Shown: positions 1 through 47,394 of the stretch, one piece after another
Position numbering within the stretch: position 1 is the first letter of the stretch
How the letters are laid out: each line of letters opens with the position of its first letter
Virus record (IMG/VR): IMGVR_UViG_3300008267_000082
Span: 1 to 47,394 of that record
DNA from: a virus
Strand: one strand, 5' to 3'
Length of the DNA: 47,394 nucleotides
Program-made: the position numbers and the translations under genes
Notes under the pieces: model-generated
What the model was told of the DNA's origin: nothing
The model's input: the letters and a program-made list of their open reading frames with translations, nothing else
The model's database searches: none

Positions 1-342
1 GATTATTATCATAGAAAAGACGGAGACGGAGGTTCTTGTTATCGTTGGGCTTATTACGATTTGTTAGAAAAAAGTGGAGCTATAAGCGACACTACAAAAG
101 CTTTACAAAAAGAAATAGATGAATTGGCTGATCATATAATTGCAGAAGAAAAATGCGTACATCAATCAGAACAAAAGTATATGGTTGTGTGTGACGATGA
201 TTGTGTTTATGAAGGAATATACTCTATGCTGGAATTGCAAGAGTTCTTCTGCGATAAGGATCCTGATGATTACACAATTATAGAAGCTGGTAACGCTATC
301 AAACTTGAAAAGAAAGTAACAACAACATTTACAATAAAATAA
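1..342 (+). CDS. Hypothetical protein, 5' end outside window
   Basis: The reading frame is open from base 1 to the stop at 342, so the true start lies left of the window and only the last 113 residues are seen. The visible part begins with an aromatic, glycine-rich stretch (residues 1-20, with YYH, GDGGS and RWAYYD), followed by a helical, charged segment and a C-terminal acidic region with several cysteines (around CDDDCVYEG and FFCDKD). I do not recognise a family. It lies six bases before the next gene and is probably co-transcribed with it. A TTG at 61 could be called as a start, but the open upstream frame of similar composition argues against it. Confidence 0.6.
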   Translation, partial: DYYHRKDGDGGSCYRWAYYDLLEKSGAISDTTKALQKEIDELADHIIAEEKCVHQSEQKYMVVCDDDCVYEGIYSMLELQEFFCDKDPDDYTIIEAGNAIKLEKKVTTTFTIK

Positions 343-348
343 TTAGCT

Positions 349-567
349 ATGAAACAACATATTTATGTTAAAGACAAATTTAGAAAAAATCCTTTATCGT
401 TAGAACCTGGTGGACACGATGTAACAATTATTTATGCTGATGGTTTTTCTCAGACTTACGATAAGGTAAAAAATCCCAGAGCGTTCATCGCTAAAGTTAG
501 TGATGATCCGAAAAGGCAATTTAAGATCGTTTCTATAACTGTAGATGGAAAGCCATTCACATCATAA
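349..567 (+). CDS. Small conserved-looking hypothetical protein
   Basis: A 72-residue basic protein with alternating hydrophobic residues in its middle (VTIIYADGFSQTYD) and end (FKIVSITVDGKPF), which suggests a small beta-sheet fold. There are no cysteines, membrane segments or catalytic motifs. The ATG follows six bases after the upstream stop in an A/T-rich context without a Shine-Dalgarno sequence. It is the last gene before a TATTTATTA promoter-like motif at 585-593. Function unknown. Confidence 0.6.
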   Translation: MKQHIYVKDKFRKNPLSLEPGGHDVTIIYADGFSQTYDKVKNPRAFIAKVSDDPKRQFKIVSITVDGKPFTS

Positions 568-584
568 TATCTATAAAGTTCACA

Positions 585-593
585 TATTTATTA
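585..593 (+). promoter_or_regulatory. Candidate late promoter motif TATTTATTA
   Basis: TATTTATTA lies 16 bases before the ATG at 610, in the gap after the previous gene. The same motif recurs before many unit starts on both strands and is probably recognised by the gp55-like sigma factor encoded at 23310-24059. The assignment is inferred from recurrence and position only. Confidence 0.5.
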
Positions 594-609
594 ATAAAAA
601 AATAAACTA

Positions 610-1641
610 ATGAAAGATTTTAATTTACAAAAATATCTTAGAGAAAATCCTCTTACTAAACAAAGTAAGACTCTATCTAAAGGCAAAATAAACGAAGCGT
701 TCGAAGGTTTCGGTGGAGTTAGATCAATCGCTCCTATTCACGAAGCTCCAATCCAAACAAAAGATTTCAATTGGGATCCTACAGATACTGCTGATTACGA
801 TGAGCAATCTCGGCCAAATAAATGGATTGCTGATATCGATCGTATGCAACCAGCTTATGGAGATTGGAAAGCGAGTTGGGAACACCCTGGTTTAATCGTT
901 TGGTCTCACGCTGATATTCCTGATGCAGTTGTAGTTGCTACTCAAGGTTGGGATGGCAAAGGTACGCCGGTTGAATTTCAATCTGTTAAAGGTTCATCTC
1001 AAATGTTAAAAGTCTTAGATCAAGACGATTTTCCAAATATAAAAGCTTACATTGCTGCTATCGCTCCTTATCTTGATATGGTTGAAGACGCTAATCTAAA
1101 TCCTACAGGAGAAAGAGAGCCAATGGGCACAAGCGAATTTCAAGGAGTACACGAAGACGGATATATGGGAACTAAATACGGTTCTTCTGAAGATATGGCA
1201 GTAGATATGGTTAAAACTGGGATAAGAGAAGGTCTTGCTGGAATGAAAACTCTTTTTGTAATGGACTACCAATCAGGAACAGTATTCTCTAAAATGATTC
1301 CTAGTAACATGCAATCTGAGGAGATCGAAGAAATGCTTGCTGACGAGTATGGAATGAGTCCTAACGATGTTTATTATATGATTACCAATAAAGCACAAGT
1401 AGAAGATCTTGACGATCAAGCAATAGAAGAAGGAAGTATGATATTTGATAAAGGTTGGCAATACGATGACGATGAAGAAGAGATGCCAAGCAGAATCGAA
1501 GGTCTTGTGGACCAAAGACAGCTTGCTAAATTCTCTGAGACTGTTATGGCGATCGCTCAAGATTTAGACGATGAGGGATTCGATGCTCAAGATATTAAAA
1601 AATTCTTGAAAGATAAACTTGACGATATGATTATTGCTTAA
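610..1641 (+). CDS. Probable internal head protein with capsid-targeting-like N-terminus
   Basis: This 343-residue acidic protein begins MKDFNLQKYLREN. The hydrophobic start ending in L10-R11-E12 resembles the capsid-targeting peptides of T4 internal proteins, which are cut by the gp21 protease after L/I-x-E. A second site, I27-N28-E29, follows. Nearly the same opening (F-x-L/F-x-K-Y-L-x-E-N) is found on the proteins at 36451 and 43664, which points to a shared signal rather than a shared function. The middle (around residues 90-130, with WEHPGLIVWSH and ATQGWDG) looks like a globular domain, and the C-terminus is helical and acidic. I do not recognise an enzyme family. A strong terminator follows. 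Confidence 0.6.
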   Translation: MKDFNLQKYLRENPLTKQSKTLSKGKINEAFEGFGGVRSIAPIHEAPIQTKDFNWDPTDTADYDEQSRPNKWIADIDRMQPAYGDWKASWEHPGLIVWSHADIPDAVVVATQGWDGKGTPVEFQSVKGSSQMLKVLDQDDFPNIKAYIAAIAPYLDMVEDANLNPTGEREPMGTSEFQGVHEDGYMGTKYGSSEDMAVDMVKTGIREGLAGMKTLFVMDYQSGTVFSKMIPSNMQSEEIEEMLADEYGMSPNDVYYMITNKAQVEDLDDQAIEEGSMIFDKGWQYDDDEEEMPSRIEGLVDQRQLAKFSETVMAIAQDLDDEGFDAQDIKKFLKDKLDDMIIA

Positions 1642-1668
1642 TAAAATAATGTAACACAAAAGATAAAG

Positions 1669-1689
1669 CCCCCTTTTTGGGGGTTTTTT
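1669..1689 (+). terminator. Rho-independent terminator
   Basis: CCCCC (1669-1673), loop TTTTT, GGGGG (1679-1683), then six T. It lies 28 bases after the stop of the gene at 610-1641 and before the ATG at 1714. The stem is short but pure G:C. Confidence 0.85.
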
Positions 1690-1713
1690 ATTATATTTAA
1701 CTAAATAAAAGTT

Positions 1714-2469
1714 ATGCGATTAGATATTTCTCCTTACAACACAAGACAAGAGCAATATAGAGACGATCCATGGAAGATGATGATGGTATGCTTTATGCTC
1801 AATCAAACAAGTCACAAACAAGTCGACCAGATACGCGAAGAGTTTTTCAATAGATTTCCCGATGCAGAGAGTTTGGTCTTAGCGGACGAATCAGAAATAG
1901 CTCAGATCATAAAGATTTTAGGATTCTATAATAAAAGAGCAAAAGCTTGGAAGCAATTTAGTCTTGAGTGGATAGCGGCGGTCGATAAATTTGGTAGCAC
2001 AGATATTCCTGTAGACGAGCTAGCTAAAATGCGGGGTGTTGGCAAGTATGCGTTGGATTCGTGGAAAGTATTTCAGTTATATCAATACGATATAGAAGTC
2101 AACGATCACGTATTGGATTGGTATGTTATTTGGGCAAAAGCAGAAAAGGAGAGATTGACGAGAGAGAGTTTGCCTTGGAAACCTATGAGCGTTTATTATT
2201 TGCATTTTGAAGATGATAGAGAAGCATTTCACAATTGGAATAACTGTCAAGACTACGTTTGTTGTGTAATGGCAAGAACTCAAAACGAAGCAATAGAAGT
2301 TACACGATATGTTGCTCTTGACCAGAAAAAAGCCAAACACATAAAGATATTAGGCATAGGACATTGTAAGGAAGAGTGGACAGATTATGAACAACCGATG
2401 AGAACAAATGAAATGGAAATGCGTCAAGAATTAGATGCGATGTTCGAAAGGATCTACGCAAAAAGTTAG
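1714..2469 (+). CDS. HhH-GPD DNA glycosylase-like protein (MBD4/EndoIII superfamily)
   Basis: Residues 20-140 match the helix-hairpin-helix glycosylase fold: an opening helix ending MVCFMLNQTS (24-33), a hairpin with MRGVGKYALDSWKVF (106-120), and the likely catalytic aspartate in VNDHVLDWY (D131), at the place of the MBD4 catalytic Asp. The iron-sulfur cysteines of EndoIII are absent, as in MBD4. Members of the family cut the glycosidic bond of damaged or mispaired bases such as T or U opposite G. About 110 residues follow the glycosylase domain; they carry N-N-C-Q-D-Y-V-C-C and are unlike any domain I recognise. The gene is followed by two helical proteins of possible DNA-modification function, so it may act on a modified base rather than in general repair. 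A weak TATATTTAA lies upstream. Confidence 0.75.
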   Translation: MRLDISPYNTRQEQYRDDPWKMMMVCFMLNQTSHKQVDQIREEFFNRFPDAESLVLADESEIAQIIKILGFYNKRAKAWKQFSLEWIAAVDKFGSTDIPVDELAKMRGVGKYALDSWKVFQLYQYDIEVNDHVLDWYVIWAKAEKERLTRESLPWKPMSVYYLHFEDDREAFHNWNNCQDYVCCVMARTQNEAIEVTRYVALDQKKAKHIKILGIGHCKEEWTDYEQPMRTNEMEMRQELDAMFERIYAKS

Positions 2470-2477
2470 AATTTACA

Positions 2478-2486
2478 TATTTATAA
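2478..2486 (+). promoter_or_regulatory. Candidate late promoter motif TATTTATAA
   Basis: TATTTATAA is located 16 bases before the ATG at 2503, in the short gap after the glycosylase gene. It matches the motif seen at other unit starts. TATAAT is also present (2482-2487), so a host-type -10 element cannot be excluded. Confidence 0.5.
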
Positions 2487-2502
2487 TAAAACAAAAAACG
2501 TT

Positions 2503-3675
2503 ATGAGTCTATTGACGATGACTGAGTACTACTCAGAGTTTCTACGCTACTATCAGCTAGCAAAAATACAACAGGAAGAGTGCAATTTAGGCCTGATTCC
2601 TCACACAGAATCTTCTATTCAAGACGAACTTATGAAACACGTAGAACTCTACGATGTGGTTGAAAGGAAGTATGCTGGATTCTCTCAAATCGTAAACGAC
2701 ATATTCTACGGTTGGACAGATGAGCACCCTTATTGGAAACGTATGGAAGCCGGATTAGCGAGTGATCCAAGAAAAAAGATCGCTCCTCTATGGACAGGTA
2801 AAAAGAGTAAATTGAACACAGAAGCTTGGTTCTTTTTGTTTTTAGTTCACCGTCTTACAGGATCTGCTATTAATTACGCAAAGAAACCGAGTGGTTATCA
2901 CAACAGCATCTTATTTGATTTGCACGAATGCGATGACATTCCTCAAATGGTTCAAAAAATAAAAAATCGTATTTCTCCATTTTATACTTCAGTTGGTTAT
3001 CAAATTGCAGCATTTCCAAAACCAGAAGGCGCCTATAAAAGAGGTGGAGACTATTTCATTTGCGAGTGGGTTCCACAATTAGCTACAGACGTTTTGGCTT
3101 TCTTAGAAAAGGGCGGCACTAAAAAGAACTTTAGAGAAGTTGGAGATTTCATGTTCGCTTGGAATAAAGAGCGAGGATTTAGAATTTTTAAATTTCAATA
3201 TTCTGCGTTTATAGCAGATATTGCGGATTGGTTTCCTGAATATATAAACAAAGAGAGTCCATTCTATTACGGCACTAACGCAATTGAATGTTTAAACTAT
3301 CTAGCAAAAAAAATAAAAGGCGTTCCTCAAGAAGCATTCTTAGATCAAATAACAAGAAAAATATATGAAGATACCGGAGCGTATCCTTACAATAGCGAGG
3401 ACGTTACCTGTGACTTTATTCGTTATGTAGAAAACTACGTAAAACCCGGTAACGATTATCGACACTTAGACTACGACAATCTATGGAATAGTTGCGGAAT
3501 AAAAAATCATCCTTATGGCAGACAGAAAGCAATGTTAGATCTTAATTTAGTGCCTACGTTCAAAGATATAACTGATCATCCATCAGACGATAAAATTCTA
3601 AAGTCAATTGGAATGTCGGAAGCTGAATACAAAGAGAGAGTACACGTTTTATACAATACAGGAATTTTCCTATAA
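2503..3675 (+). CDS. Helical protein, possible thymine-hypermodification family
   Basis: A 390-residue, aromatic-rich, mostly helical protein. Notable blocks are FFLFLVHRLTGSAINY (about 107-122), SPFYTSVGYQIAAFPKP, GGDYFICEWVPQLATDVL and a C-terminal LDYDNLWNSCGIKNHPYG. There is no P-loop, Rossmann motif or metal-binding triad I can name. The general look, and its place between an HhH glycosylase-like gene and a second helical protein with a similar cysteine/histidine C-terminus, suggest the families first called glutamyl/putrescinyl-thymine pyrophosphorylases and later shown to include 5-hydroxymethyl-dU kinases and amino acid:DNA transferases. That placement is an inference from memory of the families and is weak for this gene. 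It is probably in one operon with its neighbours. Confidence 0.4.
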   Translation: MSLLTMTEYYSEFLRYYQLAKIQQEECNLGLIPHTESSIQDELMKHVELYDVVERKYAGFSQIVNDIFYGWTDEHPYWKRMEAGLASDPRKKIAPLWTGKKSKLNTEAWFFLFLVHRLTGSAINYAKKPSGYHNSILFDLHECDDIPQMVQKIKNRISPFYTSVGYQIAAFPKPEGAYKRGGDYFICEWVPQLATDVLAFLEKGGTKKNFREVGDFMFAWNKERGFRIFKFQYSAFIADIADWFPEYINKESPFYYGTNAIECLNYLAKKIKGVPQEAFLDQITRKIYEDTGAYPYNSEDVTCDFIRYVENYVKPGNDYRHLDYDNLWNSCGIKNHPYGRQKAMLDLNLVPTFKDITDHPSDDKILKSIGMSEAEYKERVHVLYNTGIFL

Positions 3676-3685
3676 ACAATAATTT

Positions 3686-4693
3686 ATGAGTGATATACAA
3701 TACATAAACACTTGCGAAGTTGAATTTAAAGGCAAGAAACCAAAAGACAGTTGGATGGCAAATTGGTCGTTAGACCAGAGATTAGATAAATTTTTTGAGT
3801 TTTGCAGAGTATTTGACGACAGACAAGATTCTTTATTGAAAGATGAGTATCAGATCTTTAGTCATCGTTTGCATTGGCACGAGCATCCATTCTGCGATCT
3901 TATGCAGTCTGTCACTGACAACGAATTGAGATTGTTTTACACTTTAGTATTTAGTTTCTCTAACGAACATTGGGGAACTCTAAATAAAATAATTAACGAA
4001 GGTACAAATGGTGCTCATGCTCATTTCCAAAACAACAGACACGCTAGAAACGATCTGTTTCAGATATACTATCCTAAAGGCACAAACGTAAAGGAATGGC
4101 TCCTGAATGGTCCCTACAAAGCAGCTAAGCATCTTGCTGAAGATCTTTTAGGATCTGTTGAAAGAGGTGAACGTAGAAAGTGGACCATGATGGAATTTGC
4201 TAAAGCTTTAGAATCCTATTTCAAAGAGCATCAGAACTTTAGAAGTCCTTTATATCCATGTAAAAACACTGCGAGATATATCGCTATGGCGTATCCTCAT
4301 TTGGTAGATCCCGAATCTATTCTTTTTGGAGGTACAGGTCATTTCGATGGACTACATCAAATTTTCGGTGGACACAATCTAAACGGTAAAGTGAAATACT
4401 CTATCAACGAAAGCGGTCTATTCATACCAGAAAACAAACAAGCAGAAACCTGGCTGCATCAGATGGACATTCTTGTAAACGATTCAAGAAATCCTATGAG
4501 AGAGCAGAAGTATTTGAATGTAGAAGATAAAACGTGTTTTTTCTGGAAGCACATATCTATTCAACATGGAGCTAAGAAGCCTACGAAAAACATTCCATAC
4601 ACTTGGATATTCTCAGACAACTTCAATCTCAGTAATCATTCAGATTTTTTAGATAATGTTAAACATAGAAATCTAATGTACGAAGAGGCTTAA
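3686..4693 (+). CDS. Helical protein, possible amino acid:DNA transferase / 5-hmdU kinase helical-domain relative
   Basis: This 335-residue protein lies 10 bases after the previous gene. It has HRLHWHEHPF (about 61-70), a glycine-rich FGGTGHFDGLHQIFGG (about 211-226), and near the C-terminus VEDKTCFFWKHISIQHGAKK. The order of a G-x-G-x-x-x-G-L block followed by an acidic-x-x-x-C-x-x-x-K block and a basic GxxKPxK tail resembles the helical domain of phage 5-hydroxymethyl-dU kinases and amino acid:DNA transferases, which decorate thymine in phage DNA. I am recalling these motifs, not aligning them, so the family call is tentative. No kinase P-loop is present, so if related it would be a transferase-type or stand-alone helical protein. 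Confidence 0.4.
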   Translation: MSDIQYINTCEVEFKGKKPKDSWMANWSLDQRLDKFFEFCRVFDDRQDSLLKDEYQIFSHRLHWHEHPFCDLMQSVTDNELRLFYTLVFSFSNEHWGTLNKIINEGTNGAHAHFQNNRHARNDLFQIYYPKGTNVKEWLLNGPYKAAKHLAEDLLGSVERGERRKWTMMEFAKALESYFKEHQNFRSPLYPCKNTARYIAMAYPHLVDPESILFGGTGHFDGLHQIFGGHNLNGKVKYSINESGLFIPENKQAETWLHQMDILVNDSRNPMREQKYLNVEDKTCFFWKHISIQHGAKKPTKNIPYTWIFSDNFNLSNHSDFLDNVKHRNLMYEEA

Positions 4694-4702
4694 TATTTAT
4701 AC
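4694..4702 (+). promoter_or_regulatory. Candidate late promoter motif TATTTATAC
   Basis: TATTTATAC begins immediately after the TAA ending at 4693 and lies 16 bases before the ATG at 4719. The spacing is the same as at 610 and 2503. Confidence 0.45.
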
Positions 4703-4718
4703 ATATAACAAATAAAAA

Positions 4719-4946
4719 ATGAAACCAATCATAGCCGTAGATAAGGCAAATCACTTTATAGCAGGGACAGTAATCTACTGTCTATCTTTATTTTTACTAT
4801 CAACGCTAGCGGCTCTAATACCAGTAATAGTTATCGGTATTGCTAAAGAAGTATACGATGAAAAGAAGAGAAAAGGTAGAGGAGACATTTGGGATTTTTT
4901 ATACACCGTAGCAGGAGCACTTCCTGTCTTAATAACACACTTATGA
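4719..4946 (+). CDS. Small membrane protein (D-K-x-x-H-F type)
   Basis: The 75 residues form two hydrophobic segments (about 12-42, broken by a short turn, and 62-74) around a charged stretch KEVYDEKKRKGRGD. The pattern D-K-x-x-H-F-x-A-G near the start, then G-I-A-K-E-x-x-D and D-x-x-x-T-x-x-G, is shared with small bacterial and phage membrane proteins of the YfiM/DUF2279 type, whose function is not established. In a phage, a two-helix protein of this size could be a holin, but nothing here proves it. Its stop overlaps the next ATG (ATGA), so the two are translationally coupled. Confidence 0.55.
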   Translation: MKPIIAVDKANHFIAGTVIYCLSLFLLSTLAALIPVIVIGIAKEVYDEKKRKGRGDIWDFLYTVAGALPVLITHL

Positions 4947-5221
4947 AAAATATAAAAAGAATACTAGGACTACCTCTAATAATAGGTATACCATTTCCAA
5001 TCTTATTTGCGGACCAAGACCATCAAATGTGGTATGTGGTATTAGCATATCTATTTGCATTTATTGGAACAGGGCTAACAATGGGATTTTCTAATTTCAA
5101 AACAAGACCATACCATATTGGTAATATGGATAGTGATAATATCCAACCAAAGATCAACCAAACATGGATGATATTTTTTATAGCACTTATTATCAATCTA
5201 ACCGTAGCTAATTTATTTTAA
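4943..5221 (+). CDS. Small integral membrane protein
   Basis: I place the start at the ATG at 4943, which overlaps the preceding TGA as ATGA; an earlier in-frame ATG at 4889 would lie deep in the upstream gene. The resulting 92 residues have three hydrophobic segments (about 7-22, 30-48 and 74-91) and a polar loop (49-73). The basic N-terminus MKNIKR favours an inside start. Together with the preceding gene it forms a two-gene membrane cassette, perhaps for lysis or superinfection exclusion. No family recognised. Confidence 0.55.
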   Translation: MKNIKRILGLPLIIGIPFPILFADQDHQMWYVVLAYLFAFIGTGLTMGFSNFKTRPYHIGNMDSDNIQPKINQTWMIFFIALIINLTVANLF

Positions 5222-5229
5222 CGTTCTGA

Positions 5230-5238
5230 TATTTATAA
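5230..5238 (+). promoter_or_regulatory. Candidate late promoter motif TATTTATAA, 2 bases before ATG
   Basis: TATTTATAA is separated from the ATG at 5241 by only GT. If the motif is a -10 type element as in T4 late promoters, transcription would begin at or just inside the start codon and the message would be leaderless. A second ATG lies nine bases on (MKLM). Confidence 0.45.
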
Positions 5239-5240
5239 GT

Positions 5241-5798
5241 ATGAAACTAATGAATCTCTTAATAGAGGCAGAATCAGAGCAACAAGTAGATGCAGTAGTA
5301 TCTCAATTAAAATCTAAAATGTCAGATCTTATAGACAACATCGAAGATACTATAGAAGACAAATCAAAAGAACAAAAAGAGGGCGCGGCAACTTACATAG
5401 GAGTAGCTCTAGCCATTCCACCAATATTGGGACTAATTGCTAAATTTGGTAAATACGCTTCAAGCGTAATCAATAGCGTTTTAGGAAGAGAACCAAAAAA
5501 TCAATCAGACGCAGAAAAATATTTTGGTCAAATGGCTAGAATAGCCGATGAATTACATCAAATCTATTTAAAACCTCTTGAGTTGGCGATTAGACCTTTC
5601 GTTAAAAATCCAGAAAAAGCTAAAAAGATTGCTAGTTTTATTTTCCATATAGTTGTAGCGTACATGTTTATAAATGCTGGTATAACCGCATTTGAAGCAA
5701 TTCAAGCAAAACACGTATCTCTTGCCACTTTAGAAACAGCTTTGGCTGCTATAAAAGGCGGAGAAGTTAAAGCATATATATCTAAATTACTTACTTAA
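5241..5798 (+). CDS. Probable internal head protein with hydrophobic segments
   Basis: The 185-residue product starts MKLMNLLIEAES, with L7-I8-E9 fitting a gp21-type capsid-targeting peptide. After a charged, coiled-coil-like stretch (10-48) there is a hydrophobic segment TYIGVALAIPPILGLIA (about 51-67), and a second one near 130-150 (IASFIFHIVVAYMFINAGI). A protein that is packaged in the head and can insert into membranes could help the DNA cross the inner membrane at injection; this is inference. No enzymatic motif is seen. The message may be leaderless because the promoter-like motif ends two bases before the ATG. Confidence 0.6.
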   Translation: MKLMNLLIEAESEQQVDAVVSQLKSKMSDLIDNIEDTIEDKSKEQKEGAATYIGVALAIPPILGLIAKFGKYASSVINSVLGREPKNQSDAEKYFGQMARIADELHQIYLKPLELAIRPFVKNPEKAKKIASFIFHIVVAYMFINAGITAFEAIQAKHVSLATLETALAAIKGGEVKAYISKLLT

Positions 5799-5817
5799 TT
5801 TTTTTAATTAAAGATAG

Positions 5818-6756
5818 ATGAAACAAAACATGAAAATTCTTAAGCTCATAATAGAGAGCTTAGACGAAGAGAAAAAAGGTTTGCCTAGTAATAACCCTAT
5901 GAAGCAAACGATGAATAGAGCTCAAGCTGCTAAAAAATTAGGTTCGGCTTTTAAAGCGACTAAAGTATCTGATTTCGTAGCTCAATTTAAAAAGATTGCT
6001 TCTGATCCTAAGGTTCAAGCAATTTTAAAAGCGGGTTTAACAGATGGGGATCCAAATGATGAGAAGTTAGATTACGCCAAAGTGAGTCTTCCGGTCCTTA
6101 ATTTGTTGCCTACTCAAAGTGAAATAGGATTCGATCAAAGTATAATGAATATTTTAACAGATCAATATCAGAGTTTGGCGAGTATATTAGATGGCAACGC
6201 AAACGTTGGCGGTCCAATTGTTACGTACAATAGCAAATACGTTATTGATGGTCACCATCGTTGGAGTCAAGTATACGCTGCAAATCCAAAAGCAAAAATG
6301 GAAGCTTTGAATATTCAAGGAGATTTGAAGCCAACAGAAATTTTAAAATTGGTTCACGCTGCTATTGCTGCAAAAATGGGGAAAGTACCAGGCGCTAATC
6401 CAAAAGGCATAAACATTTTAGCAGGTATAAATTTAAAACAAGTTCAAGACGCTGTTAATGCAAATCTAAAGCCAGAGGCCGAGAACTTATACAAAGAGAA
6501 AAGAAAGCTAGATAGCAAAGAAGCTATTGCAAAATATATATTCGGTAACTTGCAACAATTGATTAGAAAAAATAAACCAGTTGCAGGATCTCCAGGCAGA
6601 ATAAACATGCCACAAACAGACGCTGATAAACAACCAGCAACTACTAAATTATCTTTACTTCAAAAAGGCGTAATTAATTTTAAAGAGCCAGCAGACAAAG
6701 ACGTTAAAAGCGAAGCTCGTAGAATGGCAAAATTAGCAGGAATTAATAAGAAGTAA
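5818..6756 (+). CDS. ParB/Srx-like domain protein with capsid-targeting-like N-terminus
   Basis: The 312 residues contain YVIDGHHRWSQVYA (about 141-154), the hallmark of ParB/sulfiredoxin-like domains, which in different families bind and hydrolyse CTP, cut DNA or phosphorylate. The N-terminus MKQNMKILKLIIESLDEE carries I-I-E. If translation starts at the second ATG (5830), this becomes M-K-I-L-K-L-I-I-E, with the glutamate at residue 9 as in the other candidate internal proteins, so I slightly prefer 5830. The C-terminus is basic (SEARRMAKLAGINKK). As a packaged protein it could act on host DNA or on phage DNA early in infection. It is the last gene before a terminator. Confidence 0.65.
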   Translation: MKQNMKILKLIIESLDEEKKGLPSNNPMKQTMNRAQAAKKLGSAFKATKVSDFVAQFKKIASDPKVQAILKAGLTDGDPNDEKLDYAKVSLPVLNLLPTQSEIGFDQSIMNILTDQYQSLASILDGNANVGGPIVTYNSKYVIDGHHRWSQVYAANPKAKMEALNIQGDLKPTEILKLVHAAIAAKMGKVPGANPKGINILAGINLKQVQDAVNANLKPEAENLYKEKRKLDSKEAIAKYIFGNLQQLIRKNKPVAGSPGRINMPQTDADKQPATTKLSLLQKGVINFKEPADKDVKSEARRMAKLAGINKK

Positions 6757-6781
6757 TAAGGAAACTATCACATAATTGATG

Positions 6782-6810
6782 GGGAGCTCATGGTAGCTCC
6801 CTTTCTTTTT
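6782..6810 (+). terminator. Rho-independent terminator between convergent units
   Basis: The stem GGGAGCT (6782-6788) and AGCTCCC (6795-6801), with a six-base loop, is followed by TTTCTTTTT. It closes the plus-strand unit 25 bases after the stop at 6756. A second inverted repeat, CTATGGTT (6814-6821) / AACCATAG (6846-6853), lies behind it and has no T-run on either strand. The remaining bases to 6910 hold no gene. Confidence 0.85.
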
Positions 6811-6910
6811 GCCCTATGGTTACTATTAATGAGCTTTTTTGGTTAAACCATAGCTAAAGGGTGAGCTCCAAATCACATGGGTAACTCATTGGTAATCAAC
6901 GCGTTGCAAC

Positions 6911-7369
6911 TTATTGGTTTTCAATCTGTTGCTTGACGTCCCTTCTGAACCATTTGCCTTGAATATTCTCGTTGTAGCTGTCTGTGGAAAGCACTTCGTA
7001 TACCATCTGATAAAACACTTCGTAGTAGGAAAGTTGTTTTTTTGAGAAGCAAAATTCTATAATCTCTCTTTTGAATTTGTGTGGACCCAAAACTTTGACG
7101 TCTTCTAAAAGAGGCTTACAGCTGCCATAGTATTTTACCCAATCGGATTCTTTTACGATCTTGGTTTTGTTTGGTACCTTACCAGGTTTGCTCCACTCTG
7201 ATTTCTCTTTGAGAGTTAGTTTTTTGGTAAGTAAGTTTCTTAAGATTTTTTTACCGATATAGATTTTACCGGTTTCTGCGTTGTATATCTTATATACAAA
7301 TCCAATACAGTTTTCAGGAAAGTCTTCTAGAGTTAAATACTCTTGATCTTGATATAACCAATTTGTCAT
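6911..7369 (-). CDS. GIY-YIG-like endonuclease domain protein
   Basis: Residues 23-41 read GFVYKIYNAETGKIYIGKK, a GIY-YIG-type opening with the first motif as G-F-V-Y and the second as I-Y-I-G-K. Further on, ESDWVKYYGSCKPL fits a phage GIY-YIG subfamily in which a D-W-x-x-Y-Y-G-S block follows the catalytic region. The protein is 152 residues. Members cut DNA as homing or repair nucleases; free-standing versions are common in T4-like phages. It is the last gene of the minus-strand unit and is preceded by its own TATTTATAA motif, so it may be expressed separately from the tail genes. Confidence 0.7.
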   Translation of the reverse strand: MTNWLYQDQEYLTLEDFPENCIGFVYKIYNAETGKIYIGKKILRNLLTKKLTLKEKSEWSKPGKVPNKTKIVKESDWVKYYGSCKPLLEDVKVLGPHKFKREIIEFCFSKKQLSYYEVFYQMVYEVLSTDSYNENIQGKWFRRDVKQQIENQ

Positions 7370-7378
7370 AGCCTTTTA

Positions 7379-7387
7379 TTATAAATA
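7379..7387 (-). promoter_or_regulatory. Candidate late promoter motif TATTTATAA
   Basis: On the minus strand the motif ends nine bases before the ATG at 7369, in the gap after the structural gene at 7389-8216. It would drive the GIY-YIG gene. Confidence 0.5.
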
Positions 7388-7388
7388 T

Positions 7389-8216
7389 CTACGTATCGTA
7401 TCTGACTACGAAAGTCATATCCGTATTTGGAGGAATTGGATACGGAGTGGATAGTTTTCCGACAACAAGCAAGTCGTTTCTTTCGTTATATAGTCCAACA
7501 CAAGTTATGTAAGGTCTAAAATCCGAACCAGTTACGTTGTCTGAAAGAGATCCAGTTCCACCTATTTTAACAGCGCTAAGATTTTGAGTGCAATTAAAAT
7601 CGTTTTCACTTATGTGACATCTGTGTTCTTTTTGATAAATTGTAGTCTCTGCTGAGAATGATATTGTCGATATTTGAAAATTCTTAGGAGCGGCCGATAA
7701 ATCTTGAGAAGTAATTATTATTAGACCTTGAGAATATATAATATTGCCTGCTTTTTTATTATTAGAATCTAGTATATTACCATTGCCATCGTCCGTGTAA
7801 GTATCGAAGGTGGCGTCATCAGTAAAAGATAAGCTATTTCTGGAAATTTGCTCTCCAAAAACTATTGGTGGTATAGATACAACTTGTATAGTGGCGTTAG
7901 ATTCAGTAGGAAAATATCGGCTTTCAAAATCAGCAGATCCAGAAAAAGCCGTAGACTGTTGATTTGAATTCCAATAACTAGCAGAAAATGTTAGAGAACC
8001 AGTCAAATAGTTTTGATAGTAGAGCTGTCGAATAGTGCGAAAATTGATAGTGTCTTGACTAACGGATCCAGTAATTGTTACAGGTCCATTAGATCCTGTG
8101 GTGATTTTTATTCCGTACGCACTATAATCTTCTGAATTTATACTTGTCTGATATTTTAATTTTATGGGTACAGTAGATATATCAGATGCCTTTAACGTAT
8201 TAAACGCTCTACTCAT
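7389..8216 (-). CDS. Virion structural protein (tail/baseplate region)
   Basis: The 275-residue protein is rich in S, T, N and aromatic residues and predicted beta-rich. It starts SRAFNTLKASDISTVPIKL and contains RQLYYQNYLTGS, SIPPIVFGEQISRNSLSF and a DDGNGNILD turn, blocks I associate with structural proteins of marine T4-like phages. It is the last of a run of similarly composed proteins, so a tail-fibre attachment or baseplate-periphery role is likely. The C-terminal sections of this protein and of its neighbour at 8263 (TCVGLYNERNDLLVVGKLSTP against TTVGMYNNNNELLAVAKLSKP, shown in part) are clearly similar, so the two share a domain. Confidence 0.6.
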   Translation of the reverse strand: MSRAFNTLKASDISTVPIKLKYQTSINSEDYSAYGIKITTGSNGPVTITGSVSQDTINFRTIRQLYYQNYLTGSLTFSASYWNSNQQSTAFSGSADFESRYFPTESNATIQVVSIPPIVFGEQISRNSLSFTDDATFDTYTDDGNGNILDSNNKKAGNIIYSQGLIIITSQDLSAAPKNFQISTISFSAETTIYQKEHRCHISENDFNCTQNLSAVKIGGTGSLSDNVTGSDFRPYITCVGLYNERNDLLVVGKLSTPYPIPPNTDMTFVVRYDT

Positions 8217-8262
8217 AATTTACAATTTTCGCTAGATAGTAAGTCAACTATAGTTGTTTGTT

Positions 8263-9291
8263 TTACCAATCTAATTTTACTCTAATTAAAGCTTCTTTGG
8301 TAAAATCTTTTACGAGAGGCTTAGAAAGTTTTGCTACTGCCAACAATTCGTTATTATTGTTGTACATACCGACTGTAGTTATATATGTTTGTGGACTATA
8401 TATATAGTTTGAATACAGCAAATCTCCTGAACCTGTTATGAAAGACGGGTTTGTTGTGTAGTTGTAGTCTGAATTTTTTATTCTCACAAATACGTAATCT
8501 GAAGAGATTGTCTCTTGAGAGCTTAGCATAAAGCTGCTACCAGAAACTATTGTTTTGTATATTTCTAAATTATTGTAAGAATTATTAGCTGAACTTCCTA
8601 CTGCCGTAGAAAAGCCCATTCCTAATCCGCCTTTATCTGTAGAAGCCCTCAATGCAGAAGGATTCAAAAGAATTAATCCAATATCTGGTAAAAATTTACC
8701 GTATGATCCAGTAAGAGTATAACCTTTTCCAGGAGCCCCTGAAATTAGTGGAGAATTCGTAGCAGTTCCGTAAGTTCCAGAAACTATATTAAATGCCCTT
8801 CCACAATCTAAATAAGTTACAACAGATGTATCTAAAGAATCGTCAGTTAGCTTAAGAACAGTAGATCCAGAGGTAAGAGTCAAGTTGAAACTTCCAGGAA
8901 ATAACGCTTCTTTATATCTATTACGATCTACAGCTATTGCTATAAGATCAGCAGATGATGTCACTGCTGTTCCAAACTCTACTTTAGATTCGTTATCTCC
9001 ATATACTATATTTCTGAACTGTCCATAATTTGTTCTCGACGGAGTATTTTGAGACACCAATGGGTTCAATGGAATAGATCCGGTTCCGTTTATATGACCG
9101 TATGCTATACAAAATTGAATAGCAGAATTACTGCCTGTTGGATTAGCGTTGTATACTGCTAAATAGTAATTATTACTCGTAGATGAAGTAAAGAAAGTTG
9201 ATAAAGTCGGCACGTTAGTACTCCATGCTGGAGCTGTTACGGCGTCTGAAGATATTACAAAATCTGTTGCGTCTAATCTAGTATATGACAT
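8263..9291 (-). CDS. Virion structural protein sharing a C-terminal domain with its neighbour
   Basis: This 342-residue beta-rich protein has few charged residues and many S/T/N/G. The block DIGLILLNPSAL (about 203-214) and a C-terminal VGMYNNNNELLAVAKLSKP are typical of structural proteins in marine T4-like phages. The C-terminal block closely resembles that of the product at 7389-8216, which points to duplication or a shared docking domain. The gene follows the one at 9298 by six bases and belongs to the same transcript. Function beyond virion structure is unknown. Confidence 0.6.
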   Translation of the reverse strand: MSYTRLDATDFVISSDAVTAPAWSTNVPTLSTFFTSSTSNNYYLAVYNANPTGSNSAIQFCIAYGHINGTGSIPLNPLVSQNTPSRTNYGQFRNIVYGDNESKVEFGTAVTSSADLIAIAVDRNRYKEALFPGSFNLTLTSGSTVLKLTDDSLDTSVVTYLDCGRAFNIVSGTYGTATNSPLISGAPGKGYTLTGSYGKFLPDIGLILLNPSALRASTDKGGLGMGFSTAVGSSANNSYNNLEIYKTIVSGSSFMLSSQETISSDYVFVRIKNSDYNYTTNPSFITGSGDLLYSNYIYSPQTYITTVGMYNNNNELLAVAKLSKPLVKDFTKEALIRVKLDW

Positions 9292-9297
9292 AGTTTA

Positions 9298-9957
9298 TTA
9301 TTGTGTTACTTTTGTGATTTGAACTGGTATTGAAATTCTGGCTCCTGAGTCTCTTCCTACTATTGTTAAAGTGGTGAATAGAGATGTATTCGTTCCAAAT
9401 AAAGTATTTACAGTAGTTGAAGTCATGTTAATCGTGGTTCCTATTACAGTAGAACTTACATTCGTTCCGATTGTTGTTGTAGTGTTTAATGCAGAAGCTT
9501 CTGGTGTATTTATACCCACACCCGTAAAGGTAGCCATTGTTCTAACGTCTCCTATTACGGCCGTATATCCAGACTGTTCGAAAGTAGTAGTAGCCCCTAA
9601 ATAGTTTAAAGTTTGAGGAGTAACAGATAGGGATGATCCTTGTTTCATTACTATATTACTATAACCTACGTCTATTACAGGTATCTTAGCCGTTCCTCTA
9701 GGAAGAGTAATTAGTTTGTACCTCATTATCTCTTGATCGTTTGGATACGCCTGCAATATTGGCATGCTTTCTATTGCTTCACCGTAGAAAGCAGATCCAG
9801 AAGGGTGATTTGGATTATATAAACTATAATCTACTTCATCGTCAGATACAGAAAATTGAGTTATCTGAAAGGATCCATCATTTCTAGCTAATAATTCTCT
9901 ACCTTTTTTTGTGAGAATTGCGTCTACGACCACGGAAGTGCTACTTAAATAAGACAT
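9298..9957 (-). CDS. Virion structural protein, conserved VVDAILTKKGRELLA type
   Basis: The 219 residues open with a conserved helix (VVDAILTKKGRELLARNDG, residues 9-27) and FQITQFSVSDDEVDY, then change to a T/V-rich beta region repeating short T-x-V/I strands to the C-terminus (about 120-219). I recognise the N-terminal block from tail-region proteins of marine T4-like phages but no function is known to me. The start is preceded by a clear TATTTATAA motif, so it heads a sub-operon with the two downstream structural genes. Confidence 0.6.
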   Translation of the reverse strand: MSYLSSTSVVVDAILTKKGRELLARNDGSFQITQFSVSDDEVDYSLYNPNHPSGSAFYGEAIESMPILQAYPNDQEIMRYKLITLPRGTAKIPVIDVGYSNIVMKQGSSLSVTPQTLNYLGATTTFEQSGYTAVIGDVRTMATFTGVGINTPEASALNTTTTIGTNVSSTVIGTTINMTSTTVNTLFGTNTSLFTTLTIVGRDSGARISIPVQITKVTQ

Positions 9958-9974
9958 AATTGTATTCTATTTTA

Positions 9975-9983
9975 TTATAAATA
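9975..9983 (-). promoter_or_regulatory. Candidate late promoter motif TATTTATAA
   Basis: It sits on the minus strand, 17 bases before the ATG at 9957, in a 60-base gap after the gene at 10018-10728. It probably starts the transcript for three virion protein genes. Confidence 0.55.
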
Positions 9984-10017
9984 TTAGTTTTTAAAAAATT
10001 AATTCGCTATGCGTACT

Positions 10018-10728
10018 TTATTGTTGAGATAATAATTGCGTTTGAACATTTGATTGTATTGTCGATATTTTATTTAATACGTCCAAAGTTATATCTTCAG
10101 GTATTGCAAATCCGTATCCAGTATATCCATAAGTTATATTTAAGGGAATTATTATATTTTGTTCATCTTGCAATTTTTTTACAATAAGGAATTCACTAAT
10201 TTGATCGGGATTATTCTGGAAGTATATATCTAAATTTGGATCAACTGTTATTTGTAAAACATTTGCTATATTAGAAACTGCGCTAATAGTTAAAATCTGA
10301 ATACGTCCATCATAAGATTTTATAACTATTTTGTCATTAAATCTTGGAGAAAATGGATAATTAATATTTCCGTATCTCGTGTATAAACTATTTTCAAATT
10401 CTGGCGTAGCATCCTGAGATATTCTATAAATAGGAACTTGTTGATAATCTTCTGTAAAAGAACTAATAATCGTGTTAAATATAATAACATTTGGAGGTTG
10501 GGTTGAATATATGAAGTTTCCATATTCTGCGCTTGAAGTCGCATAAGGATAACCTCCAATACTTACTGGTTGGATATCGACCGTTAAACTCCCAGTACTA
10601 ACTGATCCCGTCCAATTTCCACTTGTAGGTTGATATTCACTTATAAATTCAAAAGTAAATTCGTCGCCCGCGTAACAATTGCTAAGCGTAGTTGAAATAG
10701 AATATTTTAAAGATCCTGATGTTGCCAT
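10018..10728 (-). CDS. Virion structural protein
   Basis: The product has 236 residues, beta-rich with a short helical C-terminus (LDVLNKISTIQSNVQTQLLS, about 214-233). It starts five bases after the stop of the intein-bearing gene. Its composition (S, T, Y, N, few charges) matches the neighbouring tail proteins. It contains no intein block, so it is not an obvious trans-splicing partner for the upstream protein. No family recognised. Confidence 0.55.
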   Translation of the reverse strand: MATSGSLKYSISTTLSNCYAGDEFTFEFISEYQPTSGNWTGSVSTGSLTVDIQPVSIGGYPYATSSAEYGNFIYSTQPPNVIIFNTIISSFTEDYQQVPIYRISQDATPEFENSLYTRYGNINYPFSPRFNDKIVIKSYDGRIQILTISAVSNIANVLQITVDPNLDIYFQNNPDQISEFLIVKKLQDEQNIIIPLNITYGYTGYGFAIPEDITLDVLNKISTIQSNVQTQLLSQQ

Positions 10729-10733
10729 TATTA

Positions 10734-11624
10734 TTAATTAAATACATGAATACTGTCGATAACTATTTCTTCTAAATTTTTATTAATTACAATATCTCCC
10801 AAAATTAATTCTTCAGACGTAAGATTACTCCATTCTCCGTTTCTTTTGATAACGTGCTTGTGAGAATCTGAACATCTAATAAGACCATTATTCAATAAAT
10901 ATAATTTTTCAACTTCATGAAAGCTCTTAGAAGTTACAATAGATTCCTCGTATTTCATAGTTTCAGGATCTATAGAAAGTAAACTATCTCCAACATTTAT
11001 GTCTTTTAAAAATACATTTTTTCCATCATATAACTCTAATAAAGTATCAGGTGTTAGACAATTTTTTTGTATACTTCCGTTTACATATGAATATTCTCCG
11101 AATGGAAATCTGTTTGTAGCTGATCTACCTGAGGCATCTGTTGCAGTCATTACAGCTTGCCAATAAAAAGTTCCATCAGACGTATTTCCTAAAGTTTGTA
11201 TAGAGAATGATACGGGATTATTTGCCTGCCAACCAAAAAATGATGGTTGATAAGTCATATAACCAGATGTACTTATACCAAAAGTAGAACTATATGTAGT
11301 TCTCCCGCCTTGGAACTGCAATTTTACCATAGGATATGCTTGTGTGCCTGCACATGAAGCGCCGTCTTCAATCTGAAAATAATTTGCACTACCATCAGTA
11401 TTAGAAGATATAGTTATCGTTATAGGTAAACTTGGTACATAACTACTTTGATAAAATATCTTTGGTTTTATTAATCCGCTTTTGAAATCTATTGTTCTAG
11501 CAGAATATGTAGTTCCACCGGGGCACTCAACAGTGCCGGGATTTTTAACATAATTGTGAGTTAATATGCCATTAGCTACGTATCTTTGTGTAGTTGTAGA
11601 TATGTTTACTACTTGATATTTCAT
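10734..11624 (-). CDS. Inside-out split intein protein: IntC - middle segment - IntN
   Basis: Residues 1-24 are the C-terminal end of an intein: block F (YQVVNISTTTQRYVANG) and block G ending T-H-N, with the penultimate His23 and terminal Asn24. Residues 189-296 are the N-terminal part of an intein: Cys189 opening block A (CLTPDTLLELYDG, then INVGD) and block B with IRCSDSHKHVI. Joined in the usual order they make a mini-intein of 132 residues, split where natural split inteins and homing-endonuclease insertions lie. The 164 residues between (25-188) are beta-rich, with cysteines in VECPGG and GASCAGT, and look like a tail protein. This order predicts a cyclic middle segment, or head-to-tail joining of copies. 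The residue after Asn24 is Tyr, not C/S/T, as in A-type bacterial intein-like domains. The gene lies between a large baseplate protein and other virion genes. Confidence 0.85.
   Translation of the reverse strand: MKYQVVNISTTTQRYVANGILTHNYVKNPGTVECPGGTTYSARTIDFKSGLIKPKIFYQSSYVPSLPITITISSNTDGSANYFQIEDGASCAGTQAYPMVKLQFQGGRTTYSSTFGISTSGYMTYQPSFFGWQANNPVSFSIQTLGNTSDGTFYWQAVMTATDASGRSATNRFPFGEYSYVNGSIQKNCLTPDTLLELYDGKNVFLKDINVGDSLLSIDPETMKYEESIVTSKSFHEVEKLYLLNNGLIRCSDSHKHVIKRNGEWSNLTSEELILGDIVINKNLEEIVIDSIHVFN
10737..11060 (-). other. IntN (Hint N-terminal) domain at the protein's C-terminus
   Basis: These codons give 108 residues starting at Cys189, preceded by Asn188. Block A (CLTPDTLL) and block B (SDSH in place of the usual T-x-x-H, followed by K-H) are both recognisable. 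The domain ends EEIVIDSIHVFN just before the stop, at the point where a full intein would continue into block F. Confidence 0.85.
11553..11624 (-). other. IntC (intein C-terminal) motif at the protein's N-terminus
   Basis: These are the first 24 codons, ending G-I-L-T-H-N. His23 and Asn24 are the residues needed for Asn cyclisation and C-terminal cleavage. It is shorter than most known IntC pieces (about 35-40 residues) but covers blocks F and G. The following residue, Tyr25, would become the free N-terminus after cleavage. Confidence 0.85.
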
Positions 11625-11638
11625 TTTTTTACGATTTT

Positions 11639-14600
11639 TTATAGAGTTCCATAAGTTTCTCCAAAAGTAATATAGTAAGAGTTTCCTGGATAGTTTCCTC
11701 CTGATCCTCCGCCTGTTCCATCTGAGTTAAATACATAACTTCGCGAAGTTTGAGTAATTCCATTCTTTTTAATTAACATAGTAAAAGATCCGCTCTCTGC
11801 ATCGTTAGACGCAGTTATATTAAAATCAAATTTCAAATTAATAACATAATTACCCGCGTTTTTTACTAAATAACTCGTATAATCTAAAGACGAAGTACTA
11901 CCAGCAGAATGAGCGCCAGATTCATCAACTACTTCAACATCGAATAAATTGTATATGGAACTAGTCATACCAGATCCAGAAGGAATAAGAGGGTATTGTA
12001 GACTTGTAGATCCTGAGACATAATTATTTGGGAATACTTCGTTTTTAGCCAACGCATATGAATCACCTGTTCCTAAATACGAAAAGTAAACTTTTTTATC
12101 ACTCGCAGCATTAAAATAAAGCATAGGAGCGTAACTATATCCACTTTCGTAAATATTATGAACTGCATTAGTAGATAATTGTTCGCTATCAAAAAAGTTA
12201 TTCTTATTGTCAAATTGTTTTATGGTTAATGTATTACCCGCCTTAAAAGTATTTTGTATTTCAAATAAATTATTATTGGATTGGTTTAATTCGTTAATTC
12301 CACTAACTTTATCAGCCAAATAAACTAGTGTAATATCGGAGAATCCGGGAAAAAATTGACTAGTTTTTATTTGAGAAAATAAACCTAGTTTTTGAGTTCT
12401 AAGATCTATAACTGGAGAATTTCCATAAGATTTATCACCCGCCCAAGTAGAAGATGCTGTGGTATATATATTATATCTTTTACTTTGTAGTTTAGATCCA
12501 TAATATCTTGGTATAGTGCTTCTTTGAGTAAAGTAATTAAAGTCTTGTAACTCTGCGTAAGGATTATTTTTATCAGTATACGTATTGAAATTGTTGGATA
12601 CAGAATTATTTACTGATTGAGTAATTAATCCAAAATTAACAGGTACAATAGAATTATATGAATAGTCTAAATCTAAATATTTCGTAGATCTAACAGATCC
12701 CGTTACGTTGTTTATAAGAGCGTCCAAATAAACGACGCTAGATGTTAGCGCATTACTTGATTTTTCTGTTTGATTCCCTAGACTAGTTAAACTGGTTGCC
12801 ACAAATTCCGTGCCCATATATTCTCCCGTAAACTTCTCCATGCCAAAAGACTGAGTTGCTGGTATATAACCTATGGAAGACGGTATATCTTGATAAACAG
12901 TGGTATCCGCTGAATAGCTAGTGGCAGCAAAAGCTGATATGGTTCCTATATCTATAGATTCTGAATAATGAGCAAACGTGACTTCGGGTTCATGACGAGC
13001 GTATTTACTTCTCTCTAGTATGTGTGGCTTTATAATAATTCCAGTAGATACATTAGATCTTGCTGGAACAAAGTCTTTCACCATCTTGAACAGAGAATTA
13101 TTATAGTACTTTATTAATCTAATGTATTCCCATATCGATTTATCTTTATTATACGAATTAAAATAATTATTTCTATAATTATCTAAACTATTATAAGATG
13201 CAGAATACAAATTTTTTGGATCTCCTATATATGTATCTATGTTAAAAACGCTAGATAAAGAAGAAGATAGATTGCTATTAATTTTATCTGAAGGCGAAAA
13301 TCCTATTTCTACGTTATAGCTACTCAACCTATTTGAGTCATTATATTTTTGAATTGTAGTGTAAGCGCTTAAAACAGATTCTGATAGGTATAAAGCTGAG
13401 CTTTGACTAATTATTGATATTTTATCATTATTTATAGAATCTATACCTGAAACAGAATTTCGATTATATCCACCGAATTCGTTAACAGTTAGTATGCTAC
13501 TAGGTATTCCATAACACGCTATCAAAGCTTTTATTCCCCTTTGTGTGCCTCTAGTTTTTAATAGATACGGTAAATTATGATATATTCGTTTATATATTTC
13601 CTTCTGCGTTTGATCATATGGAAGTATATATGGTCTTCCAGATCCAGAAATACTTGACGTTACGTAGGTATTAATTTTTTCCGATCCTGTAGGAGGCAGC
13701 AAAGAATTTTCATTGTTTGTACCAAATAAAGAATAATATACATCATTAGATAGATTTGTATTGGTATATAATTCTATGCCAAATCCTTTTAAAGCATCTG
13801 AAACTAAGTCTAAAGATATTCCTTCATATGGATTATTTGAAGCGTTATATCTATTTGTAATATCTTTATAATATATCCATATATTGTCGAAATATTGACC
13901 AATCATGTCAATAAATGTTATATACGATTCATTACTATTATCGTCTCTTAAATATTGTGGTACCGAAAATCTTAGTATGTCTTTGTTAGTGCTGTCGTAA
14001 AAAGATGCTGAGAATAAAACTGATGCTGTAGTAGCATTAGGTACAGTTGTTGGCGATCCTAACCAAGAAATCGCTTTAGACGATGTAACAGAGTGAAGAG
14101 AATACGGTTTTGTATTAGTAGATTTAGGCCAAGTAAAAGATTCAGACTCATAATAAAGATAATATTCGTAAGGATCGAATTTTTCTATTATGTTAGAAAT
14201 ATACGTATTTAGTAGATTTATCGATGAGGTTACTGTTGATTGATTGGCTGTTCCAACAACTAAACTTTGCGAATATATTTGTTTGTTGTAATCTTCTATT
14301 AATCCAAGTTTATAGACGAAATTGTTTACCCTTTCCTCAGCGCTTGAAAAGTGAATAAAATTATCAAAACTTGAATAATCTACATTTATTGATATTGCTT
14401 TATCTTCGTAATAAGACATTAATTGTCTGATTGACGAAGTTAGATTCGCAGAAAATAATGTATTATATGAATAATATCCAGTGTTCTGTCCAATTGATTG
14501 TTTGTCTTTTATATTATAGTTTGGCCCTCTTAATTTAAAAGATGTATCAATTGAAACTACTTCTACCTGTATATCAACTCTATAACTAACTGAGTTTCCT

Positions 14601-15232
14601 ATTTTTTCAACAATGGATAATTGACTTTTTAATTCTATATCAATAGGTAATGGCTCGTACAATTTTATCAAAAGGTAGGTATTACCATCAGACTCTGTTA
14701 CTACTATGGCGTTAACTGCAATGATTAAATCGTTTCTACCAAAATTCAAATAGAAATCAGGATAATAGTTCTTTTGGCTTATATAATTTTCAAATTCATT
14801 GAAGCCTGCTATTATCGATGTACCAGAAAGATCTTGAGACGCTAATTTTAACTCTAATCTAGAATTAGAGATTTCTTTAATAAAATATTGAGAAGTAGTT
14901 GAATTTGATCTAAATAGATTTTTTAAAAAATTATACTGTATATTTACAACTCCTCTGTTGTAGCCCATTGATTTTACATCTGCCTCTGGGTCTACTATTA
15001 CTCTACTATACTTATTTCCTACAATGTTAGACGTAGGATCAAGAGTGTATGGTGCATTATATTTATAATCTAATAAAAAATTAGAATCGTCTGTAATGAA
15101 ATACTCTACAGTGTCAACTCCTTCTTCAAATGTATTGTTGATATTGTTATTAGTGATTAACTGTAAATCCCTAGTGCTGTACCTTTGAATCTCAGATCCA
15201 AATCCAGTATATGATATGTTAACAATTTCCAT
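11639..15232 (-). CDS. Large baseplate/tail structural protein in the gp7 position
   Basis: At 1197 residues this is the largest protein in the window. It is rich in S, N, Y and I, predicted mostly beta with helical parts. The block NLPYLLKTRGTQRGIKALIA (about 554-573), followed by CYGIPSSILTVNEFGGY, is one I associate with very large baseplate-region proteins of marine T4-like phages. The order gp25 - gp6 - two smaller proteins - this gene parallels T4's wedge genes, where gp7 (1032 residues) is the large wedge component, so a gp7-like role is reasonable, but I see no direct sequence match to T4 gp7. The C-terminus contains a G/S-rich segment (TGGGSGG) before the last strand. It is followed 14 bases on by the inside-out intein gene. 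Confidence 0.6.
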   Translation of the reverse strand: MEIVNISYTGFGSEIQRYSTRDLQLITNNNINNTFEEGVDTVEYFITDDSNFLLDYKYNAPYTLDPTSNIVGNKYSRVIVDPEADVKSMGYNRGVVNIQYNFLKNLFRSNSTTSQYFIKEISNSRLELKLASQDLSGTSIIAGFNEFENYISQKNYYPDFYLNFGRNDLIIAVNAIVVTESDGNTYLLIKLYEPLPIDIELKSQLSIVEKIGNSVSYRVDIQVEVVSIDTSFKLRGPNYNIKDKQSIGQNTGYYSYNTLFSANLTSSIRQLMSYYEDKAISINVDYSSFDNFIHFSSAEERVNNFVYKLGLIEDYNKQIYSQSLVVGTANQSTVTSSINLLNTYISNIIEKFDPYEYYLYYESESFTWPKSTNTKPYSLHSVTSSKAISWLGSPTTVPNATTASVLFSASFYDSTNKDILRFSVPQYLRDDNSNESYITFIDMIGQYFDNIWIYYKDITNRYNASNNPYEGISLDLVSDALKGFGIELYTNTNLSNDVYYSLFGTNNENSLLPPTGSEKINTYVTSSISGSGRPYILPYDQTQKEIYKRIYHNLPYLLKTRGTQRGIKALIACYGIPSSILTVNEFGGYNRNSVSGIDSINNDKISIISQSSALYLSESVLSAYTTIQKYNDSNRLSSYNVEIGFSPSDKINSNLSSSLSSVFNIDTYIGDPKNLYSASYNSLDNYRNNYFNSYNKDKSIWEYIRLIKYYNNSLFKMVKDFVPARSNVSTGIIIKPHILERSKYARHEPEVTFAHYSESIDIGTISAFAATSYSADTTVYQDIPSSIGYIPATQSFGMEKFTGEYMGTEFVATSLTSLGNQTEKSSNALTSSVVYLDALINNVTGSVRSTKYLDLDYSYNSIVPVNFGLITQSVNNSVSNNFNTYTDKNNPYAELQDFNYFTQRSTIPRYYGSKLQSKRYNIYTTASSTWAGDKSYGNSPVIDLRTQKLGLFSQIKTSQFFPGFSDITLVYLADKVSGINELNQSNNNLFEIQNTFKAGNTLTIKQFDNKNNFFDSEQLSTNAVHNIYESGYSYAPMLYFNAASDKKVYFSYLGTGDSYALAKNEVFPNNYVSGSTSLQYPLIPSGSGMTSSIYNLFDVEVVDESGAHSAGSTSSLDYTSYLVKNAGNYVINLKFDFNITASNDAESGSFTMLIKKNGITQTSRSYVFNSDGTGGGSGGNYPGNSYYITFGETYGTL

Positions 15233-15234
15233 TA

Positions 15235-15570
15235 TTATTGTAGCTGACTAATGTTTAAATATGTTTGAGATAGATCAATAATTTGTTGTCTAAGAGAGTT
15301 TATCTCTTCAATTAAAGCCGCTTTTTCTTGATCTATTACTAAAGACCCTATATACTGTTGACTCCTTTCAACCAAGCTTTCGTGAGAATTATCTCCCGCT
15401 ATTGGAATATCGTAAAATAGTGTTTCATACAATGAAAAAAAATCAGATATAGTAGGTGTAGTATCAGGAATATCAGTCGGCTGAGTAAACAATTCTCTAA
15501 ATTCTGTATCAACTACATTTTCGTAAGTATTTACGCCTTTTATATTTTTAATAATATCTACTTTTATCAT
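15235..15570 (-). CDS. Small baseplate-region protein with C-terminal coiled coil
   Basis: The 111 residues have an N-terminal mixed region, a P/T-rich turn (QPTDIPDTTPTISDF), and a C-terminal helix with heptad-like hydrophobics (about 78-108). It starts inside the upstream stop (TAATG at 15570) and ends just before the start of the 1197-residue gene, so its output is tightly coupled to both. It is probably a small wedge component that docks to the large protein. No T4 equivalent recognised by sequence. Confidence 0.55.
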   Translation of the reverse strand: MIKVDIIKNIKGVNTYENVVDTEFRELFTQPTDIPDTTPTISDFFSLYETLFYDIPIAGDNSHESLVERSQQYIGSLVIDQEKAALIEEINSLRQQIIDLSQTYLNISQLQ

Positions 15571-16640
15571 TATCTTATAATTTTAAAAATACAATCTCCA
15601 TCACTCACAACGGTTTCCCCAGAATTTAATACGCTTTTTATTAATACTTTATAATATCTTTCAGGTTCTAAACCATTTACGTATATATCGAAATAACTTC
15701 CATTGGTATCGCAACTTATTTTTGTATATGAATTATCAAAATCTATAATCATATCTTCTGTTTTTACGTCTTGTATAGCCCAATAAGAACTACTAGGCAA
15801 CGCTTTATTTACCGTATATATAGATGCTGTAGAGAAAGTTCTAACAGGGTATTTATCTCTTGCTGATATTCTAAATGTGTATTTTTCTGTTTTGTTCTTG
15901 ATATAGAGTGGATTATTGGCTATATTCAATATAGTGTTAGAATTACCAATTACCTGTAAACTTCCTGTATTATATACCGAATCGTCCCATCGCATTTCTA
16001 AGCATGGAGGAAAAATGGTTCTAGTGTCTATACTAAAATAATTCAATACTATATATGAATCGCTACGATTTTCTAAGCTTGAAGAATGCTTTATTAGTAT
16101 GCCATAATTATTTTGCCCGCTAGACCAATTAGAAAATATACTTGTAACTTTTACCTCTATGTCTTTACTATCATTGTATGAAAAACTTTGAGTTACGGCA
16201 GGACTTGTCCAAGAGCCTCCACCAGGCGTTATATAGAATGAGGCGTTTGTCCAATTATTTGATGATCCCGTATAAGATGCTGTACTATACCATGATACTC
16301 CATTAAATATAGCTGGGTTATCCAAATACTTACCCGTTCCCATATTCCAAGAATTATCTACTTGATGAAAATTTAAGGTATACGGTGACGTCAAATCTTC
16401 GGCAGTCGATAGATACAATTTTAAGTATACATCGTAAGTATTTGAACTTTTTAATGTATTAATTTTTTGAATGTCAGAATCGCTAAACTTTATTAGTGAT
16501 CTTCTTATATCATCTGATCCAGCAACTACTGAAGAATTTTTTACAGACACTTCTAAAATTTCATCTAATCCAGTATTTTTAGATGGATATGCAGAGTATA
16601 GGGTAGCGTCTGCTTCAGGAAATATTTTATATACTGACAT
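15570..16640 (-). CDS. DNRLRE-domain-like virion protein
   Basis: The 356 residues begin with a pattern typical of DNRLRE-type beta-sandwich domains of surface and adhesion proteins: ADATLYSAYPSKNTGLDE (residues 10-27), R-R-S-L-I-K-F, YLKLYLSTAEDL, NSWNMGTGKY and GVSW. A second part (about 210-356) looks like a fibronectin-like beta domain ending Y-Y-K-V-L-I-K. It sits between gp6 and the large gp7-position protein, a place for baseplate wedge or fibre-docking proteins. The DNRLRE call rests on the motif pattern and is fairly good; the role in the virion is inferred from position. Confidence 0.6.
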   Translation of the reverse strand: MSVYKIFPEADATLYSAYPSKNTGLDEILEVSVKNSSVVAGSDDIRRSLIKFSDSDIQKINTLKSSNTYDVYLKLYLSTAEDLTSPYTLNFHQVDNSWNMGTGKYLDNPAIFNGVSWYSTASYTGSSNNWTNASFYITPGGGSWTSPAVTQSFSYNDSKDIEVKVTSIFSNWSSGQNNYGILIKHSSSLENRSDSYIVLNYFSIDTRTIFPPCLEMRWDDSVYNTGSLQVIGNSNTILNIANNPLYIKNKTEKYTFRISARDKYPVRTFSTASIYTVNKALPSSSYWAIQDVKTEDMIIDFDNSYTKISCDTNGSYFDIYVNGLEPERYYKVLIKSVLNSGETVVSDGDCIFKIIR

Positions 16641-16659
16641 TTAAATTGTTTTTTAAAAA

Positions 16660-18513
16660 TTAAAAAGTAACTACCCTGCCTTGAATGTCTTTACCTAAGT
16701 ACTTAACTTCGAAAATACTTGGATCAAGAGATGGATATAATATATCGTTTATAGTTGCTCCTGGTATATCATAAGAATATTTAGAGTAACCAGAAGATTC
16801 TCCATATAGATTAGTAATTTGTACATTTTGAGTAGTTTGCACGCCTTGTACTTGATCTAGTAGCGAATATATATTCGATATTATTATGGGTTGATTTATT
16901 TGAAAATTATCTATATTAAAATAATCTTGTAAAGCAGTTATGCATCTAGCGATAACATCTTGACCTGAAAAATTTGGTCTAATTATGACATCAAAATTAC
17001 AACCGATATTGATTATAAAAGCACTTTTTATGTTTATAGTATCGGTCATCATTCTATATTCAGATAGATATGTATCTACGTTTTGCGATAGCGCTTGAGA
17101 TGGTTCTGCTAAATTACCAGTTGAATCTAATCCAAGTATATATAGACTAACTAATGATTGATCTCTATTCGCTGGACTATTTTTTGAATATTGAGTGAAT
17201 GTTGAATCGTCTTTTGTAACATATACTTTAGATATTTTTCCAAATTTAGGATGCATAGATAATACTCTTGACATATAATCCTGTTGAGTAACTGCTCTTA
17301 ATTGACTTGAATATTGAACCATTGAATTCATTCTCAATTCCTCTACAGTATCTCCATCGCCACCTCCAGCGGCAGGTAATGGATTATTAGTAACAACACT
17401 ATTTTGTTGAGAAGTGTTATTTCCAGTAACAGTGAAAGAAATTGGTACAGTTAGTTGATTAGATTGAGCGTTTGCTGATGCTCCACCTCCAACCAAATAT
17501 TGAACGGTTAGTGTTGTATTTTTTGGAGTTAATCCATAGGTTTGTGTAGTTACAAAATTAGTTGGGTCGAAAGCTGTATTCAGCAAAGTTAGACCGTTTG
17601 TTAATCCCATTCCTACAGTGCTTGGATCTGGTATTAGCACCGAATCAGCAACTGAATTTATACCTGATCCAAATTCTAAAATTAAAGATTGATTTGATAA
17701 CACTCTACTAATGAATCTACGAGGTACACTTATTTTATCTATAATATATGGCACTTGATTACTAAACTGATTTAGACTCGGATAATTAGTTGAAGTATTT
17801 TGAACGGGATTAAATATATAATCTTGCGCAAGATACGGAACTTCGTACCAAATATTGCCGCTACTATCAGTTACATTAACTATTGATATGATATTAGAAT
17901 CGTTTAAAGTTATTCTAGGAAATCTGTCTGAATTGCCAAAAGAAAATGTTTGAGATTTCAATTGTCCTGAAATCGCTTTTGCTGATTTCTTTAATAGATA
18001 TTTATCAGGATTTCCAGAACTCAAACTATAAATAGAAACGTCTGTTGGATCATATGATGAAGAAGTTGTAAAATCCACTTTTTCTGGTACATAAAAATAG
18101 GCAGTACTAGAAACATTAGATTGAACTTGCATCCCGGGTTGAATTACTAATGCGAAGTCAAAATCTGGATAATATTGACCGCCAACTATTTTTGAAGGCA
18201 CTGTTTGAAATACATCTAGATCTGCAATAGCAGCAGAGGTTATTTTAGGTCTATATCCTAACATATAAGCTAAAGAATATAAATTGTTTGGCTGTTTTGC
18301 ATATTGTAAAAAAGTCTCTTGTAATTGATTATCTAAATAATAAGACAACACATCTCCAATGTATGCAGCCATTTCTATAAACATAGATCCTGGGGAAGCC
18401 TGACTGAAATCATTATACACAGTGGGAAAATAAGATTTAGCGTATTCTATCAAATCTGATTTGAAAGTAGAAAAATCTTTATTTAAATAATTTATTTGTT
18501 TTTTATTTGCCAT
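16660..18513 (-). CDS. gp6: Baseplate wedge protein gp6 (baseplate J family)
   Basis: The 617 residues are close to T4 gp6 (660). The N-terminus has INYLNKDFSTFKSDLIEYAK and ASPGSMFIEMAAYIGDVLSY (about 39-58), the typical gp6/baseplate-J opening, and the middle carries EELRMNSMVQYSSQLRAVTQ and DYMSRVLSMHPKFGKI, the conserved J-type block. gp6 forms the iris ring that holds the wedges of the baseplate together and drives its change of shape at contraction. The start overlaps the gp25 stop as TAATG. The gp25-gp6 pairing is a strong context match to contractile tails in general. Confidence 0.9.
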   Translation of the reverse strand: MANKKQINYLNKDFSTFKSDLIEYAKSYFPTVYNDFSQASPGSMFIEMAAYIGDVLSYYLDNQLQETFLQYAKQPNNLYSLAYMLGYRPKITSAAIADLDVFQTVPSKIVGGQYYPDFDFALVIQPGMQVQSNVSSTAYFYVPEKVDFTTSSSYDPTDVSIYSLSSGNPDKYLLKKSAKAISGQLKSQTFSFGNSDRFPRITLNDSNIISIVNVTDSSGNIWYEVPYLAQDYIFNPVQNTSTNYPSLNQFSNQVPYIIDKISVPRRFISRVLSNQSLILEFGSGINSVADSVLIPDPSTVGMGLTNGLTLLNTAFDPTNFVTTQTYGLTPKNTTLTVQYLVGGGASANAQSNQLTVPISFTVTGNNTSQQNSVVTNNPLPAAGGGDGDTVEELRMNSMVQYSSQLRAVTQQDYMSRVLSMHPKFGKISKVYVTKDDSTFTQYSKNSPANRDQSLVSLYILGLDSTGNLAEPSQALSQNVDTYLSEYRMMTDTINIKSAFIINIGCNFDVIIRPNFSGQDVIARCITALQDYFNIDNFQINQPIIISNIYSLLDQVQGVQTTQNVQITNLYGESSGYSKYSYDIPGATINDILYPSLDPSIFEVKYLGKDIQGRVVTF

Positions 18514-18929
18514 TATTTAGTATTTTGAATAGCTATAGTTACCGTATCTGTTTCGTTAGTATTTAAAATAGTGTAAAAAAATTTTATATTTATAGAATTA
18601 TCATCAATATTAGATAGTATATCTATATTTTGCACTTCAATATTGGGAAAATTACTTTTTACTTGGCTAGCTATCTTTAATTTTATTTGATCAAAATTTT
18701 CTTGATTTATTTGTTCAAATAATATCAGTCTTAATCCGCAACCAAAATTAGGGTTCTGAGGTCTTTCATATTTATCGGTAAGCAGAAAATTAATCAAATT
18801 ATATTTTAACTGATCTTTCGTATTATAGACCGTGTTAAAAGCAGACGGAGATTCAAACGGAATACTTACACCAATTCCAGTTGATGCTCTCAAATCTAGC
18901 GGAGAAATATTTTTTATTCCGTAAGCCAT
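18513..18929 (-). CDS. gp25: Baseplate wedge protein gp25 (GPW/gp25 family)
   Basis: The 138 residues match the gp25 family: a central YNTKDQLKYNLINFLLTDKY helix, then ERPQNPNFGCGLRLILFEQ, corresponding to the conserved R-x-x-x-P-x-F-G-x-x-L block. gp25 nucleates sheath assembly on the baseplate and interacts with gp6 and gp53. The gene is coupled on both sides by TAATG overlaps (18929 and 18513). Family lengths are usually 110-140 residues, so it is complete. Confidence 0.9.
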   Translation of the reverse strand: MAYGIKNISPLDLRASTGIGVSIPFESPSAFNTVYNTKDQLKYNLINFLLTDKYERPQNPNFGCGLRLILFEQINQENFDQIKLKIASQVKSNFPNIEVQNIDILSNIDDNSINIKFFYTILNTNETDTVTIAIQNTK

Positions 18930-19387
18930 TATATTGCGCCTTTTGACATTAAGTTTTTCATTAATCCTGAGTAATCAGGAACTTCGTTTATTTGTACCAT
19001 AGAAATATCAGAACTAGGTCTAGCTGTTGTTAGCATACTATTTACATCTCCAACGCGAGCTTCTTTAGGTTGAAAAAAATCTATTGGATTTACATTATCG
19101 CTGGTATATGATAGCGTATCATAATCTTCTCCTTGCATAGACATCGCTGTTTCATTTAATAGCGAATTTAATGGGGAAGAGTTTGTAAACTGCAAATTAT
19201 TTTGCTTTTTATAAGTTTCAGGAGTGTTTAATGTTATTGGAACTTGAGATTTTTTCATCTCCTTGATAACATTGTTAATCCCAGAATTGGATTGTTTATT
19301 TTCATTCAATATTCTTGGTAACTCTTCTCTTAAAGCCGCTTTTACTTCCTCTCTAATTAATTTTCTAAGTAAATCTATTTTTGCCAT
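18929..19387 (-). CDS. Hypothetical baseplate-region protein with helical N-terminus
   Basis: The 152 residues start with an amphipathic, charged helix (MAKIDLLRKLIREEVKAAL), then low-complexity, N/S/Q-rich linkers and short hydrophobic motifs spaced through the rest (NSLLNETA, VQINEVPDYSGLMKNLMSKG). It looks like an extended protein that threads along other baseplate components. The start lies three bases after a TATTTATAA motif, so it heads the gp25-gp6 transcript. I recognise the type from marine T4-like phages but know no function. Confidence 0.55.
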   Translation of the reverse strand: MAKIDLLRKLIREEVKAALREELPRILNENKQSNSGINNVIKEMKKSQVPITLNTPETYKKQNNLQFTNSSPLNSLLNETAMSMQGEDYDTLSYTSDNVNPIDFFQPKEARVGDVNSMLTTARPSSDISMVQINEVPDYSGLMKNLMSKGAI

Positions 19388-19390
19388 ATA

Positions 19391-19399
19391 TTATAAATA
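19391..19399 (-). promoter_or_regulatory. Candidate late promoter motif TATTTATAA, 3 bases before ATG
   Basis: It sits on the minus strand, directly before the ATG at 19387, and is a second example of a near-leaderless arrangement. It separates the spike/hub genes from the wedge genes. Confidence 0.5.
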
Positions 19400-19409
19400 T
19401 TATTTTTAA

Positions 19410-21521
19410 TTATTTTAACGAAGAATTTTCTTTCTTTAATTGAGCATTTCTCTCTTCTAATTTTTTTATTTTTTCTTTTAGATCCTTTATTTTTCGTCTT
19501 AACAACAATATCGCTGCTGGATTTGCAACGGTCGCAGCTATTGCCACAAGGTATCTTTTTATTCTTGAATTGTGGAAATTAATTTGTTCTACATTTGCTT
19601 TTATCTCATCATCGTTTGCAGACCTCTTAATTTTAGCGACTTTTTTATTTTTAACTTTATTATTAGGATCTGATTTTTGTAATGAATCTGCAAGTTGTCG
19701 TTTTTGTTTTGCCATTTGTACTCTCATACGACGACGTAAACGCTTTCCACCTTTTAATTTATTTATAAATGCGTTTAAATTTAGAGAATCATCTTGTTCC
19801 TCTTCCTCCTCGTCTTCATCCTCGTTGTCTGGACTATCATTAATAACATCAATATTTAATTCGTCTATTGTGTCTATAGATATAGTAGGATCTTCTAAAT
19901 AATTGGATGCTTCTTCGTAAATATTTAATTCTGCAGCAGATGTGGTTCCCTGTAGAGATTTTACTAGGTTTTTACTAATTAGCAGCAGTTTTACTTCTTG
20001 AATAATAACATTATCGTCAGACGCAAAAGTTGGTGTAGATTCAATGACAACGTTTCCGTCTTTATCTAACGCGACGCCATATCTTCTTTTTCTTGGAACA
20101 TTAAGATCTGTTAATTTTTCATCAAGTATAGAAATACTGTAACCTCCAAAAGTTTTTTGCCTATTTTCCTTATTGTTATTATATGTGTCTAAATAATTTT
20201 TAAAAATAGCTACGGTCGAATCCAACTGATCTATGGAATTCTTCATCTCTGAAACTAGAGAAGGATCCATATTATCACAATTTTCTAGATTTAGCAAAGA
20301 TATTTTTAAGTTATCAGATATTTCTTGTAATTTAATTATTATACCATTTATCAAATTAAAAATAGAATCAAGCACGATACTTATTTCTTGTAATCTATTT
20401 TGAAAATACTTTACTGTATCTACAATTTTACCATTGGCTTCTGACATTAGTGTAGATAATCCTAAAATCGTAAATATATTGGGCACAGCTAACAATTTCA
20501 AAAACTTATTAATTATCTTTAATACGAAAACTAATATTAAACAAACTTGTATAATAGTTCTGCCCAAGTTAACGTAAGATATTATTTGATTACAGACATT
20601 TTGAATGCTTGTTAAAGTTCTTAAAATACTCTTAATAGTTCTTGCAATTTTCTTTGGGTCAATTAGTTTATCTAATTTTTTTAGTTGTTCTTGTATTTCT
20701 CCTCCTGCAATATTATTAGCAAAACTGACTAAATCTTTCGGTGTTGATAGAGCTTGTATAGCAATACATACGTTTCTTGTTTTATCTATATAATCTAAAG
20801 CTTTTTTTACATCAGCTGATGCTAAATTTCTTGGATCTGAATATTGAGAGAAAAACGATAGTATATTATTTATACCGTTTTCAAATATGGTAATTTGTGG
20901 AAATGCTTGTAAAAGTTCAGGATTTTTGAATATCTCTTGAGAATTTACGCCTACTATATTTTCTAAAAACTGTCTTACGTCTGTTATTAAGTCTCCTAGC
21001 GCTGTTGTGCTTGCTATTGAATTAAAATCTGTATATTCACTATAGTATTTATCTATTAGCCCTTGTATATCATAAGCTGTTTTTTGCAATGTAAATTTTA
21101 CTCTTCCATACGTAGTATTAATTTCTTGTCTATTTTTTAAAGGATCGAATTTACTACTTTGTACTGCGTTGCTAGACGCAATATACGTAAATAGAGAACA
21201 TAAATCAATAGAAGAAAATAATTTTACTATATTTATAAGACCATAATCTAAAGGATTACTAAATTTTCCATTTTTGAGACCAAATTCAGAAGTGCCTTTT
21301 CCATAGTAATATTGATCTATCTTGTCTTCGATTTTTGTTACTATATCTTGTATAGTATGGCTTATTTTACCGAATCCCTCAGCAAGACTTTTACCGGGAG
21401 GCGGCGGAGTTTTGATTGCTCCCTGTAAAGTTTGTGCATTAACAGGATTATTTGGCACAGCAATAGTAGAAGGTGCGTTTCTTACGGATACTGGAGGATT
21501 ATTTATGGAATTGTTTCCCAT
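19410..21521 (-). CDS. Large tail/baseplate hub-region protein, possible tape measure
   Basis: The 703-residue protein has a P/N-rich N-terminus (1-45, with TPPPPGKS), a long helical middle with a strongly hydrophobic stretch (about 320-360, including VCLILVFVLKIINKFLKLL), an acidic run (EDEDEEEEEQDD, about 568-579), and a highly basic helical C-terminus with a terminal coiled coil (about 660-703). The hydrophobic helices between long helical parts are seen in tape measure proteins, but 703 residues would make a fairly short tail and other hub proteins could look the same. It overlaps the spike gene upstream (TAATG at 21521), which places it in the hub/spike cluster. No direct T4 match seen. 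Confidence 0.5.
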   Translation of the reverse strand: MGNNSINNPPVSVRNAPSTIAVPNNPVNAQTLQGAIKTPPPPGKSLAEGFGKISHTIQDIVTKIEDKIDQYYYGKGTSEFGLKNGKFSNPLDYGLINIVKLFSSIDLCSLFTYIASSNAVQSSKFDPLKNRQEINTTYGRVKFTLQKTAYDIQGLIDKYYSEYTDFNSIASTTALGDLITDVRQFLENIVGVNSQEIFKNPELLQAFPQITIFENGINNILSFFSQYSDPRNLASADVKKALDYIDKTRNVCIAIQALSTPKDLVSFANNIAGGEIQEQLKKLDKLIDPKKIARTIKSILRTLTSIQNVCNQIISYVNLGRTIIQVCLILVFVLKIINKFLKLLAVPNIFTILGLSTLMSEANGKIVDTVKYFQNRLQEISIVLDSIFNLINGIIIKLQEISDNLKISLLNLENCDNMDPSLVSEMKNSIDQLDSTVAIFKNYLDTYNNNKENRQKTFGGYSISILDEKLTDLNVPRKRRYGVALDKDGNVVIESTPTFASDDNVIIQEVKLLLISKNLVKSLQGTTSAAELNIYEEASNYLEDPTISIDTIDELNIDVINDSPDNEDEDEEEEEQDDSLNLNAFINKLKGGKRLRRRMRVQMAKQKRQLADSLQKSDPNNKVKNKKVAKIKRSANDDEIKANVEQINFHNSRIKRYLVAIAATVANPAAILLLRRKIKDLKEKIKKLEERNAQLKKENSSLK

Positions 21522-21964
21522 TATTTTGTAAATGTTACTTTAGATAATGGATATTGAGGATTATCTTTATTTTGTAATCTGGGTATTAGATTTTTACAAG
21601 TTGTATATAATTTATCTCCTGCCGCTTTAATTGCTAAAAAAGACGCTGCAGGACTTGTATCGGATACTCTTTGTAGTTGAGAAGCTAATGATTGTAAATC
21701 TGTAACAATATCTAAAAATTGTGATAAAAAGGTCTTGCCTAATAAAATAGGTTCTCCTTGAGTTGAGGCTTTGTGACCTAATTCTATTTTATCAGAATCT
21801 ATTAAAATAGCATTTTTAGCGTCTAAATTGATAGTATCAGTAGAAGACAGCGCAACCATTTGTTTACCAAATAAGAAAATACCTTCGTTCTTCGAATGGA
21901 CAAGAACTCTATCTGATGAGAGTATTATCTGTCTGCCTTTATATGGAAAATCTGGATCTAACAT
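21521..21964 (-). CDS. Baseplate spike C-terminal-like protein (beta-helix repeats)
   Basis: The first 70 of 147 residues form short repeats of the type seen in the triple beta-helix of gp5/VgrG spikes: QIILSSDRVLVHSK, GIFLFGKQMVALSS, TINLDAKNAILIDS and KIELGHKASTQGEPILLGK. The rest is helical. In T4 these repeats are the C-terminal part of gp5; here they are on a separate polypeptide encoded right after the gp5-like OB-fold gene, so the spike appears to be built from two chains. It ends at the shared base 21521 with the next start (TAATG). Confidence 0.7.
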   Translation of the reverse strand: MLDPDFPYKGRQIILSSDRVLVHSKNEGIFLFGKQMVALSSTDTINLDAKNAILIDSDKIELGHKASTQGEPILLGKTFLSQFLDIVTDLQSLASQLQRVSDTSPAASFLAIKAAGDKLYTTCKNLIPRLQNKDNPQYPLSKVTFTK

Positions 21965-21967
21965 ATT

Positions 21968-22933
21968 TTATATTCTATCGTTTTGAATTTCTTCGGTATT
22001 ATTTTGAGAATTATTCGTAATTACATTTGTATTTACGGCATTTCTATCTTGATCTGCGGCTGATAGGAATTCGTTGGTTTTGAAATATCTTTCAGGGCGT
22101 TTAGCGTCTGCTACTTGAGGATTGTTAGCTTTACTAGTAGCATACGATCTTTTTGGAAATAGATTAATATCAGTCATTATAATGCTATGATCTTCTGTTA
22201 AATATATAGACGATCCGTCTTTATTAATATCTTCAAAAAAAGTAGGAGAATCCATTTCAGCAGAACTAGGGGATCTTTGTTTATTAGTGATAATAGTAAT
22301 AGGTTTTCCATTATCGGTATTATCTGACCATGTATTGTATTTATTCATGTTTGGTACGCTAGATCCAAATCTAATAGATTGACCAAATCTACCTTGAATT
22401 ATTATATCTCCCTCAAAAGGTCTAAGTTGTTTTACATTTATTTGTTCTTCGAAAGTAAATCCTTGAGCAACAGGAACGTTATCTATTTTTTCTTGAGAGT
22501 CATAGTCAGAAGAGATTCTGGTGTTTTTAACTTGTGCGGTAAAAACATCCAATCTTGGAAATACATTATGATGAGGATCTCCCCATGTAGAAAATGGTGG
22601 AAGATAGTAATAGTCTTGTTCTTTTGAACCGTCGTTCATATCTGAAGAAGGTCCAGAAAAAATTAAAACTTGTTCACCGATGTTAGGATAATGCCGAATA
22701 TTTCCAAACATCGGATATGCCTTTCTTGAATTATTAGAGTTTGCGTTAGCACCTGATTTATTTATAAATAAGGGCTCATAGTATATTGCGCCTAAATCTT
22801 TTTCGCACGTGTAATCTGGATCTGCAATAGTATTTGTTTTTTGAGATCCTAATATAACTCTATTGACTCTGCCTACAAAAAATGGAGGTAACGAACCCTC
22901 AGCGCTTGCGCCATTATATACATCAAAAGCCAT
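21968..22933 (-). CDS. gp5: Baseplate spike protein, gp5-like OB-fold without lysozyme domain
   Basis: The 321 residues begin with a gp5/VgrG-type OB-fold: FFVGRVNRVILG (18-29), then IRHYPNIGEQVLIFSGP (about 79-95). The middle has EGDIIIQGRFGQSIRFGSS (about 174-192), the conserved strand pair that leads into the spike helix. No lysozyme domain is inserted, unlike T4 gp5 (575 residues), and the C-terminus is polar and N-rich. The protein probably forms the trimeric base of the membrane-piercing spike, with the next gene providing further beta-helix repeats. Cell-wall digestion during entry must be done by another protein, if at all. Confidence 0.75.
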   Translation of the reverse strand: MAFDVYNGASAEGSLPPFFVGRVNRVILGSQKTNTIADPDYTCEKDLGAIYYEPLFINKSGANANSNNSRKAYPMFGNIRHYPNIGEQVLIFSGPSSDMNDGSKEQDYYYLPPFSTWGDPHHNVFPRLDVFTAQVKNTRISSDYDSQEKIDNVPVAQGFTFEEQINVKQLRPFEGDIIIQGRFGQSIRFGSSVPNMNKYNTWSDNTDNGKPITIITNKQRSPSSAEMDSPTFFEDINKDGSSIYLTEDHSIIMTDINLFPKRSYATSKANNPQVADAKRPERYFKTNEFLSAADQDRNAVNTNVITNNSQNNTEEIQNDRI

Positions 22934-22934
22934 G

Positions 22935-23291
22935 TTAATTAATTAATTTTTTATCTTCTTTTGGAAGAATAGAGTTAACTTCACTAAATAACTGAGCTAT
23001 ATCTTTTTCAGAGAGTAATCCCGTATCTCCTTCTGAAGATTGAGCTTTCTCTGCAGCTTTTTGAAATAAATGAAGTATCTTCATAAGAACTTCATCATTT
23101 TTTAAACTAGAATCAAAAAAACCTTTTAATAGCGGAACTATAATGATGGCATCGCCTGGCGAAGATATTAATTCAGACAATCTCTCTATCTCAGAAGAAA
23201 GTTTATTTTCTTGAGTTTTGTGTTTGTCATAAACTTCTTTGACTAGATCTGAAATCTTTTTTCCTTTGAATATTTCTTTATCTAAATCCAT
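22935..23291 (-). CDS. Small helical tail-region protein of unknown function
   Basis: The 118 residues are mostly helical and charged, with FKGKKISDLVKEVYDKHKTQ at the N-terminus, a loop SSPGDAIIIVPLLKGFFD in the middle, and SLKNDEVLMKILHLFQKA. Proteins of this type are found beside the gp5-like gene in marine T4-like phages, but I know no function. It is preceded by a TATTTATAT motif overlapping the end of the sigma factor gene, and ends one base before the spike start. Confidence 0.55.
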   Translation of the reverse strand: MDLDKEIFKGKKISDLVKEVYDKHKTQENKLSSEIERLSELISSPGDAIIIVPLLKGFFDSSLKNDEVLMKILHLFQKAAEKAQSSEGDTGLLSEKDIAQLFSEVNSILPKEDKKLIN

Positions 23292-23300
23292 TATTTTTTT

Positions 23301-23309
23301 ATATAAATA
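23301..23309 (-). promoter_or_regulatory. Candidate late promoter motif TATTTATAT
   Basis: It sits on the minus strand, nine bases before the ATG at 23291 and just after the stop of the sigma factor gene. It would separate expression of the sigma factor from that of the spike and hub genes. Confidence 0.45.
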
Positions 23310-24059
23310 TCAATGGTCTATATTTTGTATGTAATGTTCTAATATTCGTTTATATACAGATTTTAGTTTTTTTATAACTTTTGTTATTGTTATAGAGGGA
23401 ACGTCTGCTATTTCTTTTACATAGATAAAAATAGCTTTTTTATTGAATATGTCTATATTGTTTCTTTTCCTAAATATTTCAAGTATAGCATCTGCTGTCT
23501 TGAGATCTTCAGCTTTGTCAAACATTTCAAACATTTTATCATCTATTTCTTTTATAAACATGTCGATTACACCTAATCTATCTATATCATTAGATTCTGG
23601 CTTCTCAATAAGTAGATCTATGGTCTTCTCTTCGTTGTGAATTTCTTGAAAATCTGTTTTAGACAGTATTTTTTTATAGTTCTTTTGATTATAAAGTATC
23701 AAATATCTTTTTACTATAGTTCCAAAATACGAATATGCTTTTCCTTTCGATTGATCATATAAATCTATTTTTTGAAGTAAAAAAGATATTACTTCGTATT
23801 TAAGATCTTCGATATTATCTACGTCGGTGTAGTAAAATTTAAAAGTATGAATTATATTTTCAGCTAATTTGTAAAATGCATTATGTATTTTTTCATTATA
23901 TAGCCTATTTTTTTCATCGTAGGTCTTAGCTACTCTATACGCTAATATCGCATTTTCAGTATCTTCAGTAAAATATACGTTTTTCGTTTTGGGCTTTCTT
24001 TTTCTCGGAGCTCCTTTTTTAGTCAATTGGACTATTTCTATTTCTTTATTATCACTCAT
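23310..24059 (-). CDS. gp55: Late transcription sigma factor, gp55-like
   Basis: The 249-residue product has a basic N-terminal segment (GAPRKRKPKTKNVYF) and then the conserved region of T4-type late sigma factors: ENAILAYRVAKTYDEKNRLY, FYKLAENIIHTFKFYYTD (about 62-79) and DQSKGKAYSYFGTIVKRYLI (about 98-117), which corresponds to sigma region 2 with core-binding and -10 recognition parts. The C-terminus (about 205-240) may be a reduced region 4. gp55 redirects host RNA polymerase to late promoters, in T4 with the sliding clamp. The protein probably reads the TATTTATWA motif in this window. It overlaps the upstream small membrane protein gene by eight bases. Confidence 0.85.
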   Translation of the reverse strand: MSDNKEIEIVQLTKKGAPRKRKPKTKNVYFTEDTENAILAYRVAKTYDEKNRLYNEKIHNAFYKLAENIIHTFKFYYTDVDNIEDLKYEVISFLLQKIDLYDQSKGKAYSYFGTIVKRYLILYNQKNYKKILSKTDFQEIHNEEKTIDLLIEKPESNDIDRLGVIDMFIKEIDDKMFEMFDKAEDLKTADAILEIFRKRNNIDIFNKKAIFIYVKEIADVPSITITKVIKKLKSVYKRILEHYIQNIDH

Positions 24060-24324
24060 TGGTTAAATAGTCTTTTATTTGCGATTGTATTTGTTTTACC
24101 GAATCGAATAGGGCATGCAATTCAGGATCAGATTGAACCCAAATAGTAGAATCTATTTTTTCTACTGCTTTATCGATTTCTTTTATCGTAGAAAGCATAG
24201 TATCAATAAAGTTATTTTGTTTTATAACAGCGTTTTCTAACTTTTTATTTTTATTAAACAAATTATAAATAATAAAAGATAAAATTGTAATTGGCCAAAG
24301 TATGACCATGATTATTGTAAACAT
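24052..24324 (-). CDS. Membrane-anchored coiled-coil protein
   Basis: The 90 residues have one N-terminal membrane helix (about 3-23, IIMVILWPITILSFIIYNLF) followed by a polar helix with heptad-like hydrophobics (30-88). It starts three bases after the HD gene and overlaps the gp55-like gene. A single-pass protein with a cytoplasmic coiled coil is often found directly before gp55 in marine T4-like phages, so it may serve late transcription or replication at the membrane; function unknown. Confidence 0.55.
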   Translation of the reverse strand: MFTIIMVILWPITILSFIIYNLFNKNKKLENAVIKQNNFIDTMLSTIKEIDKAVEKIDSTIWVQSDPELHALFDSVKQIQSQIKDYLTNE

Positions 24325-24327
24325 ATT

Positions 24328-24966
24328 TTATTTATTTTGATTTTCAATTCTTGAAGCTGCGAGATCAGCTTGATGAACAATATATGGTAAATTAGATTTC
24401 AATTCAGAGTCTGGTGAGTATGTTATATAATACGCCTTATTAGATTCTTCATATAATCCATCGTGGAGTTTAATAGTTAAAAATTCATTTTCAGAAACGT
24501 ATATTCCCGCTTTTTGCAAATAATACAAACTTCTATCAGCAATTCTCATATGGGTCATAGTGTTATTATACTTATAATGAGCGCCTTGGTTTTTAATATG
24601 CCATTCTGAATCATTAGGAATATAGAATGGTTGATCATTTGTTCCTAATTTTCCGAGATCGTGATTCAAACAAGAAAACACCAATTCTTCTAAAGTATAA
24701 TTTTTCTTTTGATTGAATTTATCCCATACCCTATCTATAACTAATGCCATTTCTGTAACTCTAAGTACATGATCTAAGTATCCTCCTGGAAAACAATTAT
24801 GATGTGCTTCTTTTGTTGAAGCAGGAGAATCAACCAGAGTCTGTTCTATAGATTTATAGAATTGAATCAATTGATCTTTACGAGTTCCAGTAACGTACTT
24901 GTCAATATATTCGTAGAATTTATTAACGTTATCAAGCATCTGTTCAGCTGTTAATTTAAATTTCAT
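24328..24966 (-). CDS. HD-domain phosphohydrolase
   Basis: The 212 residues carry the metal-binding pattern of HD hydrolases: H55-H56 with a following GGYLDHVLRV (H66), the NHDLGK signature (101-106), a further H around MTHMRIADRS, and a late D in VHQADLAAS. HD proteins in phages hydrolyse nucleotides such as dNTPs or signalling nucleotides. The size fits a single-domain enzyme. The gene lies between the glutaredoxin and the small membrane protein, in a group of metabolic and regulatory genes at the promoter end of the tail unit. Confidence 0.75.
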   Translation of the reverse strand: MKFKLTAEQMLDNVNKFYEYIDKYVTGTRKDQLIQFYKSIEQTLVDSPASTKEAHHNCFPGGYLDHVLRVTEMALVIDRVWDKFNQKKNYTLEELVFSCLNHDLGKLGTNDQPFYIPNDSEWHIKNQGAHYKYNNTMTHMRIADRSLYYLQKAGIYVSENEFLTIKLHDGLYEESNKAYYITYSPDSELKSNLPYIVHQADLAASRIENQNK

Positions 24967-24984
24967 AACTCTTTTTATTTTAAT

Positions 24985-25305
24985 TTACGCATTTTTAATG
25001 ATAGTTAACATATTATCTATCGAGTGTACGTACGTTATTATGGTTGTACTATTTAAATTTTTAATTTGATTTAATTGATTAGCTTCCTTAGCGAAGCAGA
25101 TTAATATTCTTTTATTAGGATACGATTCAATAATGCACATTGGATATGTATTGCATTTTGCCATGTTTTCTAACTTATCACATGTCGGTTCTTCTGTTGT
25201 GCACAATATCTCGTTATACTTAATATACGAATGAGTTAATTCATTTTTTAATCTATCGCAAATAGGACAACCTTGAAGAGTATATATTGTTATTTTGTTT
25301 TTCAT
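24985..25305 (-). CDS. Glutaredoxin/thioredoxin-like protein
   Basis: The 106-residue protein starts KITIYTLQGCPICDRLKNEL, with the redox pair C13-P-I-C16 after the first strand, and contains the cis-proline in TYPMCIIE. This is the glutaredoxin fold; phage versions reduce ribonucleotide reductase. Several additional cysteines (CTTEEPTC, MAKC, MCII, LICF) are unusual for the family. No ribonucleotide reductase is in the window. The start context is A/T-rich with no promoter motif, so it is probably read through from the small gene upstream. Confidence 0.75.
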   Translation of the reverse strand: MKNKITIYTLQGCPICDRLKNELTHSYIKYNEILCTTEEPTCDKLENMAKCNTYPMCIIESYPNKRILICFAKEANQLNQIKNLNSTTIITYVHSIDNMLTIIKNA

Positions 25306-25321
25306 ATAAAAAATTTTATTG

Positions 25322-25486
25322 TTAGTCTAATTCTTCTTCGTCGCCATCATCATCAAATTCGGGGTCATATATTGCTAATAGCAGAGTCCACATTTTTTTT
25401 TCTTCATCATTCATTTCATCGAATGAAATAGATAAGTATTTGTAGATAGCATCAAGTTGTTCTTCTGTTATTTGTTGCTGTTGCAT
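25322..25486 (-). CDS. Small acidic protein, 54 residues
   Basis: An open frame of 54 codons plus stop starts at the ATG at 25486. The product begins MQQQQITEEQLDAIYKYL and ends in a very acidic tail (FDDDGDEEELD). It lies between the glutaredoxin and the divergent region, with a TATTTATGT motif only two bases before the ATG, which supports it as a real gene and the first of the minus-strand unit. A short acidic helical protein at the head of an operon might be a transcription modifier or a DNA mimic; no family recognised. Confidence 0.6.
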   Translation of the reverse strand: MQQQQITEEQLDAIYKYLSISFDEMNDEEKKMWTLLLAIYDPEFDDDGDEEELD

Positions 25487-25488
25487 AG

Positions 25489-25497
25489 ACATAAATA
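25489..25497 (-). promoter_or_regulatory. Candidate late promoter motif TATTTATGT, 2 bases before ATG
   Basis: It sits on the minus strand, separated by CT from the ATG at 25486. The same nine bases recur in the same orientation at 25762-25770. Confidence 0.45.
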
Positions 25498-25761
25498 TGT
25501 TTACAGGGTATTTGACCCATTTTACAAGTGATGATGATATTGTTTTTCGTTTTTAACTTATTTACCAATGCCCTGCGGAAATTTACCCCGTCGATTTAAT
25601 ATTATGTCGAAATTCATTGGCTTTTCGTTAAGAACTATATTTGTATACCTGACGCATTGTTGCCTTGATCTTAGCGCCGAGTAGCGAAAACACTCTTTAT
25701 TCTGCAACTCGCTCATGGAATCTCACCAAGCTACGGTACAGAGCATAAAGTTTCGCAATTT

Positions 25762-25770
25762 ACATAAATA
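25762..25770 (-). promoter_or_regulatory. Second TATTTATGT motif, upstream of the structured region
   Basis: On the minus strand, transcription beginning a few bases downstream would start near 25756, exactly at the outer strand of the GCGAAA/TTTCGC helix. The message would then cover the whole structured region before reaching the first gene at 25486. Confidence 0.35.
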
Positions 25771-25860
25771 TACTACAATATTTTGATAAAAAAAAATAAT
25801 TTTTAAAGTACATAGAAAAAAAAGTTTTTTATTTCGAGATAAAAACAGTATATTAGTATT

Positions 25861-26796
25861 ATGGATAATAGTAAATACATACTTGGCTTATTGGAATCTG
25901 TTCTGGGTAAAGCAAAACCCGATAAAAATAAAATGGACCACATGTTCCATTGTCCTATATGTAAACACAAAAAACCAAAACTTGTTGTAAACATAGTAAC
26001 TGGGCAATATAATTGTTGGACGTGTCATCCCGCTACTAAAGGTAAAACTCCAGTAACCTTATTTAAAAAATTAGAAGTTCCTGCTGATAAAATACTAGAA
26101 ATGAAACAGTATTTTAAAGCCGATAGAACCTCTCTTGATAACTACAACCCAACAAAAGTAACACTACCAGAAGAATTTGTATCGCTTAGTATAATACCAA
26201 AAGGTATAAATTTAGAATACAGACACGCTATGGCGTACTTAAAACAAAGAGGTATATCTATAGAAGACATAAGAAAATACAACATTGGATATTGTGCCTC
26301 AGGTAGATATAGAAATCGTATCATTGTGCCTTCATACGATAAAAATGGACAGCTAAATTATTTTATTGCTAGATCATTTGAAAAAGATCCATTCCTAAAA
26401 TATGATGCTCCAAGCTGCTCCAAAACAGAAATTATAGGCTTTGAGTATCTAATAAATTGGAAAATACCTGTAATTCTTTGCGAAGGTTCATTCGATGCGA
26501 TTGCGATAAAAAGAAACGCTATTCCTTTATTCGGAAAAACTATTCCAAAAGCCCTTATGATGAAACTAGTTGAATCCGATGTTAAAACAGTATACATAGC
26601 ATTAGATAATGATGCTTTAAACGAATCAATGACGTACGCAGAAAGTCTAATCAATATGGGAAAAGAAGTATATCTTATGGAATTAGACGGAAAAGATCCT
26701 GCAGACATGGGTTTTGAAACAATTACTAAACTTTTACATAGAGCAAAACAGCTCACATTCTCAGATTTACTCATTAAAAAAATGCAACTCGCATGA
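25861..26796 (+). CDS. DNA primase with zinc ribbon and TOPRIM domain (gp61-like)
   Basis: The 311-residue protein has a zinc-binding domain (C31-P-I-C34 and C52-W-T-C55) and a TOPRIM fold: VILCEGSFDAIA (204-215, with E208) and VYIALDNDA (244-252, with D249 and D251). Between them is a linker with RNRIIVPSYD typical of DnaG-type primases. It makes RNA primers for lagging-strand replication, probably with a phage helicase that is not in this window. The length is close to that of T4 gp61 (342). It is the first gene of the right-hand plus-strand unit and overlaps the nuclease gene as ATGA at 26793. Confidence 0.85.
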   Translation: MDNSKYILGLLESVLGKAKPDKNKMDHMFHCPICKHKKPKLVVNIVTGQYNCWTCHPATKGKTPVTLFKKLEVPADKILEMKQYFKADRTSLDNYNPTKVTLPEEFVSLSIIPKGINLEYRHAMAYLKQRGISIEDIRKYNIGYCASGRYRNRIIVPSYDKNGQLNYFIARSFEKDPFLKYDAPSCSKTEIIGFEYLINWKIPVILCEGSFDAIAIKRNAIPLFGKTIPKALMMKLVESDVKTVYIALDNDALNESMTYAESLINMGKEVYLMELDGKDPADMGFETITKLLHRAKQLTFSDLLIKKMQLA

Positions 26797-27581
26797 TAAA
26801 CAAATCAAGTAACATTTTTAAAAACAAACACTTAAAAATGATGGTCGAAACAGACCCCGATCTAAGACAGATAACACTTCCTGATGCTAGGTATTATCAA
26901 AGATCTCCAGGAGTATTTTATCCCTCAGTCACAACAATCCTTGGCTATTTTCCGAAAGGCGCTTTCTTCGAAACTTGGTTAAAAGATTCTGGTCACAACG
27001 CAGATTTCATTATGAGACGAGCGGGCGATGAAGGTACGCAAGTACACAATGCTGTAGAAGATATTTTAAGAGGTAAAGAAATAAGGTGGATTGAATCAGA
27101 CGGTCACGTAAATTACAATACCCACGTTTGGAAGATGATTTTAAGTTTTTACGATTTTTGGAGCACTTACAAACCCAATTTGATTCTATCAGAAGAATTT
27201 ATGTATTCCGATCAATACAAGTATTCTGGCACACTAGATTTATTAGTTGAATTAAATGGAAAAAAGTGGATCATAGACGTAAAAACTTCTACTGCTATAC
27301 ACACAAGTCATTTTTTACAAATGTCTGCTTATGTTAAAGCTTACGAAGAACGTTATTTACAGAAAATAGATAATGTGGGTATATTATGGTTAAAATCTGC
27401 AAAAAAAGGACCGGATAAAACTGGAAAGAGAATACAAGGATCAGGTTGGGAATTAAAAGAGGGAGACAAATCGATAGATGATTACTTTCAAATGTTCTTG
27501 CACACGTATGAAACATATAAAATGATGCATCCAGAACAAGAAATTGAAATGTTAACTCTACCCAACTCTATAAAGCTCTAG
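26793..27581 (+). CDS. PD-(D/E)XK nuclease, RecB/Cas4-like
   Basis: The 262 residues show the full motif series of RecB-like nucleases: GTQVHNAVED (H85), SEEFMYSD (E134/E135), GTLDLLVE (D149), IIDVKTS (D162 and K164) and the Q-x-x-x-Y block QMSAYVKAY (Q176, Y180). The start, SVTTILGYFP, is also typical of the phage members of the family. It likely acts as an exonuclease in replication, recombination or packaging-end processing. Translational coupling to the primase suggests a replication role. No helicase domain is attached. Confidence 0.85.
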   Translation: MINKSSNIFKNKHLKMMVETDPDLRQITLPDARYYQRSPGVFYPSVTTILGYFPKGAFFETWLKDSGHNADFIMRRAGDEGTQVHNAVEDILRGKEIRWIESDGHVNYNTHVWKMILSFYDFWSTYKPNLILSEEFMYSDQYKYSGTLDLLVELNGKKWIIDVKTSTAIHTSHFLQMSAYVKAYEERYLQKIDNVGILWLKSAKKGPDKTGKRIQGSGWELKEGDKSIDDYFQMFLHTYETYKMMHPEQEIEMLTLPNSIKL

Positions 27582-27588
27582 GTTTAAA

Positions 27589-27597
27589 TATTTATAA
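27589..27597 (+). promoter_or_regulatory. Candidate late promoter motif TATTTATAA, 2 bases before ATG
   Basis: It lies eight bases after the stop of the nuclease gene and is separated by GC from the ATG at 27600. It would make a leaderless message for the kinase and mark the switch from replication genes to the packaged-protein genes. Confidence 0.5.
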
Positions 27598-27599
27598 GC

Positions 27600-28400
27600 A
27601 TGATAAGGTTAAGTAGTCTACTTTTAGAAGCTATTGGCAGTCCCATAGCTATATTTTTAGCGGGTTCTGCCGGAGCTGGCAAATCTACATTTAGGAGAGA
27701 ATTTTTGGATTCCATTGCAGACTTTACAGTGTTAAATATAGACGATGAATATGAGTCTTTGTTACAAAAAGCCAATCTTCCATTAGATGTTAGAAAGTTT
27801 AAAGGCGTGGAAGATCTATCTATTGGTAATATTGCTATGTCACAAGCTCAAAAGATTCATAGATCGAAATATGAGAAATCTAAATCTGATATGTCTCATA
27901 TTATAATTGATGGAACAGGAGCGTCTTCTAGAGAAATCTTAAAAAAGAAAAAAGAACTAGAAAATCTAGGATATAGAACAGCTATGATTTTGATTTTTGT
28001 TCCACCGGATATATCGCTTTACAGAAATATCAAAAGAGGAGATGAGGGCGGTAGAACACTTCTTCCATCAATAGTATTAAATAGTTGGTCAGCCATGTTT
28101 TCTAATATAGATTTATATAAAAAAGAATTTGGAGATTATTTTATGCTATACAAAGCATACAAACAAGGAGAAGAAATATTTCCTGATTTTGATCCATCTA
28201 ATCCTGAAATTAAAAAACAATTTTTTGATCCGTTCAAAGTAAAAGGAAAAGAAAAAACTCCTGAAGAAAGGGCAAAAATGAATCAAAAAATAAAAGATCT
28301 AAACGATTTAATAAAATCTCAAATGAGCAAAATAAAAGATCTTGATTTTGACGATCCATCTGAAATAAAAACCAAAATAAATAGATTGGCAAATGCGTGA
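27600..28400 (+). CDS. P-loop kinase (zeta-toxin-like) with capsid-targeting-like N-terminus
   Basis: The 266-residue protein has a Walker A (GSAGAGKST, 22-30), an acidic pair in LNIDDEYE (45-52), a Walker B-like HIIIDGTG and an arginine-rich lid (YRNIKRGDEGGRTLL). This is the zeta-toxin/polynucleotide-kinase type of small-molecule or nucleic-acid kinase. It begins MIRLSSLLLEA, with L8-L9-E10 exactly where T4 internal proteins are cut, so it may be packaged and act in the next host right after injection. The C-terminal 60 residues are basic and helical. The message may be leaderless. Its stop lies within the next gene (8-base overlap). Confidence 0.7.
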   Translation: MIRLSSLLLEAIGSPIAIFLAGSAGAGKSTFRREFLDSIADFTVLNIDDEYESLLQKANLPLDVRKFKGVEDLSIGNIAMSQAQKIHRSKYEKSKSDMSHIIIDGTGASSREILKKKKELENLGYRTAMILIFVPPDISLYRNIKRGDEGGRTLLPSIVLNSWSAMFSNIDLYKKEFGDYFMLYKAYKQGEEIFPDFDPSNPEIKKQFFDPFKVKGKEKTPEERAKMNQKIKDLNDLIKSQMSKIKDLDFDDPSEIKTKINRLANA

Positions 28401-28983
28401 TTACAGTCAAATAGGAGTAGAAATAATTAAAGAAATACTTAAAGAGGTGAATGATGCTACGGGACCATGTTTTTTTCCTGGGAAATTTAAGCCTCCTCAT
28501 AAGGGTCATTTTGAAGCTGCTAAATACTTAACTGAAAGACCCTATATAAATAAAGTTTATGTTGTTATTAGCAATGTAACTAAATTTGGAATAACAGCTA
28601 AAGATAGTCTTCAAATATGGCAAGACTATTTAGAAGCCGAGCCTAACGATAAAATAGAAATTAAAACTTCTACAGAAGGCACCCCAATAAAAGACATATT
28701 TAGATTCGCATCTCAAAATCCAGAACTAAAAAGTATATATGTAGCTGCAGCGAAAGAAGAGGTTGATAATTTAGGTTATTTTAATAAACTACAAGAACAA
28801 TTTCCAAACATAAAAAAAGAAGTGATCCCAGATCAATTTGGTCGAATATCAGCAACTCAAATGAGAGATACTGTTAAAGATGGAAATTTTAAAAAGTTTT
28901 CTGAATTTGTACCAACAAGCGCGTACAATAAAGGAAAAGCTAAAGAAGTTTTTGGATTATTAACAAAAATTTTAGAAAAATAA
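28393..28983 (+). CDS. Nucleotidyltransferase (cytidylyltransferase superfamily)
   Basis: The 196 residues contain both signatures of the superfamily: PGKFKPPHKGHFEAA with H36-K-G-H39, and RISATQMRDT (151-160) in place of the usual I-S-S-T-x-x-R. These enzymes transfer AMP or CMP to a phosphate, for example in NAD or phospholipid precursor synthesis. The N-terminus has I12-K-E14 and L16-K-E18 before the domain, so it could also be a gp21 substrate. It overlaps the kinase upstream and touches the next gene, forming a small cluster of nucleotide enzymes. The substrate cannot be read from the sequence. Confidence 0.75.
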   Translation: MRDYSQIGVEIIKEILKEVNDATGPCFFPGKFKPPHKGHFEAAKYLTERPYINKVYVVISNVTKFGITAKDSLQIWQDYLEAEPNDKIEIKTSTEGTPIKDIFRFASQNPELKSIYVAAAKEEVDNLGYFNKLQEQFPNIKKEVIPDQFGRISATQMRDTVKDGNFKKFSEFVPTSAYNKGKAKEVFGLLTKILEK

Positions 28984-29877
28984 ATGGACTCTCAACAAAA
29001 AATAGATATAATAAGAGATTTTATAGATTATTGTCAAACAAACTTAGAAATAGAGCATTTACCTAAGATAAGTTTTACTGAAGATAGGCAATGGGCGACA
29101 TCAATTCACAGCTTTGGGCAATATGCTAATAATCAAAAATCTCTTCAAGTCTATATTGGAAACAGAAATTTAGCTGATATATTAAGAACGCTTTCTCACG
29201 AACTAGTTCATCATAGGCAAAACGAATTGGGAATGTTAAATTCTAGATCTGGAGATACTGGATCTGAGATCGAGAACCAAGCAAACTCTATATCAGGAAT
29301 TCTTATGAGAAATTACGGAAAAATCAATGAGTTGATATACGAATCCAAATTAAAATTTATGGCAGAATCTATAATCACTTCTAGATTTACTATATATTGT
29401 GATATGGACGGAGTCTTAACTGATTTTGATGCTCAATTTGATCATTATTATGGAATGACAGCAAGAGAGTACTCTCAGATGAAGGGTCCAGAACTAATGA
29501 AAAAAGCAGTAGACGATGTCGGATTGGATTATTGGGCAAAAATGCCATTATTTCCTGGAGCACTTCAATTATGGTCGTATGTATCTAAATATCAACCAAT
29601 AATTTTATCTAGTCCAAGTACTTTTAAATACGCAAAAAAGGGAAAGTTAATTTGGATACGAGAAAATTTACAACCATCACCGAGTCAAATACTATTTAGA
29701 CAGACAGGACGCAAAGAAGAAGCTATCCAGGGACTTCCAGAGACTGAAATAAGAAAGTCTATTCTTATAGACGATTACTACAGAAACCTAGCTCCATGGA
29801 AAGCAATAGGAGGCATCGGGATCACTCATAAGAGCGCAGAACAGACTATAAACATATTAAAAAAGTTTAGATTATGA
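28984..29877 (+). CDS. Fusion of zinc metallopeptidase-like and HAD 5'-nucleotidase domains
   Basis: The 297 residues divide at about 120. The first part has HELVHHRQNELG (72-83), an H-E-x-x-H zinc site, and a downstream E in SEIENQANSI that could be the third ligand. The second part has the HAD motif YCDMDGVLTDFD (138-149), then ILSSPS (motif II), a lysine in AKKGKLIW and ILIDDYYRN (motif III/IV), as in 5'(3')-deoxyribonucleotidases. The junction (114-127) holds I114-N-E116, I118-Y-E120 and M-A-E, potential gp21 cleavage sites that would release two separate proteins. The start follows directly after the upstream stop and the stop overlaps the next ATG. Confidence 0.7.
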   Translation: MDSQQKIDIIRDFIDYCQTNLEIEHLPKISFTEDRQWATSIHSFGQYANNQKSLQVYIGNRNLADILRTLSHELVHHRQNELGMLNSRSGDTGSEIENQANSISGILMRNYGKINELIYESKLKFMAESIITSRFTIYCDMDGVLTDFDAQFDHYYGMTAREYSQMKGPELMKKAVDDVGLDYWAKMPLFPGALQLWSYVSKYQPIILSSPSTFKYAKKGKLIWIRENLQPSPSQILFRQTGRKEEAIQGLPETEIRKSILIDDYYRNLAPWKAIGGIGITHKSAEQTINILKKFRL

Positions 29878-30320
29878 TTGAATTAACTAATATATTGAAA
29901 GAAGCACAGGATAATATTGGTAAAAATGATACCACTGTTGTTCATGGTATTTACGATCCTGACTATTCTGATTACGGTCTAGTATTATTTAATAGTCCAA
30001 AACAAGTTAAGGATTTCGCTATATATGGATTAAAAAATTCAGAATTACTTAATGGGAAAGATTTTAAGACAAAATATATTGAGTTTAATAATAAAAAATT
30101 ACAAAAAGTTACTTATACTAAAAAATTAAACATAGGTAGCAATCTTGGAGAAGGCGAATATTGGTGCACAAATGAATCATGCATCGAAATCTATTCAGGA
30201 GAAACACCAGATAGTAGAGTATACGCTAAATACGTAGACAAAATCGTAGATCGAGAATTACCTGATAATCTTAATATATTAGTAAAAGAAGGATTTGTTG
30301 ATGACATAAGATTTAGTTAA
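29874..30320 (+). CDS. Hypothetical protein with capsid-targeting-like N-terminus
   Basis: The 148-residue protein starts MIELTNILKEAQD, with L8-K9-E10 at the typical cut position. The rest is a small mixed alpha/beta protein with VHGIYDPDYSDYGLVLF, ending acidic. One C-x-x-x-x-x-C pair (WCTNESCIE) may bind a metal. I do not recognise a family. The ATG overlaps the previous stop (ATGA), so it is translated with the fusion protein. Confidence 0.55.
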   Translation: MIELTNILKEAQDNIGKNDTTVVHGIYDPDYSDYGLVLFNSPKQVKDFAIYGLKNSELLNGKDFKTKYIEFNNKKLQKVTYTKKLNIGSNLGEGEYWCTNESCIEIYSGETPDSRVYAKYVDKIVDRELPDNLNILVKEGFVDDIRFS

Positions 30321-30321
30321 T

Positions 30322-30372
30322 ATGATTAAATTAATAGACATACTAAAAAATAAAGATAAATCGAACAAATAA
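30322..30372 (+). CDS. Possible 16-residue minigene resembling a capsid-targeting peptide
   Basis: The 16-codon open frame MIKLIDILKNKDKSNK starts one base after the previous stop. Its first eight residues are very like the openings at 34271 (MIKLQNLL) and 29874 (MIELTNIL), but residue 10 is N where the others have the cut-site E. It may be the stump of a deleted internal-protein gene, or a chance sequence. No domain follows. Confidence 0.25.
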   Translation: MIKLIDILKNKDKSNK

Positions 30373-30394
30373 TTTTACTATAAAAAATAACGTT

Positions 30395-30964
30395 ATGAAT
30401 CAATCAACACTAAAAAAAGAATTTTCACAAAGTACTGTACAAAGAATGAGAAATATCATCAGTAATAAAGCTGGCGATAGAACTCAAATTCAAACAGGCT
30501 GGGAAAAGCACAAACAAGATTATCAAGAAGGAGATATTTGGGAAGATAGTGGTAAAACATGGACAATAAAAAACGGTATTAAACAAACAATAACTAAACT
30601 AGACAATTTAAAAAAATTAGTAGTTCTTCCATTGACTTGTCCAAACTGTAAAACGCCATTTAAAGTTCACGACGCTAATAAAAAAATGTATTCTATTCAC
30701 GGAATGTGTTTAAATTGTGTTGTAGAAAAGGAAACAAAATTAAAAATTGAAGGAAAATATCAAGAATATGAAAAAAGCATTTTAAATCAAAATAAAAATG
30801 CAAGTTTAGAGGAATTTGAAATGGGGTTAGAAGCGTGGATGAATGAAAATGAATCCTTTGTAACCGAAGCAGGAGACGTAGAGAATTGGGGTAAGGTGGA
30901 TAAGACTAAAATGTACGAACAAATAAAAACAAACATAGAAAAATTAAAAAAGATCAATATTTAA
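30395..30964 (+). CDS. Zinc-ribbon protein of unknown function
   Basis: The 189-residue protein has a conserved N-terminal half with TVQRMRNIISNKAGDRTQIQ and GDIWEDSGKTWTIKNGIKQT (about 46-65), and a four-cysteine site CPNC (about 83-86) with CLNC about 25 residues later. The C-terminal part is charged and helical. Proteins with this N-terminal block are common in marine T4-like phages near head genes; their role is unknown to me. A zinc-bound structural role or nucleic-acid binding is possible. L-x-E-type sites are few near the start, so it does not look like a targeted internal protein. Confidence 0.6.
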   Translation: MNQSTLKKEFSQSTVQRMRNIISNKAGDRTQIQTGWEKHKQDYQEGDIWEDSGKTWTIKNGIKQTITKLDNLKKLVVLPLTCPNCKTPFKVHDANKKMYSIHGMCLNCVVEKETKLKIEGKYQEYEKSILNQNKNASLEEFEMGLEAWMNENESFVTEAGDVENWGKVDKTKMYEQIKTNIEKLKKINI

Positions 30965-30966
30965 AA

Positions 30967-30975
30967 TATTTATTA
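30967..30975 (+). promoter_or_regulatory. Candidate late promoter motif TATTTATTA
   Basis: It lies directly after the stop of the zinc-ribbon gene and 15 bases before the ATG at 30991. Confidence 0.5.
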
Positions 30976-30990
30976 AAAAACAAATTAGTA

Positions 30991-32433
30991 ATGCCCTATT
31001 CAATTGATCATAAAAACAAGTGCGTATATAAGAAAAATTCAGATGGAACTCGCGGAGAGAAAGTTGGTTGTACTAAAGGAAGTTTAAAATCTTATGTTGC
31101 AGCTTTACAAATACACGCAGAGTCTAAACAATACATTAAAAAGAAACTTATAAAAGAAATGGACGATCAAAAAAATCCTGAAATAGTTGAACCAATTGAT
31201 GGCGCTATAACTCAAATATATGCTGTTCAAAAACCTTATGCAGGCTGCGAATTAACAAGTCTAGTTCAACCTATAGATCCTCTTTTAGGAATAGGCGCAG
31301 GTCATACTGTAGTTTCAGACCAAGTACACGCACTTTTTGCAGATGAACACACTGCTCAAAAAATAGCTACAGAATTATACGAAGATTATATAGAAAAACA
31401 AGCTGCTTTAGAAGAGAAAAAAGATACAACAGCTAAGAAGATTAAATCGACTGTTGACGCATTAGAGAAAAAAAGAAAAGAGCATATGGATGCAGCTAAA
31501 GAAGATCCTAAAAATGCAAGCAAACATCGTCAAGAAATAGCTGTATTGGCTAATAAGATAGATGATCTAATGACTAAATTAGAAAAAATAGAAAAATCTA
31601 AAAAATCTATTGAGGAAAAATTAGATGAAGGGTTTTTCGATAGATTAAAAGCTAGCATAAAAGGAACAGGAGCTCAAGCTTCTACTACTTTTGGAAATTT
31701 TAAGGCTTTTTTAAAAGGAGATAAAGCTGCAATAAAAGACCCGGTTCTTGCTAAAAACATGGCAGTGTTGCAACAAAAAGCGAAAACACTAGATGCGCAA
31801 CTAGCTGATGTGATGAAGGATATATCAAAATTGTTTCCTAAAGAAACATTAGAAAAAGCTCCTGTAGAATTTAAAAATATATTAAGTAACTATACTACGC
31901 TTTTAGACAAGACTAAAGTAGCTAACAACTCTATATCTACTGGAAATGTAGCGAGCACTACGGCGCCTGCTAAAGTACCACCGCCGCCGCCTCCGCCACC
32001 ACCGCCAAGCGCGTCTAAGAGTGCGCCTCCAAAATCTACAACTGCGCCTCCAAAATCTACAACTGCGCCTGCAAATAAATCTGGAGTAAAAGCAAATCCA
32101 AATAAGCCATTAGTTCCTTCTAAAGATGGAAAAACTACATACTACGGAGGAGTTAAATATAGCATACAAAAAGATGATAAAGGTATGTTTATAAAAACAC
32201 CGAAAGGCGCAATAAGATTAAAAACTCAACAATCTAAAGATGTTATTAAAGAAATAGGAAATACGTCTAATGTTCATCCTTGGGTATTAAGAGCTATGGA
32301 AGAATTGAAAAGCGATTTAGATTTTTATTTGGGAAAAAACAATCAATACGCTGGTTCTAGTATCGATTTTAAATTGCTTAAAAGCAAAATGAATGATTTA
32401 GTTAAAATGATTAATACTTACAATAAACAATAA
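30991..32433 (+). CDS. Head-region protein with N-terminal cysteine motif and polyproline hinge
   Basis: The 480 residues start MPYSIDHKNKCVYKKN and continue to GEKVGCTKGSLKSYVAAL, a short conserved motif found at the start of several marine phage proteins. Then come long charged helices (about 130-215 and 225-315, with coiled-coil character), a run of at least ten prolines (about 330-340), three A-P-P/A-x-x-S/T repeats, and a C-terminal helical domain (about 425-480). Sites such as L-I-K-E near residue 52 and L-D-E near 210 could be cut by gp21. The proline stretch is probably a rigid spacer between domains. No enzyme motif recognised. Confidence 0.55.
   Translation: MPYSIDHKNKCVYKKNSDGTRGEKVGCTKGSLKSYVAALQIHAESKQYIKKKLIKEMDDQKNPEIVEPIDGAITQIYAVQKPYAGCELTSLVQPIDPLLGIGAGHTVVSDQVHALFADEHTAQKIATELYEDYIEKQAALEEKKDTTAKKIKSTVDALEKKRKEHMDAAKEDPKNASKHRQEIAVLANKIDDLMTKLEKIEKSKKSIEEKLDEGFFDRLKASIKGTGAQASTTFGNFKAFLKGDKAAIKDPVLAKNMAVLQQKAKTLDAQLADVMKDISKLFPKETLEKAPVEFKNILSNYTTLLDKTKVANNSISTGNVASTTAPAKVPPPPPPPPPPSASKSAPPKSTTAPPKSTTAPANKSGVKANPNKPLVPSKDGKTTYYGGVKYSIQKDDKGMFIKTPKGAIRLKTQQSKDVIKEIGNTSNVHPWVLRAMEELKSDLDFYLGKNNQYAGSSIDFKLLKSKMNDLVKMINTYNKQ
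32023..32064 (+). repeat. Two 21-base tandem repeats
   Basis: The unit GCGCCTCCAAAATCTACAAC plus T occurs twice in a row (32023-32043 and 32044-32064), followed by a partial third copy. It encodes A-P-P-K-S-T-T after the polyproline run and is a likely site of length variation between relatives. Confidence 0.85.
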
Positions 32434-32441
32434 CACAAAAA

Positions 32442-32804
32442 ATGGAACAATACGTAAAATTTATATCTACCCTATTCGCGAGTAGAACTCAAGCTCACAT
32501 ATTTCATTTGCAAACTAACTCATTCGCTGTACATAAAGCTCTTAATGAATATTATGAAGAGATTGTAGGTCTTACAGACGGTCTAGTAGAAAGTTTTCAA
32601 GGCAGATATGGTATTATTAGAGGATATTCGAGTCCTGCAACGTTTAAAGAAGACGATCAAGTAATAACATATTTTGAAGCTCTTTGTAAATACGTTGAAA
32701 GCACTAGACAGTCTCTACCTCAAGATAGCTATATCCAGAATGAAATCGATAATGTTGTTAACTTGATAGAGTCAACTAAATATAAACTTAAATTTTTGCA
32801 TTAA
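32442..32804 (+). CDS. Small helical protein, possibly ferritin/Dps-like fold
   Basis: The 120 residues are almost entirely helical, with the conserved block FASRTQAHIFHLQTNSFAVH (about 12-31), then LNEYYEEIVGLTDGLVESFQ. The spacing of H and E residues along two helices recalls the four-helix ferritin/Dps fold, but I cannot confirm a metal site. Very similar proteins occur in many marine T4-like phages close to the head genes. It begins eight bases after the upstream stop and is followed at four bases by the next gene. Confidence 0.6.
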   Translation: MEQYVKFISTLFASRTQAHIFHLQTNSFAVHKALNEYYEEIVGLTDGLVESFQGRYGIIRGYSSPATFKEDDQVITYFEALCKYVESTRQSLPQDSYIQNEIDNVVNLIESTKYKLKFLH

Positions 32805-32807
32805 GAT

Positions 32808-33134
32808 ATGCATCACCACGAATTAAACGAAGGCGAATTCTGTCCAATGTGTTTGAAAGAATATATTTTAGAACACATTAATAAATTAGAAGAGGCAGAA
32901 TATAAAGGTAGATCTGTTCCTTTGGGAAAACCAATGGCAGGAGATGTCAAAAAGTTTAAAGTGTATGTAAAAAATAATAAAGGCAACGTAGTTAAAGTAA
33001 ACTTTGGTCAAAAAGGGGTTAGAATAAAAAAGAATAATCCAAAAAGACGCAAAAGTTACAGAGCGAGACACGGATGCGATAAAAATCCTGGTCCTCGTTG
33101 GAAAGCTAACTATTGGTCTTGCAGAAAATGGTAA
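32808..33134 (+). CDS. Conserved phage protein with basic cysteine-tryptophan C-terminus
   Basis: The 108 residues have an N-terminal helix rich in L-x-E (NKLEEAEYKGRS), then a conserved domain: SVPLGKPMAGDVKKFKVYVK, a strand GNVVKVNFG and a C-terminal RARHGCDKNPGPRWKANYWS. I recognise this C-terminal pattern from many marine phages, including cyanophages and pelagiphages, where it is annotated only as hypothetical or structural. The N-terminal CPMC may pair with the C-terminal cysteines in a metal site. If cut after L-E-E (about residue 27), the mature protein would be just the conserved domain, which fits a packaged protein. Confidence 0.65.
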   Translation: MHHHELNEGEFCPMCLKEYILEHINKLEEAEYKGRSVPLGKPMAGDVKKFKVYVKNNKGNVVKVNFGQKGVRIKKNNPKRRKSYRARHGCDKNPGPRWKANYWSCRKW

Positions 33135-33153
33135 AAAATAAAAAAATACAAAT

Positions 33154-33363
33154 ATGAAAGAAAAAATCATGCTTAAATTAATATGCGATCCTTTTATGTT
33201 AGGATTAATATTAGCTTTACAAGCCTCAACATCGACTTCAACAGAACAATTATTAGATGACGCAGCTCAATCAGCGATTAATGATCATCCTGGAAATACG
33301 AATTTGGATCAATTAGTTAATTATGCAGGCGATTTTATTCGTGTGCAATTAGGCATGCAATAA
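33154..33363 (+). CDS. Small hypothetical protein
   Basis: The 69-residue protein has a hydrophobic N-terminal part (MLKLICDPFMLGLILALQA) and a polar rest with many S/T. It could begin at the second ATG (33169). The hydrophobic part is short for a membrane helix. It lies in the run of small internal-protein candidates but has no L-x-E near the start. Function unknown. Confidence 0.5.
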   Translation: MKEKIMLKLICDPFMLGLILALQASTSTSTEQLLDDAAQSAINDHPGNTNLDQLVNYAGDFIRVQLGMQ

Positions 33364-33371
33364 TTTAAAAA

Positions 33372-33668
33372 ATGAAAAATATGTATAGTCTAAAACAGCT
33401 TCTAGAGATAGGAGATTATTCAGCTGCTACAACTACTAGAACAGGTATAGATCCTGAAACAGGAAAAATATCTTGGGACGTATCATATAAGCCAGACTTT
33501 AATAGAATATTTAAAAAACTAGATGAAGTTATTGATAATATAAAGAAAGCAGAAATAGATGAACAAATAAAAGATCCAATTATAGAGCAAAATATAAAAG
33601 CTTTAAAAACGGTGAGAAGATCTTTAGAAAAAAGAGTAATCGAAAAATACCCAGAATTCTTAAAATAA
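33372..33668 (+). CDS. Small hypothetical protein with capsid-targeting-like N-terminus
   Basis: The 98 residues start MKNMYSLKQLLEIGDYS, with L10-L11-E12. If the second Met is used, the glutamate falls at residue 9, as in the protein at 5230-5798. The rest is a charged helical protein with WDVSYKPDFNRIFKKL. It begins eight bases after the preceding stop. Function unknown. Confidence 0.55.
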   Translation: MKNMYSLKQLLEIGDYSAATTTRTGIDPETGKISWDVSYKPDFNRIFKKLDEVIDNIKKAEIDEQIKDPIIEQNIKALKTVRRSLEKRVIEKYPEFLK

Positions 33669-33672
33669 AAAA

Positions 33673-33996
33673 ATGAAGCAATTAATAAATGAAATTTTAA
33701 GATTTCAAAAATTAGCTGGATTAAATAGCCAAGATTTTAAAAAAAATTTAATTTCTATGTTAATTGAAGCAGAAAGAACAAAGAGCGGAGTAAAAGTAAA
33801 ATCTGCTTATTTGACAAAAAACAAATCTGCGATGAAAAGAGAGATAGATAGAGTTAAAAAATTAAAATCGGACGATCCATCAGCATACGAAAAGTGGGAT
33901 GCAGATTATTCAGATAAAAATAAAACCAAAAAATATAAAACAAAAAAATCGGCTGCTACTACAGCATACGAAAAAAGATTTGGAAATAAAAAATGA
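33673..33996 (+). CDS. Small very basic hypothetical protein, probable head-internal
   Basis: The 107-residue, lysine-rich protein starts MKQLINEILRFQKLAG, with I5-N6-E7, and has a second site L-I-E in MLIEAERTKSG (about 31-33), after which the remainder is strongly basic (many K, R, S). A basic protein freed by cleavage would suit DNA binding inside the capsid. Its stop overlaps the next ATG. Confidence 0.55.
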   Translation: MKQLINEILRFQKLAGLNSQDFKKNLISMLIEAERTKSGVKVKSAYLTKNKSAMKREIDRVKKLKSDDPSAYEKWDADYSDKNKTKKYKTKKSAATTAYEKRFGNKK

Positions 33997-34274
33997 TAAG
34001 TCTATTAAAACTATTACTCGAATACGATGATAATGTCGAAAAAGCATTATCTAATAAAGCTAAAGCTACTGGAATATCTAAAACGATATTAAAACAGGTT
34101 TATGAGAAAGGACTAAGCGCATGGAAAGGAGGTCACCGTCCAGGAGTTTCTCAACATCAGTGGGCTATGGGCAGAGTAAACTCTTTCGTAACCGGTAAAG
34201 GCGGATCTAGAAAAGTCGATAAAAAACTTTGGAAAAAAGCATCAAAATCTAAGAAAAAAAATAAGAAAAAATGA
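33993..34274 (+). CDS. Small basic protein with capsid-targeting-like N-terminus and H-R-P-G motif
   Basis: The 93 residues start MISLLKLLLEYDD, with L8-L9-E10. The mature part has ISKTILKQVYEKGLSAWKGG, then HRPGVSQHQWAMGRVNSFV and a run of lysines at the end. The block K-x-V-Y-x-x-G-x-x-A-W-x-x-G-H-R-P-G is widespread in phages (I recall it as a DUF5824-type domain, not checked), where it also occurs inside larger structural or internal proteins. The start overlaps the preceding gene and the end overlaps the next (ATGA), so this is a tightly coupled run. Confidence 0.6.
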   Translation: MISLLKLLLEYDDNVEKALSNKAKATGISKTILKQVYEKGLSAWKGGHRPGVSQHQWAMGRVNSFVTGKGGSRKVDKKLWKKASKSKKKNKKK

Positions 34275-34774
34275 TAAAGCTACAAAATTTATTAAGCGAA
34301 GTATCTTATGAAAAATCAGGGTTGGAAAATCCTAATTTGGCAGATAGAGATAAAGACAAAAAAATATCTTCGTGGGAAAAAAAAGTTGCTAAAAATATAG
34401 AAAAAAATCTAGATGAAGAGGGCGATACCTACAATATAGGTATGAAGAGATATACTACATCTAAACCAACTCTATCTCAAGACATGTGTAATGAATGTGG
34501 AGGAATGATGTACGAAGATATGTGTTTAGAATGCGGATGGGATACTGAAGAAGAGTCGCCGTCATACGATGGAGGATACGAACATGAAGAGAGCGGTCAA
34601 GATCACGAAGTGGGAATGGCGCAAAACTTACTTAAAGATATTGTTAGCAACGCTTCTGAACTAATGAATAAGATAGGAGATGAGGAAATAAATCTACCAG
34701 GTTGGATACAGGATCACATATCTAAAGCTCAAAATTATATTAGTCAAGCAAATGTGGGATACCACGAACTATAA
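34271..34774 (+). CDS. EF-hand-like and zinc-ribbon protein with capsid-targeting-like N-terminus
   Basis: The 167 residues start MIKLQNLLSEVSY, with L8-S9-E10. Residues 25-36 (DRDKDKKISSWE) fit a canonical EF-hand loop, with D25, D27, D29, K31, S33 and E36 in ligand positions. A zinc ribbon follows (C73-N-E-C76 and C85-L-E-C88). The C-terminal half is acidic with a helical end. Calcium binding by a single loop is uncertain, but the ligand pattern is complete. The combination on a possibly packaged protein is unusual. Confidence 0.6.
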   Translation: MIKLQNLLSEVSYEKSGLENPNLADRDKDKKISSWEKKVAKNIEKNLDEEGDTYNIGMKRYTTSKPTLSQDMCNECGGMMYEDMCLECGWDTEEESPSYDGGYEHEESGQDHEVGMAQNLLKDIVSNASELMNKIGDEEINLPGWIQDHISKAQNYISQANVGYHEL

Positions 34775-34780
34775 TAACGA

Positions 34781-36445
34781 ATGGAAAATTTAGAATTATT
34801 AAAAAGACTGCTTCTTCAAGAAGAAGAAAACGATTCAGAAAGAATGGAAACTTCTCCAAAAACTTTTGAAGATGATCCTATGAACTTCATTTTGGATAAG
34901 TATGATAATCTAAAAGAGATAATGTCCGAATTGATGTCAGACGATTTCAAAGAACTACTTACTGGAATCTATATACTCGCGTATAAACCATCTACTTTTA
35001 AAATATTACTTCATAACGGTCAGTTTTTCTTTATGACTTTTATGGGAGAAGCGTATCAAGCAACAGTATCAGGAAAAAATTACTTCTTATTAAATACTGG
35101 AGAAAAACAAAGAGCTATGTTAGCAATCGCTAGATTGCTTAGATGGGGAAGTCCACTTAAAGTCAAAGGGCCAGAAGGAGCAGAACAAGCCGGCGCTGAA
35201 TCAGGAGAAGCTCCTGCAGAAACTCCACCAGCAGAGGGTTCAGAAACTACAGCAGATACAGGAGAAGAAACAAGCACTTTAGAAGAAACAAAAATATCAT
35301 CAGAAACAGTAAATATGAAAAAAACAGATATTCTAAAACTATTATTAGAGATTGATGTCAGTGGACAAGACGCAGAAACTCTAGGCGTTGAATTATGGAA
35401 TATGTCATTAAATAATAAAACAATTCCAAAAGAATATTCTAAATACGAAAGTGTATTTAATGAACTTAAAAAGTATTCCACTAAATATAAAGTAGAAATA
35501 GAGCAATACTCGGGTCAAAGAATAGCAACTACTAAATTTTGGGAAGAAGAAACCGGTAAAACAAAAGATGAACCAAAAACAGATTTAATATCAAAAGATA
35601 GAAAAAAATTAAGATTATCAGCAAAAAAAGGACCCGCTCAATTAATGAGTGGAGTAAAAGCCGAATCTAAAGCTACAGTTTTAGCAGCTGCAAGAACAGT
35701 TGGATTAGATGCACAAATAAAAACTCGTTTAATGAAAGAGATAGGCAAGTTAGCTGATACAACAAAGACTGATAAATTAAATACCGCAGAACTTAGAAAA
35801 ACAGATATAAAAAATATAAAATCGAAAGTAAATATAGAAGCTAAAAAAATATTAGATTCTGCAATTAAAGCAAATGCAACACTACAAAAAGATTTAGATG
35901 ATTTATTTAACAAAAATAAAAATTTTAAAAAAGCATTTGTATATGAAGCAATGACAGGAAGAGAGAAATTTGGCGTTGGATCACCAGCAGAAGCTAATTA
36001 TGTTATAGCTTTTAGTAATGATTTTAATCATGTTAAATTTGAAGATATATCAAATATGTCCTCTCCTATAGTAAGTAAAATTTCAGATAAAACCAAATTA
36101 TCAGTTAGTTTTAAATCAACGTCTCGTAAAAAAGACGGAGAAAAAATAGGTTATAACTTTTTTTCAACGATAAGATTAGGATTAGAAGATTTAGTGGCTA
36201 AACAAGATAAATTAAAAGAAGCTTTAGATAACAATGTTATTATTGAAATTGATATAATGGGAAAAATAAAAGAGTTCCTAATTTATTTACAAGAAAAATT
36301 CAATGGTATCATAGATTATATATCGAAAGGATACGAAAAGTTAAAAGAATTAATGAAAGAGGGATTAGACGCTATATTACAATTTTTAGGATTTGATATA
36401 GATGTTAATTACAATAATGAAATAGATTTCTATAATTCAATATAA
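34781..36445 (+). CDS. Large head-internal candidate with two capsid-targeting-like segments
   Basis: The 554-residue protein starts MENLELLKRLLLQEEEND, with L12-Q13-E14. A first domain (about 20-130) is followed by a linker rich in A, E, P and T (about 133-170). Then at residue 179 comes a second methionine with the same kind of segment, MKKTDILKLLLEIDVSG, with L188-L189-E190. The second half (190-554) is basic and helical, with GREKFGVGSPAEANYVIAFS (about 392-411) and a hydrophobic C-terminal helical part. It looks like two targeted proteins joined in one frame, which gp21 could separate. No catalytic motif recognised. Confidence 0.6.
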   Translation: MENLELLKRLLLQEEENDSERMETSPKTFEDDPMNFILDKYDNLKEIMSELMSDDFKELLTGIYILAYKPSTFKILLHNGQFFFMTFMGEAYQATVSGKNYFLLNTGEKQRAMLAIARLLRWGSPLKVKGPEGAEQAGAESGEAPAETPPAEGSETTADTGEETSTLEETKISSETVNMKKTDILKLLLEIDVSGQDAETLGVELWNMSLNNKTIPKEYSKYESVFNELKKYSTKYKVEIEQYSGQRIATTKFWEEETGKTKDEPKTDLISKDRKKLRLSAKKGPAQLMSGVKAESKATVLAAARTVGLDAQIKTRLMKEIGKLADTTKTDKLNTAELRKTDIKNIKSKVNIEAKKILDSAIKANATLQKDLDDLFNKNKNFKKAFVYEAMTGREKFGVGSPAEANYVIAFSNDFNHVKFEDISNMSSPIVSKISDKTKLSVSFKSTSRKKDGEKIGYNFFSTIRLGLEDLVAKQDKLKEALDNNVIIEIDIMGKIKEFLIYLQEKFNGIIDYISKGYEKLKELMKEGLDAILQFLGFDIDVNYNNEIDFYNSI

Positions 36446-36450
36446 TACAA

Positions 36451-36804
36451 ATGTCATTCGATTTACAAAAATACTTAATAGAAAATAATCTTACTCTAAC
36501 TGGAAAAATAAGACTGTTCGAAGAAGATCAAGAAGAGGCTTCTGAACCTACAGAAGACGATATGAAGAGTACAGATAAAGAAATGAGAGACTTAGATAAA
36601 AATAAAAAAGAACTAGAAAAATTACAAGCAAAAGCAAAAGATATTATTTTTAAGTATACAATAGATACTCCTCAAGGCAGAAAAATAAAAGGCAGTATTT
36701 CTGATTACAATAAAGCAATTGGAGATATTCCTAATAAAATAAAACAGCTAAAAAAGAAAATAGATGCCGTTGAAAATCCAACCTCTTCAGATACAGAAGA
36801 TTAA
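36451..36804 (+). CDS. Small charged protein with capsid-targeting-like N-terminus
   Basis: The 117-residue protein starts MSFDLQKYLIENNLT, with L9-I10-E11, and shares the F-x-L-Q-K-Y-L-x-E-N pattern with the protein at 610. The rest is a highly charged coiled coil (about 36-65 and 90-108). The end of the gene overlaps the next open frame by 41 bases in a different frame. Probably packaged or part of the prohead core. Confidence 0.55.
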   Translation: MSFDLQKYLIENNLTLTGKIRLFEEDQEEASEPTEDDMKSTDKEMRDLDKNKKELEKLQAKAKDIIFKYTIDTPQGRKIKGSISDYNKAIGDIPNKIKQLKKKIDAVENPTSSDTED

Positions 36805-37135
36805 TTATAAACTTATTGCTTATATTATATTAGGCGTAATAGCAGTATATGGTATCATATGGATTGCAACTCGCAAACCACAAATGCCTGCTGATATTAA
36901 AGCAACAATCGATTCGTTAACCAACGTTAATAAACAACTAATAGAACATCAGAAACAAATCGATAGTACTATTCGCGTTTACGAAGCTGAAGTTAAACAG
37001 GTCGATTATCAAATAGATAATATCAAAGAAAAAACTACGATTATCAAAGAATACTATCATGAACAGAGTCAGCAAGTAAATAATTATACTCCTACTGAAT
37101 TAGACTCATTCTTTAAAGCAAGATACAATTACTAA
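36764..37135 (+). CDS. Single-pass membrane protein with coiled coil, candidate inner-membrane spanin
   Basis: The frame opens at the ATG at 36764, 41 bases inside the previous gene, so the start is uncertain and a later one is possible. It encodes one membrane helix (about residues 17-35, with LIAYIILGVIAVYGIIWIA) and then a long polar helix (45-105). The layout is that of Rz-type i-spanins. The following gene encodes a signal-peptide protein, so the two could span the envelope. The end FKARYNY is hydrophobic and aromatic. No lysozyme or holin was found close by. Confidence 0.45.
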   Translation: MPLKIQPLQIQKINYKLIAYIILGVIAVYGIIWIATRKPQMPADIKATIDSLTNVNKQLIEHQKQIDSTIRVYEAEVKQVDYQIDNIKEKTTIIKEYYHEQSQQVNNYTPTELDSFFKARYNY

Positions 37136-37575
37136 TGAAAAAAATATTAATCATAGCATTGATTTTACTATCAGTTATGAGTAAAGCGCAACAAGTACCC
37201 ACATACGATAGTTTAGGTAATGTCTACTATTCAGTAGAAGATACACTTAAGTTGCCATATTCAGTAGCGAAAAAAATCGCTAAAGACCTAATTAGTGGAG
37301 ACAGCGCTAAAGCCGTTCTTGAGTTAACAAAAGAACAGCTAGTTTTAACTGAAAACAAGATAGTATTAAAAGATAGCATAATTGCTGAGCACAATAAAAA
37401 AAGCATTGCATACGAAGAGCGCATAAAGAATGAACAATTGAAATTTGACACACAAGACAAATGGGTTGATCAATTACGCAAGCAAAATAAAAAACTTAAA
37501 GCAAAGCTGTTATTCACTAAAATATCTATGAGCGCTATAATAGGCACGATAGGATATTTGTTTATCACCAAATAA
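37135..37575 (+). CDS. Secreted coiled-coil protein with C-terminal membrane helix, candidate spanin partner
   Basis: The 146-residue protein has a signal peptide of 19 residues (MKKILIIALILLSVMSKAQ) with a cleavage site after S-K-A-Q, the form common in Bacteroidota. A helical stretch with heptads follows (about 60-120), and a C-terminal hydrophobic helix (about 125-143). It starts on the TAATG overlap with the previous gene. The pair could be a lysis or envelope-fusion system. There is no lipobox cysteine, so it is not a classical o-spanin, and two ends in membranes would fit a unimolecular variant. Function is inferred from topology only. Confidence 0.45.
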   Translation: MKKILIIALILLSVMSKAQQVPTYDSLGNVYYSVEDTLKLPYSVAKKIAKDLISGDSAKAVLELTKEQLVLTENKIVLKDSIIAEHNKKSIAYEERIKNEQLKFDTQDKWVDQLRKQNKKLKAKLLFTKISMSAIIGTIGYLFITK

Positions 37576-37606
37576 ATATACAGTTGCATTGACCGAATAA
37601 AATATA

Positions 37607-37615
37607 TATTTATAA
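37607..37615 (+). promoter_or_regulatory. Candidate late promoter motif TATTTATAA
   Basis: It lies 14 bases before the GTG start of the terminase gene at 37630, in a 54-base gap. It probably starts the terminase-portal transcript. Confidence 0.55.
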
Positions 37616-37629
37616 ATTAAAAGCCATTC

Positions 37630-39228
37630 GTGTCTGAGCAATTAAGTATAAAAGAAAAAATAAAAGAAGAGTTCATTAAATGCGCTCAAGATCCTGTGTA
37701 CTTCATGAAGAAGTACTATACGATTCAACACCCGCAAAGAGGACGACAACTATTCGATCTATATCCTTTCCAAGAAAAAGTACTTCGATTATTTCAAAAA
37801 TATCCTGATTCAGTCATCAATAAATCTAGACAATTAGGTATCTCCACTCTAGTATCAGCATATTCGCTATGGTTAATGATTTTCAATAAGGATAAAAATA
37901 TCCTAGTAATTGCAACCAAGCAAGATACTGCGAAAAACATGGTAACTAAAGTACGATTTGCGTACGATAATTTACCGGTTTGGTTAAAAATAGGAACTGG
38001 AGCAACTGAAAATAACAGACTTAGTTTGCGTTTGGCAAACGGATCTCAAATCAAAGCTGTATCTGCTGCTGGTGATTCTGGTCGTTCTGAAGCAGTGTCT
38101 CTACTTGTAATAGATGAAGCTGCGTTTATCGATAATATAGATACTATATACACTGCGGCCAAGATGACTCTTGCTACGGGAGGAGGATGCATAGCACTTT
38201 CTACTCCAAATGGTGTCGGTAATTGGTTTCATAAGACGTACACGTCAGCACAAAAAGGAGATAATAATTTTATACCTATATCTCTGCCTTGGACAGTGCA
38301 TCCTGAGAGAGATCAGTCTTGGAGAGATATGCAAGATGTAGATCTTGGCAAAAGAAACGCTGCTCAAGAATGCGATTGCGACTTTTTAAGTTCGGGTAAT
38401 ACAGTAATAGATCCCGAAGTTCTAACTTGGTACGAAAAGAACATGATATGCGAACCTCAAGAAATGAGAGGTCCAAATAGAGCATACTGGATATGGGAAT
38501 ATCCAGATCCTATGAAGTATTATACAGTAATAGCAGACGTTGCTCGTGGAGACGGATCGGATTATTCGGCATTTCATGTCATAGATATAGAAACTATGAC
38601 TCAAGTTGCTGAATACAAATCTCAAATAGGCACAAGAGATTACGCAAATGTACTTATTGCGGCAGCTACAGAATATAATCAAGCTTTATTAGTTGTAGAA
38701 AATGCAAATATCGGTTGGGACGTAGTACAATCTATTATAGAAAGCGGATACTCAAATATTTATTATAGTCTAAAAACAGAGGGCAATTCTGATTTCAGTA
38801 CGTATTTAAACAAATTTGAAAGATCCGATGGATTGGTTCCAGGTTTTACGATGTCTCAAAGAACTAGACCTTTGGCGCTAGAAAAAATGAGAGAGGTTAT
38901 AGAAACCAAAGTTGCTGTAATAAAATCAGTAAGATTACTTGAAGAACTTAGAGTTTTTGTTTGGAAAAATAACAAACAACAAGCGATGGGGGGATATAAC
39001 GATGATTTAGTAATGAGTTTTTCCATGGCAATGTATCTAAGAGAAACATCACTAAGATATAAAAAAACAGCAGAAAGTTTAACATATAGCGCTTTAAATA
39101 ATTATTCAAAAACAACAGGCGATATGCCTTTATATAACTCAAATAGTCACGTTAATCAAAATTCTTGGACCATGCAGATTAATAATCCTGGAGGCCAAGA
39201 AACTCACGATTTAACGTGGTTAATATAA
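37630..39228 (+). CDS. gp17: Terminase large subunit (gp17)
   Basis: The 532-residue packaging motor starts with GTG. The ATPase domain has the adenine-binding YPFQ (45-48), a Walker A-like SRQLGIST (66-73), Walker B LLVIDEAAF (158-166) and the coupling motif STPNG (191-195). The nuclease domain has IADVARGDGSDYSAFHVID (301-319, with D303 as a metal ligand) and later D residues around GGYNDDLVMS. It cuts and pumps phage DNA into the prohead. Length is a little below that of T4 gp17 (610). No small terminase gene (gp16) is recognisable next to it, and unlike in T4 the sheath and tube genes are not between it and the portal gene. Confidence 0.95.
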   Translation: MSEQLSIKEKIKEEFIKCAQDPVYFMKKYYTIQHPQRGRQLFDLYPFQEKVLRLFQKYPDSVINKSRQLGISTLVSAYSLWLMIFNKDKNILVIATKQDTAKNMVTKVRFAYDNLPVWLKIGTGATENNRLSLRLANGSQIKAVSAAGDSGRSEAVSLLVIDEAAFIDNIDTIYTAAKMTLATGGGCIALSTPNGVGNWFHKTYTSAQKGDNNFIPISLPWTVHPERDQSWRDMQDVDLGKRNAAQECDCDFLSSGNTVIDPEVLTWYEKNMICEPQEMRGPNRAYWIWEYPDPMKYYTVIADVARGDGSDYSAFHVIDIETMTQVAEYKSQIGTRDYANVLIAAATEYNQALLVVENANIGWDVVQSIIESGYSNIYYSLKTEGNSDFSTYLNKFERSDGLVPGFTMSQRTRPLALEKMREVIETKVAVIKSVRLLEELRVFVWKNNKQQAMGGYNDDLVMSFSMAMYLRETSLRYKKTAESLTYSALNNYSKTTGDMPLYNSNSHVNQNSWTMQINNPGGQETHDLTWLI

Positions 39229-39238
39229 TTTTTTTAAT

Positions 39239-41140
39239 ATGGCAGAACAACAAAGACAGAATAATTTATTTTCTACACTTAGAAGATTATTCTCTACAGA
39301 CGTAATAATTAGAAACGATGGAGCCGGCTCACTCAAAGTAATAGACGTTGATCGTATTCAGAATAATGGCGTAATTCAAAATAACTCTCTAGTTGATAGA
39401 TTTCATAAGATATATACAACTTCTACAGCATATGGAGTCAATCTTAATCTAGCACAGAACTACCAATCTGCCAGGATTCAAATCTATGCTGATTATGACG
39501 CTATGGATACTGATGCAATAGTAGCATCAGCCTTAGACATTATAGCTGACGAATGTACGCTTAAAAACGAACAGGGAGAAGTTCTACAAATCAGATCTTC
39601 TGATGAAAATATACAAAAAATCTTATATAACTTATTCTATTCGGTGCTTAACATAGAATTTACTATGTGGTCGTGGATAAGAAATATGTGTAAGTACGGA
39701 GATTTTTATTTGAAAATGGAGATAGCAGAAAAATACGGAGTTTACAACGTTATTCCTTTCTCTGCTTACAATATTATTAGACAAGAGGGATACAATCCGA
39801 CTAATCCAAATGAGGTGCGTTTCAAATATGATCCTCTTGGAGCTCTAGGAACCACATCAGGATTTTCTTCCGCATACAACAACGAAGATCCAGGAGTGTA
39901 TTTTGATAATTACGAAATAGCACATTTTAGATTAACAGGAGATGTTAATTATCTTCCATACGGAAGATCTTATCTAGAACCCGGAAGAAAATTATTCAAA
40001 CAATACACTCTTATAGAAGATGCGATGTTAATACATCGTATAACAAGAGCCCCAGAACGTAGAACATTTTATGTGAATGTTGGTGCAATTCCACCTAACG
40101 AAGTAGAAAATTACATGCAGAGGATGATAAGCAAAATGAAAAAAACTCCTCTCATAGATCCTCAAACAGGAAACTATAATTTAAAATATAATCAACAAAA
40201 TCTGTTAGAAGATTTCTTTATTCCTGTTAGAGGCGGAGACAACACAACTAGAATAGATACCGCAAAAGGATTGGAGTATAACGCTATTGAAGACGTAACA
40301 TATTTTAGAGAGAAATTATTTGCTGCTCTTAAAATACCTAAAGCTTTCATGGGTTACGAAAAAGATTTAACCGGTAAAGCTACTTTAGCTGCTGAAGACA
40401 TTCGTTTCGCTAGAACTGTAGAAAGAATACAAAGAATTATCGTATCTGAATTAACAAAGGTGGCTCTAGTTCACTTATACGCTCATGGATACACAAACGA
40501 ATCTGCCGCTAACTTTACTCTTTCACTAACAAATCCATCTATAATATACGAACAAGAGAGAATTGCTTTGTTTAAAGAGAAAGTAGCTCTTGCAAAAGAC
40601 GCTATGGACGGTAATTTACTGCCTAAAGATTTTATTTACGATAAAATATTCCAATTCTCAGAAGATCAATACGCGGAAATGGAAGATTTAATTGCAGAAG
40701 ATAAGAAAAAAGCATTCAGATTGAAACAAATCGAAGAAGAGGGTAATGATCCAGCAGAAACAGGTCAAGTATTTGGCACTCCACACCAATTAGCGAGTCT
40801 ATATGGAGGCAAAGGAGACGGACCTCTAGATATTCCTACTGGATACGACGAAACAAATGTTCAAGATGGACCTGGAAGACCGAAAAAATACCAATCTAAA
40901 ATAGGTACAGACGACTCAGCATTTGGAAGAGATGCTCTAGGCAAAAAAGATATGAAATCAGGTAGTACTCCTGAAGATTCCATGAAAGTCCAGTACAAAG
41001 GCGGTCCATTAACATATGAAAGCGCAATGGGTGAATATATTAGAAATAAAGCTATGTTAGATGCTATGGGTAGAAAAACAAAACTATTCAATGAACCATC
41101 TTTATTAAGCGAAGATAATATAAAATCAGATTTACCGTAA
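39239..41140 (+). CDS. gp20: Portal protein (gp20)
   Basis: The 633-residue protein has the T4 portal family blocks: YQSARIQIYADYDAMDTDAI (about 74-93) and ALDIIADECTLKNEQGE, RIKTAPERR-like RITRAPERRTFYVNVGAIPP (about 268-287), MKKTPLIDPQTGNY, and FFIPVRGGDNTTRIDT with the following Y-N-A-I-E-D-V-xY-F-R-E-K-L block. The dodecameric portal forms the head vertex for packaging and tail joining. T4 gp20 is 524 residues; the extra length is in an acidic, P/G-rich C-terminal tail (about 510-633) of unknown role. It starts ten bases after the terminase stop. Confidence 0.95.
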   Translation: MAEQQRQNNLFSTLRRLFSTDVIIRNDGAGSLKVIDVDRIQNNGVIQNNSLVDRFHKIYTTSTAYGVNLNLAQNYQSARIQIYADYDAMDTDAIVASALDIIADECTLKNEQGEVLQIRSSDENIQKILYNLFYSVLNIEFTMWSWIRNMCKYGDFYLKMEIAEKYGVYNVIPFSAYNIIRQEGYNPTNPNEVRFKYDPLGALGTTSGFSSAYNNEDPGVYFDNYEIAHFRLTGDVNYLPYGRSYLEPGRKLFKQYTLIEDAMLIHRITRAPERRTFYVNVGAIPPNEVENYMQRMISKMKKTPLIDPQTGNYNLKYNQQNLLEDFFIPVRGGDNTTRIDTAKGLEYNAIEDVTYFREKLFAALKIPKAFMGYEKDLTGKATLAAEDIRFARTVERIQRIIVSELTKVALVHLYAHGYTNESAANFTLSLTNPSIIYEQERIALFKEKVALAKDAMDGNLLPKDFIYDKIFQFSEDQYAEMEDLIAEDKKKAFRLKQIEEEGNDPAETGQVFGTPHQLASLYGGKGDGPLDIPTGYDETNVQDGPGRPKKYQSKIGTDDSAFGRDALGKKDMKSGSTPEDSMKVQYKGGPLTYESAMGEYIRNKAMLDAMGRKTKLFNEPSLLSEDNIKSDLP

Positions 41141-41149
41141 CCTATCATA

Positions 41150-41158
41150 TATTTATTA
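41150..41158 (+). promoter_or_regulatory. Candidate late promoter motif TATTTATTA
   Basis: It lies 18 bases before the ATG at 41177, in the gap after the portal gene. Confidence 0.5.
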
Positions 41159-41176
41159 GTAGTATAATCTAAATAA

Positions 41177-42028
41177 ATGATTAAACATTCAAAATATCGT
41201 AATACCGGAATTCTATTTGAATTGCTGGTTCGACAAACAACATCAGATTTGCTCAATAACAGAGATTCTAAATCTGTAAAAATTCTAAAAAAGTATTTTA
41301 CGAATACAGAATTAGGAAAAGAATACAGCTTATATAACACTCTAGTAACTAGTCGTAAGCTAAGCGAAGCAAAAGCCGAGATTCTAATTTCAACTCTAAT
41401 TGAGCAATATAAAAAATTAGATTACGAAAAGATTAATAAGTTAAAATATAATCTTATAAAAGAAATTAAGTCTAATTACGAATTAGACGATTTTTTTAAA
41501 GCTAAAATTGGAAATTATAAGCAATATGCATCTTTGTATACTATATTTGAATCTCAAAATAGTAAATCTATTGATACAAAACAGCTTATTCTAAATAAAA
41601 TAACTCTATTAGAGCAATTAACAGACGAGTCTATTGTTGATAAAAAAGCTCCACAATCTATCATGGAAGATTTCATGAAAGAAGATAAAGAAGTTAGATT
41701 ACTCGCTTACAAAATGTTGGTTGAGAAATTCAATGATAAGTACGAAAGTCTTTCTGACATTCAAAAGTCCGTATTACAGCAATACATAAATAGTATATCT
41801 GATACCAAGTCTCTTACTAAATACTTAAACGAAAGAGTAATAGAAGTTAAAGCAGAATTATCAAGATTATCTAAATCCACTCCAGATAAAGTTTTAAAAA
41901 TAAAACTACAAGAAGTTTTAAAATTAGTAAAACCTTTAGAAGAAAACAAATCTATAAAAGACGAACAAATTGTAGGTATATTACAGTGTTATGATTTAAT
42001 CGAAGAAATAAAAAGAGCAAATGTCTAA
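41177..42028 (+). CDS. Conserved helical head-region protein of unknown function
   Basis: The 283-residue, almost fully helical and lysine-rich protein begins MIKHSKYRNTGILFELLVRQ, a block I recognise at this place (after the portal gene) in marine T4-like phages. It has no membrane helix, cysteine site or catalytic motif. The position suggests a prohead-assembly or core-associated protein. It overlaps the next gene by eight bases. Confidence 0.6.
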   Translation: MIKHSKYRNTGILFELLVRQTTSDLLNNRDSKSVKILKKYFTNTELGKEYSLYNTLVTSRKLSEAKAEILISTLIEQYKKLDYEKINKLKYNLIKEIKSNYELDDFFKAKIGNYKQYASLYTIFESQNSKSIDTKQLILNKITLLEQLTDESIVDKKAPQSIMEDFMKEDKEVRLLAYKMLVEKFNDKYESLSDIQKSVLQQYINSISDTKSLTKYLNERVIEVKAELSRLSKSTPDKVLKIKLQEVLKLVKPLEENKSIKDEQIVGILQCYDLIEEIKRANV

Positions 42029-43664
42029 AAAACAAAAATACGAATTCAATCAACAGTCTGCTACTCTTAGATTAAGACAACACATTAACGAAGGTAGAGT
42101 AATGTTTACCATAGATGATGAAACCATAGACGGCTTATTTAATAAACAATTTGAAGCCGATGTTGATTATATTCATGATGGACCCGATGTCTATTATGTA
42201 ACTGATCAAAATGATCTTCAGAAATTTGTAGATTACGTAGAAAGCCTTGGATTGGATGCTGATATGATACAAGTTCAACAGTATTTTAAAGAGGAAGGAG
42301 GAGTTACAAGTGGAGGAGAAGCATATCTTCCTGCTATGAATGTTTCATCTAAAAAACAAAATCCATTTAAAGAAAATAGACAAGAATTTTTTATTCAAGT
42401 TGATGTTAGAGACGCTAAAAGAGCACTTGCTATTATAGACGATTCTTATTCTTTAAGCAACACTATAAAAAAGAGAGGATCAGATGTATATACTACATTT
42501 GATGTAATGGCGGCAGAAGAATTAATTGATTCTTTAAAACAAAATGAAATAAAAAATAAAAATAACGTTGAAGGATATGTTGATGAAGATGTTCTATCAG
42601 GCTATAAACAAAATAAAGGCTTTCGTCCTGGACATACTCCAGACAAAGGCGGATTTCAATATAAAGATCTTTGGGGATTAAACGAAGCAGAAGATATAGA
42701 AGCTCTAAAACAAAAAGTTATATCTTACTCTAGACAACATCGTAGCGATAAAGAAGGTTCCTTAGAAAAAGGTTGGTGGAAAGAATTTGAAAACGCTGTA
42801 ATGGCAGCCACAAACAAAGCCGAGGTAAGAGATGCAGTGCTTGATGTATATTATGCAGATAGCGGCATTTTTGATAAACTTGGTTTGATGGATTTGGATT
42901 ACGACGATTCTGAGAAATCAACAGATCCTCTCATGAAAAAATCTACTTCAAACGAAGAAGAGCTTCAAAGAGTTAAAGGGTTATTAGCCAGAGCAAATCA
43001 AGAGAGATCTTACTCAGTAATGAGTTCATACGAAGACAGAATTAAGAAATTGAAATTTTTAGTTTCTTTAGAAAAGAAAATAAACGATAAATTACCTTTG
43101 TTAAATTTTGGAGATTTATGGGCAGATTACGCTAAGAATAAATTAGCGTGGAATAGAGATCCTAATAAGTTCGCAGACATAGCGGTGCACGTTCAACGTC
43201 TCATGGAGCCACCTTGGCAACCAAAAATGGAAACACTGAGAGAAATGAATAACATAGTCGATGAAGTATTCAGCCCAGAAGATTACAGAAAAGTTTTACA
43301 GGTAATAGAAAAAATCAAATATACAAATACGAGATTATACAATGCTATACTTGATATGATCTCTGACATATATCCTCACGATTATGGAGAAGTGGAAGCG
43401 CAAATGGCATTGAAAGAGAATTATGGCAAATTCAAAAACGAAACTAAAACACGTACTAAACCAGAACAATTTCACCAAGCTGTTAAATCTGTTAAACGTA
43501 AAGTAGAAGAGATTCACAAACTCTACGAATACATGGAAAGATTAAAATTAGAATTGAGTGAGAGCTCTGATGGTTTGAAATATAAAAAATATACTGAAAA
43601 CGCAATATTTAAAATAAAAGAAGCAGTAAAAGCTTTACATATAAAAACTAAAAAATTAAAATAA
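42021..43664 (+). CDS. Head-associated protein of unknown function with gp21-like sites
   Basis: The 547-residue protein begins with basic and Q-rich residues and LRQHINEGRV (I-N-E at about 22-24). Two similar alpha/beta segments follow (about 28-95, with YYVTDQNDLQKFVDYVESLG, and about 125-180, with FFIQVDVRDAKRALAIIDDS), which may be a duplicated small fold. Later parts include LWGLNEAEDIEAL, a W-rich helical domain (about 235-400, with SRQHRSDKEGSLEKGWWKEF) and a coiled-coil C-terminus. Cleavage at the internal L/I-x-E sites is possible. It is flanked by portal and protease genes, so a head role is likely. Confidence 0.55.
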   Translation: MSKKQKYEFNQQSATLRLRQHINEGRVMFTIDDETIDGLFNKQFEADVDYIHDGPDVYYVTDQNDLQKFVDYVESLGLDADMIQVQQYFKEEGGVTSGGEAYLPAMNVSSKKQNPFKENRQEFFIQVDVRDAKRALAIIDDSYSLSNTIKKRGSDVYTTFDVMAAEELIDSLKQNEIKNKNNVEGYVDEDVLSGYKQNKGFRPGHTPDKGGFQYKDLWGLNEAEDIEALKQKVISYSRQHRSDKEGSLEKGWWKEFENAVMAATNKAEVRDAVLDVYYADSGIFDKLGLMDLDYDDSEKSTDPLMKKSTSNEEELQRVKGLLARANQERSYSVMSSYEDRIKKLKFLVSLEKKINDKLPLLNFGDLWADYAKNKLAWNRDPNKFADIAVHVQRLMEPPWQPKMETLREMNNIVDEVFSPEDYRKVLQVIEKIKYTNTRLYNAILDMISDIYPHDYGEVEAQMALKENYGKFKNETKTRTKPEQFHQAVKSVKRKVEEIHKLYEYMERLKLELSESSDGLKYKKYTENAIFKIKEAVKALHIKTKKLK

Positions 43665-44071
43665 TGGATAATTTTGACTTTAAAAAGTATTTAACCGAAA
43701 ATAAGTTAGGACCATTTTCAAGAATGCAAGAAAATGATTCTTTCGATGGATCAAAAATAGTTGATGTTAGAGCAACTTTAACTGCACTTCAAACTGCTGT
43801 AAAATCAGGAGCTATAGTAACTATAGAAGGAGAAGAGGTATTTAAAATGCCAATGATCAATATGGCAACCTTTAAAAAAGGTGGTAGAGTTAGCTTACCA
43901 ACAAATCCTGATGATTTGGAATTTGCGAAAAATGAAATATTAGTAGACGGAGAACCTTTAGAAATAATATATAAAGATGCTCCTGTTGTAGCACCAAAGC
44001 AAGCACCAAAACCATTTGATACATCAGCATATTCAGATCCAGAATCTAAATACTATCGCGGAGGAGATTAA
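43664..44071 (+). CDS. Small head-associated protein with capsid-targeting-like N-terminus
   Basis: The 135-residue protein starts MDNFDFKKYLTENKLG, with L10-T11-E12, in the same F-x-x-K-Y-L-x-E-N form as the products at 610 and 36451. A beta-rich middle (AIVTIEGEEVFKMPMINMAT) and a proline-rich end (APVVAPKQAPKPFD) follow. The start shares a base with the upstream stop (TAATG). Function unknown; probably packaged. Confidence 0.6.
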   Translation: MDNFDFKKYLTENKLGPFSRMQENDSFDGSKIVDVRATLTALQTAVKSGAIVTIEGEEVFKMPMINMATFKKGGRVSLPTNPDDLEFAKNEILVDGEPLEIIYKDAPVVAPKQAPKPFDTSAYSDPESKYYRGGD

Positions 44072-44090
44072 AAAAAATTACGAATAAAAA

Positions 44091-44222
44091 ATGGCAAAAG
44101 CAATAACTAGAGGAGGAACTTCAACAAAAATAAGTTTCGGCAAAAGAAAAAAAGGTTTAGCAAAAAAAAGTTACAATAAACACAATCCTAGACCAAAAAA
44201 ATACGTCGGACAAGGCAGATAA
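44091..44222 (+). CDS. Small basic protein, 43 residues
   Basis: The open frame encodes MAKAITRGGTSTKISFGKRK and continues to a C-terminal KKYVGQGR, with 15 K/R in 43 residues. I recognise the pattern of F-G-K-R-x-K-G-x-x-x-K-S-x-N-K-H from small proteins beside the prohead genes of marine T4-like phages. Nothing is known of its role; binding DNA or the acidic scaffold is plausible. It fits exactly between its neighbours. Confidence 0.7.
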   Translation: MAKAITRGGTSTKISFGKRKKGLAKKSYNKHNPRPKKYVGQGR

Positions 44223-44225
44223 ACA

Positions 44226-44234
44226 TATTTATTA
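44226..44234 (+). promoter_or_regulatory. Candidate late promoter motif TATTTATTA, 2 bases before ATG
   Basis: It begins four bases after the stop of the 43-residue gene, and GT separates it from the ATG at 44237. It is another candidate leaderless start. Confidence 0.5.
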
Positions 44235-44236
44235 GT

Positions 44237-45577
44237 ATGAAAAATATAAGCAAACAATATCAAGATCTTTTAGAGGGCAATATGAGTAGAGACAATTTCG
44301 TAAGAAGCTGTCGTCAACAATTTCCTCAATATATATCGCCAGTAACATCTATAGATGACGCTATCAAGATTCTCAAAAGCAAGAGAATCATAGCGGAATC
44401 AATCTCAGAAAATATGGATTATAAAGATCCATACGTGAAAGGATATATAGATAACGAAAATGGACGTTCTCTCGATGATTGTCCATATGACGAGCGTAGA
44501 GATGCCATGTTATGGAAAAATGGTTGGATGGACGCGGAAACAGAAAAACAAATGGATCATGACGAAGACACATATAATAGAGAAACTGGCGGATATGGAG
44601 ATCTATATAAAGAATCATTAAACGAAGCTGAAAAAACAGAAGGTCGTTGGAAAGAAGCCACAGGTCAAGGTCAATACGATAGATTTAAGGATTTGGATAA
44701 CGTTAATTTTACTACTTTTTTGAGAGCGGTTGCTTTCGAAGTATCTAAGGATCCAATTGTAGACGATAATAAATTACCTGCCATTATGGATAAAGTAGCA
44801 AAAGCTATGAAAAAAGATCCTATGGCTTATAGAGATCTTGTTATTTCAAATACTGAAGAGATTAAAAAGCAAGACGAAACTCGCAAGATGAAAGAAGTTA
44901 AACCTGGCAACATGATTGACAAGGATAACGGAATGAAAGAAATCAAAGGTCAAGAAAAATATAAAGCGGACAGCGCTCCAAAAACAGAATATAAAAAAGG
45001 CAAACCGGCAGGAGTAAAAGAAATGGGAGTTACACCTAAAAAAGCTCCTGGTATCAAAGCTGTAATGGACATTCCGGGAAAAGAAAAGGTATTAGATCAA
45101 TTAAAAGAGTCATTAAAAAAAAGTCTAACAGAAGACACTCACTATAAGTACACACCAGGTAAAGAAGTAGATACTCCCGATGGACCTGGTGTTGTTATTG
45201 GCATTATGGGAGGAACAATTACTGTTCAATTGCACAATGGTCAAGAAGGAGACTATCAAATAAACGTTTTAGACGCTATAGAAGCAAAGAAACAACAAGA
45301 TAACGTATTCAATTCAATGCCAGATCTTGGTAGCGTTGGACAAAAATGGTTGAGCAGTCAAGTAAAAGAAGATGAAAAACTAGAAAAAGAAAATGTTACT
45401 CCAAAGAAAAAAGACAAATACAGTAAATTAAGAGAATTTTTGAAAAAAGCTTTAAAAAAAGAAGCTATAAAATTTAAAGCCGGAGGAGAGACCATCTTTA
45501 AAAACAATTCAGAAGCGGGTTCTTACGAAGCAGATTTAAAAAAAGCAGGAGTTAAATACACAAAAACAAACGTATAG
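44237..45577 (+). CDS. Head-associated protein with capsid-targeting-like N-terminus and SH3-like segment
   Basis: The 446-residue protein starts MKNISKQYQDLLEGNMSRDN, with L11-L12-E13. Further L-N-E and L-K-E sites lie near residues 131 and 290. A conserved helical N-terminal part (RDNFVRSCRQQFPQYISPVT) is followed by charged linkers. Near the end, DTPDGPGVVIGIMGGTITVQ (about 313-332) has the look of a KOW/SH3-like barrel. The last 25 residues are a small K-rich alpha/beta unit. It lies two bases before the prohead protease gene. Probably a scaffold-core or packaged protein processed by gp21. Confidence 0.55.
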   Translation: MKNISKQYQDLLEGNMSRDNFVRSCRQQFPQYISPVTSIDDAIKILKSKRIIAESISENMDYKDPYVKGYIDNENGRSLDDCPYDERRDAMLWKNGWMDAETEKQMDHDEDTYNRETGGYGDLYKESLNEAEKTEGRWKEATGQGQYDRFKDLDNVNFTTFLRAVAFEVSKDPIVDDNKLPAIMDKVAKAMKKDPMAYRDLVISNTEEIKKQDETRKMKEVKPGNMIDKDNGMKEIKGQEKYKADSAPKTEYKKGKPAGVKEMGVTPKKAPGIKAVMDIPGKEKVLDQLKESLKKSLTEDTHYKYTPGKEVDTPDGPGVVIGIMGGTITVQLHNGQEGDYQINVLDAIEAKKQQDNVFNSMPDLGSVGQKWLSSQVKEDEKLEKENVTPKKKDKYSKLREFLKKALKKEAIKFKAGGETIFKNNSEAGSYEADLKKAGVKYTKTNV

Positions 45578-45579
45578 TA

Positions 45580-46212
45580 ATGAGTAAAGATCTTTTAATA
45601 GAATACAGCATATTTACGCCTACAAAACATAGACTATCTGAAGGCACAAGAAATGGTAACGGCAACATGATAGTATCTGGTCTTGTGCAAGCGTGCGATA
45701 AGCCTAATGCTAATAAAAGAATATATCCTTTCGAGACGTTAAGATCTCAAGTAGAACTGTACATAAAAGGTCCTATAACAGAGAATAGAGCGCTAGGAGA
45801 ACTGGATCACCCAGAAACTTCAGTTATAAATTTAAAGAACGTTTCTCATAACATATTGAAACTTTGGTTCGATGGAAAAAATCTTTACGGAGATATAGAA
45901 ATACTTCCAACCCCGTCAGGAAATATATTAAAACAACTTTTCGCAAATAACATTACTGTTGGTATCTCTTCTAGAGCTATGGGTACTGTGTCTCCAATAG
46001 GAGAAGGTCTAGTTCAAGTAGAAGACGATTTGGAATTGATATGTTGGGATTTTGTATCGACTCCATCTACTTTTGGAGCGTACGTTAGACCTGTATCAGG
46101 AATAAACGAATCATATGACCCATCTAATCGCGCTCACGGCAAATACGACAGAGCAAACAGAATGGTATCAGATATAATTTGCAGCATGTCAGGAGTTTGC
46201 TGCATAAACTAA
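45580..46212 (+). CDS. gp21: Prohead maturation protease (gp21)
   Basis: The 210-residue serine protease belongs to the T4 gp21 (S77) type. The catalytic His77 is in LGELDHPE (72-79) and Ser130 or Ser131 in TVGISSRAMG (126-135), with the strand YGDIEILPTPSG between. It cleaves scaffold, capsid and internal proteins after L/I-x-E. Its own termini hold such sites (L6-I7-E8, L19-S20-E21 and I175-N176-E177), in keeping with self-cleavage known for T4 gp21. The C-terminus ends in an unusual cysteine cluster (CSMSGVCCIN) that would be lost if I-N-E at 175-177 is cut. Its presence supports the packaged-protein reading of many genes in this window. Confidence 0.92.
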   Translation: MSKDLLIEYSIFTPTKHRLSEGTRNGNGNMIVSGLVQACDKPNANKRIYPFETLRSQVELYIKGPITENRALGELDHPETSVINLKNVSHNILKLWFDGKNLYGDIEILPTPSGNILKQLFANNITVGISSRAMGTVSPIGEGLVQVEDDLELICWDFVSTPSTFGAYVRPVSGINESYDPSNRAHGKYDRANRMVSDIICSMSGVCCIN

Positions 46213-46350
46213 TTTTTTAGTAATTTACGCTTTTATGTAAATACTCGGTATTTATTGTTACCATGCCTCGATTTCTATTGCGAGGCTATACAACTTAATA
46301 CTTATATTGCTTCCCTCTACAATAAGCAATCAAAACAATCAAGAAACAAA
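46213..46350 (+). promoter_or_regulatory. Leader region of the scaffold gene with hairpins
   Basis: The 138 bases between protease and scaffold genes hold a TATTTATTG motif (46249-46257) and two hairpins: ATTTAC (46223-46228) / GTAAAT (46237-46242), and GCCTCG (46265-46270) / CGAGGC (46281-46286). If the motif is the promoter, the second hairpin is at the 5' end of a leader of about 85 bases, the longest in the window. It could stabilise the message of this highly expressed protein. There is no T-run, so it is not a terminator. Confidence 0.45.
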
Positions 46351-47394
46351 ATGGAAGACATGTACAAGCAGGCGATTTTAGACGCCAAAGCAGTTCGTGC
46401 TAGTGCAATGGCAAACGCCAAAGCAACACTCCAAGAAGCTTTCGAACCAAAAATTCAAGAAATGATTCGCTTGAAACTTTCCGAAGAACTAGAAGAGGAC
46501 GAAAACGATCCTTATTCTGTAGAAGTATCTGATACTGATATGGGAACTCAAGACGAATCAACAACTGACGAATCTCTTGCTGAAGACCAACAAGAATTCG
46601 ACGAAGCATCATTGGAAGAAATTCTCGCTGAGTTAGAAGAACTTGCAGCGAAAGATGAAGAAGATGAAGGTAAAATCATGGAAGTCGAAGACGAAGAAAC
46701 AGAAGACGATTCTGAAGAAGAAGATTCTGAAGATGATTCTGAAGAAGAATCTGATGACGACTCGGAAGAAAGCGAAGATGACGATACTGAAACTTCTGAA
46801 GAAGCTCCAGCAGACGACACTAAAGTGATCGATATTACTCTTGGAGATTTAAAACAAGTTCTACAATCTATTCAAGGCGGTGATATGGGATCAGAAGGTG
46901 GTGATACAGAATCAGAAGGCGGCGAAGAAGCTGAAGAGGATTCTGACGAGACCATCGATATGGAAGAAATCCTAAGCAGTCTTGAAGAAGCTAAGAACAA
47001 AGAGATGAAGAAAAAAGACATGAAAGAAAAGAAAGAAGACGAAGAAACCAAAAAGAACTTGAAAGAAGCTGTTAAAACAATTAACATCTTGCGTAAAGAA
47101 CTTAACGAGGTTAATCTTTTGAACGCTAAACTTCTTTACATGAATAAAATCTTCAAATCTAAGAATCTTAGTGAATCTCAAAAAGTAAATGTAGTTTCCG
47201 CGTTAGATCGTGCATCTAATACGAAAGAGGCTAAAAATATTTACGAGACTTTGAAAGAAAACATTTCTCAAAAGAAATCACAAATTCAAGAGTCAAGAGG
47301 CTTCGCTTCCAATCCAGCGGGCGTAGCACCTAAAAAACCTATTTTAGAATCAGATGCTTTTGTAAGCAGATGGCAGAAAATAGCTGGTATAAAA
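46351..47394 (+). CDS. gp22: Prohead core scaffold protein (gp22-like), 3' end outside window
   Basis: The frame is open from the ATG at 46351 to the window edge, giving 348 residues without a stop. An N-terminal helix (MEDMYKQAILDAKAVRASAM) and L-x-E-rich segment is followed by a very acidic region of E, D and S (about 95-160), a helical part with KKNLKEAVKTINILRKELNE, and the conserved block SESQKVNVVSALDRASNTKE (about 273-292), typical of marine gp22 proteins. The scaffold fills the prohead and is cut into small peptides by gp21; many sites (L-Q-E, I-Q-E, L-S-E, L-A-E and others) are visible. The major capsid gene is expected to the right of the window. Confidence 0.85.
   Translation, partial: MEDMYKQAILDAKAVRASAMANAKATLQEAFEPKIQEMIRLKLSEELEEDENDPYSVEVSDTDMGTQDESTTDESLAEDQQEFDEASLEEILAELEELAAKDEEDEGKIMEVEDEETEDDSEEEDSEDDSEEESDDDSEESEDDDTETSEEAPADDTKVIDITLGDLKQVLQSIQGGDMGSEGGDTESEGGEEAEEDSDETIDMEEILSSLEEAKNKEMKKKDMKEKKEDEETKKNLKEAVKTINILRKELNEVNLLNAKLLYMNKIFKSKNLSESQKVNVVSALDRASNTKEAKNIYETLKENISQKKSQIQESRGFASNPAGVAPKKPILESDAFVSRWQKIAGIK

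Follow-up and report, generated by a model that had tools for sequence, protein, structure and literature searches.

The locus described here raises the question of how a phage would use a gene in which the two parts of an intein-like domain stand in reversed order around another protein, and what becomes of the protein enclosed between them. The gene lies within the window, i.e. the whole stretch of 47,394 nucleotides of viral DNA that was analysed, and is an open reading frame from ATG to stop of 296 amino acids at positions 10734–11624 on the minus strand. On the same strand its first 24 residues (11553–11624) form the C-terminal part of a Hint domain (IntC) with the blocks F and G, residues 25–188 (11061–11552) form a middle or extein part of 164 amino acids which is beta-rich by prediction, and residues 189–296 (10737–11060, 108 amino acids) form the N-terminal Hint part (IntN) with the blocks A and B. 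IntC has the sequence MKYQVVNISTTTQRYVANGILTHN and ends with LTHN, containing Thr22, His23 and Asn24. IntN opens with CLTPDTLLELYDG (block A, CLTPDT...), carries block B as SDSHKHVI with Ser252 and His255, and closes with IDSIHVFN before the stop codon. The middle starts with Tyr25 at +1, has Lys27 at +3 and ends with Asn188 at −1. A sequence-only reading had proposed that this reading frame encodes a natural inside-out split intein, and its coordinates and residues could be reproduced exactly.

The two ends of the protein are complementary parts of one Hint domain, with nothing repeated and little lost. A Hint profile was built from 18 normal-order Hint domains of other viral contigs, excluding the window gene, and was compared with the two ends rejoined in normal order (132 amino acids). 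The rejoined sequence matches the profile end to end (1–150) with 88 bits, as do the corresponding sequences of the related contigs L002 (88 bits) and L051 (80 bits), and the best of 500 shuffled sequences reached 10.3 bits against the same profile, which rules out a chance motif. The N-part covers profile positions 1–122 and the C-part positions 133–150, and the break is located in the loop before block F. In the native order, profile positions 136–150 are found at residues 10–24 and positions 1–122 at residues 189–293; IntN alone scores 66 bits. The earlier proposal that the joined ends form a whole mini-intein of 132 residues holds over the entire profile and without overlap. By its fold (see below) and by the blocks A, B, F and G, which make up one domain, the protein belongs to the Hint superfamily.

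We also considered an ordinary split intein encoded by two genes and rejected it, as the gene itself is the only Hint match in the window and in the related contigs, which are partial. No second Hint half was found in these sequences, a partner elsewhere in the genome being possible; the two halves of the protein are thus each other's only visible partners. A weak PF14890 intein match at 38632–38799 is spurious since it lies inside the unbroken open reading frame of the terminase large subunit.

The same order of IntC, middle and IntN recurs in viral contigs. It was found in L002 and L003, which look like one phage lineage and have 81% identity to the window protein, and in L051, which was detected by searching the DNA for a block G close to an ATG and encodes a protein of 258 amino acids with 39% overall identity. 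As these three contigs besides the window carry the identical order, an assembly artefact is ruled out, and the arrangement is present in two further phage lineages. In-frame stop codons are found 4 codons upstream of the ATG in L051 and 6 codons upstream in L002, so that the start of the permuted gene is tightly bounded. Searches with an alignment pattern and with the middle alone returned the known contigs only, and tblastn against phages gave no whole relative of the window protein. Among the matches listed in a wider search of viral contigs for an ATG-proximal IntC there were only this family, ordinary inteins and frame matches, and the ATG-proximal IntC pattern yielded one normal intein in a helicase and nothing else in bacterial genomes. 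When rejoined and normal-order Hint domains of viruses were placed in one tree, the three permuted ones clustered near the Hints of phage structural proteins with a support of 94/69, which is below the usual mark, and this grouping suggests that the permutation may have happened once. In four contigs (L136, L137, L138 and L058) we noticed tandem Hint domains which are only 1–3 residues apart (e.g. ...LVHN-YKA-CFIAG...); a tandem pair that lost its outer halves would have the order IntC-X-IntN.

Between the window protein and L051 the alignment gives identities of 67% for IntC, 47% for IntN and ∼31% for the middle, which is 37 residues shorter in L051 (127 instead of 164 amino acids) and still detectable as a homologue (BLAST E 0.002). 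For the window and L002 we obtained dN/dS values of ∼0.09 for IntC, ∼0.12 for IntN and ∼0.13 for the middle, which are rough because of small counts and a high dS. Cys189 (position 1), Ser252 and His255 of block B, and Thr22-His23-Asn24 are invariant in all three permuted lineages; a loss of Cys189, His23 or Asn24 was looked for in the close relatives, and all three are kept even at 39% identity. Since C-terminal release alone needs no Cys1, the retention of Cys1 as well as Asn24 suggests that both junctions are under selection. The Hint ends could in principle be a relic that is either inert or purely structural, clamping the termini of the middle to each other inside the virion. The low Pfam scores, which stay below the cut-off (in native order for the window protein), as well as the missing nucleophile at +1 agree with this explanation. 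Yet L051 keeps all of the tested catalytic residues although its IntN is only 47% identical, and both Hint halves have a low dN/dS; we consider a relic very improbable. On the contrary, a real, conserved and permuted Hint domain with an intact set of catalytic residues, as first proposed for the window alone, is practically certain, and to judge from this conservation the domain is very probably still reactive.

The phage has a contractile tail, and the permuted gene comes shortly after its baseplate genes, in the run of genes following gp25. The gene of the gp25 baseplate wedge protein (18513–18929, minus strand, Pfam PF04965 above the cut-off) is at the start of this module, and the window also carries terminase and portal genes. 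Upstream, a tail protein of 1197 amino acids is encoded (11639–15232, minus strand) and downstream a protein of 236 amino acids (10018–10728, minus strand); the permuted gene begins 14 bases after the former gene and ends 5 bases before the latter. These neighbours are conserved beside the gene and are the same in L002, L003 and L051 as far as each contig extends, L051 having homologues of the 1197-, 236- and 219-amino acid proteins of the window. Distant homologues of the 1197-amino acid protein are found in Flavobacterium phage immuto, in which no permuted gene was seen; the adjoining immuto gene was rejected as a homologue of the 236-amino acid protein. The tail module closes with an open reading frame of 152 amino acids (6911–7369, minus strand), which matches phage families including a homing endonuclease (phrog_314) and is conserved in the corresponding position of L002 and L051. 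We call the middle a tail protein from the position of its gene only: this position speaks for the designation, which had been made before, but the middle of the window protein matched no Pfam family.

The residues at the junctions give a hint which chemistry might be used. At +1 the window protein and the L002/L003 lineage carry Tyr and L051 carries Lys; at −1 the residues are Asn, Asn and Glu, respectively. Both lineages with Tyr have a Lys at +3. As there is no Cys, Ser or Thr at +1, canonical splicing or cyclisation by transesterification is excluded. With Cys189 all members have the Cys or Ser of class 1 inteins at position 1, and an ordinary class 1 intein was rejected because of the Tyr or Lys at +1, the swapped order and the poorly conserved middle. 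Type A BILs are defined by Cys1 and a C-terminal His-Asn without a +1 nucleophile (PMC4031507), and by these residues the permuted family falls under the definition. Its nearest solved relatives by sequence and fold are indeed BILs, in line with the previously suggested A-type chemistry. The normal N-to-C order of a single domain is not found, and hence the domain is a permuted variant and not an ordinary member.

For the structure prediction in native order, an alignment of 26 rows was used in which unpaired N- and C-parts of normal Hint domains were aligned to the two ends. AlphaFold2 then gave block mean pLDDT values of 90–98 for residues 1–20 and 189–296 (92 and 94 for residues 1–20), so that both ends are modelled with high confidence as Hint parts of the native chain; the middle is poor with pLDDT below 50 for residues 27–134. 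With 3 rows the pLDDT was 31, and a good model of both halves requires that the alignment contains normal Hints. That the two ends meet in one active site is suggested by the fold and by the high confidence reached for the short IntC, since a piece of 24 residues is hardly expected to fold on its own. Foldseek aligns in sequence order, and only the larger Hint part was usable; the top match of the window model was BIL2 of Tetrahymena BUBL1, followed by the C. thermocellum BIL, and the probability against BIL and intein structures was 1.00. In a sequence search of the PDB the rejoined window domain found BIL2 as top match (aligned residues 5–131, E 0.005), and the rejoined L051 domain alone gave weak matches only. 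With phmmer E values of 1e-20 to 5e-27, Hints from structural proteins of phages are the closest in sequence. The permuted domain groups with these and with A-type BIL domains and not with homing inteins.

Our best reading is that a permuted A-type BIL wraps a tail protein of the baseplate region and excises itself from both of its ends. The permuted domain, its conservation, its affinity to BILs and its gene context were computed; we infer an association in cis, the breakage of both bonds and a ligation. We suggest that the first 24 and the last 108 residues of one chain would associate after translation into a single Hint fold, and the two termini of the middle would thereby come to lie in a shared active site. 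Cyclisation of Asn24 would free the amine of Tyr25, and Cys189 would form a thioester from the bond that links it to Asn188. The acyl group might then be taken by the freed amine of Tyr25, or by the nearby Lys27, and the 164-residue middle would close to a ring or to a Lys-linked lariat, the Hint halves leaving as a non-covalent complex. Hydrolysis would compete and leave the middle as a linear chain with trimmed ends. A backbone-cyclic (or Lys-linked lariat) middle, formed without a +1 nucleophile, appears to be the likeliest single outcome and main product, with a rough probability of about 0.4.

Several observations argue for ring closure. The termini complement each other to a complete Hint without overlap, and both have pLDDT values above 90. 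Cys189, His255 and the Thr-His-Asn ending are kept in all lineages while the middle diverges to 31%, and the low dN/dS in both Hint halves (0.09 and 0.12) would fit a domain in use. Both nearest solved relatives point in the same direction by analogy: Tetrahymena BIL2 ligates to a Lys side chain with an isopeptide bond and without Cys, Ser or Thr at +1 (PMC8616854), and the C. thermocellum BIL, as cited in PMC4031507, ligates without these residues as well (Aranko 2013). In addition, the THN ending, which in gp41-1 is reported to allow efficient C-cleavage with many +1 residues (PMC12245125), may favour the release of the middle. Against the ring, the +1 residue is Tyr or Lys, pairing of the Hint halves in cis and in trans is alike compatible with the sequence data, and the AlphaFold2 model has a poor middle and good halves that depend on normal Hints in the alignment.

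The fate of the thioester would decide whether a ring or a linear protein is formed. For type A BILs it has been proposed that a thioester forms at the N-junction, that the Asn cyclises and that the freed amine attacks; they can ligate, and cleavage products dominate (PMC4031507). In a Magnetospirillum BIL with Tyr at +1 no splicing was observed until the Tyr was changed to Cys (PMC4031507). By analogy, these data weaken the case for a ring and, together with the lack of a +1 nucleophile in any permuted member and the promiscuous C-cleavage favoured by THN (PMC12245125), fit a self-trimming at both ends, in which the permuted Hint forms, the thioester is hydrolysed and a linear 164-residue tail protein matures without a protease. 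However, such trimming needs no swapped-order halves on one protein, the layout would place the freed amine beside the thioester and favour ligation, and the two BILs mentioned above ligate without a nucleophilic +1 side chain or via Lys (PMC8616854; Aranko 2013, as cited in PMC4031507). We regard such trimming as somewhat less probable than ring closure and as one of its main rivals.

An unlikely alternative to closure within one chain is a joining between molecules, either because the halves pair between chains, which would lead to head-to-tail chaining, or because the Lys of another virion protein captures the thioester with an isopeptide bond. BIL2 with its ubiquitin-like domains sets a precedent for Lys isopeptide bonds (PMC8616854), and each lineage has a Lys soon after the junction (+1 in L051, otherwise +3). 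Among the collected viral Hints without Cys, Ser or Thr at +1, 20 of 24 have Lys at +1 or +2 vs 3 of 90 with such a residue, a comparison that leaves out the permuted genes and one false match and whose significance is overstated by related sequences. This excess would fit a capture by Lys amines as in BIL2 and points to amine capture as a possible general habit of phage Hints. Nevertheless, the window protein is devoid of Lys at +1 and +2, and a tethered split domain is expected to pair faster within its own chain.

Among the contigs behind this comparison are L018, L025, L029, L032, L043, L052, L058, L072, L075, L123, L136 and L137. The 831-amino acid open reading frame of L072 (minus strand) encodes a structural protein of a phage in which a Gly-rich linker is followed by a Hint with Tyr at +1 and then by a tail (SDRRLKKNI...) that may resemble an intramolecular chaperone. 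In phage NCTB (L013/L014) three adjacent genes of the tail region end in normal-order Hints, the +1 residue being Lys or Ala in the measured cases. The ordinary split-intein IntC genes among the viral contigs (L063, L067, L103, L143) have Cys, Ser or Thr at +1.

Cyclic proteins are routinely made in the laboratory with inside-out inteins, and in the open-access literature we found no report of a natural one. If ligation takes place, the gene would represent a natural origin of gene-encoded cyclic proteins via an intein-like domain and a new way of strengthening the virion. If only trimming takes place, it would still be a new architecture, a self-maturation in which a single split catalyst processes a viral structural protein at its two ends. 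For protein engineering, a short natural split Hint (24 and 108 amino acids) with THN that tolerates Tyr or Lys at +1 might be of use.

Compared with known systems, the domain shares with A-type BILs including that of C. thermocellum (2LWY) the Hint fold, Cys1, the C-terminal His-Asn, the absence of Cys, Ser or Thr at +1 and a location outside conserved housekeeping sites. In the known BILs, however, the N-part is followed by the C-part in one domain, whereas the order here is swapped around a whole protein. Tetrahymena BUBL1 BIL2 (6Y75, 6TMM), the best solved match, also lacks a canonical +1 nucleophile and adjoins a processed domain, but it has the normal order, is flanked by two ubiquitin-like domains and forms isopeptide bonds to Lys. 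The Hints that lie towards the C-terminal end of structural phage proteins (L032, L072, L075, L123, L043, L069 and others) likewise have a non-nucleophilic +1 residue; they differ by their normal order, usually after a Gly-rich linker, and by a short C-terminal piece. Natural split inteins (DnaE, gp41-type) are broken in the same loop before block F, but their halves are on two proteins and +1 is Cys, Ser or Thr. The gene layout itself is that of SICLOPPS (IntC-target-IntN), which is man-made from split inteins with Cys or Ser at +1, whereas the gene described here is natural and uses Tyr or Lys.
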